A stretch of DNA of 44,437 bases, taken from an uncultured Oscillospiraceae bacterium (GTDB taxonomy: Bacteria > Bacillota > Clostridia > Oscillospirales > Oscillospiraceae). Position numbers and translations under genes: made by a program. The notes under the pieces are model-generated. The model worked only from the letters and a program-made list of their open reading frames with translations. It ran no database searches and was not told the DNA's origin. The stretch covers positions 1 to 44,437 of the forward strand of contig CALWXR010000020.1 in NCBI GenBank assembly GCA_944385535.1, read 5' to 3'. Below are positions 1-44,437 of this stretch, piece by piece (the stretch's first letter is position 1; each line of letters opens with the position of its first letter).

Positions 1-1038
1 CAGGATATTGCCGACGCACTCGGTATCTCCAGAAACACCGTATCCAAAGCAATCAACAATACCGAAGGTCTGGCAGACACCACCAGAGAAAGGATCCTGC
101 AGAAAGCCATTGAAATGGGTTATAAGCAGTTTTCCTACGCCGGTTCCCTTGCCGCCATTTCCGGCGCGCCTGCCACCGCTGAAGCAGAACGCCCTGTAGC
201 ACCCGGATATCAGGGGGAAATCGCCTTGCTCACCGGTTCTTTCCTGACGCATTCTCATTTTGCGTCCCTGATGCTGGATAAATTTCAGCGAGAAATCTCT
301 CAGCTGGGCTACACCATGAACACCCATCGGGTCACAGGAACAGAGCTTGCCAACAAGACCCTTCCGATTACCATGAACATGGAGCAGGTCAAAGCGATCA
401 TGTGCATTGAGATGTTTGACTGGGATTACGACGAGATGCTCTGCGGTCTGGATATTCCCGTTCTGTTCGTGGACGGCCCCGCCAAGCGCAGCGGAAAAAG
501 CCTGCCCGCAGACCAGCTCTATATGGATAATACTACCGAAATTACCCGGTTTGTCAATGATATGCTGGAAAAAGGATTCACGAAGATTGGTTTCGTTGGA
601 AATTATGACCACTGCCAGTCTTTCTATGAGCGATACACCGCCTACTATTTAACCATGGTTATGGCAGGACACAACGTAGAGGATCGATTTGTTATCAAAT
701 ATAATCAGCTTTCGGAAATGCAGGATCAAATTTCTGCTCTGAAGGAACTGCCGGATGTATTCGTCTGCGCCAATGATTTTGTGGCGACGGACCTGATGCA
801 GGCGCTGGCTGCGGTGGGAAAGCGGGTGCCGGAGGATGTCCGCATCTGCGGCTTTGACGATTCCGCTGAGTCCAGGCTCAGCAAGCCTGCCCTGACCACG
901 GTGCATATCCACACCCAGATCATTGCCTTCTCCGCTGTGCATCTGCTGATTTCCAGAATCAAGGAACCTTCTCTGGATTACCGCACAGTTCACACCGAAA
1001 CCAATTTGATCTACCGTGAATCCACGGGCACGCTTTGA
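1..1038 (+). CDS. LacI-family transcriptional regulator (5' end outside window)
   Basis: The reading frame is open from base 1, so the start lies upstream. The first residues are a LacI-type helix-turn-helix (GISRNTVSKAIN at about residues 8-19), followed by the hinge region and a periplasmic-binding-protein-like effector domain that ends with the family motif CGFDDS near residue 285. Members bind operator DNA as dimers and respond to a sugar or related ligand, usually controlling a neighbouring carbohydrate locus. The stop (1036-1038) sits inside the ribosome-binding region of the next gene, a YesL-like membrane protein, so the three genes to 2404 look co-transcribed. The ligand cannot be told from the sequence. 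Only a few N-terminal residues appear to be missing. Confidence 0.9.
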   Translation, partial: QDIADALGISRNTVSKAINNTEGLADTTRERILQKAIEMGYKQFSYAGSLAAISGAPATAEAERPVAPGYQGEIALLTGSFLTHSHFASLMLDKFQREISQLGYTMNTHRVTGTELANKTLPITMNMEQVKAIMCIEMFDWDYDEMLCGLDIPVLFVDGPAKRSGKSLPADQLYMDNTTEITRFVNDMLEKGFTKIGFVGNYDHCQSFYERYTAYYLTMVMAGHNVEDRFVIKYNQLSEMQDQISALKELPDVFVCANDFVATDLMQALAAVGKRVPEDVRICGFDDSAESRLSKPALTTVHIHTQIIAFSAVHLLISRIKEPSLDYRTVHTETNLIYRESTGTL

Positions 1039-1046
1039 GGATTGTT

Positions 1047-1697
1047 ATGAGACTGTTTTCTTATGACAGCAAGTTCAGCCAGATCATGCTGAAACTTTGC
1101 TACGGCTGCTATCTGAACCTTCTGTGGTTTGTATGCTCCCTTCCGGTGTTCACAATTGGCGCATCTACTGCGGCACTGTATGATGTGACACTTCAAATAG
1201 CTCGTGAGGAAGATCCGCCGCTGACCTCCCGGTTTTTCCATGCATTCCGGGAGAATTTCCGGCAGGCGACCACTCTGTGGCTGATTTTGCTGATGCTGGG
1301 CATCCTGCTGGGAGCGGATGGATACATTCTCTACCACCTTTACAAAGGCACCACCGGCATTGTGTCCGTGATCTGCACTCTGGGTCTGGCGCTGATCATT
1401 GTGGCAGCGATCGCTTATGTAATTGTGCTGATCTATGTTTTTCCGTTGGTTGCCAGTGTAAAAAACACCAACTGGGCAATGCTGAAAAACTCCCTGCTTA
1501 TCGGCATTCACTATTTGTTCTGCACAATTCTGGTGTTTGCAATCCACTTCGCTATGTTTTTTGCTGTGGTTGCGATTTTTACACCGCTGATTATTTTCGG
1601 TGAGGGTCTGTGTGCCCTGCTCAGTTCCTATCTGTTAGGCAGAGTGATCCGCGCGTGCTCCTATGACCCGGCGGAGGAGAATGGAGGAGACCAATGA
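1047..1697 (+). CDS. YesL family (DUF624) membrane protein
   Basis: 216 aa. The N-terminal signature CSLPVFTIGASTAALY following a hydrophobic stretch is typical of the YesL/DUF624 family, and four to five membrane segments can be seen (about residues 20-45, 75-100, 105-135, 145-165, 168-195). The function of the family is unknown; members sit in polysaccharide-utilisation and ABC sugar-transport loci. I chose the ATG at 1047 because GAGG (1037-1040) lies 6 nt upstream; a TTG at 1035 overlapping the LacI stop is possible. The end overlaps the next start by 4 nt (ATGA), indicating translational coupling. Confidence 0.85.
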   Translation: MRLFSYDSKFSQIMLKLCYGCYLNLLWFVCSLPVFTIGASTAALYDVTLQIAREEDPPLTSRFFHAFRENFRQATTLWLILLMLGILLGADGYILYHLYKGTTGIVSVICTLGLALIIVAAIAYVIVLIYVFPLVASVKNTNWAMLKNSLLIGIHYLFCTILVFAIHFAMFFAVVAIFTPLIIFGEGLCALLSSYLLGRVIRACSYDPAEENGGDQ

Positions 1698-2404
1698 AGC
1701 TGTCCCCGGAGGAGCGCCGCCAGCAGCGGGAAGGCTTCCGACAGCTGACGCCAGCGAAAAAGCTGGAACACATCTGGCTGTACTACAAAGCGCCGATTCT
1801 TCTGACCATCCTTGCGTTGGGCATCCTGGTGTCCGGGGTGTATCGGGCAGCAACCAAAAAAGACCCAGTGATGTATCTTGCCTGTCTGAATGTTTCCGTG
1901 GGCGAGGATATGGAAGCCCAGTTGACGGAGGACTATCTGACCTGCCGTGGGCTGAATTCCAAGCGCGCCGAGATGCGCCTCTACCGGGATCTGTACCTGT
2001 CCGATGATCCCGCCGCCTCCGATCACGAATACGCCTACGCATCCAGAATGAAGCTGCTGGCAACGATCAATTCCAAGCAATTGGATTTGGTTCTCATGAA
2101 CCGGGAAGCCTACGATCTCTGCTCTGCCAGCGGCTATCTGCTGGATTTAACGAATTTGGTGGATTCCGCTTATCTGACCGCCAATCAGGTCATTCTGGAA
2201 GACAACGCCGTGGAGTACAATCTGAATGAGGCACAGGAATATATAGCAGTGACGCAAACCCAAAGCAATGCGGTGGAGTTGACCCAACTTTCTGCTTTTC
2301 AGGAAGCCGGTTTCTCTGGCAGCGTGTATATCGGTATCATTGCCAATACTCCACGACTGCCTGAGTGCCAAGACTATCTTGACTACCTGATTTCTACCGA
2401 CTGA
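1694..2404 (+). CDS. Single-pass membrane protein coupled to YesL, function unknown
   Basis: 236 aa. A charged cytoplasmic N-terminus (residues 1-33) is followed by one membrane segment (about 34-55, APILLTILALGILVSG) and an outer domain of about 180 residues. The outer part contains segments such as QLDLVLMNREAYDLC and GYLLDLTNLVD that resemble ligand-binding-protein folds, but I cannot assign a family with certainty. It overlaps yesL by 4 nt and ends the operon that begins with the LacI regulator. The pairing of a YesL protein with such a one-pass partner suggests a joint envelope role; this is inference. Confidence 0.7.
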   Translation: MKLSPEERRQQREGFRQLTPAKKLEHIWLYYKAPILLTILALGILVSGVYRAATKKDPVMYLACLNVSVGEDMEAQLTEDYLTCRGLNSKRAEMRLYRDLYLSDDPAASDHEYAYASRMKLLATINSKQLDLVLMNREAYDLCSASGYLLDLTNLVDSAYLTANQVILEDNAVEYNLNEAQEYIAVTQTQSNAVELTQLSAFQEAGFSGSVYIGIIANTPRLPECQDYLDYLISTD

Positions 2405-2463
2405 AACAATACAGGAATGTCTCACCCAAGAGTGATACAGCCCCAAAAATAATGGAGAAATAA

Positions 2464-2496
2464 CGACAGCCGGCTCTATGAAAGAGTCGGCTGTCG
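2464..2496 (+). terminator. Inverted repeat after the LacI-YesL operon
   Basis: GACAGCCGGCTC (2465-2476) and GAGTCGGCTGTC (2484-2495) form a 12-bp stem with one G-T wobble and a 7-nt loop, 60 nt after the operon stop. There is no T-tract, so it may be a weak or factor-dependent terminator, or only an mRNA-end structure. Confidence 0.4.
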
Positions 2497-2577
2497 GTGT
2501 ATCATGAAAGAGTGAAACAAAAAACGTACAAAATGTGCCTCGACCCCAGAACGGAGCCGAGGCATTGAATATATGAT

Positions 2578-2886
2578 TTATTCAGCAATCTGTATTTCCT
2601 GCGCTAACCGAATGCCGACCTGTACCCCGTGCACAAACCCGGAGCGTTCATGATCCCGGCAGAGGGCGCAGACAGGATTGATAATCCAGTCCATTTCCCG
2701 CAGGGGCATCCCGTTCAACAAGCGGTACAATTCACCAAAATCCGCTTTGATCTGGTCATCGTCTATGCGATTCGCATCGCCGTAAGCCTCGTAGAGCAGC
2801 GAAAGGATCGATTCGCCATCTCCCAGCTTCAGTTTGCGGGACGCAACATAGGTTTCAAGTGCCTGGATATATTCCGCCATGTTCAT
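2578..2886 (-). CDS. Conserved small protein of a Clostridial mobile-element scar
   Basis: About 102 aa starting MNMAEYIQALETY. The sequence is acidic and mostly helical, with the conserved-looking segment IINPVCALCRDHERSG (two Cys, one His) and a C-terminal VGIRLAQE. From memory, similar small ORFs occur beside tnpV in Clostridial transposons, but I cannot name the function. The open frame extends upstream to 3099, but that part reads through the IS110-derived repeat and is unlikely to be coding. The start could be any of the Met codons at 2898, 2886 or 2880; a purine-rich AAAGG near 2900 is best placed for 2886. Confidence 0.6.
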   Translation of the reverse strand: MNMAEYIQALETYVASRKLKLGDGESILSLLYEAYGDANRIDDDQIKADFGELYRLLNGMPLREMDWIINPVCALCRDHERSGFVHGVQVGIRLAQEIQIAE

Positions 2887-2966
2887 ACATATGACCATAC
2901 CTTTCCGCTGCGCTACAAGGCACAAAACAGCATGAAACTGAATTGCCACTAACACAGCTATAGAAT

Positions 2967-3191
2967 ATTTGTTAGAATATACTTGAGGATGCAGGCACAC
3001 TACAGAGCACGTGGAGCTGAGTGGGAACAGTCTGCTGACTGACCGAATACATATGTGTGCCGGACACTCTTTCAAGCACAAATAAATAGGGCTTTGCACC
3101 CTGTAAACTTATCTTTGGAGAGACAGACTAAGGTGGTCTGTCTTCGTACGCCCTTTTCGGGATGGTGCTTAAATCACAATGTTTCAAGCTT
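2967..3191. mobile_element. 225-bp deletion derivative (MITE-like) of the IS110-family element at 10581-12165
   Basis: Both ends match the complete IS110 element in this window, but there is no transposase. At the left, 2967-3000 aligns without gaps to 10581-10614 and is followed by the shared block CTACAGAxCxCGTGGAG and TGAGTGG (3000-3024; 10614-10638). The block GTAAACTTATCT is at 3103-3114 (10723-10734). At the right, CGCCCTTTTCGGGATGG and GCTTAAAT continue to GTTTCAAGCTT (3149-3191; 12123-12165). The 78 nt between the two left blocks differ strongly between the copies although their length is similar (84 nt in the full copy). A perfect 8-bp hairpin (AGACAGAC 3121-3128, GTCTGTCT 3136-3143) precedes the right end. 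It lies at the 3' end of tnpV. Confidence 0.75.
3000..3114 (+). ncRNA. Candidate bridge-RNA gene in the IS110-derived element
   Basis: The segment keeps the flanking framework of the left-end non-coding region of the full IS110 copy (10614-10734), while the interior between 3025 and 3102 has diverged. Conserved outer stems with variable inner loops are what is known for IS110 bridge RNAs, whose loops pair with target and donor DNA. Transcription is not shown; in this family it is driven from the joined ends of the excised circle. Assignment is inference. Confidence 0.4.
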
Positions 3192-3531
3192 AAATCAGCT
3201 CTTCTCGGACAATTTCCTCGGCTCTGGCGTGGATATTGTTCATGCGCTGCACCCATGCCATTGGGTCGCTGGCTTTCAGAGCTTCTGTGATTCCCTCGGC
3301 AATCTTCAACTGGTCGCTTATCCGCTCCAGCCTGTCCTGCGCCTGCTTGTTCAGATCTGCAAGGTATGTCCACAGCTCACCGGACAGAAGCAAGCTGTTA
3401 TAGCGGATCGGCTGGTATTTCCTCAAATACTCCCGGTGCATTCGTCCCCACTTGCCAATGGGACGGGTTTCCTCCGGCAGTGTCAGGTCTGGAATAAAGT
3501 AATCCCCTGCGCGGATATAGTGGATGTTCAT
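3190..3531 (-). CDS. tnpV: TnpV-family transposon protein
   Basis: 113 aa. The sequence has the order of landmarks seen in TnpV proteins of Tn4451/Tn4453-like integrative elements: an N-terminal RAGDYFIPDLTLPEE, a central GRMHREYLRKY, and a C-terminal WVQRMNNIHARAEEIV. The role of TnpV in mobility is not understood. The stop codon (3190-3192) coincides with the right end of the IS110-derived repeat, so the last residues may have been supplied by that insertion; relatives usually carry a few more. No large serine recombinase (TnpX) is present nearby, so this is a relic rather than an active transposon. Confidence 0.8.
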   Translation of the reverse strand: MNIHYIRAGDYFIPDLTLPEETRPIGKWGRMHREYLRKYQPIRYNSLLLSGELWTYLADLNKQAQDRLERISDQLKIAEGITEALKASDPMAWVQRMNNIHARAEEIVREELI

Positions 3532-3636
3532 GTGGTCAGTCCCCCTTTATTTTGATACGGTCATTATATCGGAGAACAGCAGCAATGTCGATTGTACCGC
3601 AAAGCACAAATGGCATGCTAAAATACCTCAAAAAGC

Positions 3637-3783
3637 AAAAAAGCCCAAAGAAATTCAAACTTCTCAGGGCTGTAATTATGTGGTTCTCCTCTATTGGCGC
3701 ACACATGAGCCAGCAGGCCCACACAGCAGGGTGTTTTATTCGGGTTTGCAGACACAGCAGCAGCCTCCTCCCAAGGGTCATTA
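3637..3783 (-). ncRNA. Candidate structured small RNA of about 150 nt (class uncertain, possibly 6S-like)
   Basis: On the minus strand a sigma-A promoter (TCGACG, 17 nt, TATAAT; 3789-3817) is followed by about 110 nt without a convincing protein and then a rho-independent terminator: AGCCC/GGGCT closing stem (3642-3646, 3667-3671), inner AGAA/TTCT pairs, and a run of six T. The body has several local hairpins, for example GGGCC-TGCT-GGCTC and ACAC/GTGT near the middle, and GTAAT near the 5' end can pair with ATTAC just before the terminator. The long, bulged rod would suit a 6S RNA, but I do not recognise the class with certainty. An 84-codon ORF across it has no ribosome-binding site. Confidence 0.5.
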
Positions 3784-3788
3784 CGGGC

Positions 3789-3817
3789 ATTATACCACAG
3801 AAAGAAAGATCCGTCGA
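3789..3817 (-). promoter_or_regulatory. Sigma-A promoter of the candidate small RNA
   Basis: On the minus strand, -35 TCGACG (3812-3817), 17-nt spacer, -10 TATAAT (3789-3794). The expected start is near 3782. Confidence 0.6.
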
Positions 3818-3885
3818 GCGCGGGGCCGGGATTTTTCCAAGTCCTCCGTTCAGCCCCCGCTCCGCGAACGGCCTTGCGGGTAAAT

Positions 3886-4317
3886 CATACTGATTCTCTT
3901 TTATGCTTATCTGGTTAACTCAGCTTCCGCAAGAAACCAGGTTTTCTATCAGAAAGTATGATGCAAATGGGGGAAAGGTTTGGCGCATCCCTCGTCCGAG
4001 TGCTCCCCTACCCTGCCGGGGGCCTTCCTTTCTTGTCTCGGCAAGAAAGGAAGCAAAGAAGCCGACCGGGGAGGCGCTGAACGCTGGCCAGCTCCCGCGC
4101 CAGAGCCGCCCTCCCCGGACCTCTCCCGGCGCGCACTTGGTAAGTGCCGGTATACCCTTTCGCCGCTGAATGGGTACGGTGCCCGAATCGGTACACAGCA
4201 TCCCAATCACTGCCCAGACTTAAGCCTGTAATTTTTCAGGGAAGCCCGGAGGAATCAACGAACATTCCTCTCTCACCGGCACTGGCAGGGCCTTTGCTGA
4301 ACCAAGTCGATAAGCAT
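3886..4317. repeat. 415-bp structured intergenic repeat, copy 1
   Basis: The core 3903-4317 has the same length (415 bp) as the second copy at 29517-29931 and the two are nearly identical in the centre. Its ends are inverted: ATGCTTATC (3903-3911) and GATAAGCAT (4309-4317), with further imperfect pairing inward. Inside are a perfect 12-bp hairpin (CTTCCTTTCTTG 4024-4035, CAAGAAAGGAAG 4042-4053) and a long GC-rich stem closed by CCGGGGAGG / CCTCCCCGG. An outer arm CATACTGATTCTCTTTT lies at 3886-3902. Open frames across it in several frames are not genes. Similar ORFs are, from memory, common spurious predictions in gut Clostridia. Confidence 0.8.
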
Positions 4318-4372
4318 ATTAACTTTTTTGCCGCTGCGGCGGCAAATTCTGCGAAGCTTTTTCGACACTCTG

Positions 4373-4405
4373 AGCGAATCCCCCGCCTGCGGCGGGGGAT
4401 TCGCT
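4373..4405 (-). terminator. Perfect 15-bp hairpin after the ddl-DUF1934 genes
   Basis: AGCGAATCCCCCGCC (4373-4387) and its exact complement (4391-4405) enclose a 3-nt loop, directly after the DUF1934 stop. No T-tract follows in either direction, so it may work as an mRNA-end stabiliser or pause hairpin. Confidence 0.5.
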
Positions 4406-4409
4406 GTTA

Positions 4410-4835
4410 TTATTCCTTTGCCCGGATATCCAGGTGATAGTCGATCACACCGGCTTCGGTGTTTTCTATGTTGATATGATACACCAGATCAATAACGCCG
4501 CCGTCAGGTACAATATCATAGAATACACTGTCCGAGCGCACGGTAATCATCAGCGCGCCGAAGGGCATCTGATACAGAGAATCGTGGCTCTGCCCCTCCT
4601 GGAAGATCATTTGAGAGTTCAGCGCCCCGGTTCGGGTCAGCGTTACCTTCCCCGGCTCCACCCGGAAGGTGGTAGTAACGCCGGAAAGGCCGGTGAGCTC
4701 GCTTTCCTCATAGCTGATGTCCCAGCCCCCGTCCCGAAAGGTCATGACCCCTTCCGTCAACAGTTCAATGACCTCCGGCTCCTGGCCCACATAGCGCTGC
4801 CGTCCCTGAATGGACAAAATCACCGGCTGCTTCAT
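4410..4835 (-). CDS. DUF1934 (YwiB-like) beta-barrel protein
   Basis: 141 aa, matching the usual size of DUF1934 proteins. Typical features are the N-terminal VILSIQGRQRY, the central WDISYEESELTGLSGVTT and a C-terminal YHINIENTEAGVIDYHLDI, a string of beta strands forming a lipocalin-like barrel. The molecular function of the family is unknown. The start ATG overlaps the stop of ddl by 4 nt, so both are translated from one message. It ends next to a strong hairpin at 4373-4405. Confidence 0.85.
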   Translation of the reverse strand: MKQPVILSIQGRQRYVGQEPEVIELLTEGVMTFRDGGWDISYEESELTGLSGVTTTFRVEPGKVTLTRTGALNSQMIFQEGQSHDSLYQMPFGALMITVRSDSVFYDIVPDGGVIDLVYHINIENTEAGVIDYHLDIRAKE

Positions 4836-5902
4836 TTGTGTGCCTCCACCGCAAATCGCAGCAGCTCATCGATCAGCTGACTGTAGGGAATGCCGCTGGC
4901 GGCAAACAGCTTGGGATACATGGAAATGGAGGTAAAGCCGGGGATGGTGTTGATCTCGTTGAATACCACCCGGTTTTCATCGAAGGTAACAAAGAAGTCC
5001 ACCCGGCTCAGGCCCTGGCAGCCTACGGCGTTGTAAATCTTGATGGCCGCGTCCCGAACAATCTCCTCCACCTGGGAGGGGATCCGGGCGGGAATATAGG
5101 CCGTGGAGGTATCGGTAATATACTTGGCGTCGTAGTCGTAGAACTCCGCCCCGGAATCGATCTCGCCGCAGACGGAGGCCACCGGGTTATCATTGCCCAT
5201 GACCGCCACTTCGATCTCCCGGCCCCGGATAAACTCCTCCACCAGGATCTTGCTGTCAAATTTGGCGGCGTACCGCAGCGCGCTGCGGAGCACATCCCGA
5301 TCCGTGGCCTTGCTCACACCTACAGAAGAGCCGGTGCCCGAGGGCTTGACGAACATGGGATACCGGAACCGGCTTTCCAAAAAGTCCAGGGTGTTCTCCA
5401 CACGGTTGTCCAGCTCGCCCCGGCGCACCAGCTGCCAGGCCGCCTGGGGAATGCCCACGCTGTCTGCCACCAGCTTGGTCAGGGTCTTGTCCATTGCCAC
5501 GGCGGACGACGCCACATTGGGCCCTACATAGGGGATCCCCGCCATTTGCAGCAGGCCCTGCATCGCCCCGTCCTCCCCGTTTTCTCCGTGAAGCACCGGA
5601 AACACCACATCGATCCGTTCCCGAACCACACAGTCTCCCTCAAAGCTGAGCAGGCCCTGTCCCCGCACAGGGGAGATGGCAGCCCGGCGGTTGGCAGGAT
5701 GGGAACGCCACTCTCCGGTGGGGAGCATGGAATAGTCCTTGCCCCCGAAAAGAATCCAGTCCCCTTCCTTTGTGATGCCCACCGGGAAGAGATTATACTT
5801 GCTCGGATCGATGTTGTTCAGTACCGACTCGGCAGACCGCAGGGAGACCTCATGCTCCGGGCTCATTCCGCCGAAGAGGATGCAGACACTGAGTTTTTTC
5901 AC
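4832..5902 (-). CDS. ddl: D-alanine--D-alanine ligase
   Basis: 356 aa ATP-grasp enzyme that joins two D-Ala for the peptidoglycan stem peptide. Seen: N-terminal VCILFGGMSPEHEVSLRSA, VFPVLHGENGEDGAMQGLL, the ATP-binding FVKPSGTGSSVGVSKA, the omega-loop FYDYDAKYI typical of true Ddl rather than of D-Ala-D-Lac ligases, and the metal-binding FNEINTIPGFTS. The start is a GTG at 5902 with GAGG 7 nt upstream. It is followed by the overlapping DUF1934 gene and lies divergent from the small gene at 6025. murC is encoded close by on the same strand. Confidence 0.97.
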   Translation of the reverse strand: MKKLSVCILFGGMSPEHEVSLRSAESVLNNIDPSKYNLFPVGITKEGDWILFGGKDYSMLPTGEWRSHPANRRAAISPVRGQGLLSFEGDCVVRERIDVVFPVLHGENGEDGAMQGLLQMAGIPYVGPNVASSAVAMDKTLTKLVADSVGIPQAAWQLVRRGELDNRVENTLDFLESRFRYPMFVKPSGTGSSVGVSKATDRDVLRSALRYAAKFDSKILVEEFIRGREIEVAVMGNDNPVASVCGEIDSGAEFYDYDAKYITDTSTAYIPARIPSQVEEIVRDAAIKIYNAVGCQGLSRVDFFVTFDENRVVFNEINTIPGFTSISMYPKLFAASGIPYSQLIDELLRFAVEAHK

Positions 5903-6024
5903 GTGATCGCCTCATTCCACAGATAAATTTAACCGTTGATGATATAATTTACAATTTCCATCTGGAAATCCATGAATTTGATGCTATAATGAAGAAAAAT
6001 CCTGGGACGCAAGGAGGGTAAACC

Positions 6025-6417
6025 ATGCAAATCAATCTGACTTCCAAAGAATTCCGCCGGCTGCTGGATCTGGTGTACATCGGCAACTGGGTCTTAAACT
6101 CCACCCGGGGCAGCGACCGCTTCGCCGACTATGATGATCTGGAAAGCAAGCTCTTTGCCCTTTCCCCCGCCCTGTCGGAGCAGTGGAACGACACCATCGT
6201 TCCCTCCCGGGCCTATCGGGAAGGGGGCATCCACGAAGCCATTGCCTATTATGAAGACAATATCTTCTATGAGATCCTGGCAGAGGAACTGTCCCGCCGG
6301 GATATGGACTACCCGGAAATTACCGAAGAAAACTACGATGAGATCGTAGGCAGAATGGATCAGTATATGTCGGAATTTGAATTGTCCGGCGTAGACCACC
6401 TGGTATTGGAGCAGTAA
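6025..6417 (+). CDS. Conserved hypothetical protein, 130 aa
   Basis: A small, very acidic cytoplasmic protein with no membrane segment or signal peptide. Recognisable stretches are FRRLLDLVYIGNWVLNS near the N-terminus and EENYDEIVGRMDQYMSEF near the C-terminus. I do not recognise a named family. The start is firm: AAGGAGGG lies 8 nt upstream of the ATG and a TATAAT box is at 5985-5990. A strong terminator follows at 6432-6461, so it is a single-gene unit facing away from ddl and toward murC. Confidence 0.75.
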   Translation: MQINLTSKEFRRLLDLVYIGNWVLNSTRGSDRFADYDDLESKLFALSPALSEQWNDTIVPSRAYREGGIHEAIAYYEDNIFYEILAEELSRRDMDYPEITEENYDEIVGRMDQYMSEFELSGVDHLVLEQ

Positions 6418-6431
6418 CGGAATGGTTTATT

Positions 6432-6461
6432 GAAATGTGCCGGTTCTTCCGGCACATTTTT
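6432..6461 (+). terminator. Rho-independent terminator between the 6025 gene and murC
   Basis: ATGTGCCGG and CCGGCACAT form a stem with loop TTCTT, followed by TTTTTT on the plus strand. It lies 15 nt after the gene at 6025 and could also stop murC transcripts on the minus strand, where the tract is shorter. Confidence 0.85.
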
Positions 6462-6505
6462 TCAATCCGCTGCTGACCCCTTCACGCCCGGCCCCGGCAT
6501 TTTCC

Positions 6506-7879
6506 CTATCCCCGGTGGGAAACGTCCTCAAGCAGAGCCTCGCCCGCCCGGAAAATATCCCCGGCGCCCATGGTCAAAACGATGTCCCCTTCCCGGACAT
6601 TCTCCCGCAGGAATTGGGTAACCTCCGGCAGCGTCTCGCAGAACACCGCCCCGGGGATCTGTTTTGCCAGATCCGCCGAAGAAATGCCAATGGTGTTGCG
6701 CTCCCGGGCGGCATAGATCTCCGCCAGCACCACCACATCCGGCTTTTTCAGTTCCCGGACAAACTCGTCAAAAAGGGCTTTGGTGCGGGTATAGGTGTGG
6801 GGCTGGAAGGCCAGAACCAGCCGGTGGTCTCCCATAGACCGAACCGCTTCGATGGTGGCAGCCACTTCATCGGGATGGTGGGCGTAATCGTCGTACACAT
6901 CCGCCCCGTTGAACTTGCCCTTAAACTCCATACGCCGTCCCGCGCCGTGGAAGGACTGCAGGCCATGAGACACCGCCTCTCCGGGAATGCCCATCATCCA
7001 GGCCGCCGCGGCGGCTGCCAGGGCATTGAGGGCGTTATGGCGGCCCATGACTCCCATATCCAAATGGCAGTAGAACTGTCCGTCGCAGATCACGTCAAAG
7101 TGCTGCCAGTCAGGGCACATATTGGCGGCATGGATCCGGTTCCCTTCCCCAAGACCGAAGGATACATAGTCGATCCCCTCCATAGCCTGGACGGTGTGCA
7201 GATCATCGCCGTTGGCAATGACGCCGAAGGTTGCCAGGGAGGCAAACTTGTGGAAGGATCGCTGAATGTCCGCCAGATCCTTGAAGTAATCCAGATGATC
7301 CGCCTCCACATTCAGCACCACCGCCAAGGTGGGGAAGAAATTCAGGAAGGAGTCGCAGTATTCACAGCTTTCCAGCACAATGGTATCCCCGTGACCCACC
7401 CGATGGCCCGCGTGGAGCAGAGGCAGATAGCCGCCGATCATCACCGTAGGATCCAGGTTCGCCTCCATCAGGATGTGGGTCATCATAGAGGTGGTGGTAG
7501 TTTTGCCGTGGGTGCCGGAAATGCAGATGGCGTTTTTGTAGGACTTCATAATCTGTCCCCAGGCCTGGGCACGCTCAAACACCGGGATCCCCGCCGCTCT
7601 GGCCGCGGCGATTTCCGGATTATCATTATGGGCAGCGGCAGTGCGGATGATACACTCCGCCCCTTTAATATTCTCTGCCCGATGGCCGATGGCTACCGGA
7701 ATTCCCTGGCAAACCAGTTCCTCGGTAGAGGCAGAAGCGCTCATATCCGAGCCGGTGACCTCCATGCCCATGCCCTTCAGAACCAACCCCAAGGGCCGCA
7801 TGGAAACGCCGCCGATGCCCACAAGATGCACCCGCCGTCCGGGCGTTAAGTACTTGATAATTTTCTTACTCCTAAACAT
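6506..7879 (-). CDS. murC: UDP-N-acetylmuramate--L-alanine ligase
   Basis: 457 aa Mur ligase that adds L-Ala to UDP-MurNAc, the first amino acid of the peptidoglycan stem. Seen: the N-terminal Rossmann motif VGIGGVSMRPLG, the ATP-binding loop SGTHGKTTTTSMM, the acidic ESCEYCDSF, the NVEADHLDYF segment, and the C-terminal domain with DDYAHHPDE and FQPHTYTRT. I prefer the ATG at 7879; a TTG at 7888 is in frame but sits against the purine-rich stretch GGGGGAA. A good promoter lies at 7972-8000. Confidence 0.97.
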   Translation of the reverse strand: MFRSKKIIKYLTPGRRVHLVGIGGVSMRPLGLVLKGMGMEVTGSDMSASASTEELVCQGIPVAIGHRAENIKGAECIIRTAAAHNDNPEIAAARAAGIPVFERAQAWGQIMKSYKNAICISGTHGKTTTTSMMTHILMEANLDPTVMIGGYLPLLHAGHRVGHGDTIVLESCEYCDSFLNFFPTLAVVLNVEADHLDYFKDLADIQRSFHKFASLATFGVIANGDDLHTVQAMEGIDYVSFGLGEGNRIHAANMCPDWQHFDVICDGQFYCHLDMGVMGRHNALNALAAAAAAWMMGIPGEAVSHGLQSFHGAGRRMEFKGKFNGADVYDDYAHHPDEVAATIEAVRSMGDHRLVLAFQPHTYTRTKALFDEFVRELKKPDVVVLAEIYAARERNTIGISSADLAKQIPGAVFCETLPEVTQFLRENVREGDIVLTMGAGDIFRAGEALLEDVSHRG

Positions 7880-7971
7880 GTATGTCAATTCCCCCGCATG
7901 ATTCTGCCGGACTCCGCAGGGGAAGGTTTCCCCTTGCGGATAAGGCGTGAATTGTTCACATAGCTTATGGC

Positions 7972-8000
7972 ATTATACACCATCTCAAAGAAATTTACAA
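7972..8000 (-). promoter_or_regulatory. Sigma-A promoter of murC
   Basis: On the minus strand TTGTAA (7995-8000), 17 nt, TATAAT (7972-7977). About 90 nt separate it from the murC start. The rest of 8001-8151 holds only GC-rich inverted repeats and no gene that I can support. Confidence 0.75.
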
Positions 8001-8151
8001 CAACAAAAAATGGAAGCCGGGGGATTTTTCCCGCCGATTCCCCATTTTTCCGGAAAATTCGCCGGGCGCGGGTGCCGTCCCGCCCGGAAGAAGCGGCGCC
8101 CTGCGTACCGGCGCCCGCCTCCATCCGCTTTCGGAAGCTCCCCTGCTCCTG

Positions 8152-8595
8152 TCAGTTTCTGCGAATCACCCCGCAGCCGATCTTCTTTCCCGGATTGCCC
8201 GCCGGCTGAGAATGGAAATCGTCGGCCCTGTAGTGGATGACCACCGTCTTTCCCACCACCTGGGCCGGTGTGAATCTGCCTGTCTCCACCGCCAGGAAGG
8301 CCTTGCCGTTGAAGTTCAGCAGCGGTGGCAAATCGCCCACATGGAGGGGATGGATCTGCTGACCGGGGTTGAAATGGCCCCCGGTATTGGGGAAGCCCGC
8401 CCCCCGGCAGTCGGCTCCCTCATGAATGTGCAGCGCGAAAAAACCGGTCTCATTTTCCGGAAGCCCCTGGATCCTGGCCGTTACCAATGCCCCGCCCGGG
8501 ATCCCATAAAAGTTCACCGTTCCCCGAAGCCGGGGCGCCTCTTCCCCGCCCCGGATGCAGGCCACTGCGGCAGGACAGGCGGATACTTTACCCAT
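8152..8595 (-). CDS. sodC: Cu/Zn superoxide dismutase family protein
   Basis: 147 aa. The family landmarks are in order: ALHIHEGADCRG (two copper His and the first disulfide Cys), GGHFNP (bridging His), HPLHVGDLP (zinc ligands), VVIHYRADDF (copper His) and GCGVI (second disulfide Cys). This is the expected ligand set for an active enzyme that converts superoxide to oxygen and peroxide. There is no signal peptide or lipobox, so it should stay in the cytoplasm, unlike most bacterial SodC. The start ATG 8595 has AGGTG 6 nt upstream; a GTG at 8604 is in frame but less likely. Expressed alone or by read-through from 8871. Confidence 0.88.
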   Translation of the reverse strand: MGKVSACPAAVACIRGGEEAPRLRGTVNFYGIPGGALVTARIQGLPENETGFFALHIHEGADCRGAGFPNTGGHFNPGQQIHPLHVGDLPPLLNFNGKAFLAVETGRFTPAQVVGKTVVIHYRADDFHSQPAGNPGKKIGCGVIRRN

Positions 8596-8661
8596 AACGA
8601 TCACCTCATAACCATCCTATGCGCTTCCGGACGCCTTTGACCGCCGCCGGAAGGGGCAGAG

Positions 8662-8720
8662 AAAAAAACAGACGCACCGCAAGCCCGCTTTTTGGGAAAA
8701 AGCGACTTGCCGTGTGTCTG
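8662..8720 (-). terminator. Terminator of the UPF0237-UPF0210 operon
   Basis: A 52-nt hairpin (8669-8720) pairs CAGAC with GTCTG, then CAC/GTG, GCAAG/CTTGC and GCTTTTT/AAAAAGC. On the minus strand it ends in seven T (8662-8668). It lies 150 nt after the UPF0210 stop and before sodC. Confidence 0.8.
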
Positions 8721-8798
8721 TATTCTATAGGAGAGATCTGATGAACCGCTAAGTTCGGATACCTCTTGATTTGATTCAAGGGGCAATCCATGGGTAAT

Positions 8799-8828
8799 CC
8801 GATTTCCATGGCGCGCCATGCCAATCGG
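8799..8828. promoter_or_regulatory. 30-bp near-perfect palindrome, possible operator
   Basis: CCGATT and AATCGG flank a perfect 14-bp palindrome CATGGCGCGCCATG (8807-8820) with only two mismatched positions on each side between them. It stands between UPF0210 and its terminator, in the region that could hold a sodC promoter. No protein is known to bind it. Confidence 0.35.
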
Positions 8829-8870
8829 CGGATGGGAGGATCCTCAATATAACCTGTCCCTTGACTGGCC

Positions 8871-10229
8871 TCAGTTCTTTAAGCTTTGCAGGGGCGCGGG
8901 GATCCGGCCGCCCCGGGCGATAAAGTCGGCGCTGGCGCTTTGATGCACCGGCATTACAGGGGCGCTGCCCAGCAGTCCCCCCATTTCCACCCGGTCGCCC
9001 ACCTGTTTCCCGGGAGCGGGAATGATCCGCACGGCGGTGGTCTTGGAGTTGACCATGCCAATGGCCGCTTCATCGGCGATGATGGCGGAGATGGTTGCCG
9101 CGGAGGTATCTCCCGGTACCGCGATCATATCCAGGCCGACAGAGCAGACACAGGTCATGGCCTCCAGCTTGTCAAGGCAAAGCACGCCGCTTTCCGCCGC
9201 GGCGATCATCCCCTCGTCCTCGGATACGGGAATAAAGGCGCCGGACAGACCGCCCACATGGTTGGAAGCCATCACGCCGCCCTTTTTCACAGCGTCGTTC
9301 AGCAATGCCAGCGCCGCGGTGGTGCCATGGGTGCCGCATACCTCCAGACCCATTTCCTCCAGGATCCGGGCCACGCTGTCCCCAACAGCAGGGGTGGGGG
9401 CCAAGCTCAGATCCACAATGCCGAAGGGCACGCCCAAACGCCGGGAGGCTTCCATGCCCACCAGCTGACCCATCCGGGTGACCTGGAAGGCGGTTTTCTT
9501 AATTGTCTCCGCCACCAGGTCAAAGGGCTGACCCTTCACCCCCTGGAGGGCATGGTACACCACGCCGGGGCCGGACACGCCCACATTCAGCACGCACTCC
9601 GGCTCGCCTACCCCGTGGAAAGCGCCTGCCATAAAGGGATTGTCCTCCACCGCGTTGGCAAAGACCACCACCTTGGCGCAGCCAAGGCCGTCGTCATGGG
9701 CAGTCAGGGCCGCGGTCTGCTTCAGGATTCTGCCCATTTCCGCCACCGCGTCCATATTGATGCCCGCTTTGGTAGAGCCTACATTCACGCTGGCGCAGAC
9801 CCGTTCCGTAGCCGCCATCGCCTGGGGGATGGAGCGGATCAGCTTCCAGTCACTGTCGGTGCAGCCCTTCTGCACCAGAGCGGAGAAGCCGCCGATAAAG
9901 TTAACGCCGCAAGTCTTGGCCGCCGCGTCCAGCGTCCTGGCAATTTCCACATAGCTGTCCGCCTTGCAGGCAGCCGCCACCAGAGAGATGGGGGTGACGG
10001 AGATCCGCTTGTTCACAATGGGGATCCCGAATTCCTTCTCGATTTCCTCGCCGGTTTTCACCAAATCCTTTGCCCGGGTGGTAATCTTCCGGTAGATCTT
10101 GGCGCAGCAGGCGTCCAGATTCTCATCGCAGCAGTCCAGCAAACTGATGCCCATGGTGATGGTGCGGATGTCCAGATGCTGCTTGTGGATCATGTCCAGG
10201 GTTGCCAGAATATCCTTTTGATTCAGCAT
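8871..10229 (-). CDS. UPF0210 / DUF711 (PFL-like) family protein
   Basis: 452 aa, the usual length of UPF0210 proteins. The sequence is nearly continuous with family hallmarks: [11 protein letters not shown] near the N-terminus, [51 protein letters not shown], and the C-terminal [12 protein letters not shown]. The fold resembles the glycyl-radical pyruvate formate-lyase barrel but no glycyl-radical motif is present, and the biochemical role is unknown. It follows the ACT-domain gene by 9 nt; this pair is conserved across Firmicutes and archaea, which suggests that the small protein senses a ligand for the large one. Confidence 0.93.
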
Positions 10230-10238
10230 AGCTCCTCC

Positions 10239-10508
10239 TCAGATCCGGTGCATGGCTTCAAAAATATCCTCTCGCTGCACCCGGATGGACAGGCCCATTT
10301 CTTTGCCCATCTCGTCCATTTTGGTGACCAGCTCTCCCAGAGGAATGGTGCATTGGGATACCTCCGTGGCCATCATCATGGTGAAATATCCCTGCATAAC
10401 GGTCTGGCTGATGTCCAGAACATTTACATTGAAATTGGCCAACGCGGTGCAGACCCCGGCAATAATGCCCACCCGGTCTTTGCCCACAACGGTTACGATT
10501 GCTTTCAT
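10239..10508 (-). CDS. UPF0237 ACT-domain protein
   Basis: 89 aa, a single ACT domain: MKAIVTVVGKDRVGIIAGV (first strand and ligand-binding loop DRVG), LDISQTVMQGYFTMMMA and the C-terminal helix up to DIFEAMHRI. ACT domains bind amino acids or similar small molecules. The start at 10508 is preceded by AAGGCGG; the frame runs further upstream to 10598, but this lies outside the domain. It is the first gene of the pair with UPF0210. Its upstream side is cut 70-80 nt away by the IS110 element, so its native promoter may have been displaced. Confidence 0.92.
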   Translation of the reverse strand: MKAIVTVVGKDRVGIIAGVCTALANFNVNVLDISQTVMQGYFTMMMATEVSQCTIPLGELVTKMDEMGKEMGLSIRVQREDIFEAMHRI

Positions 10509-10613
10509 ATCTATAATCCGCCTTTCTGCGAAAGGCACCGACGGGGTTATGAAACCTGCGGTCTTTCGCACATTTTCAAAATTTGTTATGATATCCACGG
10601 AGAGTTCGGTATA

Positions 10614-10734
10614 CTACAGAACCCGTGGAGGTGAGTGGTGGGGCTGTATAGCGGCAACCCCGCATATCTATATGGTTCGGTCGTCCGTTAAGGCATCAAC
10701 GAATGGCGCAAACAAGTAGCCCGTAAACTTATCT
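10614..10734 (+). ncRNA. Candidate bridge RNA in the IS110 left end
   Basis: The region upstream of the transposase contains a conserved frame shared with 3000-3114 and a variable interior with GGGG/CCCC and CATAT/ATATG self-complementary stretches. IS110-group elements are known to encode a bridge RNA of roughly 150-180 nt here, with two loops that specify target and donor DNA. The exact ends and loops cannot be set without structure modelling; the RNA could extend to about 10790. Confidence 0.45.
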
Positions 10735-10809
10735 CTTTCAAATCGACTCGATTTTGCCGGATGACCAGTCACTGCCGAACCCTTCCAATCTTACCTTGGG
10801 AGGTTTATT

Positions 10810-12069
10810 GTGGCTTTTAAGATTTTTCGTAAGAATTGTTGTGGACTGGATGTTCACAAGACCTGGATTTACGCCTGTATTGGAATTACCGACCCAAACG
10901 GACGTACAGAGTATAAGCAGGCTCGCTTCTCCTCTTTTACAAAAGGATTACAGGAGTTGGCTGACTGGCTTGCCAAATACGACTGTACCGATGTTTGCAT
11001 GGAATCTTCCGGTAAGTTCTGGATACCTGTGTTCAATATCCTCGAAAAAACCTGCTGGGTTACTTTGGCACACCCCAAATACACAAAACCGCAAAAAGGA
11101 AACAAGACAGACCGAAAGGATGCCAAGTGGATTTGCGACCTGTATATGTGTGATATGGTCAAGCCCAGCTTTATTCCACCGCCAGACATTCGACAGCTGC
11201 GTGACCTGATGCGCTACCGTATGAAGCTTACCAACATGGTAACCAGCGAAAAAAACCGGGCATTGAATTGTCTCACCGTTTCCAATTTGAAACTGGATGA
11301 TGTGTTCTCAGACGTGTTTGGTAAATCCTCACGTTCCATTATCCACTACATCTTGGAGCACCCCGGTGAAACTTTTGATGTCGCGCCCTTCATCGACAGG
11401 CGCTGCAAACACCCCGTTGAAGAAGTTCAAGCTGCTGTCGATGGGGCCATATCCCACGAACAGGCTGTAAAGCTTCGGGAATGCTTGCAACACCTGGATG
11501 AGCTGGAAACCCACAAAACCAATATTGAAAAGGAGATCCTTCGCTTGGCACAGCAGTATCCCCATCAACTGGAACTGCTGCAAACCGTCCCCGGCTTTTC
11601 TGGGAACGTGATGACTGCCATCGCACTGATCTCGGAAATCGGCGCGGATATGTCGGTATTTCCTTCCGCAAAACATCTGGTCTCATGGGCAGGCTGCTGC
11701 CCTCGAAACGACCAGAGCTCCAAGAAGGTCAAGTCCACGCGCATTTCCCGTGCCGGTGTCTACTTGAAACCTCTCTTGGTTCAGGTCGCCAATGCTGTGA
11801 TTAAGTCCGACAAATATCCGGAGTGCAAAGAACGATACCGCAAAATCAAGGCTCGTCGTGGTCACAAAAAGGCCATTGTCGCTGTTTGCCGTATGCTCCT
11901 GACCGCTATCTGGAACATACTTTCCAAGCTGGAACCCTATTCTGCTGCAGGATATTTGGATGATAAGCTGACGGAACATTCCGTTGTGATTACCAAGTCC
12001 CAGGGATTGGAATTACTCCGCAAAAGAGGTTACATCTTCAAAGACGAAGTCGATCCTGCTCCTGCCTGA
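10810..12069 (+). CDS. IS110-family transposase (DEDD recombinase)
   Basis: 419 aa. The N-terminal RuvC-like domain has the catalytic tetrad D14 (GLDVHKTW), E65 (CMESSG), D101 and D104 (KTDRKDAKW). The C-terminal domain has the helix-hairpin-helix-like TVPGFSGNVMTAIAL and the WAGCCPRNDQSSKK segment, where S303 or S304 would be the conserved catalytic Ser. The frame appears intact, so the element may be active. The start is a GTG (10810) with GGGAGG 6 nt upstream. In this family the protein works with a bridge RNA encoded in the element's own non-coding end. Confidence 0.95.
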   Translation: MAFKIFRKNCCGLDVHKTWIYACIGITDPNGRTEYKQARFSSFTKGLQELADWLAKYDCTDVCMESSGKFWIPVFNILEKTCWVTLAHPKYTKPQKGNKTDRKDAKWICDLYMCDMVKPSFIPPPDIRQLRDLMRYRMKLTNMVTSEKNRALNCLTVSNLKLDDVFSDVFGKSSRSIIHYILEHPGETFDVAPFIDRRCKHPVEEVQAAVDGAISHEQAVKLRECLQHLDELETHKTNIEKEILRLAQQYPHQLELLQTVPGFSGNVMTAIALISEIGADMSVFPSAKHLVSWAGCCPRNDQSSKKVKSTRISRAGVYLKPLLVQVANAVIKSDKYPECKERYRKIKARRGHKKAIVAVCRMLLTAIWNILSKLEPYSAAGYLDDKLTEHSVVITKSQGLELLRKRGYIFKDEVDPAPA

Positions 12070-12186
12070 TGATTCAGACCTATACCTTTACAAAGCCGCC
12101 TTTCTGTCGGCTTGCCTTTCTGCGCCCTTTTCGGGATGGTGCTTAAATTACAGTGTTTCAAACTTTTCTCCTTCCGATTCTACTCT

Positions 12187-12468
12187 TTATACTTCGTAGT
12201 CCCCCGCTACCCGGCTGTCCAGAAAGTGGAAAAAGTGGGTCTTTGCCTCCTGATGCAGGGGATGGACCGCGTAATTTTCCAGCGCCTGGCGGCTTTCAAA
12301 CTCCGAGTACAGAACATAGTCCATACCCGCAAAGGCCCGGCGAACCTCCAGATGCTTCAGTCCCGGGATTCTTCCCACCAGAGGCTCCAGCACCGAGGCG
12401 ATCAAAGCTACGGCTTCCTCCTTGTCCACACCCTCCTTCAGGGTGTACAGTACAATATGCTTTACCAT
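12187..12468 (-). CDS. Dabb (stress-responsive alpha/beta barrel) domain protein
   Basis: 93 aa, a single Dabb domain of the ferredoxin-like dimeric barrel type: MVKHIVLYTLKEGV, a central LEPLVGRIPGLKHLEV and the C-terminal YAVHPLHQEAKTHFF. Such proteins are small homodimers of mostly unknown or stress-linked role. The start at 12468 follows AGGAGAACG on the minus strand. It lies just after the terminator of the long ispH operon and ends 20 nt from the IS110 right end, so the insertion did not break it. Confidence 0.88.
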   Translation of the reverse strand: MVKHIVLYTLKEGVDKEEAVALIASVLEPLVGRIPGLKHLEVRRAFAGMDYVLYSEFESRQALENYAVHPLHQEAKTHFFHFLDSRVAGDYEV

Positions 12469-12487
12469 GAACGTTCTCCTTTCCGGA

Positions 12488-12522
12488 TAAAAAAACCGGG
12501 ACTGTGCCCAGTCCCGGTTTTT
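12488..12522 (-). terminator. Terminator of the hflX-ispH/rpsA operon
   Basis: AACCGGGACTG and CAGTCCCGGTT with loop TGCC (minus: GGCA) form a perfect stem; the minus-strand transcript ends in seven T (12488-12494). It begins 10 nt after the ispH/rpsA stop. Confidence 0.92.
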
Positions 12523-12532
12523 GGAATACAAC

Positions 12533-14473
12533 TTACTCAGCGTTCTCAGCAGTCTCTTCCAGCAGAGCCCGGATGGACAGGGAGATGCGCTTGTTTTCAG
12601 CGTCAACATCGGTGATTTTGACCTTCACTTCCTGACCCTCGGACAGAACATCCTCAGGCTTGCCGATGCGCCGGTCAGCGATCTGGGAAATGTGAATCAG
12701 GCCGTCAACACCGGGGATGATCTCCGCGAAGGCGCCGAAGGTCATCAGCTTGACCACCTTGGCATCCACCACATCACCAACGGAGTAGTTGGTCATGAAC
12801 TGGTTCCAGGGGTTCATCTCAGCGGTCTTGTAGCCCAGAGAGATCTTGTGCTTCTCGGGATCGAAGGAGATGACGTAAACGTCGATCTCGTCGCCCACCT
12901 TCACCACGTCAGCGGGGGTCTTGATCCGGTTCCAGCTCAACTCGGACACGTGAACCATGCCGTCCACACCGCCGATGTCCACGAAAGCGCCGTAGGAAGT
13001 CAGGGACTTCACAGTGCCGTGGTACTTCTTGCCAACCTCGATCTCAGCCCAGATCTTCTCCTGCGCGGCCTTGCGGGATTCCGCGGTCACAGCCCGGATG
13101 GAGCCGATGACACGACGGCGGGCACGGTTGACCTCGGTGATCTTCATCTGCACGGTCTTGCCCACCATGCCGGTCATGTCGCCGCCCTTGGCAATGCCGG
13201 ACTGGGAAGCGGGGATGAATACCCGGATGCCCTTCACATTGGCAACCAGACCACCCTTGTTCTCTTCGGTAATGGCGCCTTCCACCGTGACCTTTTCCTC
13301 AGCCCAGGCGCTCATCTCGTCCCAAACCTTCAGGCCGTCCAGCTTCTTCTTGGACAGCTGCACAGTGCCTTCCTGGTCGTTGACCCGGACAACGAACACT
13401 TCGATCTCGTCGCCAACCTTCAGCACATCCTCGGGCTTTACAGAAGGATCGGTGCTGACTTCGTCGTAAGGAATGTAGCCGGCATGCTTGGTGCCCAGAT
13501 CCACCTGGACTTCGGTGTTGCCAATGCCGGTGACGACGCCCACGACCTTATCTCCTGTATTTAAAGTCTTGATGGACTGCTCAAGAAGCTCAGCAAAGTT
13601 CTCCTCCTGCACAGTCTCAACATTCGTAATTTCGCTCATAGTCTTGTTGACCTCCTTTATAATCCACGCCGGCGTCGACGCGCCGGCAGTGATTCCAACA
13701 TCAGTAACACCGCGAAAGTCCTCCTTGTTTAATTCTCCGGCGTTATCCACCAGAAAGACCTTGTCGCAGCGCTCTCGGCAAATCATGGCGAGACGGCCCG
13801 TGTTGGAACTGCTGGGGTCTCCTACAACGACCATTGCCTGACATACTCCGCTTAATTCAGCGGCCTCATTTTGCCTACACTCAGTTGCTCTACATATTGT
13901 ATCAAATATTTTCAAGTTAGTAAACTGTTTTTTTGCAAAAATTCCGCACGATTTCCACAAAGATTCCGTTAAAGTTGTCTGCGAAACCATGCAAATCGCC
14001 GAATTCTTAAGATTATCTTGAGATTGCGCCCAATCCCGCAGATCCTCCAGGCTCTCAAAAACCCGGCAGTCGCCGCACCATCCGGCGATCCCCTCCACCT
14101 CCGGGTGGGTGGGAGTGCCGATGATTACCGGAAGATATCCTTCCCCTTCCGCCTGGCTTACAATGTTGTGGATGCGCTTGACAAAGGGGCAGGTAGCGTC
14201 CACGATCTCAACGCCCTGCTTCTGAAGCCGCTCATACACCTCCCGGCTGACCCCGTGGGAGCGGATGATCACCGTCTCCCCCGCTTTCGCCTGCTCCGGA
14301 GCGTGGATGACCCGGACGCCCATAGTCTCAAATCTATCCACCACATGGCGGTTGTGGATGATGGGGCCTAAGGTGGCCACCTTTTTTCCGGCGGCCGCCG
14401 CCTGCTCCACCATTTCCACCGCCCGGCTGACGCCGAAGCAGAACCCGGCGCTTTTGGCTACTTTCACGCTCAT
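12533..14473 (-). CDS. ispH-rpsA: IspH (HMBPP reductase) fused to ribosomal protein S1
   Basis: 646 aa, a fusion well known in Clostridia. Residues 1 to about 285 are IspH, which makes IPP and DMAPP in the MEP pathway; the three Fe-S cysteines are seen in AGFCFGVSRAVE, CPFVKRIHN and DTICRATECRQNE. From about residue 300 four S1 RNA-binding repeats follow, for example GYIPYDEVSTDPSV, FIPASQSGIAKGG, SYGAFVDIGGVDGMVHVSEL and GVDGLIHISQIADRR. The S1 part should bind mRNA at the ribosome. The gene overlaps cmk by 4 nt and is the last gene of an 11-gene operon ending at 12488. Confidence 0.97.
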   Translation of the reverse strand: MSVKVAKSAGFCFGVSRAVEMVEQAAAAGKKVATLGPIIHNRHVVDRFETMGVRVIHAPEQAKAGETVIIRSHGVSREVYERLQKQGVEIVDATCPFVKRIHNIVSQAEGEGYLPVIIGTPTHPEVEGIAGWCGDCRVFESLEDLRDWAQSQDNLKNSAICMVSQTTLTESLWKSCGIFAKKQFTNLKIFDTICRATECRQNEAAELSGVCQAMVVVGDPSSSNTGRLAMICRERCDKVFLVDNAGELNKEDFRGVTDVGITAGASTPAWIIKEVNKTMSEITNVETVQEENFAELLEQSIKTLNTGDKVVGVVTGIGNTEVQVDLGTKHAGYIPYDEVSTDPSVKPEDVLKVGDEIEVFVVRVNDQEGTVQLSKKKLDGLKVWDEMSAWAEEKVTVEGAITEENKGGLVANVKGIRVFIPASQSGIAKGGDMTGMVGKTVQMKITEVNRARRRVIGSIRAVTAESRKAAQEKIWAEIEVGKKYHGTVKSLTSYGAFVDIGGVDGMVHVSELSWNRIKTPADVVKVGDEIDVYVISFDPEKHKISLGYKTAEMNPWNQFMTNYSVGDVVDAKVVKLMTFGAFAEIIPGVDGLIHISQIADRRIGKPEDVLSEGQEVKVKITDVDAENKRISLSIRALLEETAENAE

Positions 14474-15150
14474 AAGGTCACCTTTTCGGCGATGATCTTC
14501 TTCATAGCTTCAATCACGCCGTCGATATCCAACTCCGAAGTATCCAGCTTGATAGAATCCCGGGCCATTTTCAGGGGCGCGATCTCCCGGTGGGTATCCT
14601 GGTAGTCCCGCTGCTGAATCTGCTTCAGAATCTCGTTGTAATTGGCCTTCTCCCCCTTGGCAATCAGCTCATCGGTACGCCGCTGGGCCCGCACCTCCGC
14701 CGAGGCGGTGAGGAAGATCTTCACCGTTGCCTTGGGCAGCACCACCGTGCCGATGTCCCGGCCGTCCATGATCACATTGTGCCGCTTGGCCACATCCCGC
14801 TGCATATCCAGCAGCATATCCCGCACAATGGCATGGGCGGATACCAGGCTGGCCTTCTGGGAGATCTCCTGGGTGCGGATGTCCTTGGTCACATCCATGC
14901 CGTTCATAATCATGTGCTGCGCGCCCTCTTCATCGTATTCGATCTCCACGGTCAGTTCGTCGATGTAGCGGGTAATGCCGTCAATGTCCTTGGGGCTGAT
15001 CCCCCACAGGTCAAAGAAGTAGGCAACCGTGCGGTAAATGGCGCCGGTGTCCACATAGTAAAAGCCAAGTTCTTTTGCCAGGCGGCGGGCGATGGTGCTT
15101 TTTCCCGCGCCGGCGGGGCCGTCAATGGCGATGGAGATAGGTTTTGCCAT
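14470..15150 (-). CDS. cmk: Cytidylate kinase
   Basis: 226 aa P-loop kinase that phosphorylates CMP and dCMP. Seen: the nucleotide loop DGPAGAGKSTIARRLA at the N-terminus, YVDTGAIYRTVAY, VIMDGRDIGTVVLP and the lid region QRRTDELIAKG, then QQRDYQDTHREIAPL with DTSELDIDGV near the end. It is upstream of ispH-rpsA with a 4-nt overlap, the order cmk-ispH-rpsA that is common in Clostridia. The start at 15150 has AGAGGAAG upstream. Confidence 0.97.
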   Translation of the reverse strand: MAKPISIAIDGPAGAGKSTIARRLAKELGFYYVDTGAIYRTVAYFFDLWGISPKDIDGITRYIDELTVEIEYDEEGAQHMIMNGMDVTKDIRTQEISQKASLVSAHAIVRDMLLDMQRDVAKRHNVIMDGRDIGTVVLPKATVKIFLTASAEVRAQRRTDELIAKGEKANYNEILKQIQQRDYQDTHREIAPLKMARDSIKLDTSELDIDGVIEAMKKIIAEKVTL

Positions 15151-15202
15151 AATTCGCTTCCTCTTTTCTGTCGTTTATCTGTGTTGTTCCGGCTCTGCCG
15201 GA

Positions 15203-15661
15203 TCAAACCATTCTGTGTACATACATTCTGGAGGGTTCCGGTTCCCCGTCCCCCCGGGCCATGCAGTAAAAGTCCCAGCCGTATCGCTCATAAAAGCCAA
15301 CATGGTCGGTCAGCAGATACAGCACCGGGATCCCCTGCCGGTTCATATCCCGGCACACATGATAAAGCATAGCCCCGGCAATGCCCCTGCCCCGCTTTTC
15401 CGGCTCCGTATACACGGCGCACACGTTGGGACTTAAATCAACCCGGTCATGAAAGTCATTTTCAATAACTCCAAGGCCCCCGACGATTGTTCCTTCCTCC
15501 AGGGCCAGATACCATTGGGGCACCGGATTTTCTCCGGTCAGGCTCTGCTCCATGCTTTCTAGGTAAGCTTCCTCCGGAATTCCCCATTTTTCATGGAACC
15601 ACCGGGCAGCCTGCCCTATCCTTCCCGGCTGATCTCCCAGCCGGATGATTTCAACGCTCAT
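15203..15661 (-). CDS. GNAT-family N-acetyltransferase
   Basis: 152 aa. The acetyl-CoA-binding motif A is VYTEPEKRGRGIAGAMLYHV (about residues 83-102), followed by YLLTDHVGFYERYGWDF, the usual motif B with the Tyr that can act as general acid. The substrate is unknown. It follows another GNAT gene by 11 nt and precedes cmk by 52 nt in the same operon. Confidence 0.85.
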   Translation of the reverse strand: MSVEIIRLGDQPGRIGQAARWFHEKWGIPEEAYLESMEQSLTGENPVPQWYLALEEGTIVGGLGVIENDFHDRVDLSPNVCAVYTEPEKRGRGIAGAMLYHVCRDMNRQGIPVLYLLTDHVGFYERYGWDFYCMARGDGEPEPSRMYVHRMV

Positions 15662-15672
15662 TTTCCATCCTC

Positions 15673-16122
15673 TTATATCTGTGCCAGCGGTCTTTGCAGA
15701 TAGATCATATCCACCAACTGCCGCCCTCCCTCGAAAATCGGATGGTCATAGTGCTCGGTAAAGAACCCCTCCACCCGATGGGAATAGGCAAAGCCGCACT
15801 TTTCGTAAAAGGGAATGGTCAGCGGGCTGTCTCCCGTTCCCACCTGCATCAGAGAATACCGGGTTCCATATCGCTCCGCCAGAAATTCAATCATCGCTTT
15901 TCCGTATCCCCTTCCCTGAAAAGCGGGAACCGTTGCCAGATTCTTGATCTCCAGGATCCCGGCTTCCTCTGTAACCACACACAGGCACTTCAGCCCATGG
16001 TCTTCCAGCACATACAGGGTTCCTCGCTCCAGGTAGCGGTCGATCATATCCTCCTGCTCATCCGCCAGGAGCAGCAGGGGCAGATACTGCTTTTTGTTCC
16101 GCGTCACTTCCCGGATCTCCAT
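15673..16122 (-). CDS. GNAT-family N-acetyltransferase
   Basis: 149 aa. Motif A is ATVPAFQGRGYGKAMIEFL (about residues 62-80) and motif B is PFYEKCGFAYSHRV. The C-terminal EGFFTEHYDHPIFEGG is seen in a subgroup of Firmicute GNAT proteins without a known substrate. It is read in the operon between the sigma-like gene (13 nt upstream) and the second GNAT gene. Confidence 0.87.
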   Translation of the reverse strand: MEIREVTRNKKQYLPLLLLADEQEDMIDRYLERGTLYVLEDHGLKCLCVVTEEAGILEIKNLATVPAFQGRGYGKAMIEFLAERYGTRYSLMQVGTGDSPLTIPFYEKCGFAYSHRVEGFFTEHYDHPIFEGGRQLVDMIYLQRPLAQI

Positions 16123-16135
16123 ATAAACCCTTTCC

Positions 16136-17176
16136 TTATTCCCGGCGCAGCTTCGCCAGGGCGGCCGCCTCCCGGTAGAGCACTTCCCGGGTTGTCAGAC
16201 CCAGCCGCCGTCCCGTATCCTCGGGAGAAAGTGGCAGTCCGCCTTCCAGTCCGAACCGGAGGGAAAGCAGCTGGGCGTCCTCCGGGCTGAGCAGGGACAG
16301 CAGTTCCCCGATCCGCCGGCGCATCTGGAAGTAGGCGGTATCCTCCACAGCCTGATTTTCCTCTTTCTCCTGCTCTTGCTCCGGCTTTTCTTCCGGACGG
16401 GCCATTGCCAGGGTCTTGGCGTTTTCCATCATATTCCGAACCACCGCCGCCTCTTCCGGGCCCATGTGCAGTTCCAGGGCAATCTCTTCCAGGGTTGGGT
16501 TTCTTCCCAGCTCTCCAAGCAAGCGTTCATCCACCGCCCGGTAGTCTTCCAATGCCTGGCGCATCTTCTGGCCCACGCCGTTGGCTCTTGCCTGCAGCGT
16601 AACGGCTTTTGCCATATAGAACCGCACGAAGCGGTCCCGGTGGGCCCCGTAGTCCCCTTCCCGGTAGCTTTGTACCGCCTGCCACAGTCCCAGGCTGCCC
16701 TCCTGAATCAGATCCAGCAGCAGCACACCGTAGCCCACATGCTCCGCGGCAATTTCAATGACCCGGGAAAGTCCCAGGTTGGTCAGCCGCTCCATTGCCG
16801 ACTGCTCTCCCCGGGCGCACTGTTGAGCCAGCTGCCCTTCCTCGCCAAAGGCTGGAATTGCCGCCACCTCTTCCAGGTACAGCCGGAGCGGGTCATTCTT
16901 TTCCAGCTCCCGGGGATCCATGCCTTGCTTTGCCAGCTGACATTCCAGACGCATCCGTGCCGCGCCTTCCCCGGCGCCCATGGTCTTGGGCAGGGAAGAT
17001 ACTTCCAGCGTCACGCCTCTTTCTTCCATTTCCGCCAGGGCGTCCTCTACATAATCTTCCCCTTCCCCTTCCAGCATGGCCAGAAAGTCCGCAGCGGAAA
17101 CGGCGGTTCCCCTGCCCTTGGTGAGAAAATACCGCTCCCAGGGGCTGTCCTCAAAGGAAATATCCAACTCATTCAT
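16136..17176 (-). CDS. Degenerate sigma-70-like protein
   Basis: 346 aa. An acidic N-terminal domain (about 25-60, DFLAMLEGEGEDYVEDAL) may correspond to region 1.1. Region 1.2 is DPLRLYLEEVAAIPAF, and region 2 is recognisable by LLLDLIQEGSLGLWQAVQSY. The segment that should carry the -10 recognition helix reads RFVRFYMAKAVTLQA and lacks the WIRQ core. Region 3 is LGRNPTLEEIALELHM. Region 4 has LSLRFGLEGGLPLS, but its last helix is TTREVLYREAAALAKL instead of the usual RVRQIE. The gene overlaps the true sigma gene by 8 nt. It could be an alternative sigma with altered recognition or a modulator that binds core polymerase; both are inference. Confidence 0.8.
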   Translation of the reverse strand: MNELDISFEDSPWERYFLTKGRGTAVSAADFLAMLEGEGEDYVEDALAEMEERGVTLEVSSLPKTMGAGEGAARMRLECQLAKQGMDPRELEKNDPLRLYLEEVAAIPAFGEEGQLAQQCARGEQSAMERLTNLGLSRVIEIAAEHVGYGVLLLDLIQEGSLGLWQAVQSYREGDYGAHRDRFVRFYMAKAVTLQARANGVGQKMRQALEDYRAVDERLLGELGRNPTLEEIALELHMGPEEAAVVRNMMENAKTLAMARPEEKPEQEQEKEENQAVEDTAYFQMRRRIGELLSLLSPEDAQLLSLRFGLEGGLPLSPEDTGRRLGLTTREVLYREAAALAKLRRE

Positions 17177-18032
17177 TTAAGAAATCCTCCAATCCAAAAC
17201 CGGCGCCGTATTTTTGCAGCTTGTCCATGGCCTGACGCTCGATCTGCCGCACCCGCTCCTTGGAGATCCCCAGCTTTTTGCCGATCTCTTCCAGGGAGTA
17301 GCAATTGCCGTCCTCCATACCGAAATGCAGCCGCAGGATCTGCCGCTGCCGGTCATTCAAAGTCCCCAGCAGCCGGTCCATGGTATTCTCCAGTTCCCGG
17401 CGTACCAGTTCCTCATAGGGCTGAGGGGCCTGCACATCCTCCACAAGGGTGCCCAGGGCACTGTCCTCTCCGTCTCCGGTGGGCAGATCCAGAGAGCAGA
17501 CCTCCGGACTCAGCTGCCGCAGCTGCCGCACCTTCTTTACGGAAAGGCCGCACCGCTGGGCAATCTGCTCTTCTGTAGGCTCCTGCTCCATTTCCTGACG
17601 CAGGGCATTGCGGGCGGCTTCCACCTTGCGCATCTGCTCAGCAGTGTGCAGCGGCACCCGAATCACGCCGCCGTGGTTCATCAGGCACCGGGTCACCCCC
17701 TGGCGGATCCATTTGGTGGCATAGGTGGAGAACCGGTAGTCCAGGGTGTAGTCAAATTTCCTGGCCGCCGCCAGCAGGCCGATACTGCCCTCCTGGATCA
17801 GATCCATCAACGCCACACCCCGTCCGGCATACTCCCGGGCAATGGAAACCACCAGCCGCAAATTGGAATTCACCATCTGACGGATGGCGTCCTCGTCCTC
17901 TTCGGCGCAGCGCCGGGCAAGCTGCCGCTCCTCTTCCGGGGAAAGCAGCGGATAGCGGCGGATCTCGTTTAAGTACTGGGAGACATCCTCCTCGCCGGAA
18001 CTGACGGGCGTTTTTTCCAAAAGCTCTGTCAT
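17169..18032 (-). CDS. rpoD: RNA polymerase sigma-70 factor in the dnaG operon
   Basis: 287 aa, shorter than a usual primary sigma because region 1.1 and the non-conserved insert are absent. Region 1.2 is DVSQYLNEIRRYPLLS; region 2 has NLRLVVSIAREYAGRG, LMDLIQEGSIGLLAA and FSTYATKWIRQGVTR; region 3 EPTEEQIAQRCGLS; region 4.2 LEEIGKKLGISKERVRQIE. Position 1 of the usual WW pair used for strand opening is Lys here. The location after dnaG is that of rpoD in the macromolecular-synthesis operon, but the divergence leaves open that the true housekeeping sigma is elsewhere. It overlaps dnaG by 4 nt. Confidence 0.88.
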   Translation of the reverse strand: MTELLEKTPVSSGEEDVSQYLNEIRRYPLLSPEEERQLARRCAEEDEDAIRQMVNSNLRLVVSIAREYAGRGVALMDLIQEGSIGLLAAARKFDYTLDYRFSTYATKWIRQGVTRCLMNHGGVIRVPLHTAEQMRKVEAARNALRQEMEQEPTEEQIAQRCGLSVKKVRQLRQLSPEVCSLDLPTGDGEDSALGTLVEDVQAPQPYEELVRRELENTMDRLLGTLNDRQRQILRLHFGMEDGNCYSLEEIGKKLGISKERVRQIERQAMDKLQKYGAGFGLEDFLNE

Positions 18033-19783
18033 CCTTGATATCCCTTACTTTGCTTCAGTTTGTTTCGCAGGGCCATCAGATCGTCCTCCGTTTTGGCGCT
18101 GGACGCCTGATATTCCTCCTGGATGGTGCGGATACAGTCCTGAAAGGCCTGCTCGTTCACGGGCCCCTCCTGGCGCTGAGCAATTCCGGCAATGTGGGCC
18201 GTTTCCTCAGCGGTTAAATCCGTCAGCCCGCCCACAGAGACCTCCAATCCCTGCCTGTGCCGTTTGAGCATCTGGTCAAATACCCTTCCCAGCAGTTGGG
18301 AAGAGAACATTTCCGGGCGAAGATCCCGGGTCTGATCCAGCAAAGCCGGCTCTCGCAGGGCCTGGCTCAGAACCAGTTCCTCCGCCATGGCGGATTTCAT
18401 ATTGTCATAGCGAATGCTTCGGCTCTTGGGCTGAAGATTCCTGGCCGGCGACAGGTCTATTTTTTCCTGCTGCTTTTTCTCCCGGGCCAAACGGCGTTTA
18501 TATGCCCGAGACACCTCCAGCTTCATGGCCTCGGGGCTGATCTTCGCCAACTCCGCCACCCGGCCGCCGTACACCTCCCGCTGGACGGAACTGCCCAAGG
18601 TGCAGATCAGTTCCGCGGTTTCCTGCAAGTACTTCACCTTCTGATCGTCTTCCCGCAGGTCATACTTTTTCAAAATGGCGCCCAGCTGATATTCCACCCG
18701 GTTGGAGGATTCCTCCAGCAGGATCTTGAATCGATCCGCGCCGTATTTTTTTAGAAATTCATCCGGATCCTTGGCGTCTCGCATCTGCAATACCTTGACC
18801 TGCAAGCCCGCCTTTTCCAAAATGGGAATGGCCCGGCGGGTGGCGTTCTGACCGGCGGTATCACCGTCGTAGATCAGCACCACCTGATCCGTATACCGGG
18901 ACAGCAGCGCCGCGCCGTCCTCCGTCAGGGCGGTGCCCAGGGAAGCCACAGCGCAATCGAACCCAAACTGGTGCAGGGCAATGGCGTCCATATACCCCTC
19001 CACCAGGATCATATATCCCTGCTTGCTCTTCTTGGCAAGATTCAGCGCGAACAGATTTTTCCGCTTGTTGAAAATCAAGGTTTCCGGGGAATTCAAGTAC
19101 TTGGCGGCGTTTTTATCCTGATTGCTCAGAATCCGGCCGCCAAAGCCGATGACGTTCCCCCGCACGTCGATGATGGGAAACATGAGGCGATCCCGGAACC
19201 GGTCGAAAAGGCTTCCGTTTTTCCGGGAAACGGTCACCAGCCCCGAGTCCCGCAGTTCCTGTTCGGTATAGCCCTTCTTCCGCAGAGCGTCCACCAGAGC
19301 CGTCCAGTGATCCGGCGCGTAGCCGATGCCGAACTTGGTCAAAATGGCCTTGGGCATGCCCCGCTCCTGGGCGTATCTCAGGGCTTCCGCCCCGCCCGGG
19401 GCGTAAAGCTGGCTGTGGTAAAACCGGGCCGCCTCCTTGTGCAGGGCCCACAGCCGCTCCTGCTGCCGGTAGCGGCTCTGGTACTGCTCATCCTCCGGCA
19501 CCTCCATCCCGGCCCGCTTGGCCAGGGAACGCACCGCGTCCGGGTAGCTTAAGCCCTCGATCTCCATCATAAAGTTGATGACGCTGCCCCCTTTGTGGCA
19601 GCCGAAGCAGTAGTAGATCCCCTTATCGGGGGATACGGAAAAGGAGGCCGTTTTTTCCCCGTGGAAGGGACACAGCCCAAACAGGTTGGAACCGGAACGC
19701 TTCAGGTTCACATACTGCCCCACCACATCCGCAATGGGGTTGCGGGCAGTGAGTTCATCCAAAAATGCCGGTGGGAATGCCAT
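18029..19783 (-). CDS. dnaG: DNA primase
   Basis: 584 aa. It makes RNA primers at the replication fork. The N-terminal zinc finger reads CPFHGEKTASFSVSP with YYCFGCHKGG (CHC2 type), followed by the primase core with RLMFPIIDVRGNVIGFGGR. The TOPRIM metal-binding motifs are ILVEGYMDAIALHQFG and IYDGDTAGQ. The C-terminal region binds helicase and is short and variable, as in other Clostridia. It starts at 19783 and is followed by two sigma-type genes, the classic dnaG-rpoD order. Confidence 0.97.
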   Translation of the reverse strand: MAFPPAFLDELTARNPIADVVGQYVNLKRSGSNLFGLCPFHGEKTASFSVSPDKGIYYCFGCHKGGSVINFMMEIEGLSYPDAVRSLAKRAGMEVPEDEQYQSRYRQQERLWALHKEAARFYHSQLYAPGGAEALRYAQERGMPKAILTKFGIGYAPDHWTALVDALRKKGYTEQELRDSGLVTVSRKNGSLFDRFRDRLMFPIIDVRGNVIGFGGRILSNQDKNAAKYLNSPETLIFNKRKNLFALNLAKKSKQGYMILVEGYMDAIALHQFGFDCAVASLGTALTEDGAALLSRYTDQVVLIYDGDTAGQNATRRAIPILEKAGLQVKVLQMRDAKDPDEFLKKYGADRFKILLEESSNRVEYQLGAILKKYDLREDDQKVKYLQETAELICTLGSSVQREVYGGRVAELAKISPEAMKLEVSRAYKRRLAREKKQQEKIDLSPARNLQPKSRSIRYDNMKSAMAEELVLSQALREPALLDQTRDLRPEMFSSQLLGRVFDQMLKRHRQGLEVSVGGLTDLTAEETAHIAGIAQRQEGPVNEQAFQDCIRTIQEEYQASSAKTEDDLMALRNKLKQSKGYQG

Positions 19784-19822
19784 GGCCCTCCTCCTCTCTG
19801 TAAAATGAATGATTCTGTCACA

Positions 19823-20836
19823 TCATCCCCGGACTTGCCAGCCCATGGGAATAAAAAGCTCCGTATACTTGTCCACGGCGTAATTGTCCGTCATGCCGGC
19901 TATGTAGTCGCAGACTGTTCGCTCCAGACCGTCAAAGCTCATCTGAGGCTGGAAATCCTCCGGCAGGGCTTCCGGGTGGGTATAGTAGTATTCAAACATC
20001 CTTTGGAGCATATCTTTGGCCTTCTGCTCCTCCCCCTTGGCCACCGGATTCCGGTATACGTTTTCAAACATAAAGGCCCGCAAATCCTTCAGCGCCTTGT
20101 CCACCGGCGCCGACAGGCACACCTCTCCCGCTTCCCGGGAGGTACGGATGGCGTCGCACACCAGCGTATTGATCCGATCCCGGTGGCTGTATCCCAGCAC
20201 CTGGGTAATGGCCGCCGGGATATCCTCGTTGGTCAGAATCCCCGCCCGAATGGCGTCGTCGATATCATGGTTCACATAGGCGATCTGGTCGCTGCGGCGA
20301 ACCACCCGGCCCTCCAGGGTCTCCGGCCAGTAGGGTCCGGTATGACCCAGGATCCCCAGCCGAACCTCATGGGTCAGGTTCAAGCCTCTTCCATCCTTTT
20401 CCAGAACGTCCACCACCCGCAGGCTTTGCTCGTTATGGCGGAAGGGCTTGCCCAGGCATTTGCTCAGGGCGTCCTCCCCCGCGTGCCCAAAGGGGGTATG
20501 CCCCAGGTCATGCCCCATGGCCACCGCCTCTGCCAGATCCTCATTCAGCCCCAGGGCCCGGGTGATGGTTCCGGCGATCCGGGCCACCTCCAGTGTGTGG
20601 GTCATCCGGGTACGGTAGTGATCCCCCTCCGGCTGCAAAAACACCTGGGTCTTGTGCATCAGACGGCGAAAGGCTTTGGAATGAACGATCCGGTCAATAT
20701 CCCGCTGGTAGCAGGTACGGACATCCTCTTCCCGGGGTTCCTCCTTCCGGGGTCTGCCCTGAGACCGATCCGCAAAGGCCGCCAGCGGGTTCAGCCGCTT
20801 ATGCTCCTGCCGTTCCAGTTCCTCCCGAATTGTCAT
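19823..20836 (-). CDS. dgt: Deoxyguanosinetriphosphate triphosphohydrolase-like protein
   Basis: 337 aa HD-domain hydrolase of the dGTPase type 2 group, which splits dNTPs to the nucleoside and triphosphate. Seen: RLMHKTQVF, RTRMTHTLEVARIAG (first His), MGHDLGHTPFGHAGE (HD pair) and HDIDDAIRAGI (last Asp). The location directly upstream of dnaG is usual in Clostridia and would link dNTP pool control to replication. It belongs to the hflX operon, 39 nt before dnaG. Confidence 0.93.
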   Translation of the reverse strand: MTIREELERQEHKRLNPLAAFADRSQGRPRKEEPREEDVRTCYQRDIDRIVHSKAFRRLMHKTQVFLQPEGDHYRTRMTHTLEVARIAGTITRALGLNEDLAEAVAMGHDLGHTPFGHAGEDALSKCLGKPFRHNEQSLRVVDVLEKDGRGLNLTHEVRLGILGHTGPYWPETLEGRVVRRSDQIAYVNHDIDDAIRAGILTNEDIPAAITQVLGYSHRDRINTLVCDAIRTSREAGEVCLSAPVDKALKDLRAFMFENVYRNPVAKGEEQKAKDMLQRMFEYYYTHPEALPEDFQPQMSFDGLERTVCDYIAGMTDNYAVDKYTELFIPMGWQVRG

Positions 20837-20917
20837 GGATGATTCCCCCTTTTGTCAAATATCCTGCCGAACACCCTCAAAAACCAAGGCCCGGCCCCCA
20901 TTGGCATTTCCGCCGGC

Positions 20918-21445
20918 TTACTCAGCAGCGGTCAGATAGAATAAGATATCCCCTTTTCCCTGCTGGGAAGTACCATCGTACACCCGATTGTCATAGCCGC
21001 CGATCTCAAAGCCCAGGCGTAAGTAAAACAGGCACGCATTCAGATTGTTATCCTGGGCCTGCAGAAAAAGCCCCCGGTAACCCCGTTTCAGCGCCTCCTG
21101 GGTGGCCGCCTCTATCAGCGCTCTGCCCACCCCTTTGTTCCGGGCGGCAGCGCTGACCTTTAAATCTGTCACATACATGTATCGGAAAAAGCCGTTTTTC
21201 AGGATCACCAGTCCTACACACTTGCCGTTTTCATAGGCGCCGAAGGCCGCGCCGCCGACGGATATCCGGTCGAAATCGTAGGTTTCCTGGGGGAATGTCA
21301 TGATCTCCGGTTCTTCATAGGGACGAATCCGATAGCTCCAAACGCCGCCCCTCAACTCCGGCGCCATCTGCCCCGGCATGGAAAAAGGCTCGTTTTGCAA
21401 ATTCAGATCCCCGGCGGTCTCCCGGGTGATTTGTTGAACGATCAT
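20918..21445 (-). CDS. GNAT-family N-acetyltransferase
   Basis: 175 aa. Motif A is DLKVSAAARNKGVGRALIEA (about residues 92-111); it is followed by GLFLQAQDNNLNACLFYLRL and GGYDNRVYDG. This order resembles streptothricin acetyltransferases (SatA/Sat4), but the similarity is shared with many uncharacterised GNATs, so no resistance function is claimed. It is read between yigZ and dgt. Confidence 0.85.
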   Translation of the reverse strand: MIVQQITRETAGDLNLQNEPFSMPGQMAPELRGGVWSYRIRPYEEPEIMTFPQETYDFDRISVGGAAFGAYENGKCVGLVILKNGFFRYMYVTDLKVSAAARNKGVGRALIEAATQEALKRGYRGLFLQAQDNNLNACLFYLRLGFEIGGYDNRVYDGTSQQGKGDILFYLTAAE

Positions 21446-21461
21446 CCTGGTTTCTCCTTTC

Positions 21462-22088
21462 TTATTCCACAGGGAAGGCCCGGTATTCCCGGCCGGTCTC
21501 CATCCCCTCTACGGTTCCGGCGGTCAAATCCGTCAGCCGGTCCAGGAAACGCTGGGCCTGATTCTCCGGGAACAGCAGCTCCAGCTCCACTTCCCTGCCG
21601 AATTCACAGCCCCGGACAATGCCGCCGAAGGCGGCGGTTTCCAGCTTCACCCGCTCGTAAAAGCTGTAGGGGCAGGGCACATACAGTACCGTCCAGACCC
21701 GCTTCATGGACTTTCCCGCCGCGTCCACGGCGATCTTCGCCCCTTTGGTATAAGCCCGAACCAGTCCCCCGGCCCCCAGCAGGATGCCGCCAAAGTACCG
21801 GGTCACCACACAGACTACGTTGTAAAGCCCTTCCCGCTGCAAAACCTGAAGCATAGGCAAGCCCGCGGTGCCGCCAGGCTCTCCGTCGTCGGAAAAACGG
21901 ACAGCGCCGTCATGGATAATATAGGCCCAGCAGTTGTGGGTAGCGTCATAATGCTTCTTTTTCATCTGCTGGATCTTTTCCAGCGCCTCTTCTTCCGTTT
22001 CCACCGGCCAAATCCGGCCGAGAAAGCGGGACTTTTTCTCGATAAACTCCCCTTCTCCAAAGGCAGTGGGCACCAGATATTCTTCCAA
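21462..22088 (-). CDS. yigZ: YigZ/IMPACT family protein
   Basis: 208 aa. The N-terminal UPF0029/IMPACT domain has EFIEKKSRFLGRIWPV, ATHNCWAYI and the conserved FSDDGEPGGTAGLPML, followed by TRYFGGILLGAGGLVRAYT. The C-terminal part is a ferredoxin-like DUF1949 domain. In eukaryotes IMPACT proteins modulate translation control; the bacterial role is unclear. It starts 3 nt after the hflX stop and is co-transcribed. Confidence 0.94.
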   Translation of the reverse strand: MEEYLVPTAFGEGEFIEKKSRFLGRIWPVETEEEALEKIQQMKKKHYDATHNCWAYIIHDGAVRFSDDGEPGGTAGLPMLQVLQREGLYNVVCVVTRYFGGILLGAGGLVRAYTKGAKIAVDAAGKSMKRVWTVLYVPCPYSFYERVKLETAAFGGIVRGCEFGREVELELLFPENQAQRFLDRLTDLTAGTVEGMETGREYRAFPVE

Positions 22089-22091
22089 GGC

Positions 22092-23360
22092 TCAGCACTC
22101 CTTGATCACATATTCTCTGAGTCTGCCAAAGAGGATCTCATCGAGAATGGTTTCGATCTGGATCTGGCTTTCCGTATAATCTACCTTCAGCACCTGGGCA
22201 TTGTCGTGAAGGGTTTCCACCTTGCCGCCCATGGAATAGGGAAGCCCCAAAATCACATGGTGCCGCCGCTGATTCAGCGCCTTTTCAATGGCCTTCAGCA
22301 GTCCGTCCATGTTGATGCCCTTCTTCGCGGAAATGGCCACCACATCCTTGCCCATGGGAATATCCTCGGAATAGACCAGATCCGCCTTATTGTAGCAGCG
22401 AAGCACCGGCGTCTGGGGTTTGGCCAGCTTACTGATCAGCCGATCCACCACCGCGATGTGCCGCTCCAAATAGGGGTCGGACAGGTCGATTACATGCAGC
22501 AGCAGATCCGCGTATTCCAGTTCCTCCAGAGTGGCGTGGAACGCGTTGACCAGATGATGGGGCAGCTTGGCAATGAAGCCCACCGTATCCGACAATATCA
22601 CATCCAGATTATCCGAAACCCGCAACAGCCGGGAGGTGGTATCCAGGGTATCAAACAGCCGGTTGTTGGCGGGGATCCCCGCGCCGGTCAGCTGATTCAG
22701 CAGGGTGGATTTTCCGGAGTTGGTATAGCCCACAATGGCAACCACCGGCACGGAGTTTTTCATCCGCCGTTCCCGCTGAACGCTGCGCACCTTCCGCACC
22801 TGCTCCAGCTCCTCTTCCAGCCGGTTGATCCGCTCCCGAATGTGACGGCGGTCGGTTTCCAGCTTGGTTTCGCCGGGGCCACGGGTTCCGATGCCGCCGC
22901 CCTGCCGGGACATAGACGTGCCCATGCCGGACAGCCGGGGCAGCAAATACTTATATTGGGCCAATTCCACCTGAAGCCGGCCCTCCTTGGTCTTTGCCCG
23001 CTGGGCGAAAATATCCAGGATCAGAGCGCTCCGATCCAGTACCGGCACACCGATGATTTCTTCCAGGGCCCGGATATTGCCGGCAGACAGTTCGTTGTCA
23101 AACACCACCATGGTGGAGTTGGTGGCTTCCACCAGCATCTTCACTTCCTGGGCCTTGCCCTCTCCAATAAAGCTGTGGGGATCCGGCGTGTGGCGGTTTT
23201 GCAGCACCATGCCGGTGCACACGCCGCCGGCGGTTTCCAGCAGAGATTCCAGTTCATCCAAGGTATCTTCCGTCGCCGTCTGTTCGTCGCTGAAACAGTC
23301 CGCGTTCAGGCCTACCAATACGGCCCGCTCCTGCTTTTCCTGATTGATGATCTCTTCCAT
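22092..23360 (-). CDS. hflX: Ribosome-associated GTPase HflX
   Basis: 422 aa. The HflX N-terminal domain (GMVLQNRHTPDPHSFIGEGKA without its last residues, DNELSAGNIRALEE, VLDRSALILDIFAQRA) is followed by a coiled-coil and the glycine-rich GTRGPGETKLETDRR. The GTPase domain has G1 GYTNSGKSTLLN, G3 DTVGFIAKLP and G4 NKADL. HflX splits stalled 70S ribosomes under stress. It is the first gene of the long minus-strand operon; AGAGGAAG lies 7 nt before the ATG and the promoter is at 23441-23470. Confidence 0.96.
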   Translation of the reverse strand: MEEIINQEKQERAVLVGLNADCFSDEQTATEDTLDELESLLETAGGVCTGMVLQNRHTPDPHSFIGEGKAQEVKMLVEATNSTMVVFDNELSAGNIRALEEIIGVPVLDRSALILDIFAQRAKTKEGRLQVELAQYKYLLPRLSGMGTSMSRQGGGIGTRGPGETKLETDRRHIRERINRLEEELEQVRKVRSVQRERRMKNSVPVVAIVGYTNSGKSTLLNQLTGAGIPANNRLFDTLDTTSRLLRVSDNLDVILSDTVGFIAKLPHHLVNAFHATLEELEYADLLLHVIDLSDPYLERHIAVVDRLISKLAKPQTPVLRCYNKADLVYSEDIPMGKDVVAISAKKGINMDGLLKAIEKALNQRRHHVILGLPYSMGGKVETLHDNAQVLKVDYTESQIQIETILDEILFGRLREYVIKEC

Positions 23361-23440
23361 ACAGTTTCTTCCTCTCCCGCTGATCTGAAACAGGCATGGT
23401 CGGTGCCCGAAAACAGCGTTTTACTTTTTTCTTATTTTTT

Positions 23441-23470
23441 AGTATACCACACAATACACCCCATGGACAA
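23441..23470 (-). promoter_or_regulatory. Sigma-A promoter of the hflX operon
   Basis: Minus strand: TTGTCC (23465-23470), 18 nt, TATACT (23441-23446). No other promoter as clear is seen before 12533, so the eleven genes may be one unit with weaker internal starts. Confidence 0.65.
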
Positions 23471-23500
23471 CATGTTTCCTGCCGAAATTTGTTAACAAAA

Positions 23501-23534
23501 AGAAAAATCCGCACCACGTTTCCGTAGTGCGGAT
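23501..23534 (-). terminator. Terminator of rpmE
   Basis: A 12-bp stem (23507-23518 with 23523-23534) encloses a GAAA tetraloop on the minus strand, with one U-G wobble, and is followed by TTTTT. It starts 10 nt after the rpmE stop. Confidence 0.9.
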
Positions 23535-23543
23535 CGATCGGTC

Positions 23544-23744
23544 TTACTTCAGGCCAAAACGCTTGTTGAAGCGATCAACACGTCCACCGGTGTCAACCAG
23601 CTTCTGCTTGCCGGTATAGAAAGGGTGGCACTTGGAGCAGATCTCAACACGAATGTCCTTCTTGGTAGAACCAGTGGTAAAGACATTGCCACACGCACAG
23701 CGGATGGTGGTCTGTTCGTACTTGGGATGGATACCTTCCTTCAT
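23544..23744 (-). CDS. rpmE: 50S ribosomal protein L31 (zinc-binding type)
   Basis: 66 aa, the normal length. The four zinc Cys are C16, C18 (CAC), C36 and C39 (CSKC), so this is the C+ form. The start [14 protein letters not shown] at 23744 is preceded by AAGAGGTG; the frame extends 16 codons further but that part is leader. It is a single-gene unit with a promoter at 23810-23838 and its own terminator. Confidence 0.97.
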
Positions 23745-23809
23745 TTCGTTCACCTCTTTCTTATCAGTTAAAGGGCATAAAAGCCCCAGCAATCTTCAAT
23801 CGCCCGAAT

Positions 23810-23838
23810 ATAATATCACATCTGTTTACAGAATGCAA
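23810..23838 (-). promoter_or_regulatory. Sigma-A promoter of rpmE
   Basis: Minus strand: TTGCAT (23833-23838), 17 nt, TATTAT (23810-23815). The leader of about 60 nt contains a small GGGGCTTTTATGCCC hairpin, which could serve autoregulation by L31 but this is not shown. Confidence 0.6.
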
Positions 23839-23890
23839 GTGTTTTTTTGCAAATTTTCAAAAGCACCGGAAAAATCCCGAAAATCCGGGC

Positions 23891-24502
23891 TTACTTTAAA
23901 GAATCCGGTATTTTCCGGTCCCGGAAGTAAAACACCCGGTCATGCTCTCCAATGGGCCGCATCACCCGGCAAGGGGTTCCCGCCGCCACCACGTTGGCGG
24001 GGATGTCCCTGGTAACCACGCTGCCCGCGCCGATGACCGTATTATCCCCAATGGTCACCCCGGGCATAACCATGACTCCGGCCCCCAGCCAGCAGTTGCT
24101 GCCGATGCGCACAGGTATGTTATACTGCATGCCCTGGCGGCGAAGCTCCGGCAAAACAGGGTGGCCCGCGGTGGCAATGGTTACGTTGGGTCCGATCATG
24201 GTGTAATCTCCAATATAAATATGGGTATCGTCCACCAATGTCAGGTTGAAGTTGGAATATACAAACTTTCCCAAATGGACATGCTTGCCGCCGAAGTTGG
24301 CGTACAGGGGGGACTCTATATAAGTCCCCTCCCCTACTTCCGCGAACATCCGGCAAAGCATCTGCTCCCTCTCCTGGGCACGGACATGGGGAATCTCATT
24401 GTAGCGGCGCAGATTGTCCAGCAGAACCATTTGCTCCTCCATGATGGCCGGATCGGAAGGCAGATACAGCTGGCCGTTGTGCTGCTTTTCTTTGTTGTCC
24501 AT
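23891..24502 (-). CDS. Sugar O-acetyltransferase (NodL/LacA/Maa group)
   Basis: 203 aa left-handed beta-helix acetyltransferase. The hexapeptide repeats are seen in VHLGKFVYSNFNLTLVDD, IYIGDYTMIGPNVTIATAG and VMVMPGVTIGDNTVIGAGSV. The catalytic His lies in ATAGHPVLPELR. It transfers acetyl from acetyl-CoA to a sugar such as maltose or a galactoside; the true substrate is unknown. It starts 4 nt after the aminopeptidase stop and is probably co-transcribed with it. Confidence 0.92.
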   Translation of the reverse strand: MDNKEKQHNGQLYLPSDPAIMEEQMVLLDNLRRYNEIPHVRAQEREQMLCRMFAEVGEGTYIESPLYANFGGKHVHLGKFVYSNFNLTLVDDTHIYIGDYTMIGPNVTIATAGHPVLPELRRQGMQYNIPVRIGSNCWLGAGVMVMPGVTIGDNTVIGAGSVVTRDIPANVVAAGTPCRVMRPIGEHDRVFYFRDRKIPDSLK

Positions 24503-24506
24503 ATGC

Positions 24507-25730
24507 TCAGAACGCCCAGTTGCCGCCGCGGAAGATGGGAACCACCTTGCCGTCGGCGCAGATGGCGTCGATGTTCAGGCTGTCGCAGCCGATCATAAAA
24601 TCCTCGTGGATCATGGAATCGTTGACGCCAAGCTGGCGGCACTCTTCCAGAGTCTTGTTTTCAAAGTCCCGGATGGTGTCGGCAAAGCCCATGCCCAGCG
24701 CCAGATGGCAGGCGGCGTTCTCGTCAAACAGGGTGTTATAGAACAGGATGCCGCTTTCGCTGATGGGGCTCTTCTGGGGAACCAGGGCGCACTCGCCCAG
24801 GTAAGCGGCCCCTTCGTCCATGGAGATCATGGTGTTCAGCAGTTCCTCCCCCTTTTCCGCCTTGGCTTCCACCGCCTTGCCCTTTTCAAATCGGATGGAG
24901 AAGTTCTCGATCAGCTGTCCCTGATAGCTCAGAGGCTTGGTGGAGTAGACAATTCCCTCCGCCTGGCCCCGCATAGGGGAGATGAAGCACTCCTCGGTGG
25001 GAATGTTGGGGTTGAAATAGATGCCCTGGAGGCTGGTGTCTCCGCCGCCCCGCCAGCAGCCCTCGGGAATCATGCCCACGGTCAGGTCGGTGCCGTTATC
25101 GGCGGTATAGTGCAGCTTCTGAATGCCCAGACTGTTCAGGTAGTCGCACCGGGCCTTCATATTCCCATTGTGCTTCTCCCATTCGGCAATGGGATCCTCG
25201 GTGACCCGGGAGGTGAACAGAATGGCCTCCCACAGCTTCTTCATCGCAGCGCTGGTGCGCATGCCGGGGAACACCTTCTTGGCCCAGGCAGCTCCGGGAA
25301 CGGCGGCGATGCACCACTGCTCTCTGTTCTCCCGGCGATCCCGGTAGGGCTTCAGGATGGGGTAAGCCAGCTGATGGGCCTTGGCCATCTTCTCCATATT
25401 GATGCCCTTCAGACCGTCGGGGTCTTCCGAGATCAAATGGATCCGGCAGGGCAAAGCCTGGCAGTAATGCTCCTGACGGGCCTTCTCCCATTCCTTCACG
25501 TGGCCCAGATTCTTCACAGTCTGGTAGCGGTAGTGAAGCTTGGTCAGGGGCTGATAGCTCCACTGGACGGTCACTTCCTTGGCCTTGGCCTTGTAGCACT
25601 CCTCCACCACCATCTGAACGAACTCCGGCTGATCCAGGTCCGCGTAGATCAGAACCTCCTGCCCCTTCTGGACATTCACGCCGCAGCGGACGATCAGCTG
25701 GGCGTATTTTCTCAATACGGTTTTCTTCAT
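24507..25730 (-). CDS. M29-family aminopeptidase
   Basis: 407 aa, the length of AmpS/PepS/aminopeptidase T enzymes, which are cytoplasmic dinuclear metallo-aminopeptidases. Seen: RCGVNVQKGQEVLIYADLD at the N-terminus, HYTADNGTDLTVGM, NIPTEECFISPMRGQAEG (metal-binding Glu), LGECALVPQKSPIS (Glu) and the C-terminal IHEDFMIGCDSLNIDAI (His and Asp). The promoter is at 25768-25796, back to back with the methyltransferase gene, with a shared dyad over both -35 boxes. Confidence 0.93.
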   Translation of the reverse strand: MKKTVLRKYAQLIVRCGVNVQKGQEVLIYADLDQPEFVQMVVEECYKAKAKEVTVQWSYQPLTKLHYRYQTVKNLGHVKEWEKARQEHYCQALPCRIHLISEDPDGLKGINMEKMAKAHQLAYPILKPYRDRRENREQWCIAAVPGAAWAKKVFPGMRTSAAMKKLWEAILFTSRVTEDPIAEWEKHNGNMKARCDYLNSLGIQKLHYTADNGTDLTVGMIPEGCWRGGGDTSLQGIYFNPNIPTEECFISPMRGQAEGIVYSTKPLSYQGQLIENFSIRFEKGKAVEAKAEKGEELLNTMISMDEGAAYLGECALVPQKSPISESGILFYNTLFDENAACHLALGMGFADTIRDFENKTLEECRQLGVNDSMIHEDFMIGCDSLNIDAICADGKVVPIFRGGNWAF

Positions 25731-25767
25731 GGGTTTTGCTCCTTACTTTCAAGTTTCGTCTTGGCTT

Positions 25768-25796
25768 ATACTACCAGATTTTGCCCGATCCGTCAA
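25768..25796 (-). promoter_or_regulatory. Sigma-A promoter of the aminopeptidase gene
   Basis: Minus strand: TTGACG (25791-25796), 17 nt, TAGTAT (25768-25773). Its -35 box touches the dyad at 25795-25813. Confidence 0.65.
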
Positions 25797-25813
25797 TGAT
25801 TGTTGCAATCATT
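25795..25813. promoter_or_regulatory. 8-bp perfect dyad over divergent -35 boxes, possible operator
   Basis: AATGATTG, spacer TTG, CAATCATT. It covers the plus-strand -35 TTGCAA (25803-25808) and reaches the minus-strand -35. A bound repressor could silence both directions. The regulator is unknown. Confidence 0.5.
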
Positions 25814-25831
25814 TCAAAAATCGTTTATAAT
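25803..25831 (+). promoter_or_regulatory. Sigma-A promoter of the homocysteine methyltransferase gene
   Basis: TTGCAA (25803-25808), 17 nt, TATAAT (25826-25831). The leader is only about 25 nt, too short for a SAM riboswitch. Confidence 0.75.
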
Positions 25832-25863
25832 GCCTGTATATTTTTTGCGGGAGGTCGCCGGAT

Positions 25864-26733
25864 ATGCTGACAAAAGAGGAGCTCATACAAAAAATATCCC
25901 AGGGCCTGGGGCTGCTGGACGGGGCTACCGGCTCCAACCTGCGGGCTGTGGGCATGCCCAAGGGCTGCTGCACAGAGCAGTGGGTGCTGGAGCATCCGGA
26001 GCCTTTGGTTTCCTTGCAGCGCCGGTATGCCCAGGCCGGCAGTCAGATCATTTACGCTCCCACCTTTCAGGCTCAGCCCATTGCCCTGAAACAGGTAGGG
26101 CTGGAGGCTCAGACGGAAAAGGTCAACGAGGCCCTGGTTTCTTTAAGCCGGTCAGCCGCCCCCGGGTGCCTGATCGCGGGAGACCTGACCACCCTGGCCA
26201 CCTTCTGCGACAGCTGGGATCCGGACTGCTTTGATCTTCTGGTGGAAAACTACCGCCGCCAGATCCGGGGTCTGATCGGCGGCGGAGTGGATCTGCTGGT
26301 GGGAGAGACCCTTCTTTATCAGCAGGAGGCGGAGGCCATCCTCTGCGCCGCGGAACTGGAAGGGGCCGGGGCGGCCATGTACTCCTTCACCATGCAGCCG
26401 GACGGCTCCCTGTTCTCCGGGGCCGACGCCGGGAAGGCGCTGAAGGAATTGGAGGACGCGGGAGCCGCCGCCGTAGGCTTTAACTGCGTGGCGGCGGATA
26501 TGATGACCCCTTACCTGGTATCCAAGCTGCGCCGGTATGTGAAGATCCCCCTGATCTGCAAGCCCAACGCCGGGATCCCCACCATCGACGAAAGCGGCGC
26601 CGCCGTTTACGCCCAGACTCCGGAGGAATTTGCCGGGATCATGGCCCAGTGCCGCCAAAACGGCGCGGATCTGCTGGGCGGCTGCTGCGGCACCACCCCG
26701 GAGCATATCGCCGCCCTGAATCACGTCCTTTAA
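25864..26733 (+). CDS. Homocysteine S-methyltransferase family protein
   Basis: 289 aa, one domain. The N-terminal LLDGATGSNLRAVGM, the Cys in VGFNCVAAD (zinc ligand 1) and the C-terminal GGCCGTTPEHIAAL (zinc ligands 2 and 3) are all present, so the enzyme should be active. It corresponds to the homocysteine-binding module of MetH; no folate, B12 or activation domain is fused, so the methyl donor could be S-methylmethionine, a corrinoid protein encoded elsewhere or another donor. GGGAGG precedes the ATG. A terminator follows at 26741-26767. Confidence 0.92.
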   Translation: MLTKEELIQKISQGLGLLDGATGSNLRAVGMPKGCCTEQWVLEHPEPLVSLQRRYAQAGSQIIYAPTFQAQPIALKQVGLEAQTEKVNEALVSLSRSAAPGCLIAGDLTTLATFCDSWDPDCFDLLVENYRRQIRGLIGGGVDLLVGETLLYQQEAEAILCAAELEGAGAAMYSFTMQPDGSLFSGADAGKALKELEDAGAAAVGFNCVAADMMTPYLVSKLRRYVKIPLICKPNAGIPTIDESGAAVYAQTPEEFAGIMAQCRQNGADLLGGCCGTTPEHIAALNHVL

Positions 26734-26740
26734 TATTTGA

Positions 26741-26767
26741 GCCGCCCCGGCAGCGGGGCGGCTTTTT
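26741..26767 (+). terminator. Terminator of the homocysteine methyltransferase gene
   Basis: GCCGCCCCG (26741-26749), loop GCAG, CGGGGCGGC (26754-26762), TTTTT. It starts 7 nt after the stop. Confidence 0.93.
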
Positions 26768-26825
26768 GTTGTGGCTATCAACTTCTGTTTTTCCTGAAAT
26801 TTCATGGTTTGACCCGGGTTTTCTA

Positions 26826-26854
26826 TTGCCAATTTTGTTGCTTTTTGATATAAT
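26826..26854 (+). promoter_or_regulatory. Sigma-A promoter placed for a leaderless transcript
   Basis: TTGCCA (26826-26831), 17 nt, TATAAT (26849-26854). The predicted start is at about 26861, two or three bases before the ATG at 26864, and no Shine-Dalgarno sequence is present. Confidence 0.6.
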
Positions 26855-26863
26855 CCTATTGCT

Positions 26864-28285
26864 ATGAAAAACAGAATTCATCTTTATGTCAGCAGAAAAA
26901 ATCTGCTGACCTGGTTGATGGCGTTTTGCATGACAGCCTCGGCAGTGGCCCGCATTGGGATCGTCTGTTTGAAAGGGTCAGACGGATCCGCGCATCTGTG
27001 GAGCCAAATTCTCCTGCCAGCAGCGGCTGCCCTGCTGTATCTCGCCATTGCCCTGGGAAGCGGCGAATCCTTCTTCCATAAGACTGCCATCCCCGTATGG
27101 ATGATGGCCCTGTATGCCGGTCTATGGGTCCAAAGCAACCTGTCCGGCAGGCTCCTTTTAATCCTGTTCTGGCTGTCCTTGTTCCTTCTGGCCTACCTGT
27201 ATACGGACATCACCGCCGGTCATCGTCCCCGTCTTATCTTCCTTCTGGCGCCCCTGTCCCTGATCCCCATGGCCGTCATCGGCTACTACTGCCGGGCCGC
27301 CTTGCTTGCGCCGGACTGGAAGATGCTGCTGCCGGTGCTGCCGGATGTGCTGATGCTGGCAGGATTGCTCCTGGTGGTATTTGCCGTCCGCGTCCACCCT
27401 GCCGGGGAGTATCACCCCACCTGGGGCGATCGCAGCGACGGCCGCCGGGTCCGCACGCTGCCCCCTATGTCCCAGGTGTCTCCCTATATCATGGTCACCC
27501 GGAACACCTCCACCAACTTCTTTGAGGATTCCTTCGAGATCAGCCATGTGGATCGATACATCCGTCAGAAGCGCCGGGAGGGTCTGACCAGCTTCGGCAT
27601 CACCCATGTGCTGCTGGCCTGCTACACCCGGGCCCTTTGTAAATATCCCGCTCTGAACCGGTTCCTCTCCGGTCAGAAGGTCTATTCCCGTGGCGAGGAC
27701 ATTCAGTACTGCATGACCATCAAAAAGGAAATGTCCGCCGACGCACCGGACACGGTGATCAAGGTACACCTGAGCCCCAGAGACACCGCCGATGATGTGT
27801 ACCACAAGCTGCAAGCCGCCATTGACGAAGTAAAGCGCTCTTCCGCCCTGGATTCCAGCTTTGACGCCACCGCCGGCGCGTTGAATCTGATCCCCGGAGT
27901 GGTGCTGAAATTCGCTGTGTGGCTGTTAAAGCTTTTGGATTATTTCGGTCTGCTTCCCAAGTTTTTGCTGGAGGTCAGCCCCTTCCACGGCTCTCTGTTC
28001 TTTACCTCCATGGGAAGCCTTGGAATTCCGCCCATTTATCACCACCTGTATGACTTCGGCAACCTGCCGGTATTCGGCGCCTTCGGCATGAAGCGCAAGG
28101 CGGTGGAGGTGAAGGAGGACGGAAGCCTTGTCCTGCGCAAATATGTGGATGTGAAATTCACCATGGACGAGCGGATCGTGGACGGCTACTATTACGCCGC
28201 CTTCTTCAAGCACTATAAGCGCATTTTGCAGCATCCGGAGATCCTGGACACGCCTCCGGAAGAAGTTCTTAAGGATATCGACTGA
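26864..28285 (+). CDS. Six-TM membrane protein fused to an E2/CAT-fold acyltransferase-like domain
   Basis: 473 aa. Residues 1 to about 175 hold about six membrane helices (for example VWMMALYAGLWVQS, LLLILFWLSLFLLAYL, LPDVLMLAGLLLVVFAV). From about 190 a domain like the catalytic part of 2-oxoacid dehydrogenase E2 follows: LPPMSQVSPYIMVTRN, GITHVLLACYTRALCKYPALN, SPFHGSLFFTSMGSLGIPP and, near the C-terminus, MDERIVDG. In E2 this motif is DHRxxDG; here residue 436 is Glu in place of the catalytic His. No lipoyl domain or partner E1/E3 genes are present. Stand-alone versions of this domain are, from memory, often annotated as E2 in gut Clostridia. The biotin ligase gene begins 2 nt after the stop. 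Confidence 0.75.
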   Translation: MKNRIHLYVSRKNLLTWLMAFCMTASAVARIGIVCLKGSDGSAHLWSQILLPAAAALLYLAIALGSGESFFHKTAIPVWMMALYAGLWVQSNLSGRLLLILFWLSLFLLAYLYTDITAGHRPRLIFLLAPLSLIPMAVIGYYCRAALLAPDWKMLLPVLPDVLMLAGLLLVVFAVRVHPAGEYHPTWGDRSDGRRVRTLPPMSQVSPYIMVTRNTSTNFFEDSFEISHVDRYIRQKRREGLTSFGITHVLLACYTRALCKYPALNRFLSGQKVYSRGEDIQYCMTIKKEMSADAPDTVIKVHLSPRDTADDVYHKLQAAIDEVKRSSALDSSFDATAGALNLIPGVVLKFAVWLLKLLDYFGLLPKFLLEVSPFHGSLFFTSMGSLGIPPIYHHLYDFGNLPVFGAFGMKRKAVEVKEDGSLVLRKYVDVKFTMDERIVDGYYYAAFFKHYKRILQHPEILDTPPEEVLKDID

Positions 28286-28287
28286 AT

Positions 28288-29085
28288 ATGAAAGAGGAAA
28301 TCTTAAGACATTTATCCCCGGAATACCCCTGGAAGGATCGATTTCACTGGTATCCGGAGCTGGATTCCACCAATGACCGGTTAAAGATCCTGTCCCGGGA
28401 AGGCGCTCCCCAGGGCACGGTGCTCATTGCCGGCCGGCAGACCGGAGGCCATGGGCGCATGGGCAGAAGCTTTCTCTCCCCCGGTGGGATGGGCGTGTAC
28501 TTAAGCATCCTCCTGCGGCCCCAATGCGGCCCCCAGGCGCTGATGCACCTGACCTGCGCCACGGCGGTGGCCATGTGCGATGCGGTGGAAGCCGCCGCCG
28601 GATTCCGGCCCGGGATCAAATGGACCAACGATCTGGTCTGTGGCGGAAAGAAATTGGGGGGCATTTTGACGGAATTGATCCTTTCCCCCCAGGGCAGCCT
28701 GGAAGGAGCCATCATCGGCATTGGCATCAACTGCTGTCAGCAGGCCCGGGATTTTCCCGAGTCGCTTCAATCCATCGCCCAGTCCCTTTCCATGGTTTCC
28801 GGAAAGACTGTAAATCCCGCCCATGTGGCAGCCGCCATGATGGAAGCGCTGTACCGTATGGATGGAACCCTGCTGACAGACCACGAGCAAACCTTGCAGC
28901 GATACCGCCGGGACTGCGTCACCATCGGCCGGGAGATCAGCCTGCTCCGTTCCGACGCCGTCCGCCACGGCACCGCCCTGGATGTGGACGACAGCGGCGC
29001 TCTGGTGGTTCGCTTCCCGGACGGAAGCATTGAAGCCGTAAACTCCGGCGAAGTCAGCGTCCGGGGCATGTACGGCTACCTCTGA
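28288..29085 (+). CDS. birA: Biotin--[acetyl-CoA-carboxylase] ligase
   Basis: 265 aa. The catalytic domain is complete: YPELDSTNDRLK, the biotinyl-AMP loop GRQTGGHGRMGRSF, KWTNDLVCGGKKLGGIL and IGIGINC, with a C-terminal SH3-like domain ending in SGEVSVRGMYGYL. The N-terminal HTH of regulatory BirA is missing, so it is a group I ligase that cannot act as a repressor. It loads biotin on carboxylase or decarboxylase subunits. Translation is probably coupled to the upstream fusion gene. Confidence 0.95.
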   Translation: MKEEILRHLSPEYPWKDRFHWYPELDSTNDRLKILSREGAPQGTVLIAGRQTGGHGRMGRSFLSPGGMGVYLSILLRPQCGPQALMHLTCATAVAMCDAVEAAAGFRPGIKWTNDLVCGGKKLGGILTELILSPQGSLEGAIIGIGINCCQQARDFPESLQSIAQSLSMVSGKTVNPAHVAAAMMEALYRMDGTLLTDHEQTLQRYRRDCVTIGREISLLRSDAVRHGTALDVDDSGALVVRFPDGSIEAVNSGEVSVRGMYGYL

Positions 29086-29178
29086 TACTTTTTCTTGAAT
29101 AATTCAATCAAGAAGGCATCGCCTTGGGGCGCTGCCGAATATGTGATTTTCGGAATGGAAAGTCACATATCCCCGTCT
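29086..29178. other. Intergenic, small inverted repeats
   Basis: TTCTTGA and TCAAGAA (29091-29114) may form a weak terminator for birA. ATATGTGA (29139-29146) and TCACATAT (29163-29170) form an 8-bp dyad with a 16-nt spacer, of unknown role. No coding sequence is supported. Confidence 0.4.
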
Positions 29179-29963
29179 CATAGGATTCTCTAACGAAATT
29201 CTTTCATCCTAATGTTCTAAATGAGCAAATTCAAATTGTACACAAATTGCAGATAAAGGAAGCAGCCAAAGGCCCCCTTGTGTAAAGGGGGCTGTCACGG
29301 CGAAGCCGTGACTGGGGGATTGACGCGGCGGGGCGCTTCCCTTTTCGCCGGAGTGGGGGCGAATTCGCAGCATTTCACTGCACAATCCCTCAGCCCCTGC
29401 GGGCCAGCTCCCTTTACACTTTTGGAGCCTTGGGGGAGCTCCCGCTCCAGTGCAATTCCGAAATTGTGTGTTTTTCAAATCTGCTCATTTAGAGATCCTA
29501 ATGGATAAAAGATTTCATGCTTATCTGGCTAACTCAGCTTCCGCAAAAAACCAGGTTTTTGTCAGAAAGTATGCCGCCAAACCCGGGAAAGATTTGGTCC
29601 CTCCCTCGTCCAAGTGCTCCCCTACCCTGCCGGGGGCCTTCCTTTCTTGTCTCGGCAAGAAAGGAAGCAAAGAAGCCGACCGGGGAGGCGCTGAACGCTG
29701 GCCAGCTCCCGCGCCAGAGCCGCCCTCCCCGGACCCCTCCCGGCGCGCACTTGGTAAGCGCTGGTATACCCTTTCGCCGCCGAATGGGTGCGGTGCCCGA
29801 ATCGGTACGCAGCATCCCAATCACTGCCCAGCCTTAAGCCCGCCATTTTTCAGGGAAGCTCGGAGGAACCAACGAACATTCCTCTCTCACCGGCACTGGC
29901 TGAGCCTTTGCTGAACAAAGTCGATAAGCATAAAAGATTTTAAAAGAGAATCCGTATGATATG
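29179..29963. repeat. 415-bp structured repeat, copy 2, with flanking arms and a nested MITE
   Basis: The core (29517-29931) has the length and ends of copy 1: ATGCTTATC (29517-29525) and GATAAGCAT (29923-29931), with the same 12-bp hairpin and GC-rich stem. Outside it, CATAGGATTCTCT (29179-29191) on the left and GAGAATCCGTATG (29946-29958) on the right form an outer inverted arm related to the one before copy 1 (3886-3902). The left arm is split by the insertion at 29215-29494. A further 11-bp direct repeat ATAAAAGATTT flanks the core (29505-29515, 29930-29940). Confidence 0.75.
29215..29494. mobile_element. 280-bp MITE with a 9-bp target-site duplication
   Basis: The perfect direct repeat ATCCTAATG lies at 29206-29214 and 29495-29503. 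The ends are inverted: TTCTAAATGAGCA (29215-29227) against TGCTCATTTAGAG (29482-29494), 12 of 13 matching, with further imperfect pairing inward. The body carries GTGTAAAGGGGGCTG and a matching CAGCTCCCTTTACAC, and GTCACGGCGAAGCCGTGAC, a pattern seen from memory in many gut Clostridia. There is no transposase; mobility would need one from elsewhere in the genome. Confidence 0.85.
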
Positions 29964-29990
29964 TTTCTTACATTGTTCAAGAATTGTTTC

Positions 29991-30019
29991 TTGCTTTTTC
30001 CCGGCATATTGGTTATACT
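29991..30019 (+). promoter_or_regulatory. Sigma-A promoter of the small membrane protein
   Basis: TTGCTT (29991-29996), 17 nt, TATACT (30014-30019). A dyad CAAGAA-TTGT-TTCTTG (29978-29993) overlaps the -35 box. The outer arm of the repeat ends only 33 nt upstream of the -35 box. Confidence 0.65.
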
Positions 30020-30061
30020 TAGAAATAGAAGAAAAAATAATTATCTGGAGGTCATTTTATT

Positions 30062-30388
30062 ATGAAAGCTCTGACGAAAATCGTTAAGATTCTCACCGTC
30101 TTGGCCGCCGTTGCCGGGGCCGTCTATGTTGTCGCCACCTATGGCGAGCAGATTGTGGCCTGGGCCAAGAAGGTTCTTGCGTCCTTCCCCAAGTGTCCCA
30201 GCTGCTGCGAGTCTGCTCCCCAGGCCCAGGAAGTTCCTGTAGCCCAGGCTGTTTCCGAGGAAGCCGTGGAAGAAGCGCCTGCCGCCGTGGAAGTTCCCGC
30301 GGAAGAAGCCGCTGTGGAAACCCCTGTCCCCGAGATCCTGGTTTCCGAAAATGAACCCGTAGCCGACGAAGCGGATTTCGCCGAGTGA
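30062..30388 (+). CDS. Small membrane-anchored protein with an acidic low-complexity tail
   Basis: 108 aa. A short basic start (MKALTKIVK) leads to a membrane segment (about residues 9-28, ILTVLAAVAGAVYVVATYG), then AWAKKVLASFPKCPSCCES with three Cys, and a tail of about 55 residues rich in Glu, Ala, Val and Pro. I do not recognise a family. CTGGAGG lies about 10 nt before the ATG. It is a single-gene unit between a good promoter and a strong terminator, so it is likely well expressed. The Cys cluster could bind metal or form disulfides; this is inference. Confidence 0.75.
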   Translation: MKALTKIVKILTVLAAVAGAVYVVATYGEQIVAWAKKVLASFPKCPSCCESAPQAQEVPVAQAVSEEAVEEAPAAVEVPAEEAAVETPVPEILVSENEPVADEADFAE

Positions 30389-30432
30389 TTTTCAAATCAG
30401 GTTCGTACCATTAACTGCTGAATCTATAATAT

Positions 30433-30474
30433 GCCGCGGCTGAAATCCCAGAAGCTTCAGCCGCGGCGTTTTTT
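30433..30474 (+). terminator. Terminator after the small membrane protein
   Basis: GCCGCGGCTGAA (30433-30444) and TTCAGCCGCGGC (30456-30467) form a perfect 12-bp stem followed by G and six T. Confidence 0.95.
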
Positions 30475-30661
30475 CAAGGGAACTTTATTCTCCTTGCTCA
30501 AATTAATTGACGAATCCGATTCCATATTCATTTCACGCACCCCTGAACACAGATCCGCCTTTCATTGTGTATGTCGTTATTATTATACGATAAAAATGAT
30601 TAAATTGCAACGATTTATCAAAGTATAATTTGCGAAAAACACAACGTAAGGAATGAGGATC

Positions 30662-30967
30662 GTGAAAGATATTCTTGCGGCTATAACCACATATCGGGAA
30701 GAAAGAGGCTGGACGGAGTATCAGCTTGCAGAGCGCTCCGGCTTGCCTCAGTCCACCATATCTTCCTGGTATCGAAAAAACATGGTGCCAACGATCCCCT
30801 CTCTTGAGAAAATCTGCACTGCTTTTGGCATTACGTTGTCTCAGCTGTTCGCAGAGGGGGATACGCCCGTTTCTCTGACGGAATCCCAGCAAAAACTGCT
30901 GGAGCGTTGGTCCAGACTGAGTGAAGAAAAGCAAGCTGTCATCTTCGACCTGATCGATAAAATGTAA
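30662..30967 (+). CDS. XRE-family transcriptional regulator
   Basis: About 101 aa. The Cro/CI helix-turn-helix is TEYQLAERSGLPQSTISSWY (about residues 18-37), followed by IPSLEKICTAFGITLSQLF. A short C-terminal helix (LLERWSRLSEEKQAVIFDLI) is usual for this small Firmicute group. I prefer GTG 30662, with AAGGA 9 nt upstream, over the ATG at 30653, which abuts it. AT-rich DNA upstream has a TATAAT (30624-30629) and an inverted GATAAA/TTTATC pair (30589-30619) that could be its own operator. Confidence 0.87.
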   Translation: MKDILAAITTYREERGWTEYQLAERSGLPQSTISSWYRKNMVPTIPSLEKICTAFGITLSQLFAEGDTPVSLTESQQKLLERWSRLSEEKQAVIFDLIDKM

Positions 30968-30995
30968 AAAAGCCGCCGGGGGTCCGGCGGCTTTT
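30966..30995. terminator. Bidirectional terminator between the XRE gene and ackA
   Basis: AAAAGCCGCCGG (30968-30979) and CCGGCGGCTTTT (30984-30995), loop GGGT. It stands 1 nt after the XRE stop and 14 nt from the ackA stop on the other strand. Confidence 0.92.
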
Positions 30996-31008
30996 ATTTG
31001 AAAATTGC

Positions 31009-32199
31009 TTACTTGGCGGCGCTTACCAGGGCGGCGGTGTCCTGGGCGATCATCAGCTCTTCGTTGGTGGGGATGACCCAGACGGTAACCTTGGAATCGT
31101 CGGTGGAGATGATGGCCTCCTTACCCCGGACCTGGTTCTTCTCGGGATCGATCTTCACGCCCAGGTATTCCAGCCCGGCGCAGATCCGCGCGCGCATAGA
31201 GGCAGAGTTCTCGCCCACGCCGGCAGTGAACACCAGGCAGTCCAGACCGCCCAGAGCGGCAGCGTAGGAGCCGATATACTTACGGGTCTCGTAGGCGAAC
31301 TTGTCCAGGGCCAGCTGGCAGTTCTCGTTGCCGTTTTCCGCGCCCTCTTCAATGTCACGGAAGTCGGAGGAAACGCCGCTGATGGCCAGCACGCCGGACT
31401 TCTTGTTCAGCATGTTCAGGCACTCGTCAGCGCTCATGCCGTACTTGTTCATGATGAACTGCACCACGGCGGCGTCCAGATCGCCGGAGCGGGTGCCCAT
31501 GGGAACACCGGCCAGAGGGGTCAAGCCCATGGAGGTGTCCTGGCACTTGCCGTCCTTCACAGCGGACAGGGAGGAGCCGTTGCCCAGGTGGCAGTTGACA
31601 ATCTTGATATCCTTGGTGCCCATGAGCTCGATGGCCCGCTTGGTCACATACTTGTGGGAGGTGCCGTGGAAGCCGTAGCGGCGGATGGAGTCGTTCTCAT
31701 AGTACTCGGTGGGGATGGCGTACCGGTAAGCCACAGGAGGCATGGTCATGTGGAAAGCGGTGTCGAACACAGCCACCTGGGGGGTGCTGGGCATGACCGC
31801 CTGGCAGGCGCGAATGCCCATCAGGTTGGCGGGGTTGTGCAGGGGGCCCAGGGGAATGCACTTCTCAATGGCCTTGATCACGTCGTCATTGATGATGCAG
31901 GAATCGAAGAATTCCATACCGCCATGGAGGACACGATGGCCCACGGCGTCGATCTCATCGGTGGACTTGATCACGCCGTCCACAGGATCCACCAGGATAT
32001 CCAGCACCGCGGCAATGGCCTCGGAGTGGGTGGGCATGGGAATGTCCTTAACCACCTTCTTACCGTTGGCATTGTGGTTCAGGCGGCCGTCGATGTAAAT
32101 GCGCTCGCACAGGCCTTTGGCGGATACCGCACCGGTTTCGGGATCCATGAGCTGATACTTCAGGGAGGAAGAACCGGCGTTAATGATCAAAACATTCAT
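31009..32199 (-). CDS. ackA: Acetate kinase
   Basis: 396 aa, the standard length. It makes ATP and acetate from acetyl phosphate. Seen: VLIINAGSSSLKYQL at the N-terminus, AVGHRVLHGG, VFDTAFHMTMPP, GFHGTSHKYVTKRA, NCHLGNGSSLSAV and the C-terminal FTAGVGENSASMR. No phosphotransacetylase gene is adjacent. The promoter lies at 32272-32300 and a terminator follows at 30966. It is divergent from tmcAL. Confidence 0.98.
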   Translation of the reverse strand: MNVLIINAGSSSLKYQLMDPETGAVSAKGLCERIYIDGRLNHNANGKKVVKDIPMPTHSEAIAAVLDILVDPVDGVIKSTDEIDAVGHRVLHGGMEFFDSCIINDDVIKAIEKCIPLGPLHNPANLMGIRACQAVMPSTPQVAVFDTAFHMTMPPVAYRYAIPTEYYENDSIRRYGFHGTSHKYVTKRAIELMGTKDIKIVNCHLGNGSSLSAVKDGKCQDTSMGLTPLAGVPMGTRSGDLDAAVVQFIMNKYGMSADECLNMLNKKSGVLAISGVSSDFRDIEEGAENGNENCQLALDKFAYETRKYIGSYAAALGGLDCLVFTAGVGENSASMRARICAGLEYLGVKIDPEKNQVRGKEAIISTDDSKVTVWVIPTNEELMIAQDTAALVSAAK

Positions 32200-32271
32200 T
32201 GGGGGATGCCTCCTACTAAATAATTATTTGCTTTTTAACTAAAGTGTGGTATGATAACCATAGCTGAAATT

Positions 32272-32300
32272 ATTATAGTTCATTTTTTTCGATTTCTCAA
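32272..32300 (-). promoter_or_regulatory. Sigma-A promoter of ackA
   Basis: Minus strand: TTGAGA (32295-32300), 17 nt, TATAAT (32272-32277). The leader of about 65 nt ends in TAGGAGG before the start. Confidence 0.7.
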
Positions 32301-32339
32301 GTCCTAATAAGAATTTTTTTGAAAAAAGGAGGGAAAGTC

Positions 32340-33494
32340 ATGCATACCGTGGGAATCGTCTGCGAATATAACCCACTGCACCTGGGACATCAAAAGCAGA
32401 TTCTCAGGATCCGGGAGATCTTCGGGCAGGATACCGGCGTGGTGTGCGCTATGAGCGGGAACTTTGTCCAGCGGGGCGCGCCGGCCATCATCGACCAGTC
32501 CCTCCGGGCAAAAGCCGCGGTATATTGCGGCGCGGATCTGGTGCTGGCCCTGCCGGTGACAACCTCCCTGTCCTCCGCGGAGGGATTTGCCTCCGGGGGC
32601 GTATCCGTTCTGGCAAAGATGTGCGATACCCTCTGCTTTGGGGCGGAGAACCCGGACAAGACCGCCCTGCTTCAGACCGCGCAAGCCCTGCTGCGGGATG
32701 ACTTTCCGCCCCTTCTGCGCCGGGAGCTGGAAAAAGGCTGCTCCTTCCCCGCCGCCCGGCAGGCGGCTCTGGCAGCCATGGGCGCGGATACCACCGTTCT
32801 CACCCAGCCCAATAACATTTTGGCTGTGGAATACTGCAAAGCCATTCTTTCCCAAAAGGTCTCCCTGGAGCCTCTGCCCATTTTGCGAAAAGGCAGCTAT
32901 CACGCGGAGATCATTGATGAAGAAAACCCCTCCGCCACCGCCGTGCGCAGCCTGATGCTCAACGCCTACAACTGGCGATTGAGCGTTCCAAAAGCCGCCC
33001 TCCCTATTTTCGAGAATGCGCCTCTGCACAGCACCGCCGCCGGTGAACGGGCCGTCCTTGCCAGGCTTCGCACCATGACCGATGAAGATTTTGAAGCCCT
33101 TCCCTATGGCTCGGAAGGGCTGTGGCGGAAGCTCATGCACGCATGCCGCCGGGAAGCTTCCCTAGAGCAGATCCTCACTGCGGTGAAAACAAAGCGCTAC
33201 ACCCGCAGCCGTCTGGACCGGATGGTCATGTGCGCCTTCTTAGGGATCACCCGGGAGGCTATGAACATCCCGCCCTCCTATATCCGGGTACTGGCTTTTA
33301 ACGACAGGGGCCGGGCCATATTAAAGCAGGCAAAGCAGCAGGCTGTGTATCTTAATCCCGGGGAATCCCTGGATCACCCATGCTGGGAACTGGAAAAACG
33401 GTGCGGCGATTTGTACGGCCTGTTTGCCATCGGCCAGCCGGAGCCCCCGGACGCGGAAGCCCGGCGCCGTATCTTTTATCAAGGGAAGCTCTGA
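32340..33494 (+). CDS. tmcAL: tRNA(Met) cytidine acetate ligase
   Basis: 384 aa. A nucleotidyltransferase domain of the UPF0348/TmcAL family that uses ATP and acetate to make N4-acetylcytidine at the wobble base of elongator tRNA-Met. Seen: GIVCEYNPLHLGHQKQI with the HxGH-type motif, MSGNFVQRGAPAI, GADLVLALPV and FGAENPD, then PNNILAVEYCKAI. The ATG at 32340 has GGAGG 7 nt upstream; a TTG at 32319 is in frame but unsupported. Its use of acetate fits its place beside ackA. The stop lies inside an inverted repeat (33483-33544). Confidence 0.93.
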   Translation: MHTVGIVCEYNPLHLGHQKQILRIREIFGQDTGVVCAMSGNFVQRGAPAIIDQSLRAKAAVYCGADLVLALPVTTSLSSAEGFASGGVSVLAKMCDTLCFGAENPDKTALLQTAQALLRDDFPPLLRRELEKGCSFPAARQAALAAMGADTTVLTQPNNILAVEYCKAILSQKVSLEPLPILRKGSYHAEIIDEENPSATAVRSLMLNAYNWRLSVPKAALPIFENAPLHSTAAGERAVLARLRTMTDEDFEALPYGSEGLWRKLMHACRREASLEQILTAVKTKRYTRSRLDRMVMCAFLGITREAMNIPPSYIRVLAFNDRGRAILKQAKQQAVYLNPGESLDHPCWELEKRCGDLYGLFAIGQPEPPDAEARRRIFYQGKL

Positions 33495-33544
33495 ATCAAT
33501 CGTCTGCTGAGCAGCAGATCTTGCCGGTTTATTCAGAGCTTCCC
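33483..33544. repeat. Long inverted repeat over the tmcAL stop
   Basis: GGGAAGCTCTGAAT (33483-33496) and ATTCAGAGCTTCCC (33531-33544) are perfectly complementary over 14 bp. The 34-nt loop carries an inner palindrome TCTGCTGAGCAGCAGA (33503-33518). No T-tract follows, so it is not a typical terminator; it lies 22 nt before the yitT start. Confidence 0.6.
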
Positions 33545-33566
33545 AAAAAACAGAAAGGAACCATTC

Positions 33567-34190
33567 ATGTTAAAACTCAACCCCGTAAACTGTCTCATCG
33601 CCTTTTTCGCCTCCTGCTTTCAGGCCTTCGGCATGTACAATATCCACGCCCTTGCAGACGTTACCGAAGGGGGCGTGTACGGCCTGATCTTACTTTTGAA
33701 CCACTGGCTCCATATCTCCCCCGCCATTTCCAGCTTCCTGCTCAACGCCGCCTGCTATGCCCTGGGCTGGCACACCCTGGGCAAAACCTTCCTGGCCTAT
33801 TCCGTCATCGCCACCTGCGGCTACTCCACAGCCTATGCGGTCTGTGAGCAGTTCCCGCCCCTTTGGCCGGAGATCGCCGATATGCCCCTGGCCGCCGCCA
33901 TTTTAGGGGCGCTGTTCATTGGCATCGGCGCGGGACTGTGCGTCCGGGCCGGGGGCGCCACCAGCGGCGACGACGCTCTGGTCATGAGCATCCACCATCT
34001 TACCGGAATCGGGGCGGAAAAGATCTACCTGATCAGCGACCTGGTAGTGCTTGCGCTTTCTTTAAGCTACATTCCGGTGATCCGGATCGTGTACTCCTTG
34101 CTTACGGTGATCCTCTCCGGCCAGATCATAGGCTGGATTCAGCGGATCCCCGTCCCCAAGTGGGCAAAACGGGCCCCTCAAGGGGAATAA
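33567..34190 (+). CDS. YitT/YczE-type membrane protein
   Basis: 207 aa with five membrane segments: about residues 5-27 (CLIAFFASCFQAFGMYNI), 38-60, 63-85, 107-130 (AAAILGALFIGIGAGLCV) and 150-180. The motif RAGGATSGDDALVM after the fourth helix is the signature of the YitT group; the C-terminal DUF2179 domain of full YitT proteins is missing. Function unknown. AAAGGAAC precedes the ATG. Confidence 0.82.
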   Translation: MLKLNPVNCLIAFFASCFQAFGMYNIHALADVTEGGVYGLILLLNHWLHISPAISSFLLNAACYALGWHTLGKTFLAYSVIATCGYSTAYAVCEQFPPLWPEIADMPLAAAILGALFIGIGAGLCVRAGGATSGDDALVMSIHHLTGIGAEKIYLISDLVVLALSLSYIPVIRIVYSLLTVILSGQIIGWIQRIPVPKWAKRAPQGE

Positions 34191-34246
34191 TTAAAAAGCG
34201 CTGTCTTGGGCTCGGTGGTCGTAAAACAGTAAAATGTAATTTTCTT

Positions 34247-34284
34247 GGAACAGGCATGATTTCGGTCATGCCTGTTCCGCTTTT
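34247..34284 (+). terminator. Terminator after yitT-like gene
   Basis: GGAACAGGCATGA (34247-34259), loop TTTCGG, TCATGCCTGTTCC (34266-34278), then GCTTTT. It overlaps the end of the recombinase remnant on the other strand. Confidence 0.7.
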
Positions 34285-34290
34285 ATCAGT

Positions 34291-34440
34291 TCATCCACGG
34301 GAATGTCCCTTGGCGTTGTCCTCATAGATTTTGATAAACAGGCGGTCAAGCTCCCCTATACGCTTTTCAGCCTGCGCCAGACGCTTCTTTATATACCTAT
34401 GGTTTCCTTGCTTTGCAGGCGAAGCTTTTGCTCCATAAGC
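34291..34440 (-). pseudogene. Fragment of a large serine recombinase (TnpX-like C-terminal region)
   Basis: About 49 codons in one frame encode KKRLAQAEKRIGELDRLF and IKIYEDNAKG, a segment typical of the coiled-coil part (DUF4368-like) of Clostridial serine recombinases. After it the frame is lost; one base shift would continue PVDELIKAEQA to a stop. There is no catalytic domain. It marks a former mobile element next to the AT-richer MazG-like gene. Confidence 0.55.
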
Positions 34441-34457
34441 CTCCTTTGCGATGACAT

Positions 34458-34805
34458 TTACACACAAGTTTGTTGGTTTCTTTTGGATAAAACAAACTGT
34501 TCCAAATTCGTTTTATGATGATACTTTATTGAGGCAGCTTTGTCTTTGCTGATAATAGTATCGTTTATATCAATTCCGTTTAATGCGGCAATAGCAACGG
34601 CATAGTGTATGACATCTGCTAACTCATTGCCCAACTGGAATTGTAAATCCTCATTGTCAGATGATTTCCTGCCGGCTTTTTTATTTAGAACTTCAGCAAC
34701 CTCACCTATTTCTTCAACGAGCTTCATAAATAAACTTTGGTCAATACCGCCATTGCTGTAATGGTCATATAAGTATTCCTCTAATTCCTCTATCGTTACT
34801 TTCAC
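34458..34805 (-). CDS. MazG-like nucleotide pyrophosphohydrolase
   Basis: 115 aa. The all-alpha NTP pyrophosphohydrolase motif is complete: LVEEIGEVAEVLNKK (ExxE) and LGNELADVIHYAVA (ExxD). Such enzymes hydrolyse non-canonical or excess NTPs. The start is a GTG at 34805 with AGGAG 5 nt upstream. The gene is clearly AT-richer than its neighbours, with codons unlike them, and lies beside a recombinase fragment, so it was probably acquired horizontally. Confidence 0.85.
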   Translation of the reverse strand: MKVTIEELEEYLYDHYSNGGIDQSLFMKLVEEIGEVAEVLNKKAGRKSSDNEDLQFQLGNELADVIHYAVAIAALNGIDINDTIISKDKAASIKYHHKTNLEQFVLSKRNQQTCV

Positions 34806-34965
34806 ACCATAACTCCTTTGTGTCTTTTGATTAGTGCTTATATTTTCACTTCGATTCGCTTCCCCGATTATAATCCGGAACCAGGGAAAAAGGCAATAGA
34901 CTTAAAGTTGAATTCCCCTTTCCCGTAGGTTTTCCATCTTCAAAAACTATAAAAACGCAAAAATG

Positions 34966-34995
34966 AGAGGGTACCCAAAACGGATACCCTCTTGT
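34966..34995 (-). terminator. Terminator of the SDR gene
   Basis: AGAGGGTA and TACCCTCT (34966-34973, 34985-34992) form the core stem; on the minus strand CATTTTT follows. It lies 20 nt after the stop at 35013. From 34806 to 34965 no gene is seen. Confidence 0.8.
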
Positions 34996-35012
34996 TTTTC
35001 AGATAAGCAGGC

Positions 35013-35858
35013 TTACACGCCGGAGTAAGCGGCAAAGCCCGCGTCCACAGGCAGAACCACGCCGGTGATGGCGGAGGCAGCCTTGTCGTCGCACAGGAAC
35101 AGGGTGGCGCCGATCAGCTCGTCCGCATCCACGAAGCGGCCGGTGGGGGTGCCGTTCAGGATCTTGGCGCTGCGGGCGGTGGGGGTGCCGTCCTCATTGA
35201 ACAGCAGGGCCTTGTTCTGGGCGGAGACCAGGAAGCCGGGGGCGATGGCGTTGCAGCGGATGCCGCTTCCGGCAAAGTGGGTAGCCAGCCACTGGGTGAA
35301 GTTGGAGATGCCGGCCTTGGCGGCGGAGTAGGCAGGAATCTTGGTCAGAGGGGTATAAGCGTTCATGGAGGAGATGTTCAGAATCACGCCGTGCTTCTTT
35401 TCCACCATATCCTTAGCAAAGGCCTGGGTGGGCAACAGGGTGCCCTGGAAGTTCAGCTTAAACACGAAGTCCACGCCGCTGGGCTGCAGATCGAAGAAAG
35501 TCTTGCAGCCTTCCCAAGCCTCGTGCTGATACTCGTTGTCGGTAGTGGCACGAGGATTGTTGCCGCCGGCGCCGTTGACCAGAATGTCACAGGGGCCCAG
35601 ATCCTTCAGAACGGCCTGGTGCACCTGCTCCAGCATCTCCGGCTCCAGCACGTTGGCCTTGTAGCCTTCCATAACGTAGCCTTCGGCCTTCATCTCGTCA
35701 GCCAGCTTCTTGACCGCGTCCTCATTCAGGTCCAGCGCAGCCACCTTGGCGCCGGACTGGGCGAAGGCACGGGCCATAGCGCCGCAGATCAGGCCGCCGG
35801 CGCCGGTAACAACCACAACTTTGCCGGTGTAATCAATGTTCAGGGGAAGATTAGCCAT
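35013..35858 (-). CDS. SDR-family D-mannonate oxidoreductase (fructuronate reductase)
   Basis: 281 aa short-chain dehydrogenase. Cofactor motif VVTGAGGLICGAMA, NAG motif LVNGAGGNNP, catalytic Ser in LNISSMN and YSAAK. The insert around NNPRATTDNEYQHEAWEG and the adjacent uxuA support the role of reducing D-fructuronate to D-mannonate, as YjmF/UxuB of Bacillus does, feeding mannonate dehydratase. The two genes together form the middle of the glucuronate pathway. It has its own promoter (35929-35957) and a hairpin in its leader. Confidence 0.88.
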   Translation of the reverse strand: MANLPLNIDYTGKVVVVTGAGGLICGAMARAFAQSGAKVAALDLNEDAVKKLADEMKAEGYVMEGYKANVLEPEMLEQVHQAVLKDLGPCDILVNGAGGNNPRATTDNEYQHEAWEGCKTFFDLQPSGVDFVFKLNFQGTLLPTQAFAKDMVEKKHGVILNISSMNAYTPLTKIPAYSAAKAGISNFTQWLATHFAGSGIRCNAIAPGFLVSAQNKALLFNEDGTPTARSAKILNGTPTGRFVDADELIGATLFLCDDKAASAITGVVLPVDAGFAAYSGV

Positions 35859-35890
35859 TTTGAATTACCTCCAAATGTTTTGAAAATGCG

Positions 35891-35912
35891 GGGGATGGCT
35901 TGACCCATCCCC
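35891..35912 (-). promoter_or_regulatory. Leader hairpin of the SDR gene
   Basis: GGGGATGG and CCATCCCC with a 6-nt loop lie between the promoter and the start, about 35 nt before the ATG. No T-tract follows. It may stabilise the message. Confidence 0.45.
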
Positions 35913-35928
35913 ACTTTACTACGAATCT

Positions 35929-35957
35929 ATTATAGTCCATTTGACCATTCAGCGCAA
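35929..35957 (-). promoter_or_regulatory. Sigma-A promoter of the SDR gene
   Basis: Minus strand: TTGCGC (35952-35957), 17 nt, TATAAT (35929-35934). It makes the gene separable from uxuA, which ends at a terminator. Confidence 0.65.
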
Positions 35958-36045
35958 CAGGAAATTCTATCATCTTCACGGATTTGTGCAAAGAGTCAAA
36001 TTTTTCTTCAAATTCCTGTTAAAATATGCCGGGTTTTCTCCGCAA

Positions 36046-36072
36046 AAAAGGAGCGGATGATCCGCTCCTTTT
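36046..36072 (-). terminator. Terminator of uxuA
   Basis: AAAAGGAGCGGA and TCCGCTCCTTTT (36046-36057, 36061-36072) with loop TGA; symmetrical, so it can act in both directions. Confidence 0.88.
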
Positions 36073-36085
36073 CCGTAAATCCGAT

Positions 36086-37186
36086 TTACACAGTGGTTTT
36101 CTTGCCTTCCAGCTTGTCCAGCATATCCCACACGCCCAGCATATACATAACGCCCAAAGCGCGATCATACAGGCCGTAGCCGGGACGGACATTGCCGGGG
36201 CCTTCATCCCACAGATGACGGCCATGGTCAGGACGGATGTAGCCCTCAAAGCCGCAGTCGTGGTAAGCCTTCAGAATGTCCAGAATGCCGGTATCGCCGT
36301 CGCAGTCCCGGTGGGAGGCTTCGGAGAAGTCGCCGTTGGGGAAGTGCTTGACGTTGCGGATGTGGGCAAAGGCGATCCGGTCGCAGTGCTTGCGAACGAT
36401 GTCCGCCACGTTGTTGTTGGGATCGGCGTTCAGAGAGCCGGAGCACAGGGTCAGGCAGTTGTAGGGATCGTCTACCATGCTCAGGAACCGGTCAATGTTC
36501 TCGGCATTGATCAGCAGGCGGGGCAGGCCGAAGATATCCCATGGGGGATCGTCCATGTGAATGGCCATTTTGATGCCGGTCTCGTGACAGGTGGGCATCA
36601 ACGCCTCCAGGAAGTACTTCAGGTTGGCCCACAAAACCTCATGGTCAACACCGGCGTAATCCTTAAACAGCTGATCCAGCTTGGCCATCCGTTCCGGCTC
36701 CCAGCCGGGGAAGGACATGTTGTACTTCTCGGTGAAGTCCAGAATGTACTTGGCCATGGCGTTGTAGTCGTCCTGAATCATATCCTTCTGGTAGAACAGC
36801 GCGGTGCTGCCGTCGCCCACAGGATGGAACAGGTCGGAACGGGTCCAGTCAAAGATGGGCATGAAGTTGTAGCAGATCACCTTCACGCCGAACTTTGCCA
36901 GGTTGCGCATGGTAGTCTTGTAGTTCTCAATGTACATATCCCGGGTAGGCTTACCGATCTTAATGTCATCGTGAACGTTTACAGACTCCACAACGTCCAT
37001 ATTAAAGCCGTAAGGCTCCAGCTGCTTCTGAACCTCAGCGATCTCCTCTACTTCCCAGACCTCGCCGGGCATCTTGTGATGCAGCGCCCAGACAATGCTG
37101 GTCACGCCGGGGATCTGCTTGATATCGGAAAGCTTGATCTTGTCATTGCCTTCGCCATACCAACGGAAACCCATTTGCATAGGCAT
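36086..37186 (-). CDS. uxuA: D-mannonate dehydratase
   Basis: 366 aa. It converts D-mannonate to 2-keto-3-deoxygluconate. Seen: MGFRWYGEGNDKIKL at the N-terminus, VESVNVHDDIKIG, CYNFMPIFDWTRSD, and the metal and active-site segments HMDDPPWDIFG, HIRNVKHFPNGDF and IRPDHGRHLWDE. The ATG at 37186 has GGAGG 7 nt upstream; upstream ATGs at 37192 and 37219 are less well placed. Next gene on the strand is the SDR for the previous pathway step. KDG kinase and aldolase are not in the window. Confidence 0.96.
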   Translation of the reverse strand: MPMQMGFRWYGEGNDKIKLSDIKQIPGVTSIVWALHHKMPGEVWEVEEIAEVQKQLEPYGFNMDVVESVNVHDDIKIGKPTRDMYIENYKTTMRNLAKFGVKVICYNFMPIFDWTRSDLFHPVGDGSTALFYQKDMIQDDYNAMAKYILDFTEKYNMSFPGWEPERMAKLDQLFKDYAGVDHEVLWANLKYFLEALMPTCHETGIKMAIHMDDPPWDIFGLPRLLINAENIDRFLSMVDDPYNCLTLCSGSLNADPNNNVADIVRKHCDRIAFAHIRNVKHFPNGDFSEASHRDCDGDTGILDILKAYHDCGFEGYIRPDHGRHLWDEGPGNVRPGYGLYDRALGVMYMLGVWDMLDKLEGKKTTV

Positions 37187-37248
37187 GTTCATTCCTCCAT
37201 TACTTGAATTTCCCGTCATTCCAAAGGTAGACAGGTCTTATCATGTAA

Positions 37249-37278
37249 ATTATATCACAAAACCCACCCTGCTGACAA
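37249..37278 (-). promoter_or_regulatory. Sigma-A promoter of uxuA
   Basis: Minus strand: TTGTCA (37273-37278), 18 nt, TATAAT (37249-37254). A perfect 12-bp palindrome CTAAAATTTTAG (37289-37300) lies just upstream of the -35 box and may bind a regulator. Confidence 0.7.
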
Positions 37279-37330
37279 CGAGAGGAACCTAAAATTTTAG
37301 ACAAAAAAACTGCTAAAAATTTATGTAACT

Positions 37331-37375
37331 AAACCAGTTGACGCATGCCATTTTCAATTCCGGGCATACTGGTTT
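37331..37375. promoter_or_regulatory. Dyad in the spoVAC upstream region
   Basis: AAACCAGT (37331-37338) and ACTGGTTT (37368-37375) are perfect complements, with an inner ATGCC (37345-37349) and GGCAT (37363-37367). It could be an operator or an mRNA hairpin that covers the region just before the ribosome-binding site. Confidence 0.4.
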
Positions 37376-37388
37376 CGGAGGGATGGAT

Positions 37389-37826
37389 ATGACGGAAAAG
37401 GAATACGGCGCTCTGGTGGAGGAAATGAGTCCAAAATCCCCCATCGGACGGGACTGTTTTCACGCCTTCTGGATCGGAGGACTGATCTGCACCCTTGGTC
37501 AGCTGTTTATCAACTGGTACAGCGCCCTGGGAATGGAGAAGCAGGACGCCTCCACAGCGGCCTCCATGACTCTGGTGGCTCTGTCGGCCCTGCTTACCGG
37601 GCTGAGCCTGTATGACGATATTGCCAAGCACGCGGGGGCCGGTACTCTGGTTCCCATCACCGGCTTTGCCAATTCCATCGCCGCCCCGGCTGTGGAGTTT
37701 AAGACAGAGGGATTCATCCTGGGCGTAGGCGGCAAAATGTTCACCATCGCCGGGCCGGTACTGGTCTACGGCCTGTCCGCCAGCGTGGTGTACGGCTTTA
37801 TTTACTGGCTCACCAGGTTCTTTTGA
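37389..37826 (+). CDS. spoVAC: Stage V sporulation protein AC (SpoVAC)
   Basis: 145 aa. The sequence matches SpoVAC-type membrane proteins: SPIGRDCFHAFWIGGLICTLGQ, a central GLSLYDDIAKHAGAGTLVPI, TGFANSIAAPAVEFKTEG and a final FTIAGPVLVYG. SpoVA proteins form the channel for dipicolinic acid in the spore inner membrane. SpoVAD and SpoVAE do not follow, so the operon is not complete here. The ATG at 37389 has GGAGGG 6 nt upstream; ATG 37383 abuts it. A terminator follows at 37918. Confidence 0.88.
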   Translation: MTEKEYGALVEEMSPKSPIGRDCFHAFWIGGLICTLGQLFINWYSALGMEKQDASTAASMTLVALSALLTGLSLYDDIAKHAGAGTLVPITGFANSIAAPAVEFKTEGFILGVGGKMFTIAGPVLVYGLSASVVYGFIYWLTRFF

Positions 37827-37917
37827 CCTGAGCCGCCCCGGATCATGGAACAGTATAAATGAAATAGCACAGACGCACCCCTGTGACCCGATAAAGGCAT
37901 CGTTTCCCCTTATGGAA

Positions 37918-37953
37918 AATCCCGGTTTGGTCTTTACCTCACCGGGGTTTTTT
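37918..37953 (+). terminator. Terminator after spoVAC
   Basis: CCCGGT (37921-37926) and ACCGGG (37941-37946) with a 14-nt loop, then GTTTTTT. Confidence 0.7.
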
Positions 37954-37983
37954 GTATATTCCTCCAGATGTGGAAAAAGGTTC

Positions 37984-38012
37984 TTGGCAGAAGGACTTCT
38001 TGGATGTATAAT
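37984..38012 (+). promoter_or_regulatory. Sigma-A promoter of the aminotransferase gene
   Basis: TTGGCA (37984-37989), 17 nt, TATAAT (38007-38012). The leader is about 26 nt. Confidence 0.8.
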
Positions 38013-38044
38013 ACAAAAAAACAATGGATACGGAGGAAGGGCCT

Positions 38045-39211
38045 ATGGATCTGCAATTTGCCCGCCGGATGGATCAGTTCCAACCCGGTATTTTCAATGT
38101 GCTCAACGACAAAAAGAATCAGATGGAAGGTTCCGGCAGAACGGTCTGGAATCTGTCCATTGGCACTCCGGACTTTCAGCCTCAGCCCCATGTGATCCAG
38201 GCGCTCACCGACTGCGCCCGGAACCCCGCCAACTGGGTCTATTCCCTGACAGAGACGGAAGAACTGATCCAGGCCGTTCAGGGCTGGTACAGCAGGCGGT
38301 ACGGCGTGGCGCTTGCCAAAGAGGAGATCCTTTCGGTGTACGGTTCCCAGGAGGGTCTGACCCACATCGGCTGGGCCCTGTGTGATCCTGGGGATATGGT
38401 GCTGTGTCCCAATCCCGGCTATCCCATCTTCGAGATGGGGCCCGCTCTGTGTGGGGCGAAGATTGTCCACTACGATCTTCTTCCGGAAAACGACTATTTG
38501 CCGGATCTGGACGCCATCTCCCCGGAGCTGGCCCAAAGGGCAAAAATGATGGTGGTGTCCTACCCTGCCAACCCGGTGTGTGTGGCCGCCCCCAGAGCCT
38601 TCTATGAACAGCTGGTCGCCTTTGCCAAAAAGTACAATATCATCATCGTCCACGACAACGCCTACTCGGAAATCATCTACGACGGCCGGGAGGGCCTGTC
38701 CTTCCTGTCCATCCCCGGCGCCATGGAGGTGGGTATAGAATTCAACTCCCTGTCCAAAACCTACAATCTCACCGGCTCCCGGATCTCCTTCATCCTGGGC
38801 AGCCGGCAGATCATTCAAAAATTCCGCACGCTGCGCTCTCAGATCGACTACGGCATTTTCCTCCCCATCCAGGCGGCTGCGGCGGCGGCTTTGAACGGCC
38901 CCCAGGATTCGGTGATCCGGCAGCGGAACGAATACCAGGCCCGGCGGGACGCCCTGTGCGGCGGTCTGCGCTCCATTGGCTGGAACGTCCCGGACAGCCA
39001 GGGCAGCATGTTCGTCTGGGCCCCCATCCCGGAAGGGTATGCCGGTTCCGAAGAATTCTGCTTCGCCCTGCTGGAAAAAACCGGCGTTCTATGCACCCCC
39101 GGCTCCGCCTTTGGCTCCAACGGAGAAGGGTATGTGCGCTTCGCTCTGACCAAAAGAGTGGATCAGATCCGTCAAGTGGTGCAGGCGATTCAGGAGGGCA
39201 ATATTCTCTGA
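38045..39211 (+). CDS. Class I/II PLP-dependent aminotransferase
   Basis: 388 aa. Fold-type I aminotransferase: LSIGTPDFQPQPHVIQAL, the cofactor-binding YGSQEGLTHIGWAL, PNPGYPIFEMG, YPANPVCVAA (Asn), HDNAYSEIIYDG (Asp and Tyr), the PLP lysine in SLSKTYNLTGSRISF and the C-terminal Arg in GYVRFALT. It resembles LL-diaminopimelate and alanine-type aminotransferases, but the substrate is not certain. The ATG at 38045 has GGAGGAAGG upstream; ATG 38024 is in frame but precedes it. Confidence 0.9.
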   Translation: MDLQFARRMDQFQPGIFNVLNDKKNQMEGSGRTVWNLSIGTPDFQPQPHVIQALTDCARNPANWVYSLTETEELIQAVQGWYSRRYGVALAKEEILSVYGSQEGLTHIGWALCDPGDMVLCPNPGYPIFEMGPALCGAKIVHYDLLPENDYLPDLDAISPELAQRAKMMVVSYPANPVCVAAPRAFYEQLVAFAKKYNIIIVHDNAYSEIIYDGREGLSFLSIPGAMEVGIEFNSLSKTYNLTGSRISFILGSRQIIQKFRTLRSQIDYGIFLPIQAAAAAALNGPQDSVIRQRNEYQARRDALCGGLRSIGWNVPDSQGSMFVWAPIPEGYAGSEEFCFALLEKTGVLCTPGSAFGSNGEGYVRFALTKRVDQIRQVVQAIQEGNIL

Positions 39212-39219
39212 TCGTCCCA

Positions 39220-39252
39220 TCCGGTCAGGCCCAAGGGCCTGACCGGGTTTTT
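39220..39252 (+). terminator. Terminator of the aminotransferase gene
   Basis: CCGGTCAGGCC and GGCCTGACCGG enclose a short loop, followed by GTTTTT. Confidence 0.92.
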
Positions 39253-39260
39253 AAGGAAAG

Positions 39261-39296
39261 CATACGGATTCTCCTTTTTCATTAGAGAATCCGTAT
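39261..39296. repeat. Palindrome sharing the outer arm of the 415-bp repeats
   Basis: ATACGGATTCTC (39262-39273) and GAGAATCCGTAT (39285-39296) form a perfect 12-bp stem. The same arm occurs next to copy 2 of the repeat (29946-29958) and with one change before copy 1 (3886-3898). A transcription terminator already stands upstream, so a mobile-element scar is likely. Confidence 0.6.
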
Positions 39297-39308
39297 AAAG
39301 TACGATAA

Positions 39309-39725
39309 ATGGAATTATGCAGGAGGGAGAATGGCTTGTTTGACGATTTCCTGAAGGATTTGAAAGAATTTGCAGAGAACACTCCGCATATTGAAAGTAT
39401 TATTGCTGTCGGCTCTTATGCCAGAGGAACGAACAAGGCAAGCTCGGATTTTGATATTGTTATCATTACTTCAAAGAAATCAGAAATGGTTGAAAATCAA
39501 AATTTTACCCAAACGTTCGGAAAGGTCGATAAAAAACAAACTGAATATTACGGTGCGTGTACTTCCATCCGTGTGTGGTATGAGGGCGGAAAAGAAGTTG
39601 AATATGGAATTGTAGAGCCGTCGTGGATTTCAGTACCCTTAGATTCGGGAACTTATAAGGTTCTGTCTGATGGATATAAAATAATCGCAGATAAAAAAGG
39701 ACATTTTGAAGATCTGAAATTATAA
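39309..39725 (+). CDS. Nucleotidyltransferase-domain protein
   Basis: 138 aa. The Pol-beta-type motif is AVGSYARGTNKASSDFDIVI (about residues 34-53), with the GS and DxD residues needed for metal binding. Such small proteins include MNT-type antitoxins and antibiotic nucleotidyltransferases, but neither partner nor substrate is visible; no HEPN gene adjoins it. The gene is AT-rich compared with its neighbours. The start could be ATG 39309 or TTG 39336, the latter having AGGAGG 9 nt upstream and giving FDDFLKDLKEF at the N-terminus. Confidence 0.78.
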   Translation: MELCRRENGLFDDFLKDLKEFAENTPHIESIIAVGSYARGTNKASSDFDIVIITSKKSEMVENQNFTQTFGKVDKKQTEYYGACTSIRVWYEGGKEVEYGIVEPSWISVPLDSGTYKVLSDGYKIIADKKGHFEDLKL

Positions 39726-39750
39726 ATTTTCCATTTATCGGGGGGATAGG

Positions 39751-39825
39751 ATGTACAACATGGCCTTAACCATTCAAGAACAGCTAAAAGGCCTGTGTGT
39801 GGAGAGTAAGAAAAGAAATGGCTGA
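39751..39825 (+). pseudogene. N-terminal fragment of an XRE regulator
   Basis: The peptide MALTIQEQLKGLCVE resembles the start of mobile-element XRE regulators (commonly IQEQLKDLRVERGLT from memory), but it runs to a stop after 24 codons. GGGGGGATAGG precedes it. It overlaps the next remnant in another frame. Confidence 0.45.
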
Positions 39826-40007
39826 AAGGGATTGCGGAGAAGTCAAACTTACTGAAAAACATTCCGTCAAAAAGAGGGCGAAAACGAGATTTTTGGAGTT
39901 ACTATATGAATAATATAACCAAGTATTTCTTTTATGTATTCTATCCCGCACATATTTTGCTTTTCTATTTGGCAACGCTTGGTTTAGAGAAATTCTGGCT
40001 ATCATAA
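39810..40007 (+). pseudogene. C-terminal fragment of a TraX-family protein
   Basis: The open frame after the stop at 39807-39809 encodes about 65 residues ending in KYFFYVFYPAHILLFYL, the typical last helix of TraX proteins (membrane acetylase-like proteins of conjugative plasmids and ICEs). All upstream membrane helices are missing. Along with the XRE fragment it marks a deleted conjugative element. Confidence 0.6.
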
Positions 40008-40023
40008 TCCGTACTGAACAACA

Positions 40024-40080
40024 CAAAACAGGCTGAACATCTCGATCTTTCCCCGCGCTTGATGTTCAGCCTCATTTTGT
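40024..40080. terminator. Bidirectional terminator-like hairpin
   Basis: AGGCTGAACATC (40030-40041) and GATGTTCAGCCT (40061-40072), perfect 12 bp, with flanking CAAAA and TTTTG stretches. It can end ybaK transcripts on the minus strand. From 40081 to 40146 nothing further is seen. Confidence 0.7.
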
Positions 40081-40146
40081 TGTCAGTAGCCCGTTGCACG
40101 GTCTGCATTTTGTATCCTTATACTTCGTTTCTGTTCCCCGGCATTT

Positions 40147-40638
40147 TTATGGTTCCGCGCTCTGTGTCGATTGCCAGTTCTTGCACACATCTACCCAATC
40201 AGAAAAGCCGGAGTACCGCTCCATTTCTTCAATGGTCAGGCCGATGGCGCTGTTGCCGCTGCCCGCGGCGGGGTACACCATATCAAAGCGCTTGATGGAC
40301 ACATCCAGATACACCGCCACATCTTCGTTTACTGCGAAGGGGCACACGCCCCCCACCTGGTGGCCGATCATAACCGGGGCGTCATCGTGGGCGAGCATTT
40401 TGGCCTTGACGCCGAACCGGTGCTTATACTTGGCGTTGTCCACCTTGGCGTCTCCGGCAGCGGCAATTAAAATGGCCTTTCCGTCTACCAGGAAGGACAG
40501 GGTTTTTACGATCCGGCCAGGCTCACAGCCTACCGCCTGAGCCGCCAGCTCCACCGTGGCGCTGGACACGGGAAATTCCAGGATTCGATCCTCCATATTA
40601 AACCGGCGAAAATATGCCTTTACCTTTTCAATGGACAT
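40147..40638 (-). CDS. YbaK/EbsC-type aminoacyl-tRNA deacylase
   Basis: 163 aa. The fold is recognised by ILEFPVSSATVELAAQAVG, IVKTLSFLVDGKAILIAAAG (with the catalytic Lys), GHQVGGVCPFAV and YLDVSIKRFD. The group hydrolyses mischarged tRNAs such as Cys-tRNA-Pro or Ala-tRNA-Pro. The start at 40638 begins MSIEKVKAYF; the longer frame to 40731 overlaps the isocitrate dehydrogenase gene end. It follows that gene by 14 nt and may be read with it. Confidence 0.92.
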   Translation of the reverse strand: MSIEKVKAYFRRFNMEDRILEFPVSSATVELAAQAVGCEPGRIVKTLSFLVDGKAILIAAAGDAKVDNAKYKHRFGVKAKMLAHDDAPVMIGHQVGGVCPFAVNEDVAVYLDVSIKRFDMVYPAAGSGNSAIGLTIEEMERYSGFSDWVDVCKNWQSTQSAEP

Positions 40639-40652
40639 CTTGCGCCCCCTTG

Positions 40653-41765
40653 TTACAGCAGCCCAATCAGCGCATCCGCGTAGTCTTCCGTGGTAGCCCC
40701 GGTACCGTCGGCGCTGACCTTCACCGGGCACCGCTCCATTGCCTTTTCCAGCTTTTCCGCCGCCTCCGTCCGGCAGATGTGCCGCAGAAGCATGGCCTCC
40801 GCCTTCAGGATGCTCTGGGGGTTGGCGTAATGCCCCAGCCCCTGCTCGATCAGCCGAGGGGCGGAGCCGTGGATGGCTTCAAACATAGCGTACCGGTCGC
40901 CTATGTTGGCGCTTCCGGCTGTGCCCACGCCGCCCTGGATCTGGGCCGCCTCGTCGGTGATGATATCGCCATACAAATTGGGCAGCAGGAACACCTGGAA
41001 TTGGGTGCGCAGCTTCTCGTCCAGCAGATTGGCGGTCATAATGTCGATGTAGTAATCCTCAACGGTGATGCCCGGGTAGTCTTTCGCCACCTCATGGGCG
41101 ATGGCTGTAAATTTCCCATCGGTCTTTTTCATAATATTGGCCTTGGTGACCACACTCACATGGGTCTTGCCGTTATGCTTGGCGTAGTCAAAGGCGGCCT
41201 TGGCGATCCGGCGGGTGCCAAGATCCGTGGTCACCTTAAAGTCCACCGCCATTCCCGGCAGCTCCACGCCCCGGCTGCCCAGCACATACTCCCCTTCCGT
41301 ATTCTCCCGGAAGAACATCCAGTCGATGTTTTTCTCCGGGATGGACACGGGACGGCAGTTGGCGTACAGATCCAGCTCACGGCGCATGGCCACGTTGGCG
41401 CTTTCCAGCGTGCCGCCCTTTGGGGTGGTGGTGGGGCCTTTCAACAGCACGTCACAGGTTTTGATCTCCGCCAGCACATCCTCGGGAATGGCTTTTCCCT
41501 GGGCCATCCGGTTTTCCAGGGTCAGGCCCCGGATCTCCCGGATCACAACGGAGCCCTTCTGGATTTCACCGGTAAGCAGCTTTTCCAGCACCCGGCGGGC
41601 CTGGGCGGTGATGATAGGGCCAATGCCGTCCCCGTCAATGATCCCGATAGTCACCGTTTCTTTGGCGGAAAAGTCTGTTTTCCGGGTGTCCATGGCGGCG
41701 ATCCGGGCCTGCTGCTCTTCCAAAAGCACCCGGAATGCCTGACACGCCTGGTCAATGTAACTCAT
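40653..41765 (-). CDS. Isocitrate/isopropylmalate dehydrogenase family, likely NAD-type isocitrate dehydrogenase
   Basis: 370 aa. Seen: GIIDGDGIGPIIT, KGPTTTPKGG, FRENTEGEYVLGSRG (substrate-binding Arg and Glu), VTKANIMKKTDG (catalytic Lys), LPNLYGDIITDEAAQI (metal Asp) and FEAIHGSAPRL (cofactor site). The linkage to aconitase identifies isocitrate rather than isopropylmalate as substrate, giving 2-oxoglutarate. It overlaps the aconitase gene by 4 nt. Confidence 0.9.
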   Translation of the reverse strand: MSYIDQACQAFRVLLEEQQARIAAMDTRKTDFSAKETVTIGIIDGDGIGPIITAQARRVLEKLLTGEIQKGSVVIREIRGLTLENRMAQGKAIPEDVLAEIKTCDVLLKGPTTTPKGGTLESANVAMRRELDLYANCRPVSIPEKNIDWMFFRENTEGEYVLGSRGVELPGMAVDFKVTTDLGTRRIAKAAFDYAKHNGKTHVSVVTKANIMKKTDGKFTAIAHEVAKDYPGITVEDYYIDIMTANLLDEKLRTQFQVFLLPNLYGDIITDEAAQIQGGVGTAGSANIGDRYAMFEAIHGSAPRLIEQGLGHYANPQSILKAEAMLLRHICRTEAAEKLEKAMERCPVKVSADGTGATTEDYADALIGLL

Positions 41766-43690
41766 ACGCCGCCCTCCTTGGTATAGTTCAGCAATCCCCC
41801 AGCCAGCAAAATGGCCTGCTGACGCTGGGTCAGATGACATAGGGTACGGAAAGACCGGCCCTGATCGTCGGTGACGGTAAGCGTTCCTTCTTCCATTCCC
41901 TTCCGAATATCCGAGATGGTGAGCCGGGCATCCTGGGCCAGGCAGTCATAATCCTCCGGATGTTCAAAGGTAAGGGGCAGGATTCCCGCGTTGATCAGGT
42001 TGGCCACATGGATCCGGGCAAAGGACTTGGCAATAACGCACCGGATCCCCAGATACATGGGCACCAGAGCCGCGTGCTCCCGGGAGGAGCCCTGGCCGTA
42101 GTTGCTGCCCCCTACGATCACCCCATCCCCAGCCGCCTTGGCCCGACTGGGGAAGTCCGGGTCGCAGACCTCAAAGCAGAATTGGCTTAAGTAGGGAATA
42201 TTGGACCGGTAGGGCAGGATCTTTGCCCCTGCCGGCATAATATGGTCGGTGGTAATGTTGTCCCCTACCTTCAGTACCAGTTTGGCGGTGAGAGAATCCG
42301 CAAAGGGCTTGCTCTTGGGGAATTCTTTAATGTTGGGTCCCCGAAGAACCTGGGCTTTTTCCCCTTCCTCAGGCGGCAACGGAGGCAGCACTGCCGAGTC
42401 ATTAATCAGGAACCGTTCCGGCATAGAAATATTCAGCGGCTCCGCCAATGTGGTGGGATCGGTGATGTATCCGGTCAGGGCGGAAGCCACCGCCGTCTCC
42501 GGAGACACCAGATAAACCTGGCCGTCCTTGGTGCCGCTGCGGCCCAGGAAGTTCCGGTTGAAGGTCCGCAGGCTCACGCCTCCGGAGTTGGGAGAGAACC
42601 CCATGCCGATGCAGGGGCCGCAGGCGCATTCCAGCACCCGGGCGCCGCTGGCCAGGATATCCGACAATGCCCCGCAGTCGCTGAGCATGGTCAGCACCTG
42701 CCGGGAGCCGGGGGATACGGACAGGCTGACGCTGGGATGGATGGTCTTGCCCTTGAGCATGGCGGCCACCTTCAATAGATCCAGCAATGAGGAATTGGTG
42801 CAGGAGCCGACGCACACCTGATCCACCTTTACGTCCTTCAACGCAGATACCTCCACCACGTTGTCCGGGCTGTGGGGACAGGCGATCATAGGCTTCAGAG
42901 CGGACAGATCGATGTCAATGATCCGGTCGTATTCCGCGTCCGGGTCGCTGGCGAGGGGGATATAATCCCCTTCCCTGCCCTGGGCTTTTAAGAACTGCCG
43001 GGTCACCTCATCGGAGGGGAAAATGGAGGTGGTCGCCCCCAGCTCGGTGCCCATGTTGGTGATGGTGCCCCGCTCGGGAACGGACAGAGTCGCCACGCCC
43101 GGGCCGCCCCACTCGATAATGGCCCCTACGCCGCCTTTTACCGAAAGGATGCGCAGCAGTTCCAGGGAAACGTCCTTGGCGGTCACATAGGGCCTGAGCT
43201 TACCGGTAAGATTGACCTTAAACATCCTGGGCATGGTGATGTAGTAGGCCCCGCCGCCCATAGCCACCGCCACGTCCATGCCCCCCGCGCCGAAGGCCAG
43301 CATACCGATGCCGCCGCCGGTGGGGGTGTGGCTGTCCGAGCCGATCAGGGTTTTCCCCGGCTTGCCGAACCGCTCCAGATGAACCTGATGGCAGATGCCG
43401 TTGCCGGGACGGGAGAAATATACCCCGTGCTTGGCGGCGACGGATTGGAGATACCGGTGGTCGTCGCTGTTTTCAAAGCCGCACTGCAAGGTGTTGTGAT
43501 CCACATAGGCGATGGAGAATTCGGTTTTCACCCGGGGGATCCCCATAGTCTCAAATTCCAGGTAGGCCATGGTGCCGGTAGCGTCCTGGGTCAGGGTCTG
43601 GTCAATTTTCAGGGCCACCTCGCTGCCGGGGGTCATATTCCCGGAGATCAGATGGGCCCCAATGATTTTCTGCGCGATCGTCTTACCCAT
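41762..43690 (-). CDS. acnA: Aconitate hydratase
   Basis: 642 aa, the short form of aconitase usual in Clostridia. It interconverts citrate and isocitrate with a 4Fe-4S cluster, whose Cys ligands are in CVGSCTNSS and ACGPCIGMG. Also seen: IGSDSHTPTGGG, the swivel-domain NYGQGSSREHAALVP and KSFARIHVANLINAGILPL. The start at 43690 overlaps the GntR gene by 8 nt; the frame extends further upstream inside that gene. It is the middle gene of a regulator-aconitase-dehydrogenase operon. Confidence 0.95.
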   Translation of the reverse strand: MGKTIAQKIIGAHLISGNMTPGSEVALKIDQTLTQDATGTMAYLEFETMGIPRVKTEFSIAYVDHNTLQCGFENSDDHRYLQSVAAKHGVYFSRPGNGICHQVHLERFGKPGKTLIGSDSHTPTGGGIGMLAFGAGGMDVAVAMGGGAYYITMPRMFKVNLTGKLRPYVTAKDVSLELLRILSVKGGVGAIIEWGGPGVATLSVPERGTITNMGTELGATTSIFPSDEVTRQFLKAQGREGDYIPLASDPDAEYDRIIDIDLSALKPMIACPHSPDNVVEVSALKDVKVDQVCVGSCTNSSLLDLLKVAAMLKGKTIHPSVSLSVSPGSRQVLTMLSDCGALSDILASGARVLECACGPCIGMGFSPNSGGVSLRTFNRNFLGRSGTKDGQVYLVSPETAVASALTGYITDPTTLAEPLNISMPERFLINDSAVLPPLPPEEGEKAQVLRGPNIKEFPKSKPFADSLTAKLVLKVGDNITTDHIMPAGAKILPYRSNIPYLSQFCFEVCDPDFPSRAKAAGDGVIVGGSNYGQGSSREHAALVPMYLGIRCVIAKSFARIHVANLINAGILPLTFEHPEDYDCLAQDARLTISDIRKGMEEGTLTVTDDQGRSFRTLCHLTQRQQAILLAGGLLNYTKEGGV

Positions 43691-44336
43691 GTTCTTTGAT
43701 TCCCTCCAACATATGCGTTTTCGCATTGGTGATATGCCTGGTCATCAGTTCCTTGGCCTGCTCCGCGTCCCCGGAGATCATGGCCTGGTAGATTTCAAAA
43801 TGCTCCTGCTTGGTTTTGGGCACCCGGTTCCAGTCGTCCATGGCCAGGCGGCGATAGCGCCGGGTCTTTCGGTGCAGGGGAAGCAGGGTATCGGTGATCA
43901 CCACCCGCTTGCTCAGGTAGCAGATGTCATCGTGGAACTGATCGTCCACCTGGCGCAGCCGCTCGGAATCCCCCTTGCTGTAGTAAAATTCCTGCAAATC
44001 TACCAGATGGGCCAGCTGCTTGCGGCCTTCCTCGGTCATGTTCACCGTGGCATAGTAGGCTGCCAGACCTTCAATGCTCTGGCGGATGCTCATAATGTCC
44101 TCTAAGTCCTCCTCGGTGATGCCCACTACCCGGGAGCCTTTCCCGGTGTCCACAATCAGCCGCTCCTGTTCCAGCCGCCGCAGCGCCTCCCGGATGGGGG
44201 TGCGGCTCACCCCCAGCTGCTCCACCAGCTTCAGTTCCGTCAGCATAGCGCCCCGGGGGTAGACCCCCAGAATAATATCATTTTCCAGCTTTTCAAACAC
44301 CTGGTCTGCCAGGGATGTGGTTTTGAATTGATTCAT
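43683..44336 (-). CDS. GntR-family (FCD) transcriptional regulator
   Basis: 217 aa. The winged HTH is LADQVFEKLENDIILGVYPR followed by LVEQLGVSRTPIREALRRLE, and the FCD effector domain starts at about residue 75 with metal-type His residues in VDDQFHDDICYL and MTRHITNAKTHM. FCD regulators often bind citrate or other carboxylates. Its overlap with aconitase suggests that it controls the operon in response to a TCA intermediate; this is inference. Confidence 0.92.
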   Translation of the reverse strand: MNQFKTTSLADQVFEKLENDIILGVYPRGAMLTELKLVEQLGVSRTPIREALRRLEQERLIVDTGKGSRVVGITEEDLEDIMSIRQSIEGLAAYYATVNMTEEGRKQLAHLVDLQEFYYSKGDSERLRQVDDQFHDDICYLSKRVVITDTLLPLHRKTRRYRRLAMDDWNRVPKTKQEHFEIYQAMISGDAEQAKELMTRHITNAKTHMLEGIKEHG

Positions 44337-44379
44337 ATCCGATTCTCCTTACCCTTTCTTATATAGTCTCTTGTAAAAC

Positions 44380-44412
44380 TCAAAAACCCATTGAAAACAC
44401 TGGATTTTTTGA
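44380..44412. promoter_or_regulatory. Inverted repeat upstream of the GntR operon
   Basis: TCAAAAA (44380-44386) and TTTTTGA (44406-44412) with a 19-nt spacer, in AT-rich DNA 44-76 nt before the GntR start. A TATATA box lies at 44361-44366. It could be the GntR operator; the evidence is slight. Confidence 0.3.
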
Positions 44413-44437
44413 GATAATTACTACTGATTTTTCTCCA

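Follow-up and report, generated by a model that had tools for sequence, protein, structure and literature searches.

A recombinase-less IS110 element with a predicted bridge-RNA region in an uncultured Oscillospiraceae bacterium

Introduction

Is a short stretch of DNA that carries both ends of an IS110 element and no coding sequence a mobile unit, a domesticated RNA gene or simply the product of a deletion? The question is raised by a locus near the beginning of contig CALWXR010000020.1 (assembly GCA_944385535.1), whose 44,437 nucleotides, read on the forward strand, are called the window here. The first-pass annotation described a unit of 225 bp (2967..3191), which was thought to keep its own guide RNA and to borrow a recombinase in trans. 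According to the consulted parts of PMC11208160 and PMC11208158, the bridge RNA of IS621 and the IS110 group is located in the left end, upstream of the recombinase; the handshake guide is defined in the latter paper.

Results

Borders of the element and empty sites

The element and its surroundings consist of the following parts.

2891..3189, plus strand: IS110-family element without coding sequence (CDS), between core dinucleotides (left end conserved across genomes; empty alleles)
2889..2890, plus strand: left core dinucleotide AT, the target core (empty allele GTTCATAC-AT-AAATCAGCTC in locus L122)
3190..3191, plus strand: right core dinucleotide TT, shared with the reversed TnpV stop codon
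2891..3130, plus strand: left end (LE) of 240 bp, with 92% identity to the LE of a sister-species full element
3131..3189, plus strand: right end (RE), 94% identical to the RE in two genomes and 87% to the local full copy
2578..2886, minus strand: gene of 102 codons with no Pfam match; its start codon (2884-2886) serves as the left target
3190..3531, minus strand: TnpV gene (PF14198), with the right target within its 3' end
2899..2905, minus strand: Shine-Dalgarno-like GAAAGG at the outer LE edge, read toward the left-hand gene (from the sequence; kept in relatives)

The 76 bp to the left of 2967 could still be aligned with other genomes, as far as ATGACCAT at 2891, and beyond this point the aligned genomes diverge into different genes. 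The short element has a length of about 301 bp, with 299 bp between the core dinucleotides. The absence of a CDS, the shared left RNA frame and the shared right end of the unit first described were all found again (the rightmost 53 bp share 87% identity with the local full copy), but its size had to be corrected, since the true left end is 2891 and not 2967. Both ends of a full IS110 element are present (LE 92%, RE 94% identity), and the DEDD recombinase gene (PF01548 + PF02371) of the full relatives is absent from 2891-3189.

In other genomes of the genus the TnpV gene and the 102-codon gene adjoin without the short element. An insertion-free border was found in at least 8 of the 28 loci compared, where minus-strand loci were compared unreoriented and L127 also fits. 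The best empty allele, L122, reads GTTCATACAT-AAATCAGCTC, and the window reads GTTCATACAT-element-AAATCAGCTC. This comparison places the insertion at the core dinucleotide, without a longer target duplication, just upstream of the start codon of the minus-strand gene. Among the 77 distinct elements introduced below, the left core position is TT in 64 and AT in 10.

GAAAGG would replace the displaced native Shine-Dalgarno site of the left-hand gene, as judged from its position and sequence. Read toward the displaced start codon, the LE edge (window 2884-2905; LE of L024 to L048) is GAAAGGAATGGTCAT in most relatives and GAAAGGTATGGTCAT in the window, and it holds an in-frame ATG four codons upstream of that start codon (M-V-I-x-M); its AAAGG could form a small hairpin in several relatives. 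The element may restore the translation of a gene cut off from its ribosome-binding site.

Two further features of the surroundings were observed. The TnpV gene and its short neighbour form a repeated two-gene cassette, of which genomes of several species in the genus have more than one (e.g. G009, G018, G051, G120). A repeat unrelated to the element occurs at 3899-4263 and 29513-29877, 25.6 kb apart, in pieces of 47 and 300 bp that are 94% and 93% identical.

Predicted bridge RNA

Within the left end the following features were assigned.

2991..3125, plus strand: modelled part of the predicted bridge RNA (covariance model R1: 129.4 bits, E 8.6e-24)
2949..2978, plus strand: weak promoter-like CTAACA-18-TAGAAT upstream of the RNA, with TG before the second hexamer (1 found, against a mean of 0.6 in shuffles)
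3013..3020, plus strand: target-loop 5' arm GGAGCTGA, Shine-Dalgarno side
3046..3055, plus strand: target-loop 3' arm AAT-AC-AT (start-codon side and core), followed by a handshake-like ATG equal to the first LE bases
3070..3077, plus strand: putative donor guide UUUCAAGC, which matches TTTCAAGC of the right end exactly

Forty-nine full elements went into the covariance model R1, which excluded the short unit and the copy in G125. With this model, of the kind proposed in the first-pass annotation, the short unit was matched at 129.4 bits without being part of it. The score is 133 bits for the two full elements that the genus has in this subclass, both inside the model, and 68.9 bits for the local full copy. 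The RNA is preserved as in full elements: 63 of the 64 columns that are conserved in at least 90% of them are kept in the short unit, and full elements deviate at 1.5 such columns on average (0 to 9).

Covariation was tested on 27 related RNAs including the short unit, with a hand-defined structure comprising the target-loop stem, its hairpin and the donor hairpin. The claim of a structure rests on this test, because the RNAalifold consensus of all 49 was weak and missed the hairpins. Paired cells amounted to 86.3% against 79.1% in shuffles, and changes on both sides of a pair to 44 cells against 14, a value reached by none of the 500 shuffles; slid versions of the structure gave at most 40.3% paired cells and 12 both-side changes. 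In the same 27 RNAs the count of pair types was not above that of shuffles (18 vs 17.6), and the inner hairpin pairs in just 61.5% of the cells. The fold energy of the short copy is ordinary relative to shuffles (z -1.10 and -0.75), and no Rfam family reached its gathering score in the window. The agreement of the putative donor guide with RE was recognized by eye, without a statistic, and no LE partner of it was found.

Guide arms and flanks

Both arms of the target loop match the flanks of the short unit itself, AT-AC-AT on the start-codon side and GAGCTGA on the Shine-Dalgarno side. For comparison 94 left ends were collected; 8 had no RNA region, leaving 86 RNAs, and after the removal of 4 without left flank or guide and of duplicates, 77 distinct elements remained. 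The two bases of the 3' arm together with the core equal the element's own left flank in at least 52 of these 77 (10,000 permutations: mean 7.1, maximum 18), a lower bound since the guides of L041, L059 and L096 were misparsed (at most 2 matches counted, truly 4/4). The short unit, with AC-AT (4/4), is among the 52, and true misfits of guide and flank are L037 and L062.

The clade inserts between a Shine-Dalgarno segment and a start codon, as indicated by its left flanks, open frames and the motifs of its right flanks and 5' arms. The left flank starts with CAT, the reversed start codon of the neighbour gene, in 72/77 elements, and an open frame of at least 50 codons starts at the flank ATG in 55/65 cases, compared with 154/482 for other nearby ATGs. 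A Shine-Dalgarno-like 4-mer is present in 53 of 73 right flanks (35% of shuffles); the right flank of the short unit, AGAAGAGCTGATTT, is outside these 53. The 5' arm contains GTGA after AG or GG in 61 of the 86 RNAs, usually as GGAGGTGA. Relative to the gene strand as top strand, the left target is read by the 5' arm, and the right target plus the core by the 3' arm. The triplet that follows the 3' arm is mostly ATG or ATA and is similar to the bases with which the donor end begins, in the manner of handshake guides (PMC11208158).

The short unit alone carries GGAGCTGA as 5' arm. The C at 3017 in this arm was met in no other one among the 86 RNAs (word count), and GGAGCTGA is present in 6 of the 8 empty alleles displayed. 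Across elements, site-specificity of the 5' arm was not found, the match to the own site being 4.73 nt and to permuted sites 4.66 nt.

Guides were also compared between near-identical full copies, a comparison that covers part of the multi-copy genomes and in which 22 of 69 loci were unparsed and at least one more (L216) misread; two events only were recorded. In Desulforamulus putei (G319) L204 (1-585) and L208 (1-700) differ in 3 of the 7 guide bases and in 0 of 206 others, and CATAGTT, the guide of L204, is also found as the left flank of its sister copy L218 (1-601), where the guide is still TATTTTT. In G307, L037 and L213 have one flank in common and the guides AATGGCT and AATCATT, with a difference in 1 of 192 other bases. 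The guide DNA and the left junction are alike (AT-NN-core-AT) and about 160 nt apart, and it may be hypothesized that the guide is rewritten from the flank.

Parentage and deletion

Three features are needed for the origin of the short unit.

10513..12163, plus strand: full-length local IS110 copy, belonging to another lineage (recombinase at 10810-12069; its guide CAT-AT-CT equals its own flank)
3129..3132, plus strand: deletion junction, LE ...GACTA / AGGTGG... RE (against the full elements L024 and L026)
3121..3143, plus strand: hairpin AGACAGAC-TAAGGTG-GTCTGTCT created by the deletion (from the sequence; predicted stem)

The LE is 92.1% identical to a full-length element of the sister species (G133), 91.7% to G125 and 90.4% to G322, and the RE is 94% identical to G133 and G019. 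The local full copy, whose recombinase (PF01548 + PF02371) is 58% identical to the enzyme of the sister species, was ruled out as the parent: its RNA is of a distant subclass (68.9 vs 129.4 bits) and closer elements are found in other genomes. The left frame had been described as conserved and the inner 78 nt as different from the full copy; the difference goes back both to a distinct guide and to descent from another parent, and the implied origin from the local copy had to be abandoned. The right ends of the short unit (3139-3191) and of the local full copy (12113-12165) are 87% identical despite the distant lineages, and an exchange of ends between IS110 lineages is possible.

LE and RE of the short unit are the ends of full elements minus the intervening CDS: the LE, ending in ...GAGAGACAGACTA, joins directly to the RE, which begins with AGGTGGTCTGTC..., and the recombinase gene is absent. 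The stem halves AGACAGAC and GTCTGTCT, an 8-bp inverted repeat, flank the CDS in the likely parent. As the junction lies just inside this repeat, slippage across the base of the hairpin is a plausible cause of the loss. In the LE the short unit has 11 private changes, and its three nearest relatives have 2, 0 and 5.

Search for further copies

In the genome itself (a draft of 121 contigs) the short form is present once, beside a single full copy of related type. A second complete short copy was detected neither in 297 relatives with a DNA query nor, with R1 and a recombinase profile, in 136 genomes of the genus and in 50 carrier genomes, which contain full elements. The window was the sole match of the exact gapped short-form pattern in 400 genomes of the family; the pattern had no match in viral contigs, and blastn gave none in plasmids and phages. 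As draft assemblies lose multi-copy elements, all copy counts are lower bounds. The proposed mobility of the short form as a unit thus found no support, there being one copy and no other site in the genome, the relatives, the family genomes, the viral contigs, the plasmids or the phages.

R1 has 8 hits in the genus, 5 of them with a recombinase; the rest are the window unit, G125:C88 and G125:C126. The contig of G125:C126 stops 64 nt after the RNA. G125:C88 is a second candidate without CDS, in which the LE breakpoint at the same CTA is joined to the last recombinase codons and the contig ends 33 nt later; the shared breakpoint could mean common descent of the short forms instead of two deletions. 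Of the 108 RNA hits in the 50 carrier genomes, at least 98 are accompanied by a recombinase match no more than 400 nt away, and the other 10 sit at contig ends, where 7 of them reach the first recombinase codons (by eye).

Additional IS110 recombinases of the same genome are a distant one at C22 and two N-terminal fragments at contig ends (G000:C83 and C59; L163, L164). These fragments belong to another IS110, MEVVYRCCCGIDVHKK..., which is interrupted by the contig ends and is probably multi-copy in this genome.

Discussion

We consider it probable that 2891-3189 is a recombinase-less IS110 element with both ends and a predicted bridge-RNA region, which originated most likely by internal deletion and would require a recombinase in trans in order to move. 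The central claim of the first-pass annotation, a transposase-free IS110 derivative with an apparently intact (predicted) bridge-RNA region, is upheld, together with the agreement of guide and target, the empty sites and the covarying frame. A full-length parent, with the RNA class and the ends of the sister-species elements, would have inserted here via its guide; the CDS that separated LE from RE would later have been deleted, perhaps through slippage across AGACAGAC/GTCTGTCT or through short homology. The insertion may have been tolerated because the LE brings its own Shine-Dalgarno-like segment beside the displaced start codon. The resulting copy is probably stranded, since no close recombinase was found in the draft genome (the local one is the 58% identical enzyme mentioned above). 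It had been argued that a single copy with neither empty sites nor covariation would be a dead deletion product: the copy is indeed single, but empty sites and covariation are both present. The covariation, however, derives from full-length relatives and is no proof that the short form is alive. The undecayed RNA argues against a long-dead relic, although the post-deletion branch may be a short one; the 11 private changes of the LE, compared with 2, 0 and 5 in the nearest relatives, point the other way.

It is unlikely that the short form represents a bridge-RNA-only mobile element that is still alive, having itself moved here under the guidance of its own RNA and with the cutting done by a recombinase supplied from outside. 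The two ends and the two guide arms are intact, as are 63 of the 64 conserved RNA columns, and the sole deviation, G3017C, lengthens the match to the own target (GAGCTGA), which no other arm matches beyond 5 nt; for artificial mini-ISs lacking tnp, movement was obtained with recombinase and RNA provided in trans (consulted parts of PMC11187229), and G125:C88 has the same LE breakpoint. A full-length parent with the same guide would, however, look identical, the 5' arm is generic across elements (that of the short unit also matches one foreign target over 7 nt), and a second complete short copy was lacking in the 297 relatives, the 136 genus and 400 family genomes, the viral contigs, the plasmids and the phages. 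Its fullest form, a natural bridge-RNA-only transposon of 301 bp with its own target and donor guides, which borrows a related IS110 recombinase and spreads between translation starts of gut Firmicutes, has to be regarded as quite improbable.

The well-kept RNA and the LE edge, which sets GAAAGG before the start codon of an intact 102-codon gene, could also be explained by domestication, i.e. an RNA gene or 5' leader kept since the RNA or the ribosome-binding segment serves the neighbour gene. The same edge precedes unrelated genes in full relatives and is thus a property of the element, the gene pair exists without the element in other genomes, and the short element occurs in one genome only; we give this explanation very little credence. 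The fusion of the ends of different copies by an assembly error would be conceivable in a draft of 121 contigs, IS copies often breaking contigs, but it is highly improbable for an element inside a 44-kb contig, whose left end has private bases and whose guide agrees with the site. The most economical reading is an internal-deletion derivative without further spread.

In comparison with IS621 and the IS110 group, as presented in the consulted parts of PMC11208160 and PMC11208158, the location of the RNA, the two-arm target loop including the core, the handshake bases after the 3' arm and the insertion at a core dinucleotide are alike. Unlike in those systems, the short element has no recombinase, and in its clade arms and flanks agree when the gene strand is placed on top, so that the 5' arm reads the element's right flank. 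With the gene strand as top the arm order is IS621-like; in the orientation of the element it is the IS1111 order of PMC11187229, in whose consulted sections the seekRNAs of IS1111 elements have the complement of the top strand first, yet the RNA lies upstream of the recombinase. The same sections describe mini-ISs of ISEc11 and ISEc21, ends without tnp that are mobilised by recombinase and RNA in trans. The short element shares with them the ends without tnp, and its clade the IS1111-type arm order, but the mini-ISs are artificial, whereas this element is natural and keeps its own RNA, in a clade that combines an IS110-like upstream non-coding region with an IS1111-like arm order.

Bacterial MITEs, as reviewed in PMC10969869, are likewise short IS derivatives without CDS, unlike the present element, which is a single copy; it is short, lacks a CDS and has the ends of its parent IS, and several copies at different sites were not seen. 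The word IS110 is absent from the text of that review. QMITE2 of Coxiella was ruled out as an earlier case, since its units are targets of IS1111 and not derivatives (PMC5896051, in part). Our literature search, in the open literature and mostly without full texts, found no natural CDS-less IS110 derivative with its own RNA.

The targeting of start sites is not new, since IS900 does so according to the consulted portion of PMC8141618, where its target motif is given as CATGNNNNNNTCTCCTT, which we read as a reversed start codon and a Shine-Dalgarno segment. The target of our clade, between Shine-Dalgarno segment and start codon, is of the same kind; IS900 differs in being autonomous, and its target has no stated link to an RNA guide in that portion of the paper.

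We conclude that the locus holds a real, well-kept transposase-free IS110 element, which is longer than first described, has a different parent and is probably stranded. If it were mobile, the bridge RNA and the recombinase would be separable in nature and the element would be a natural minimal donor. Even stranded, it provides a clean record: its 301 bp comprise an RNA, the two ends and a target that has been solved, and empty alleles are available. Furthermore, the clade suggests an RNA basis for IS900-like start-site targeting, in which one arm would be a Shine-Dalgarno mimic and the other a reversed start codon.
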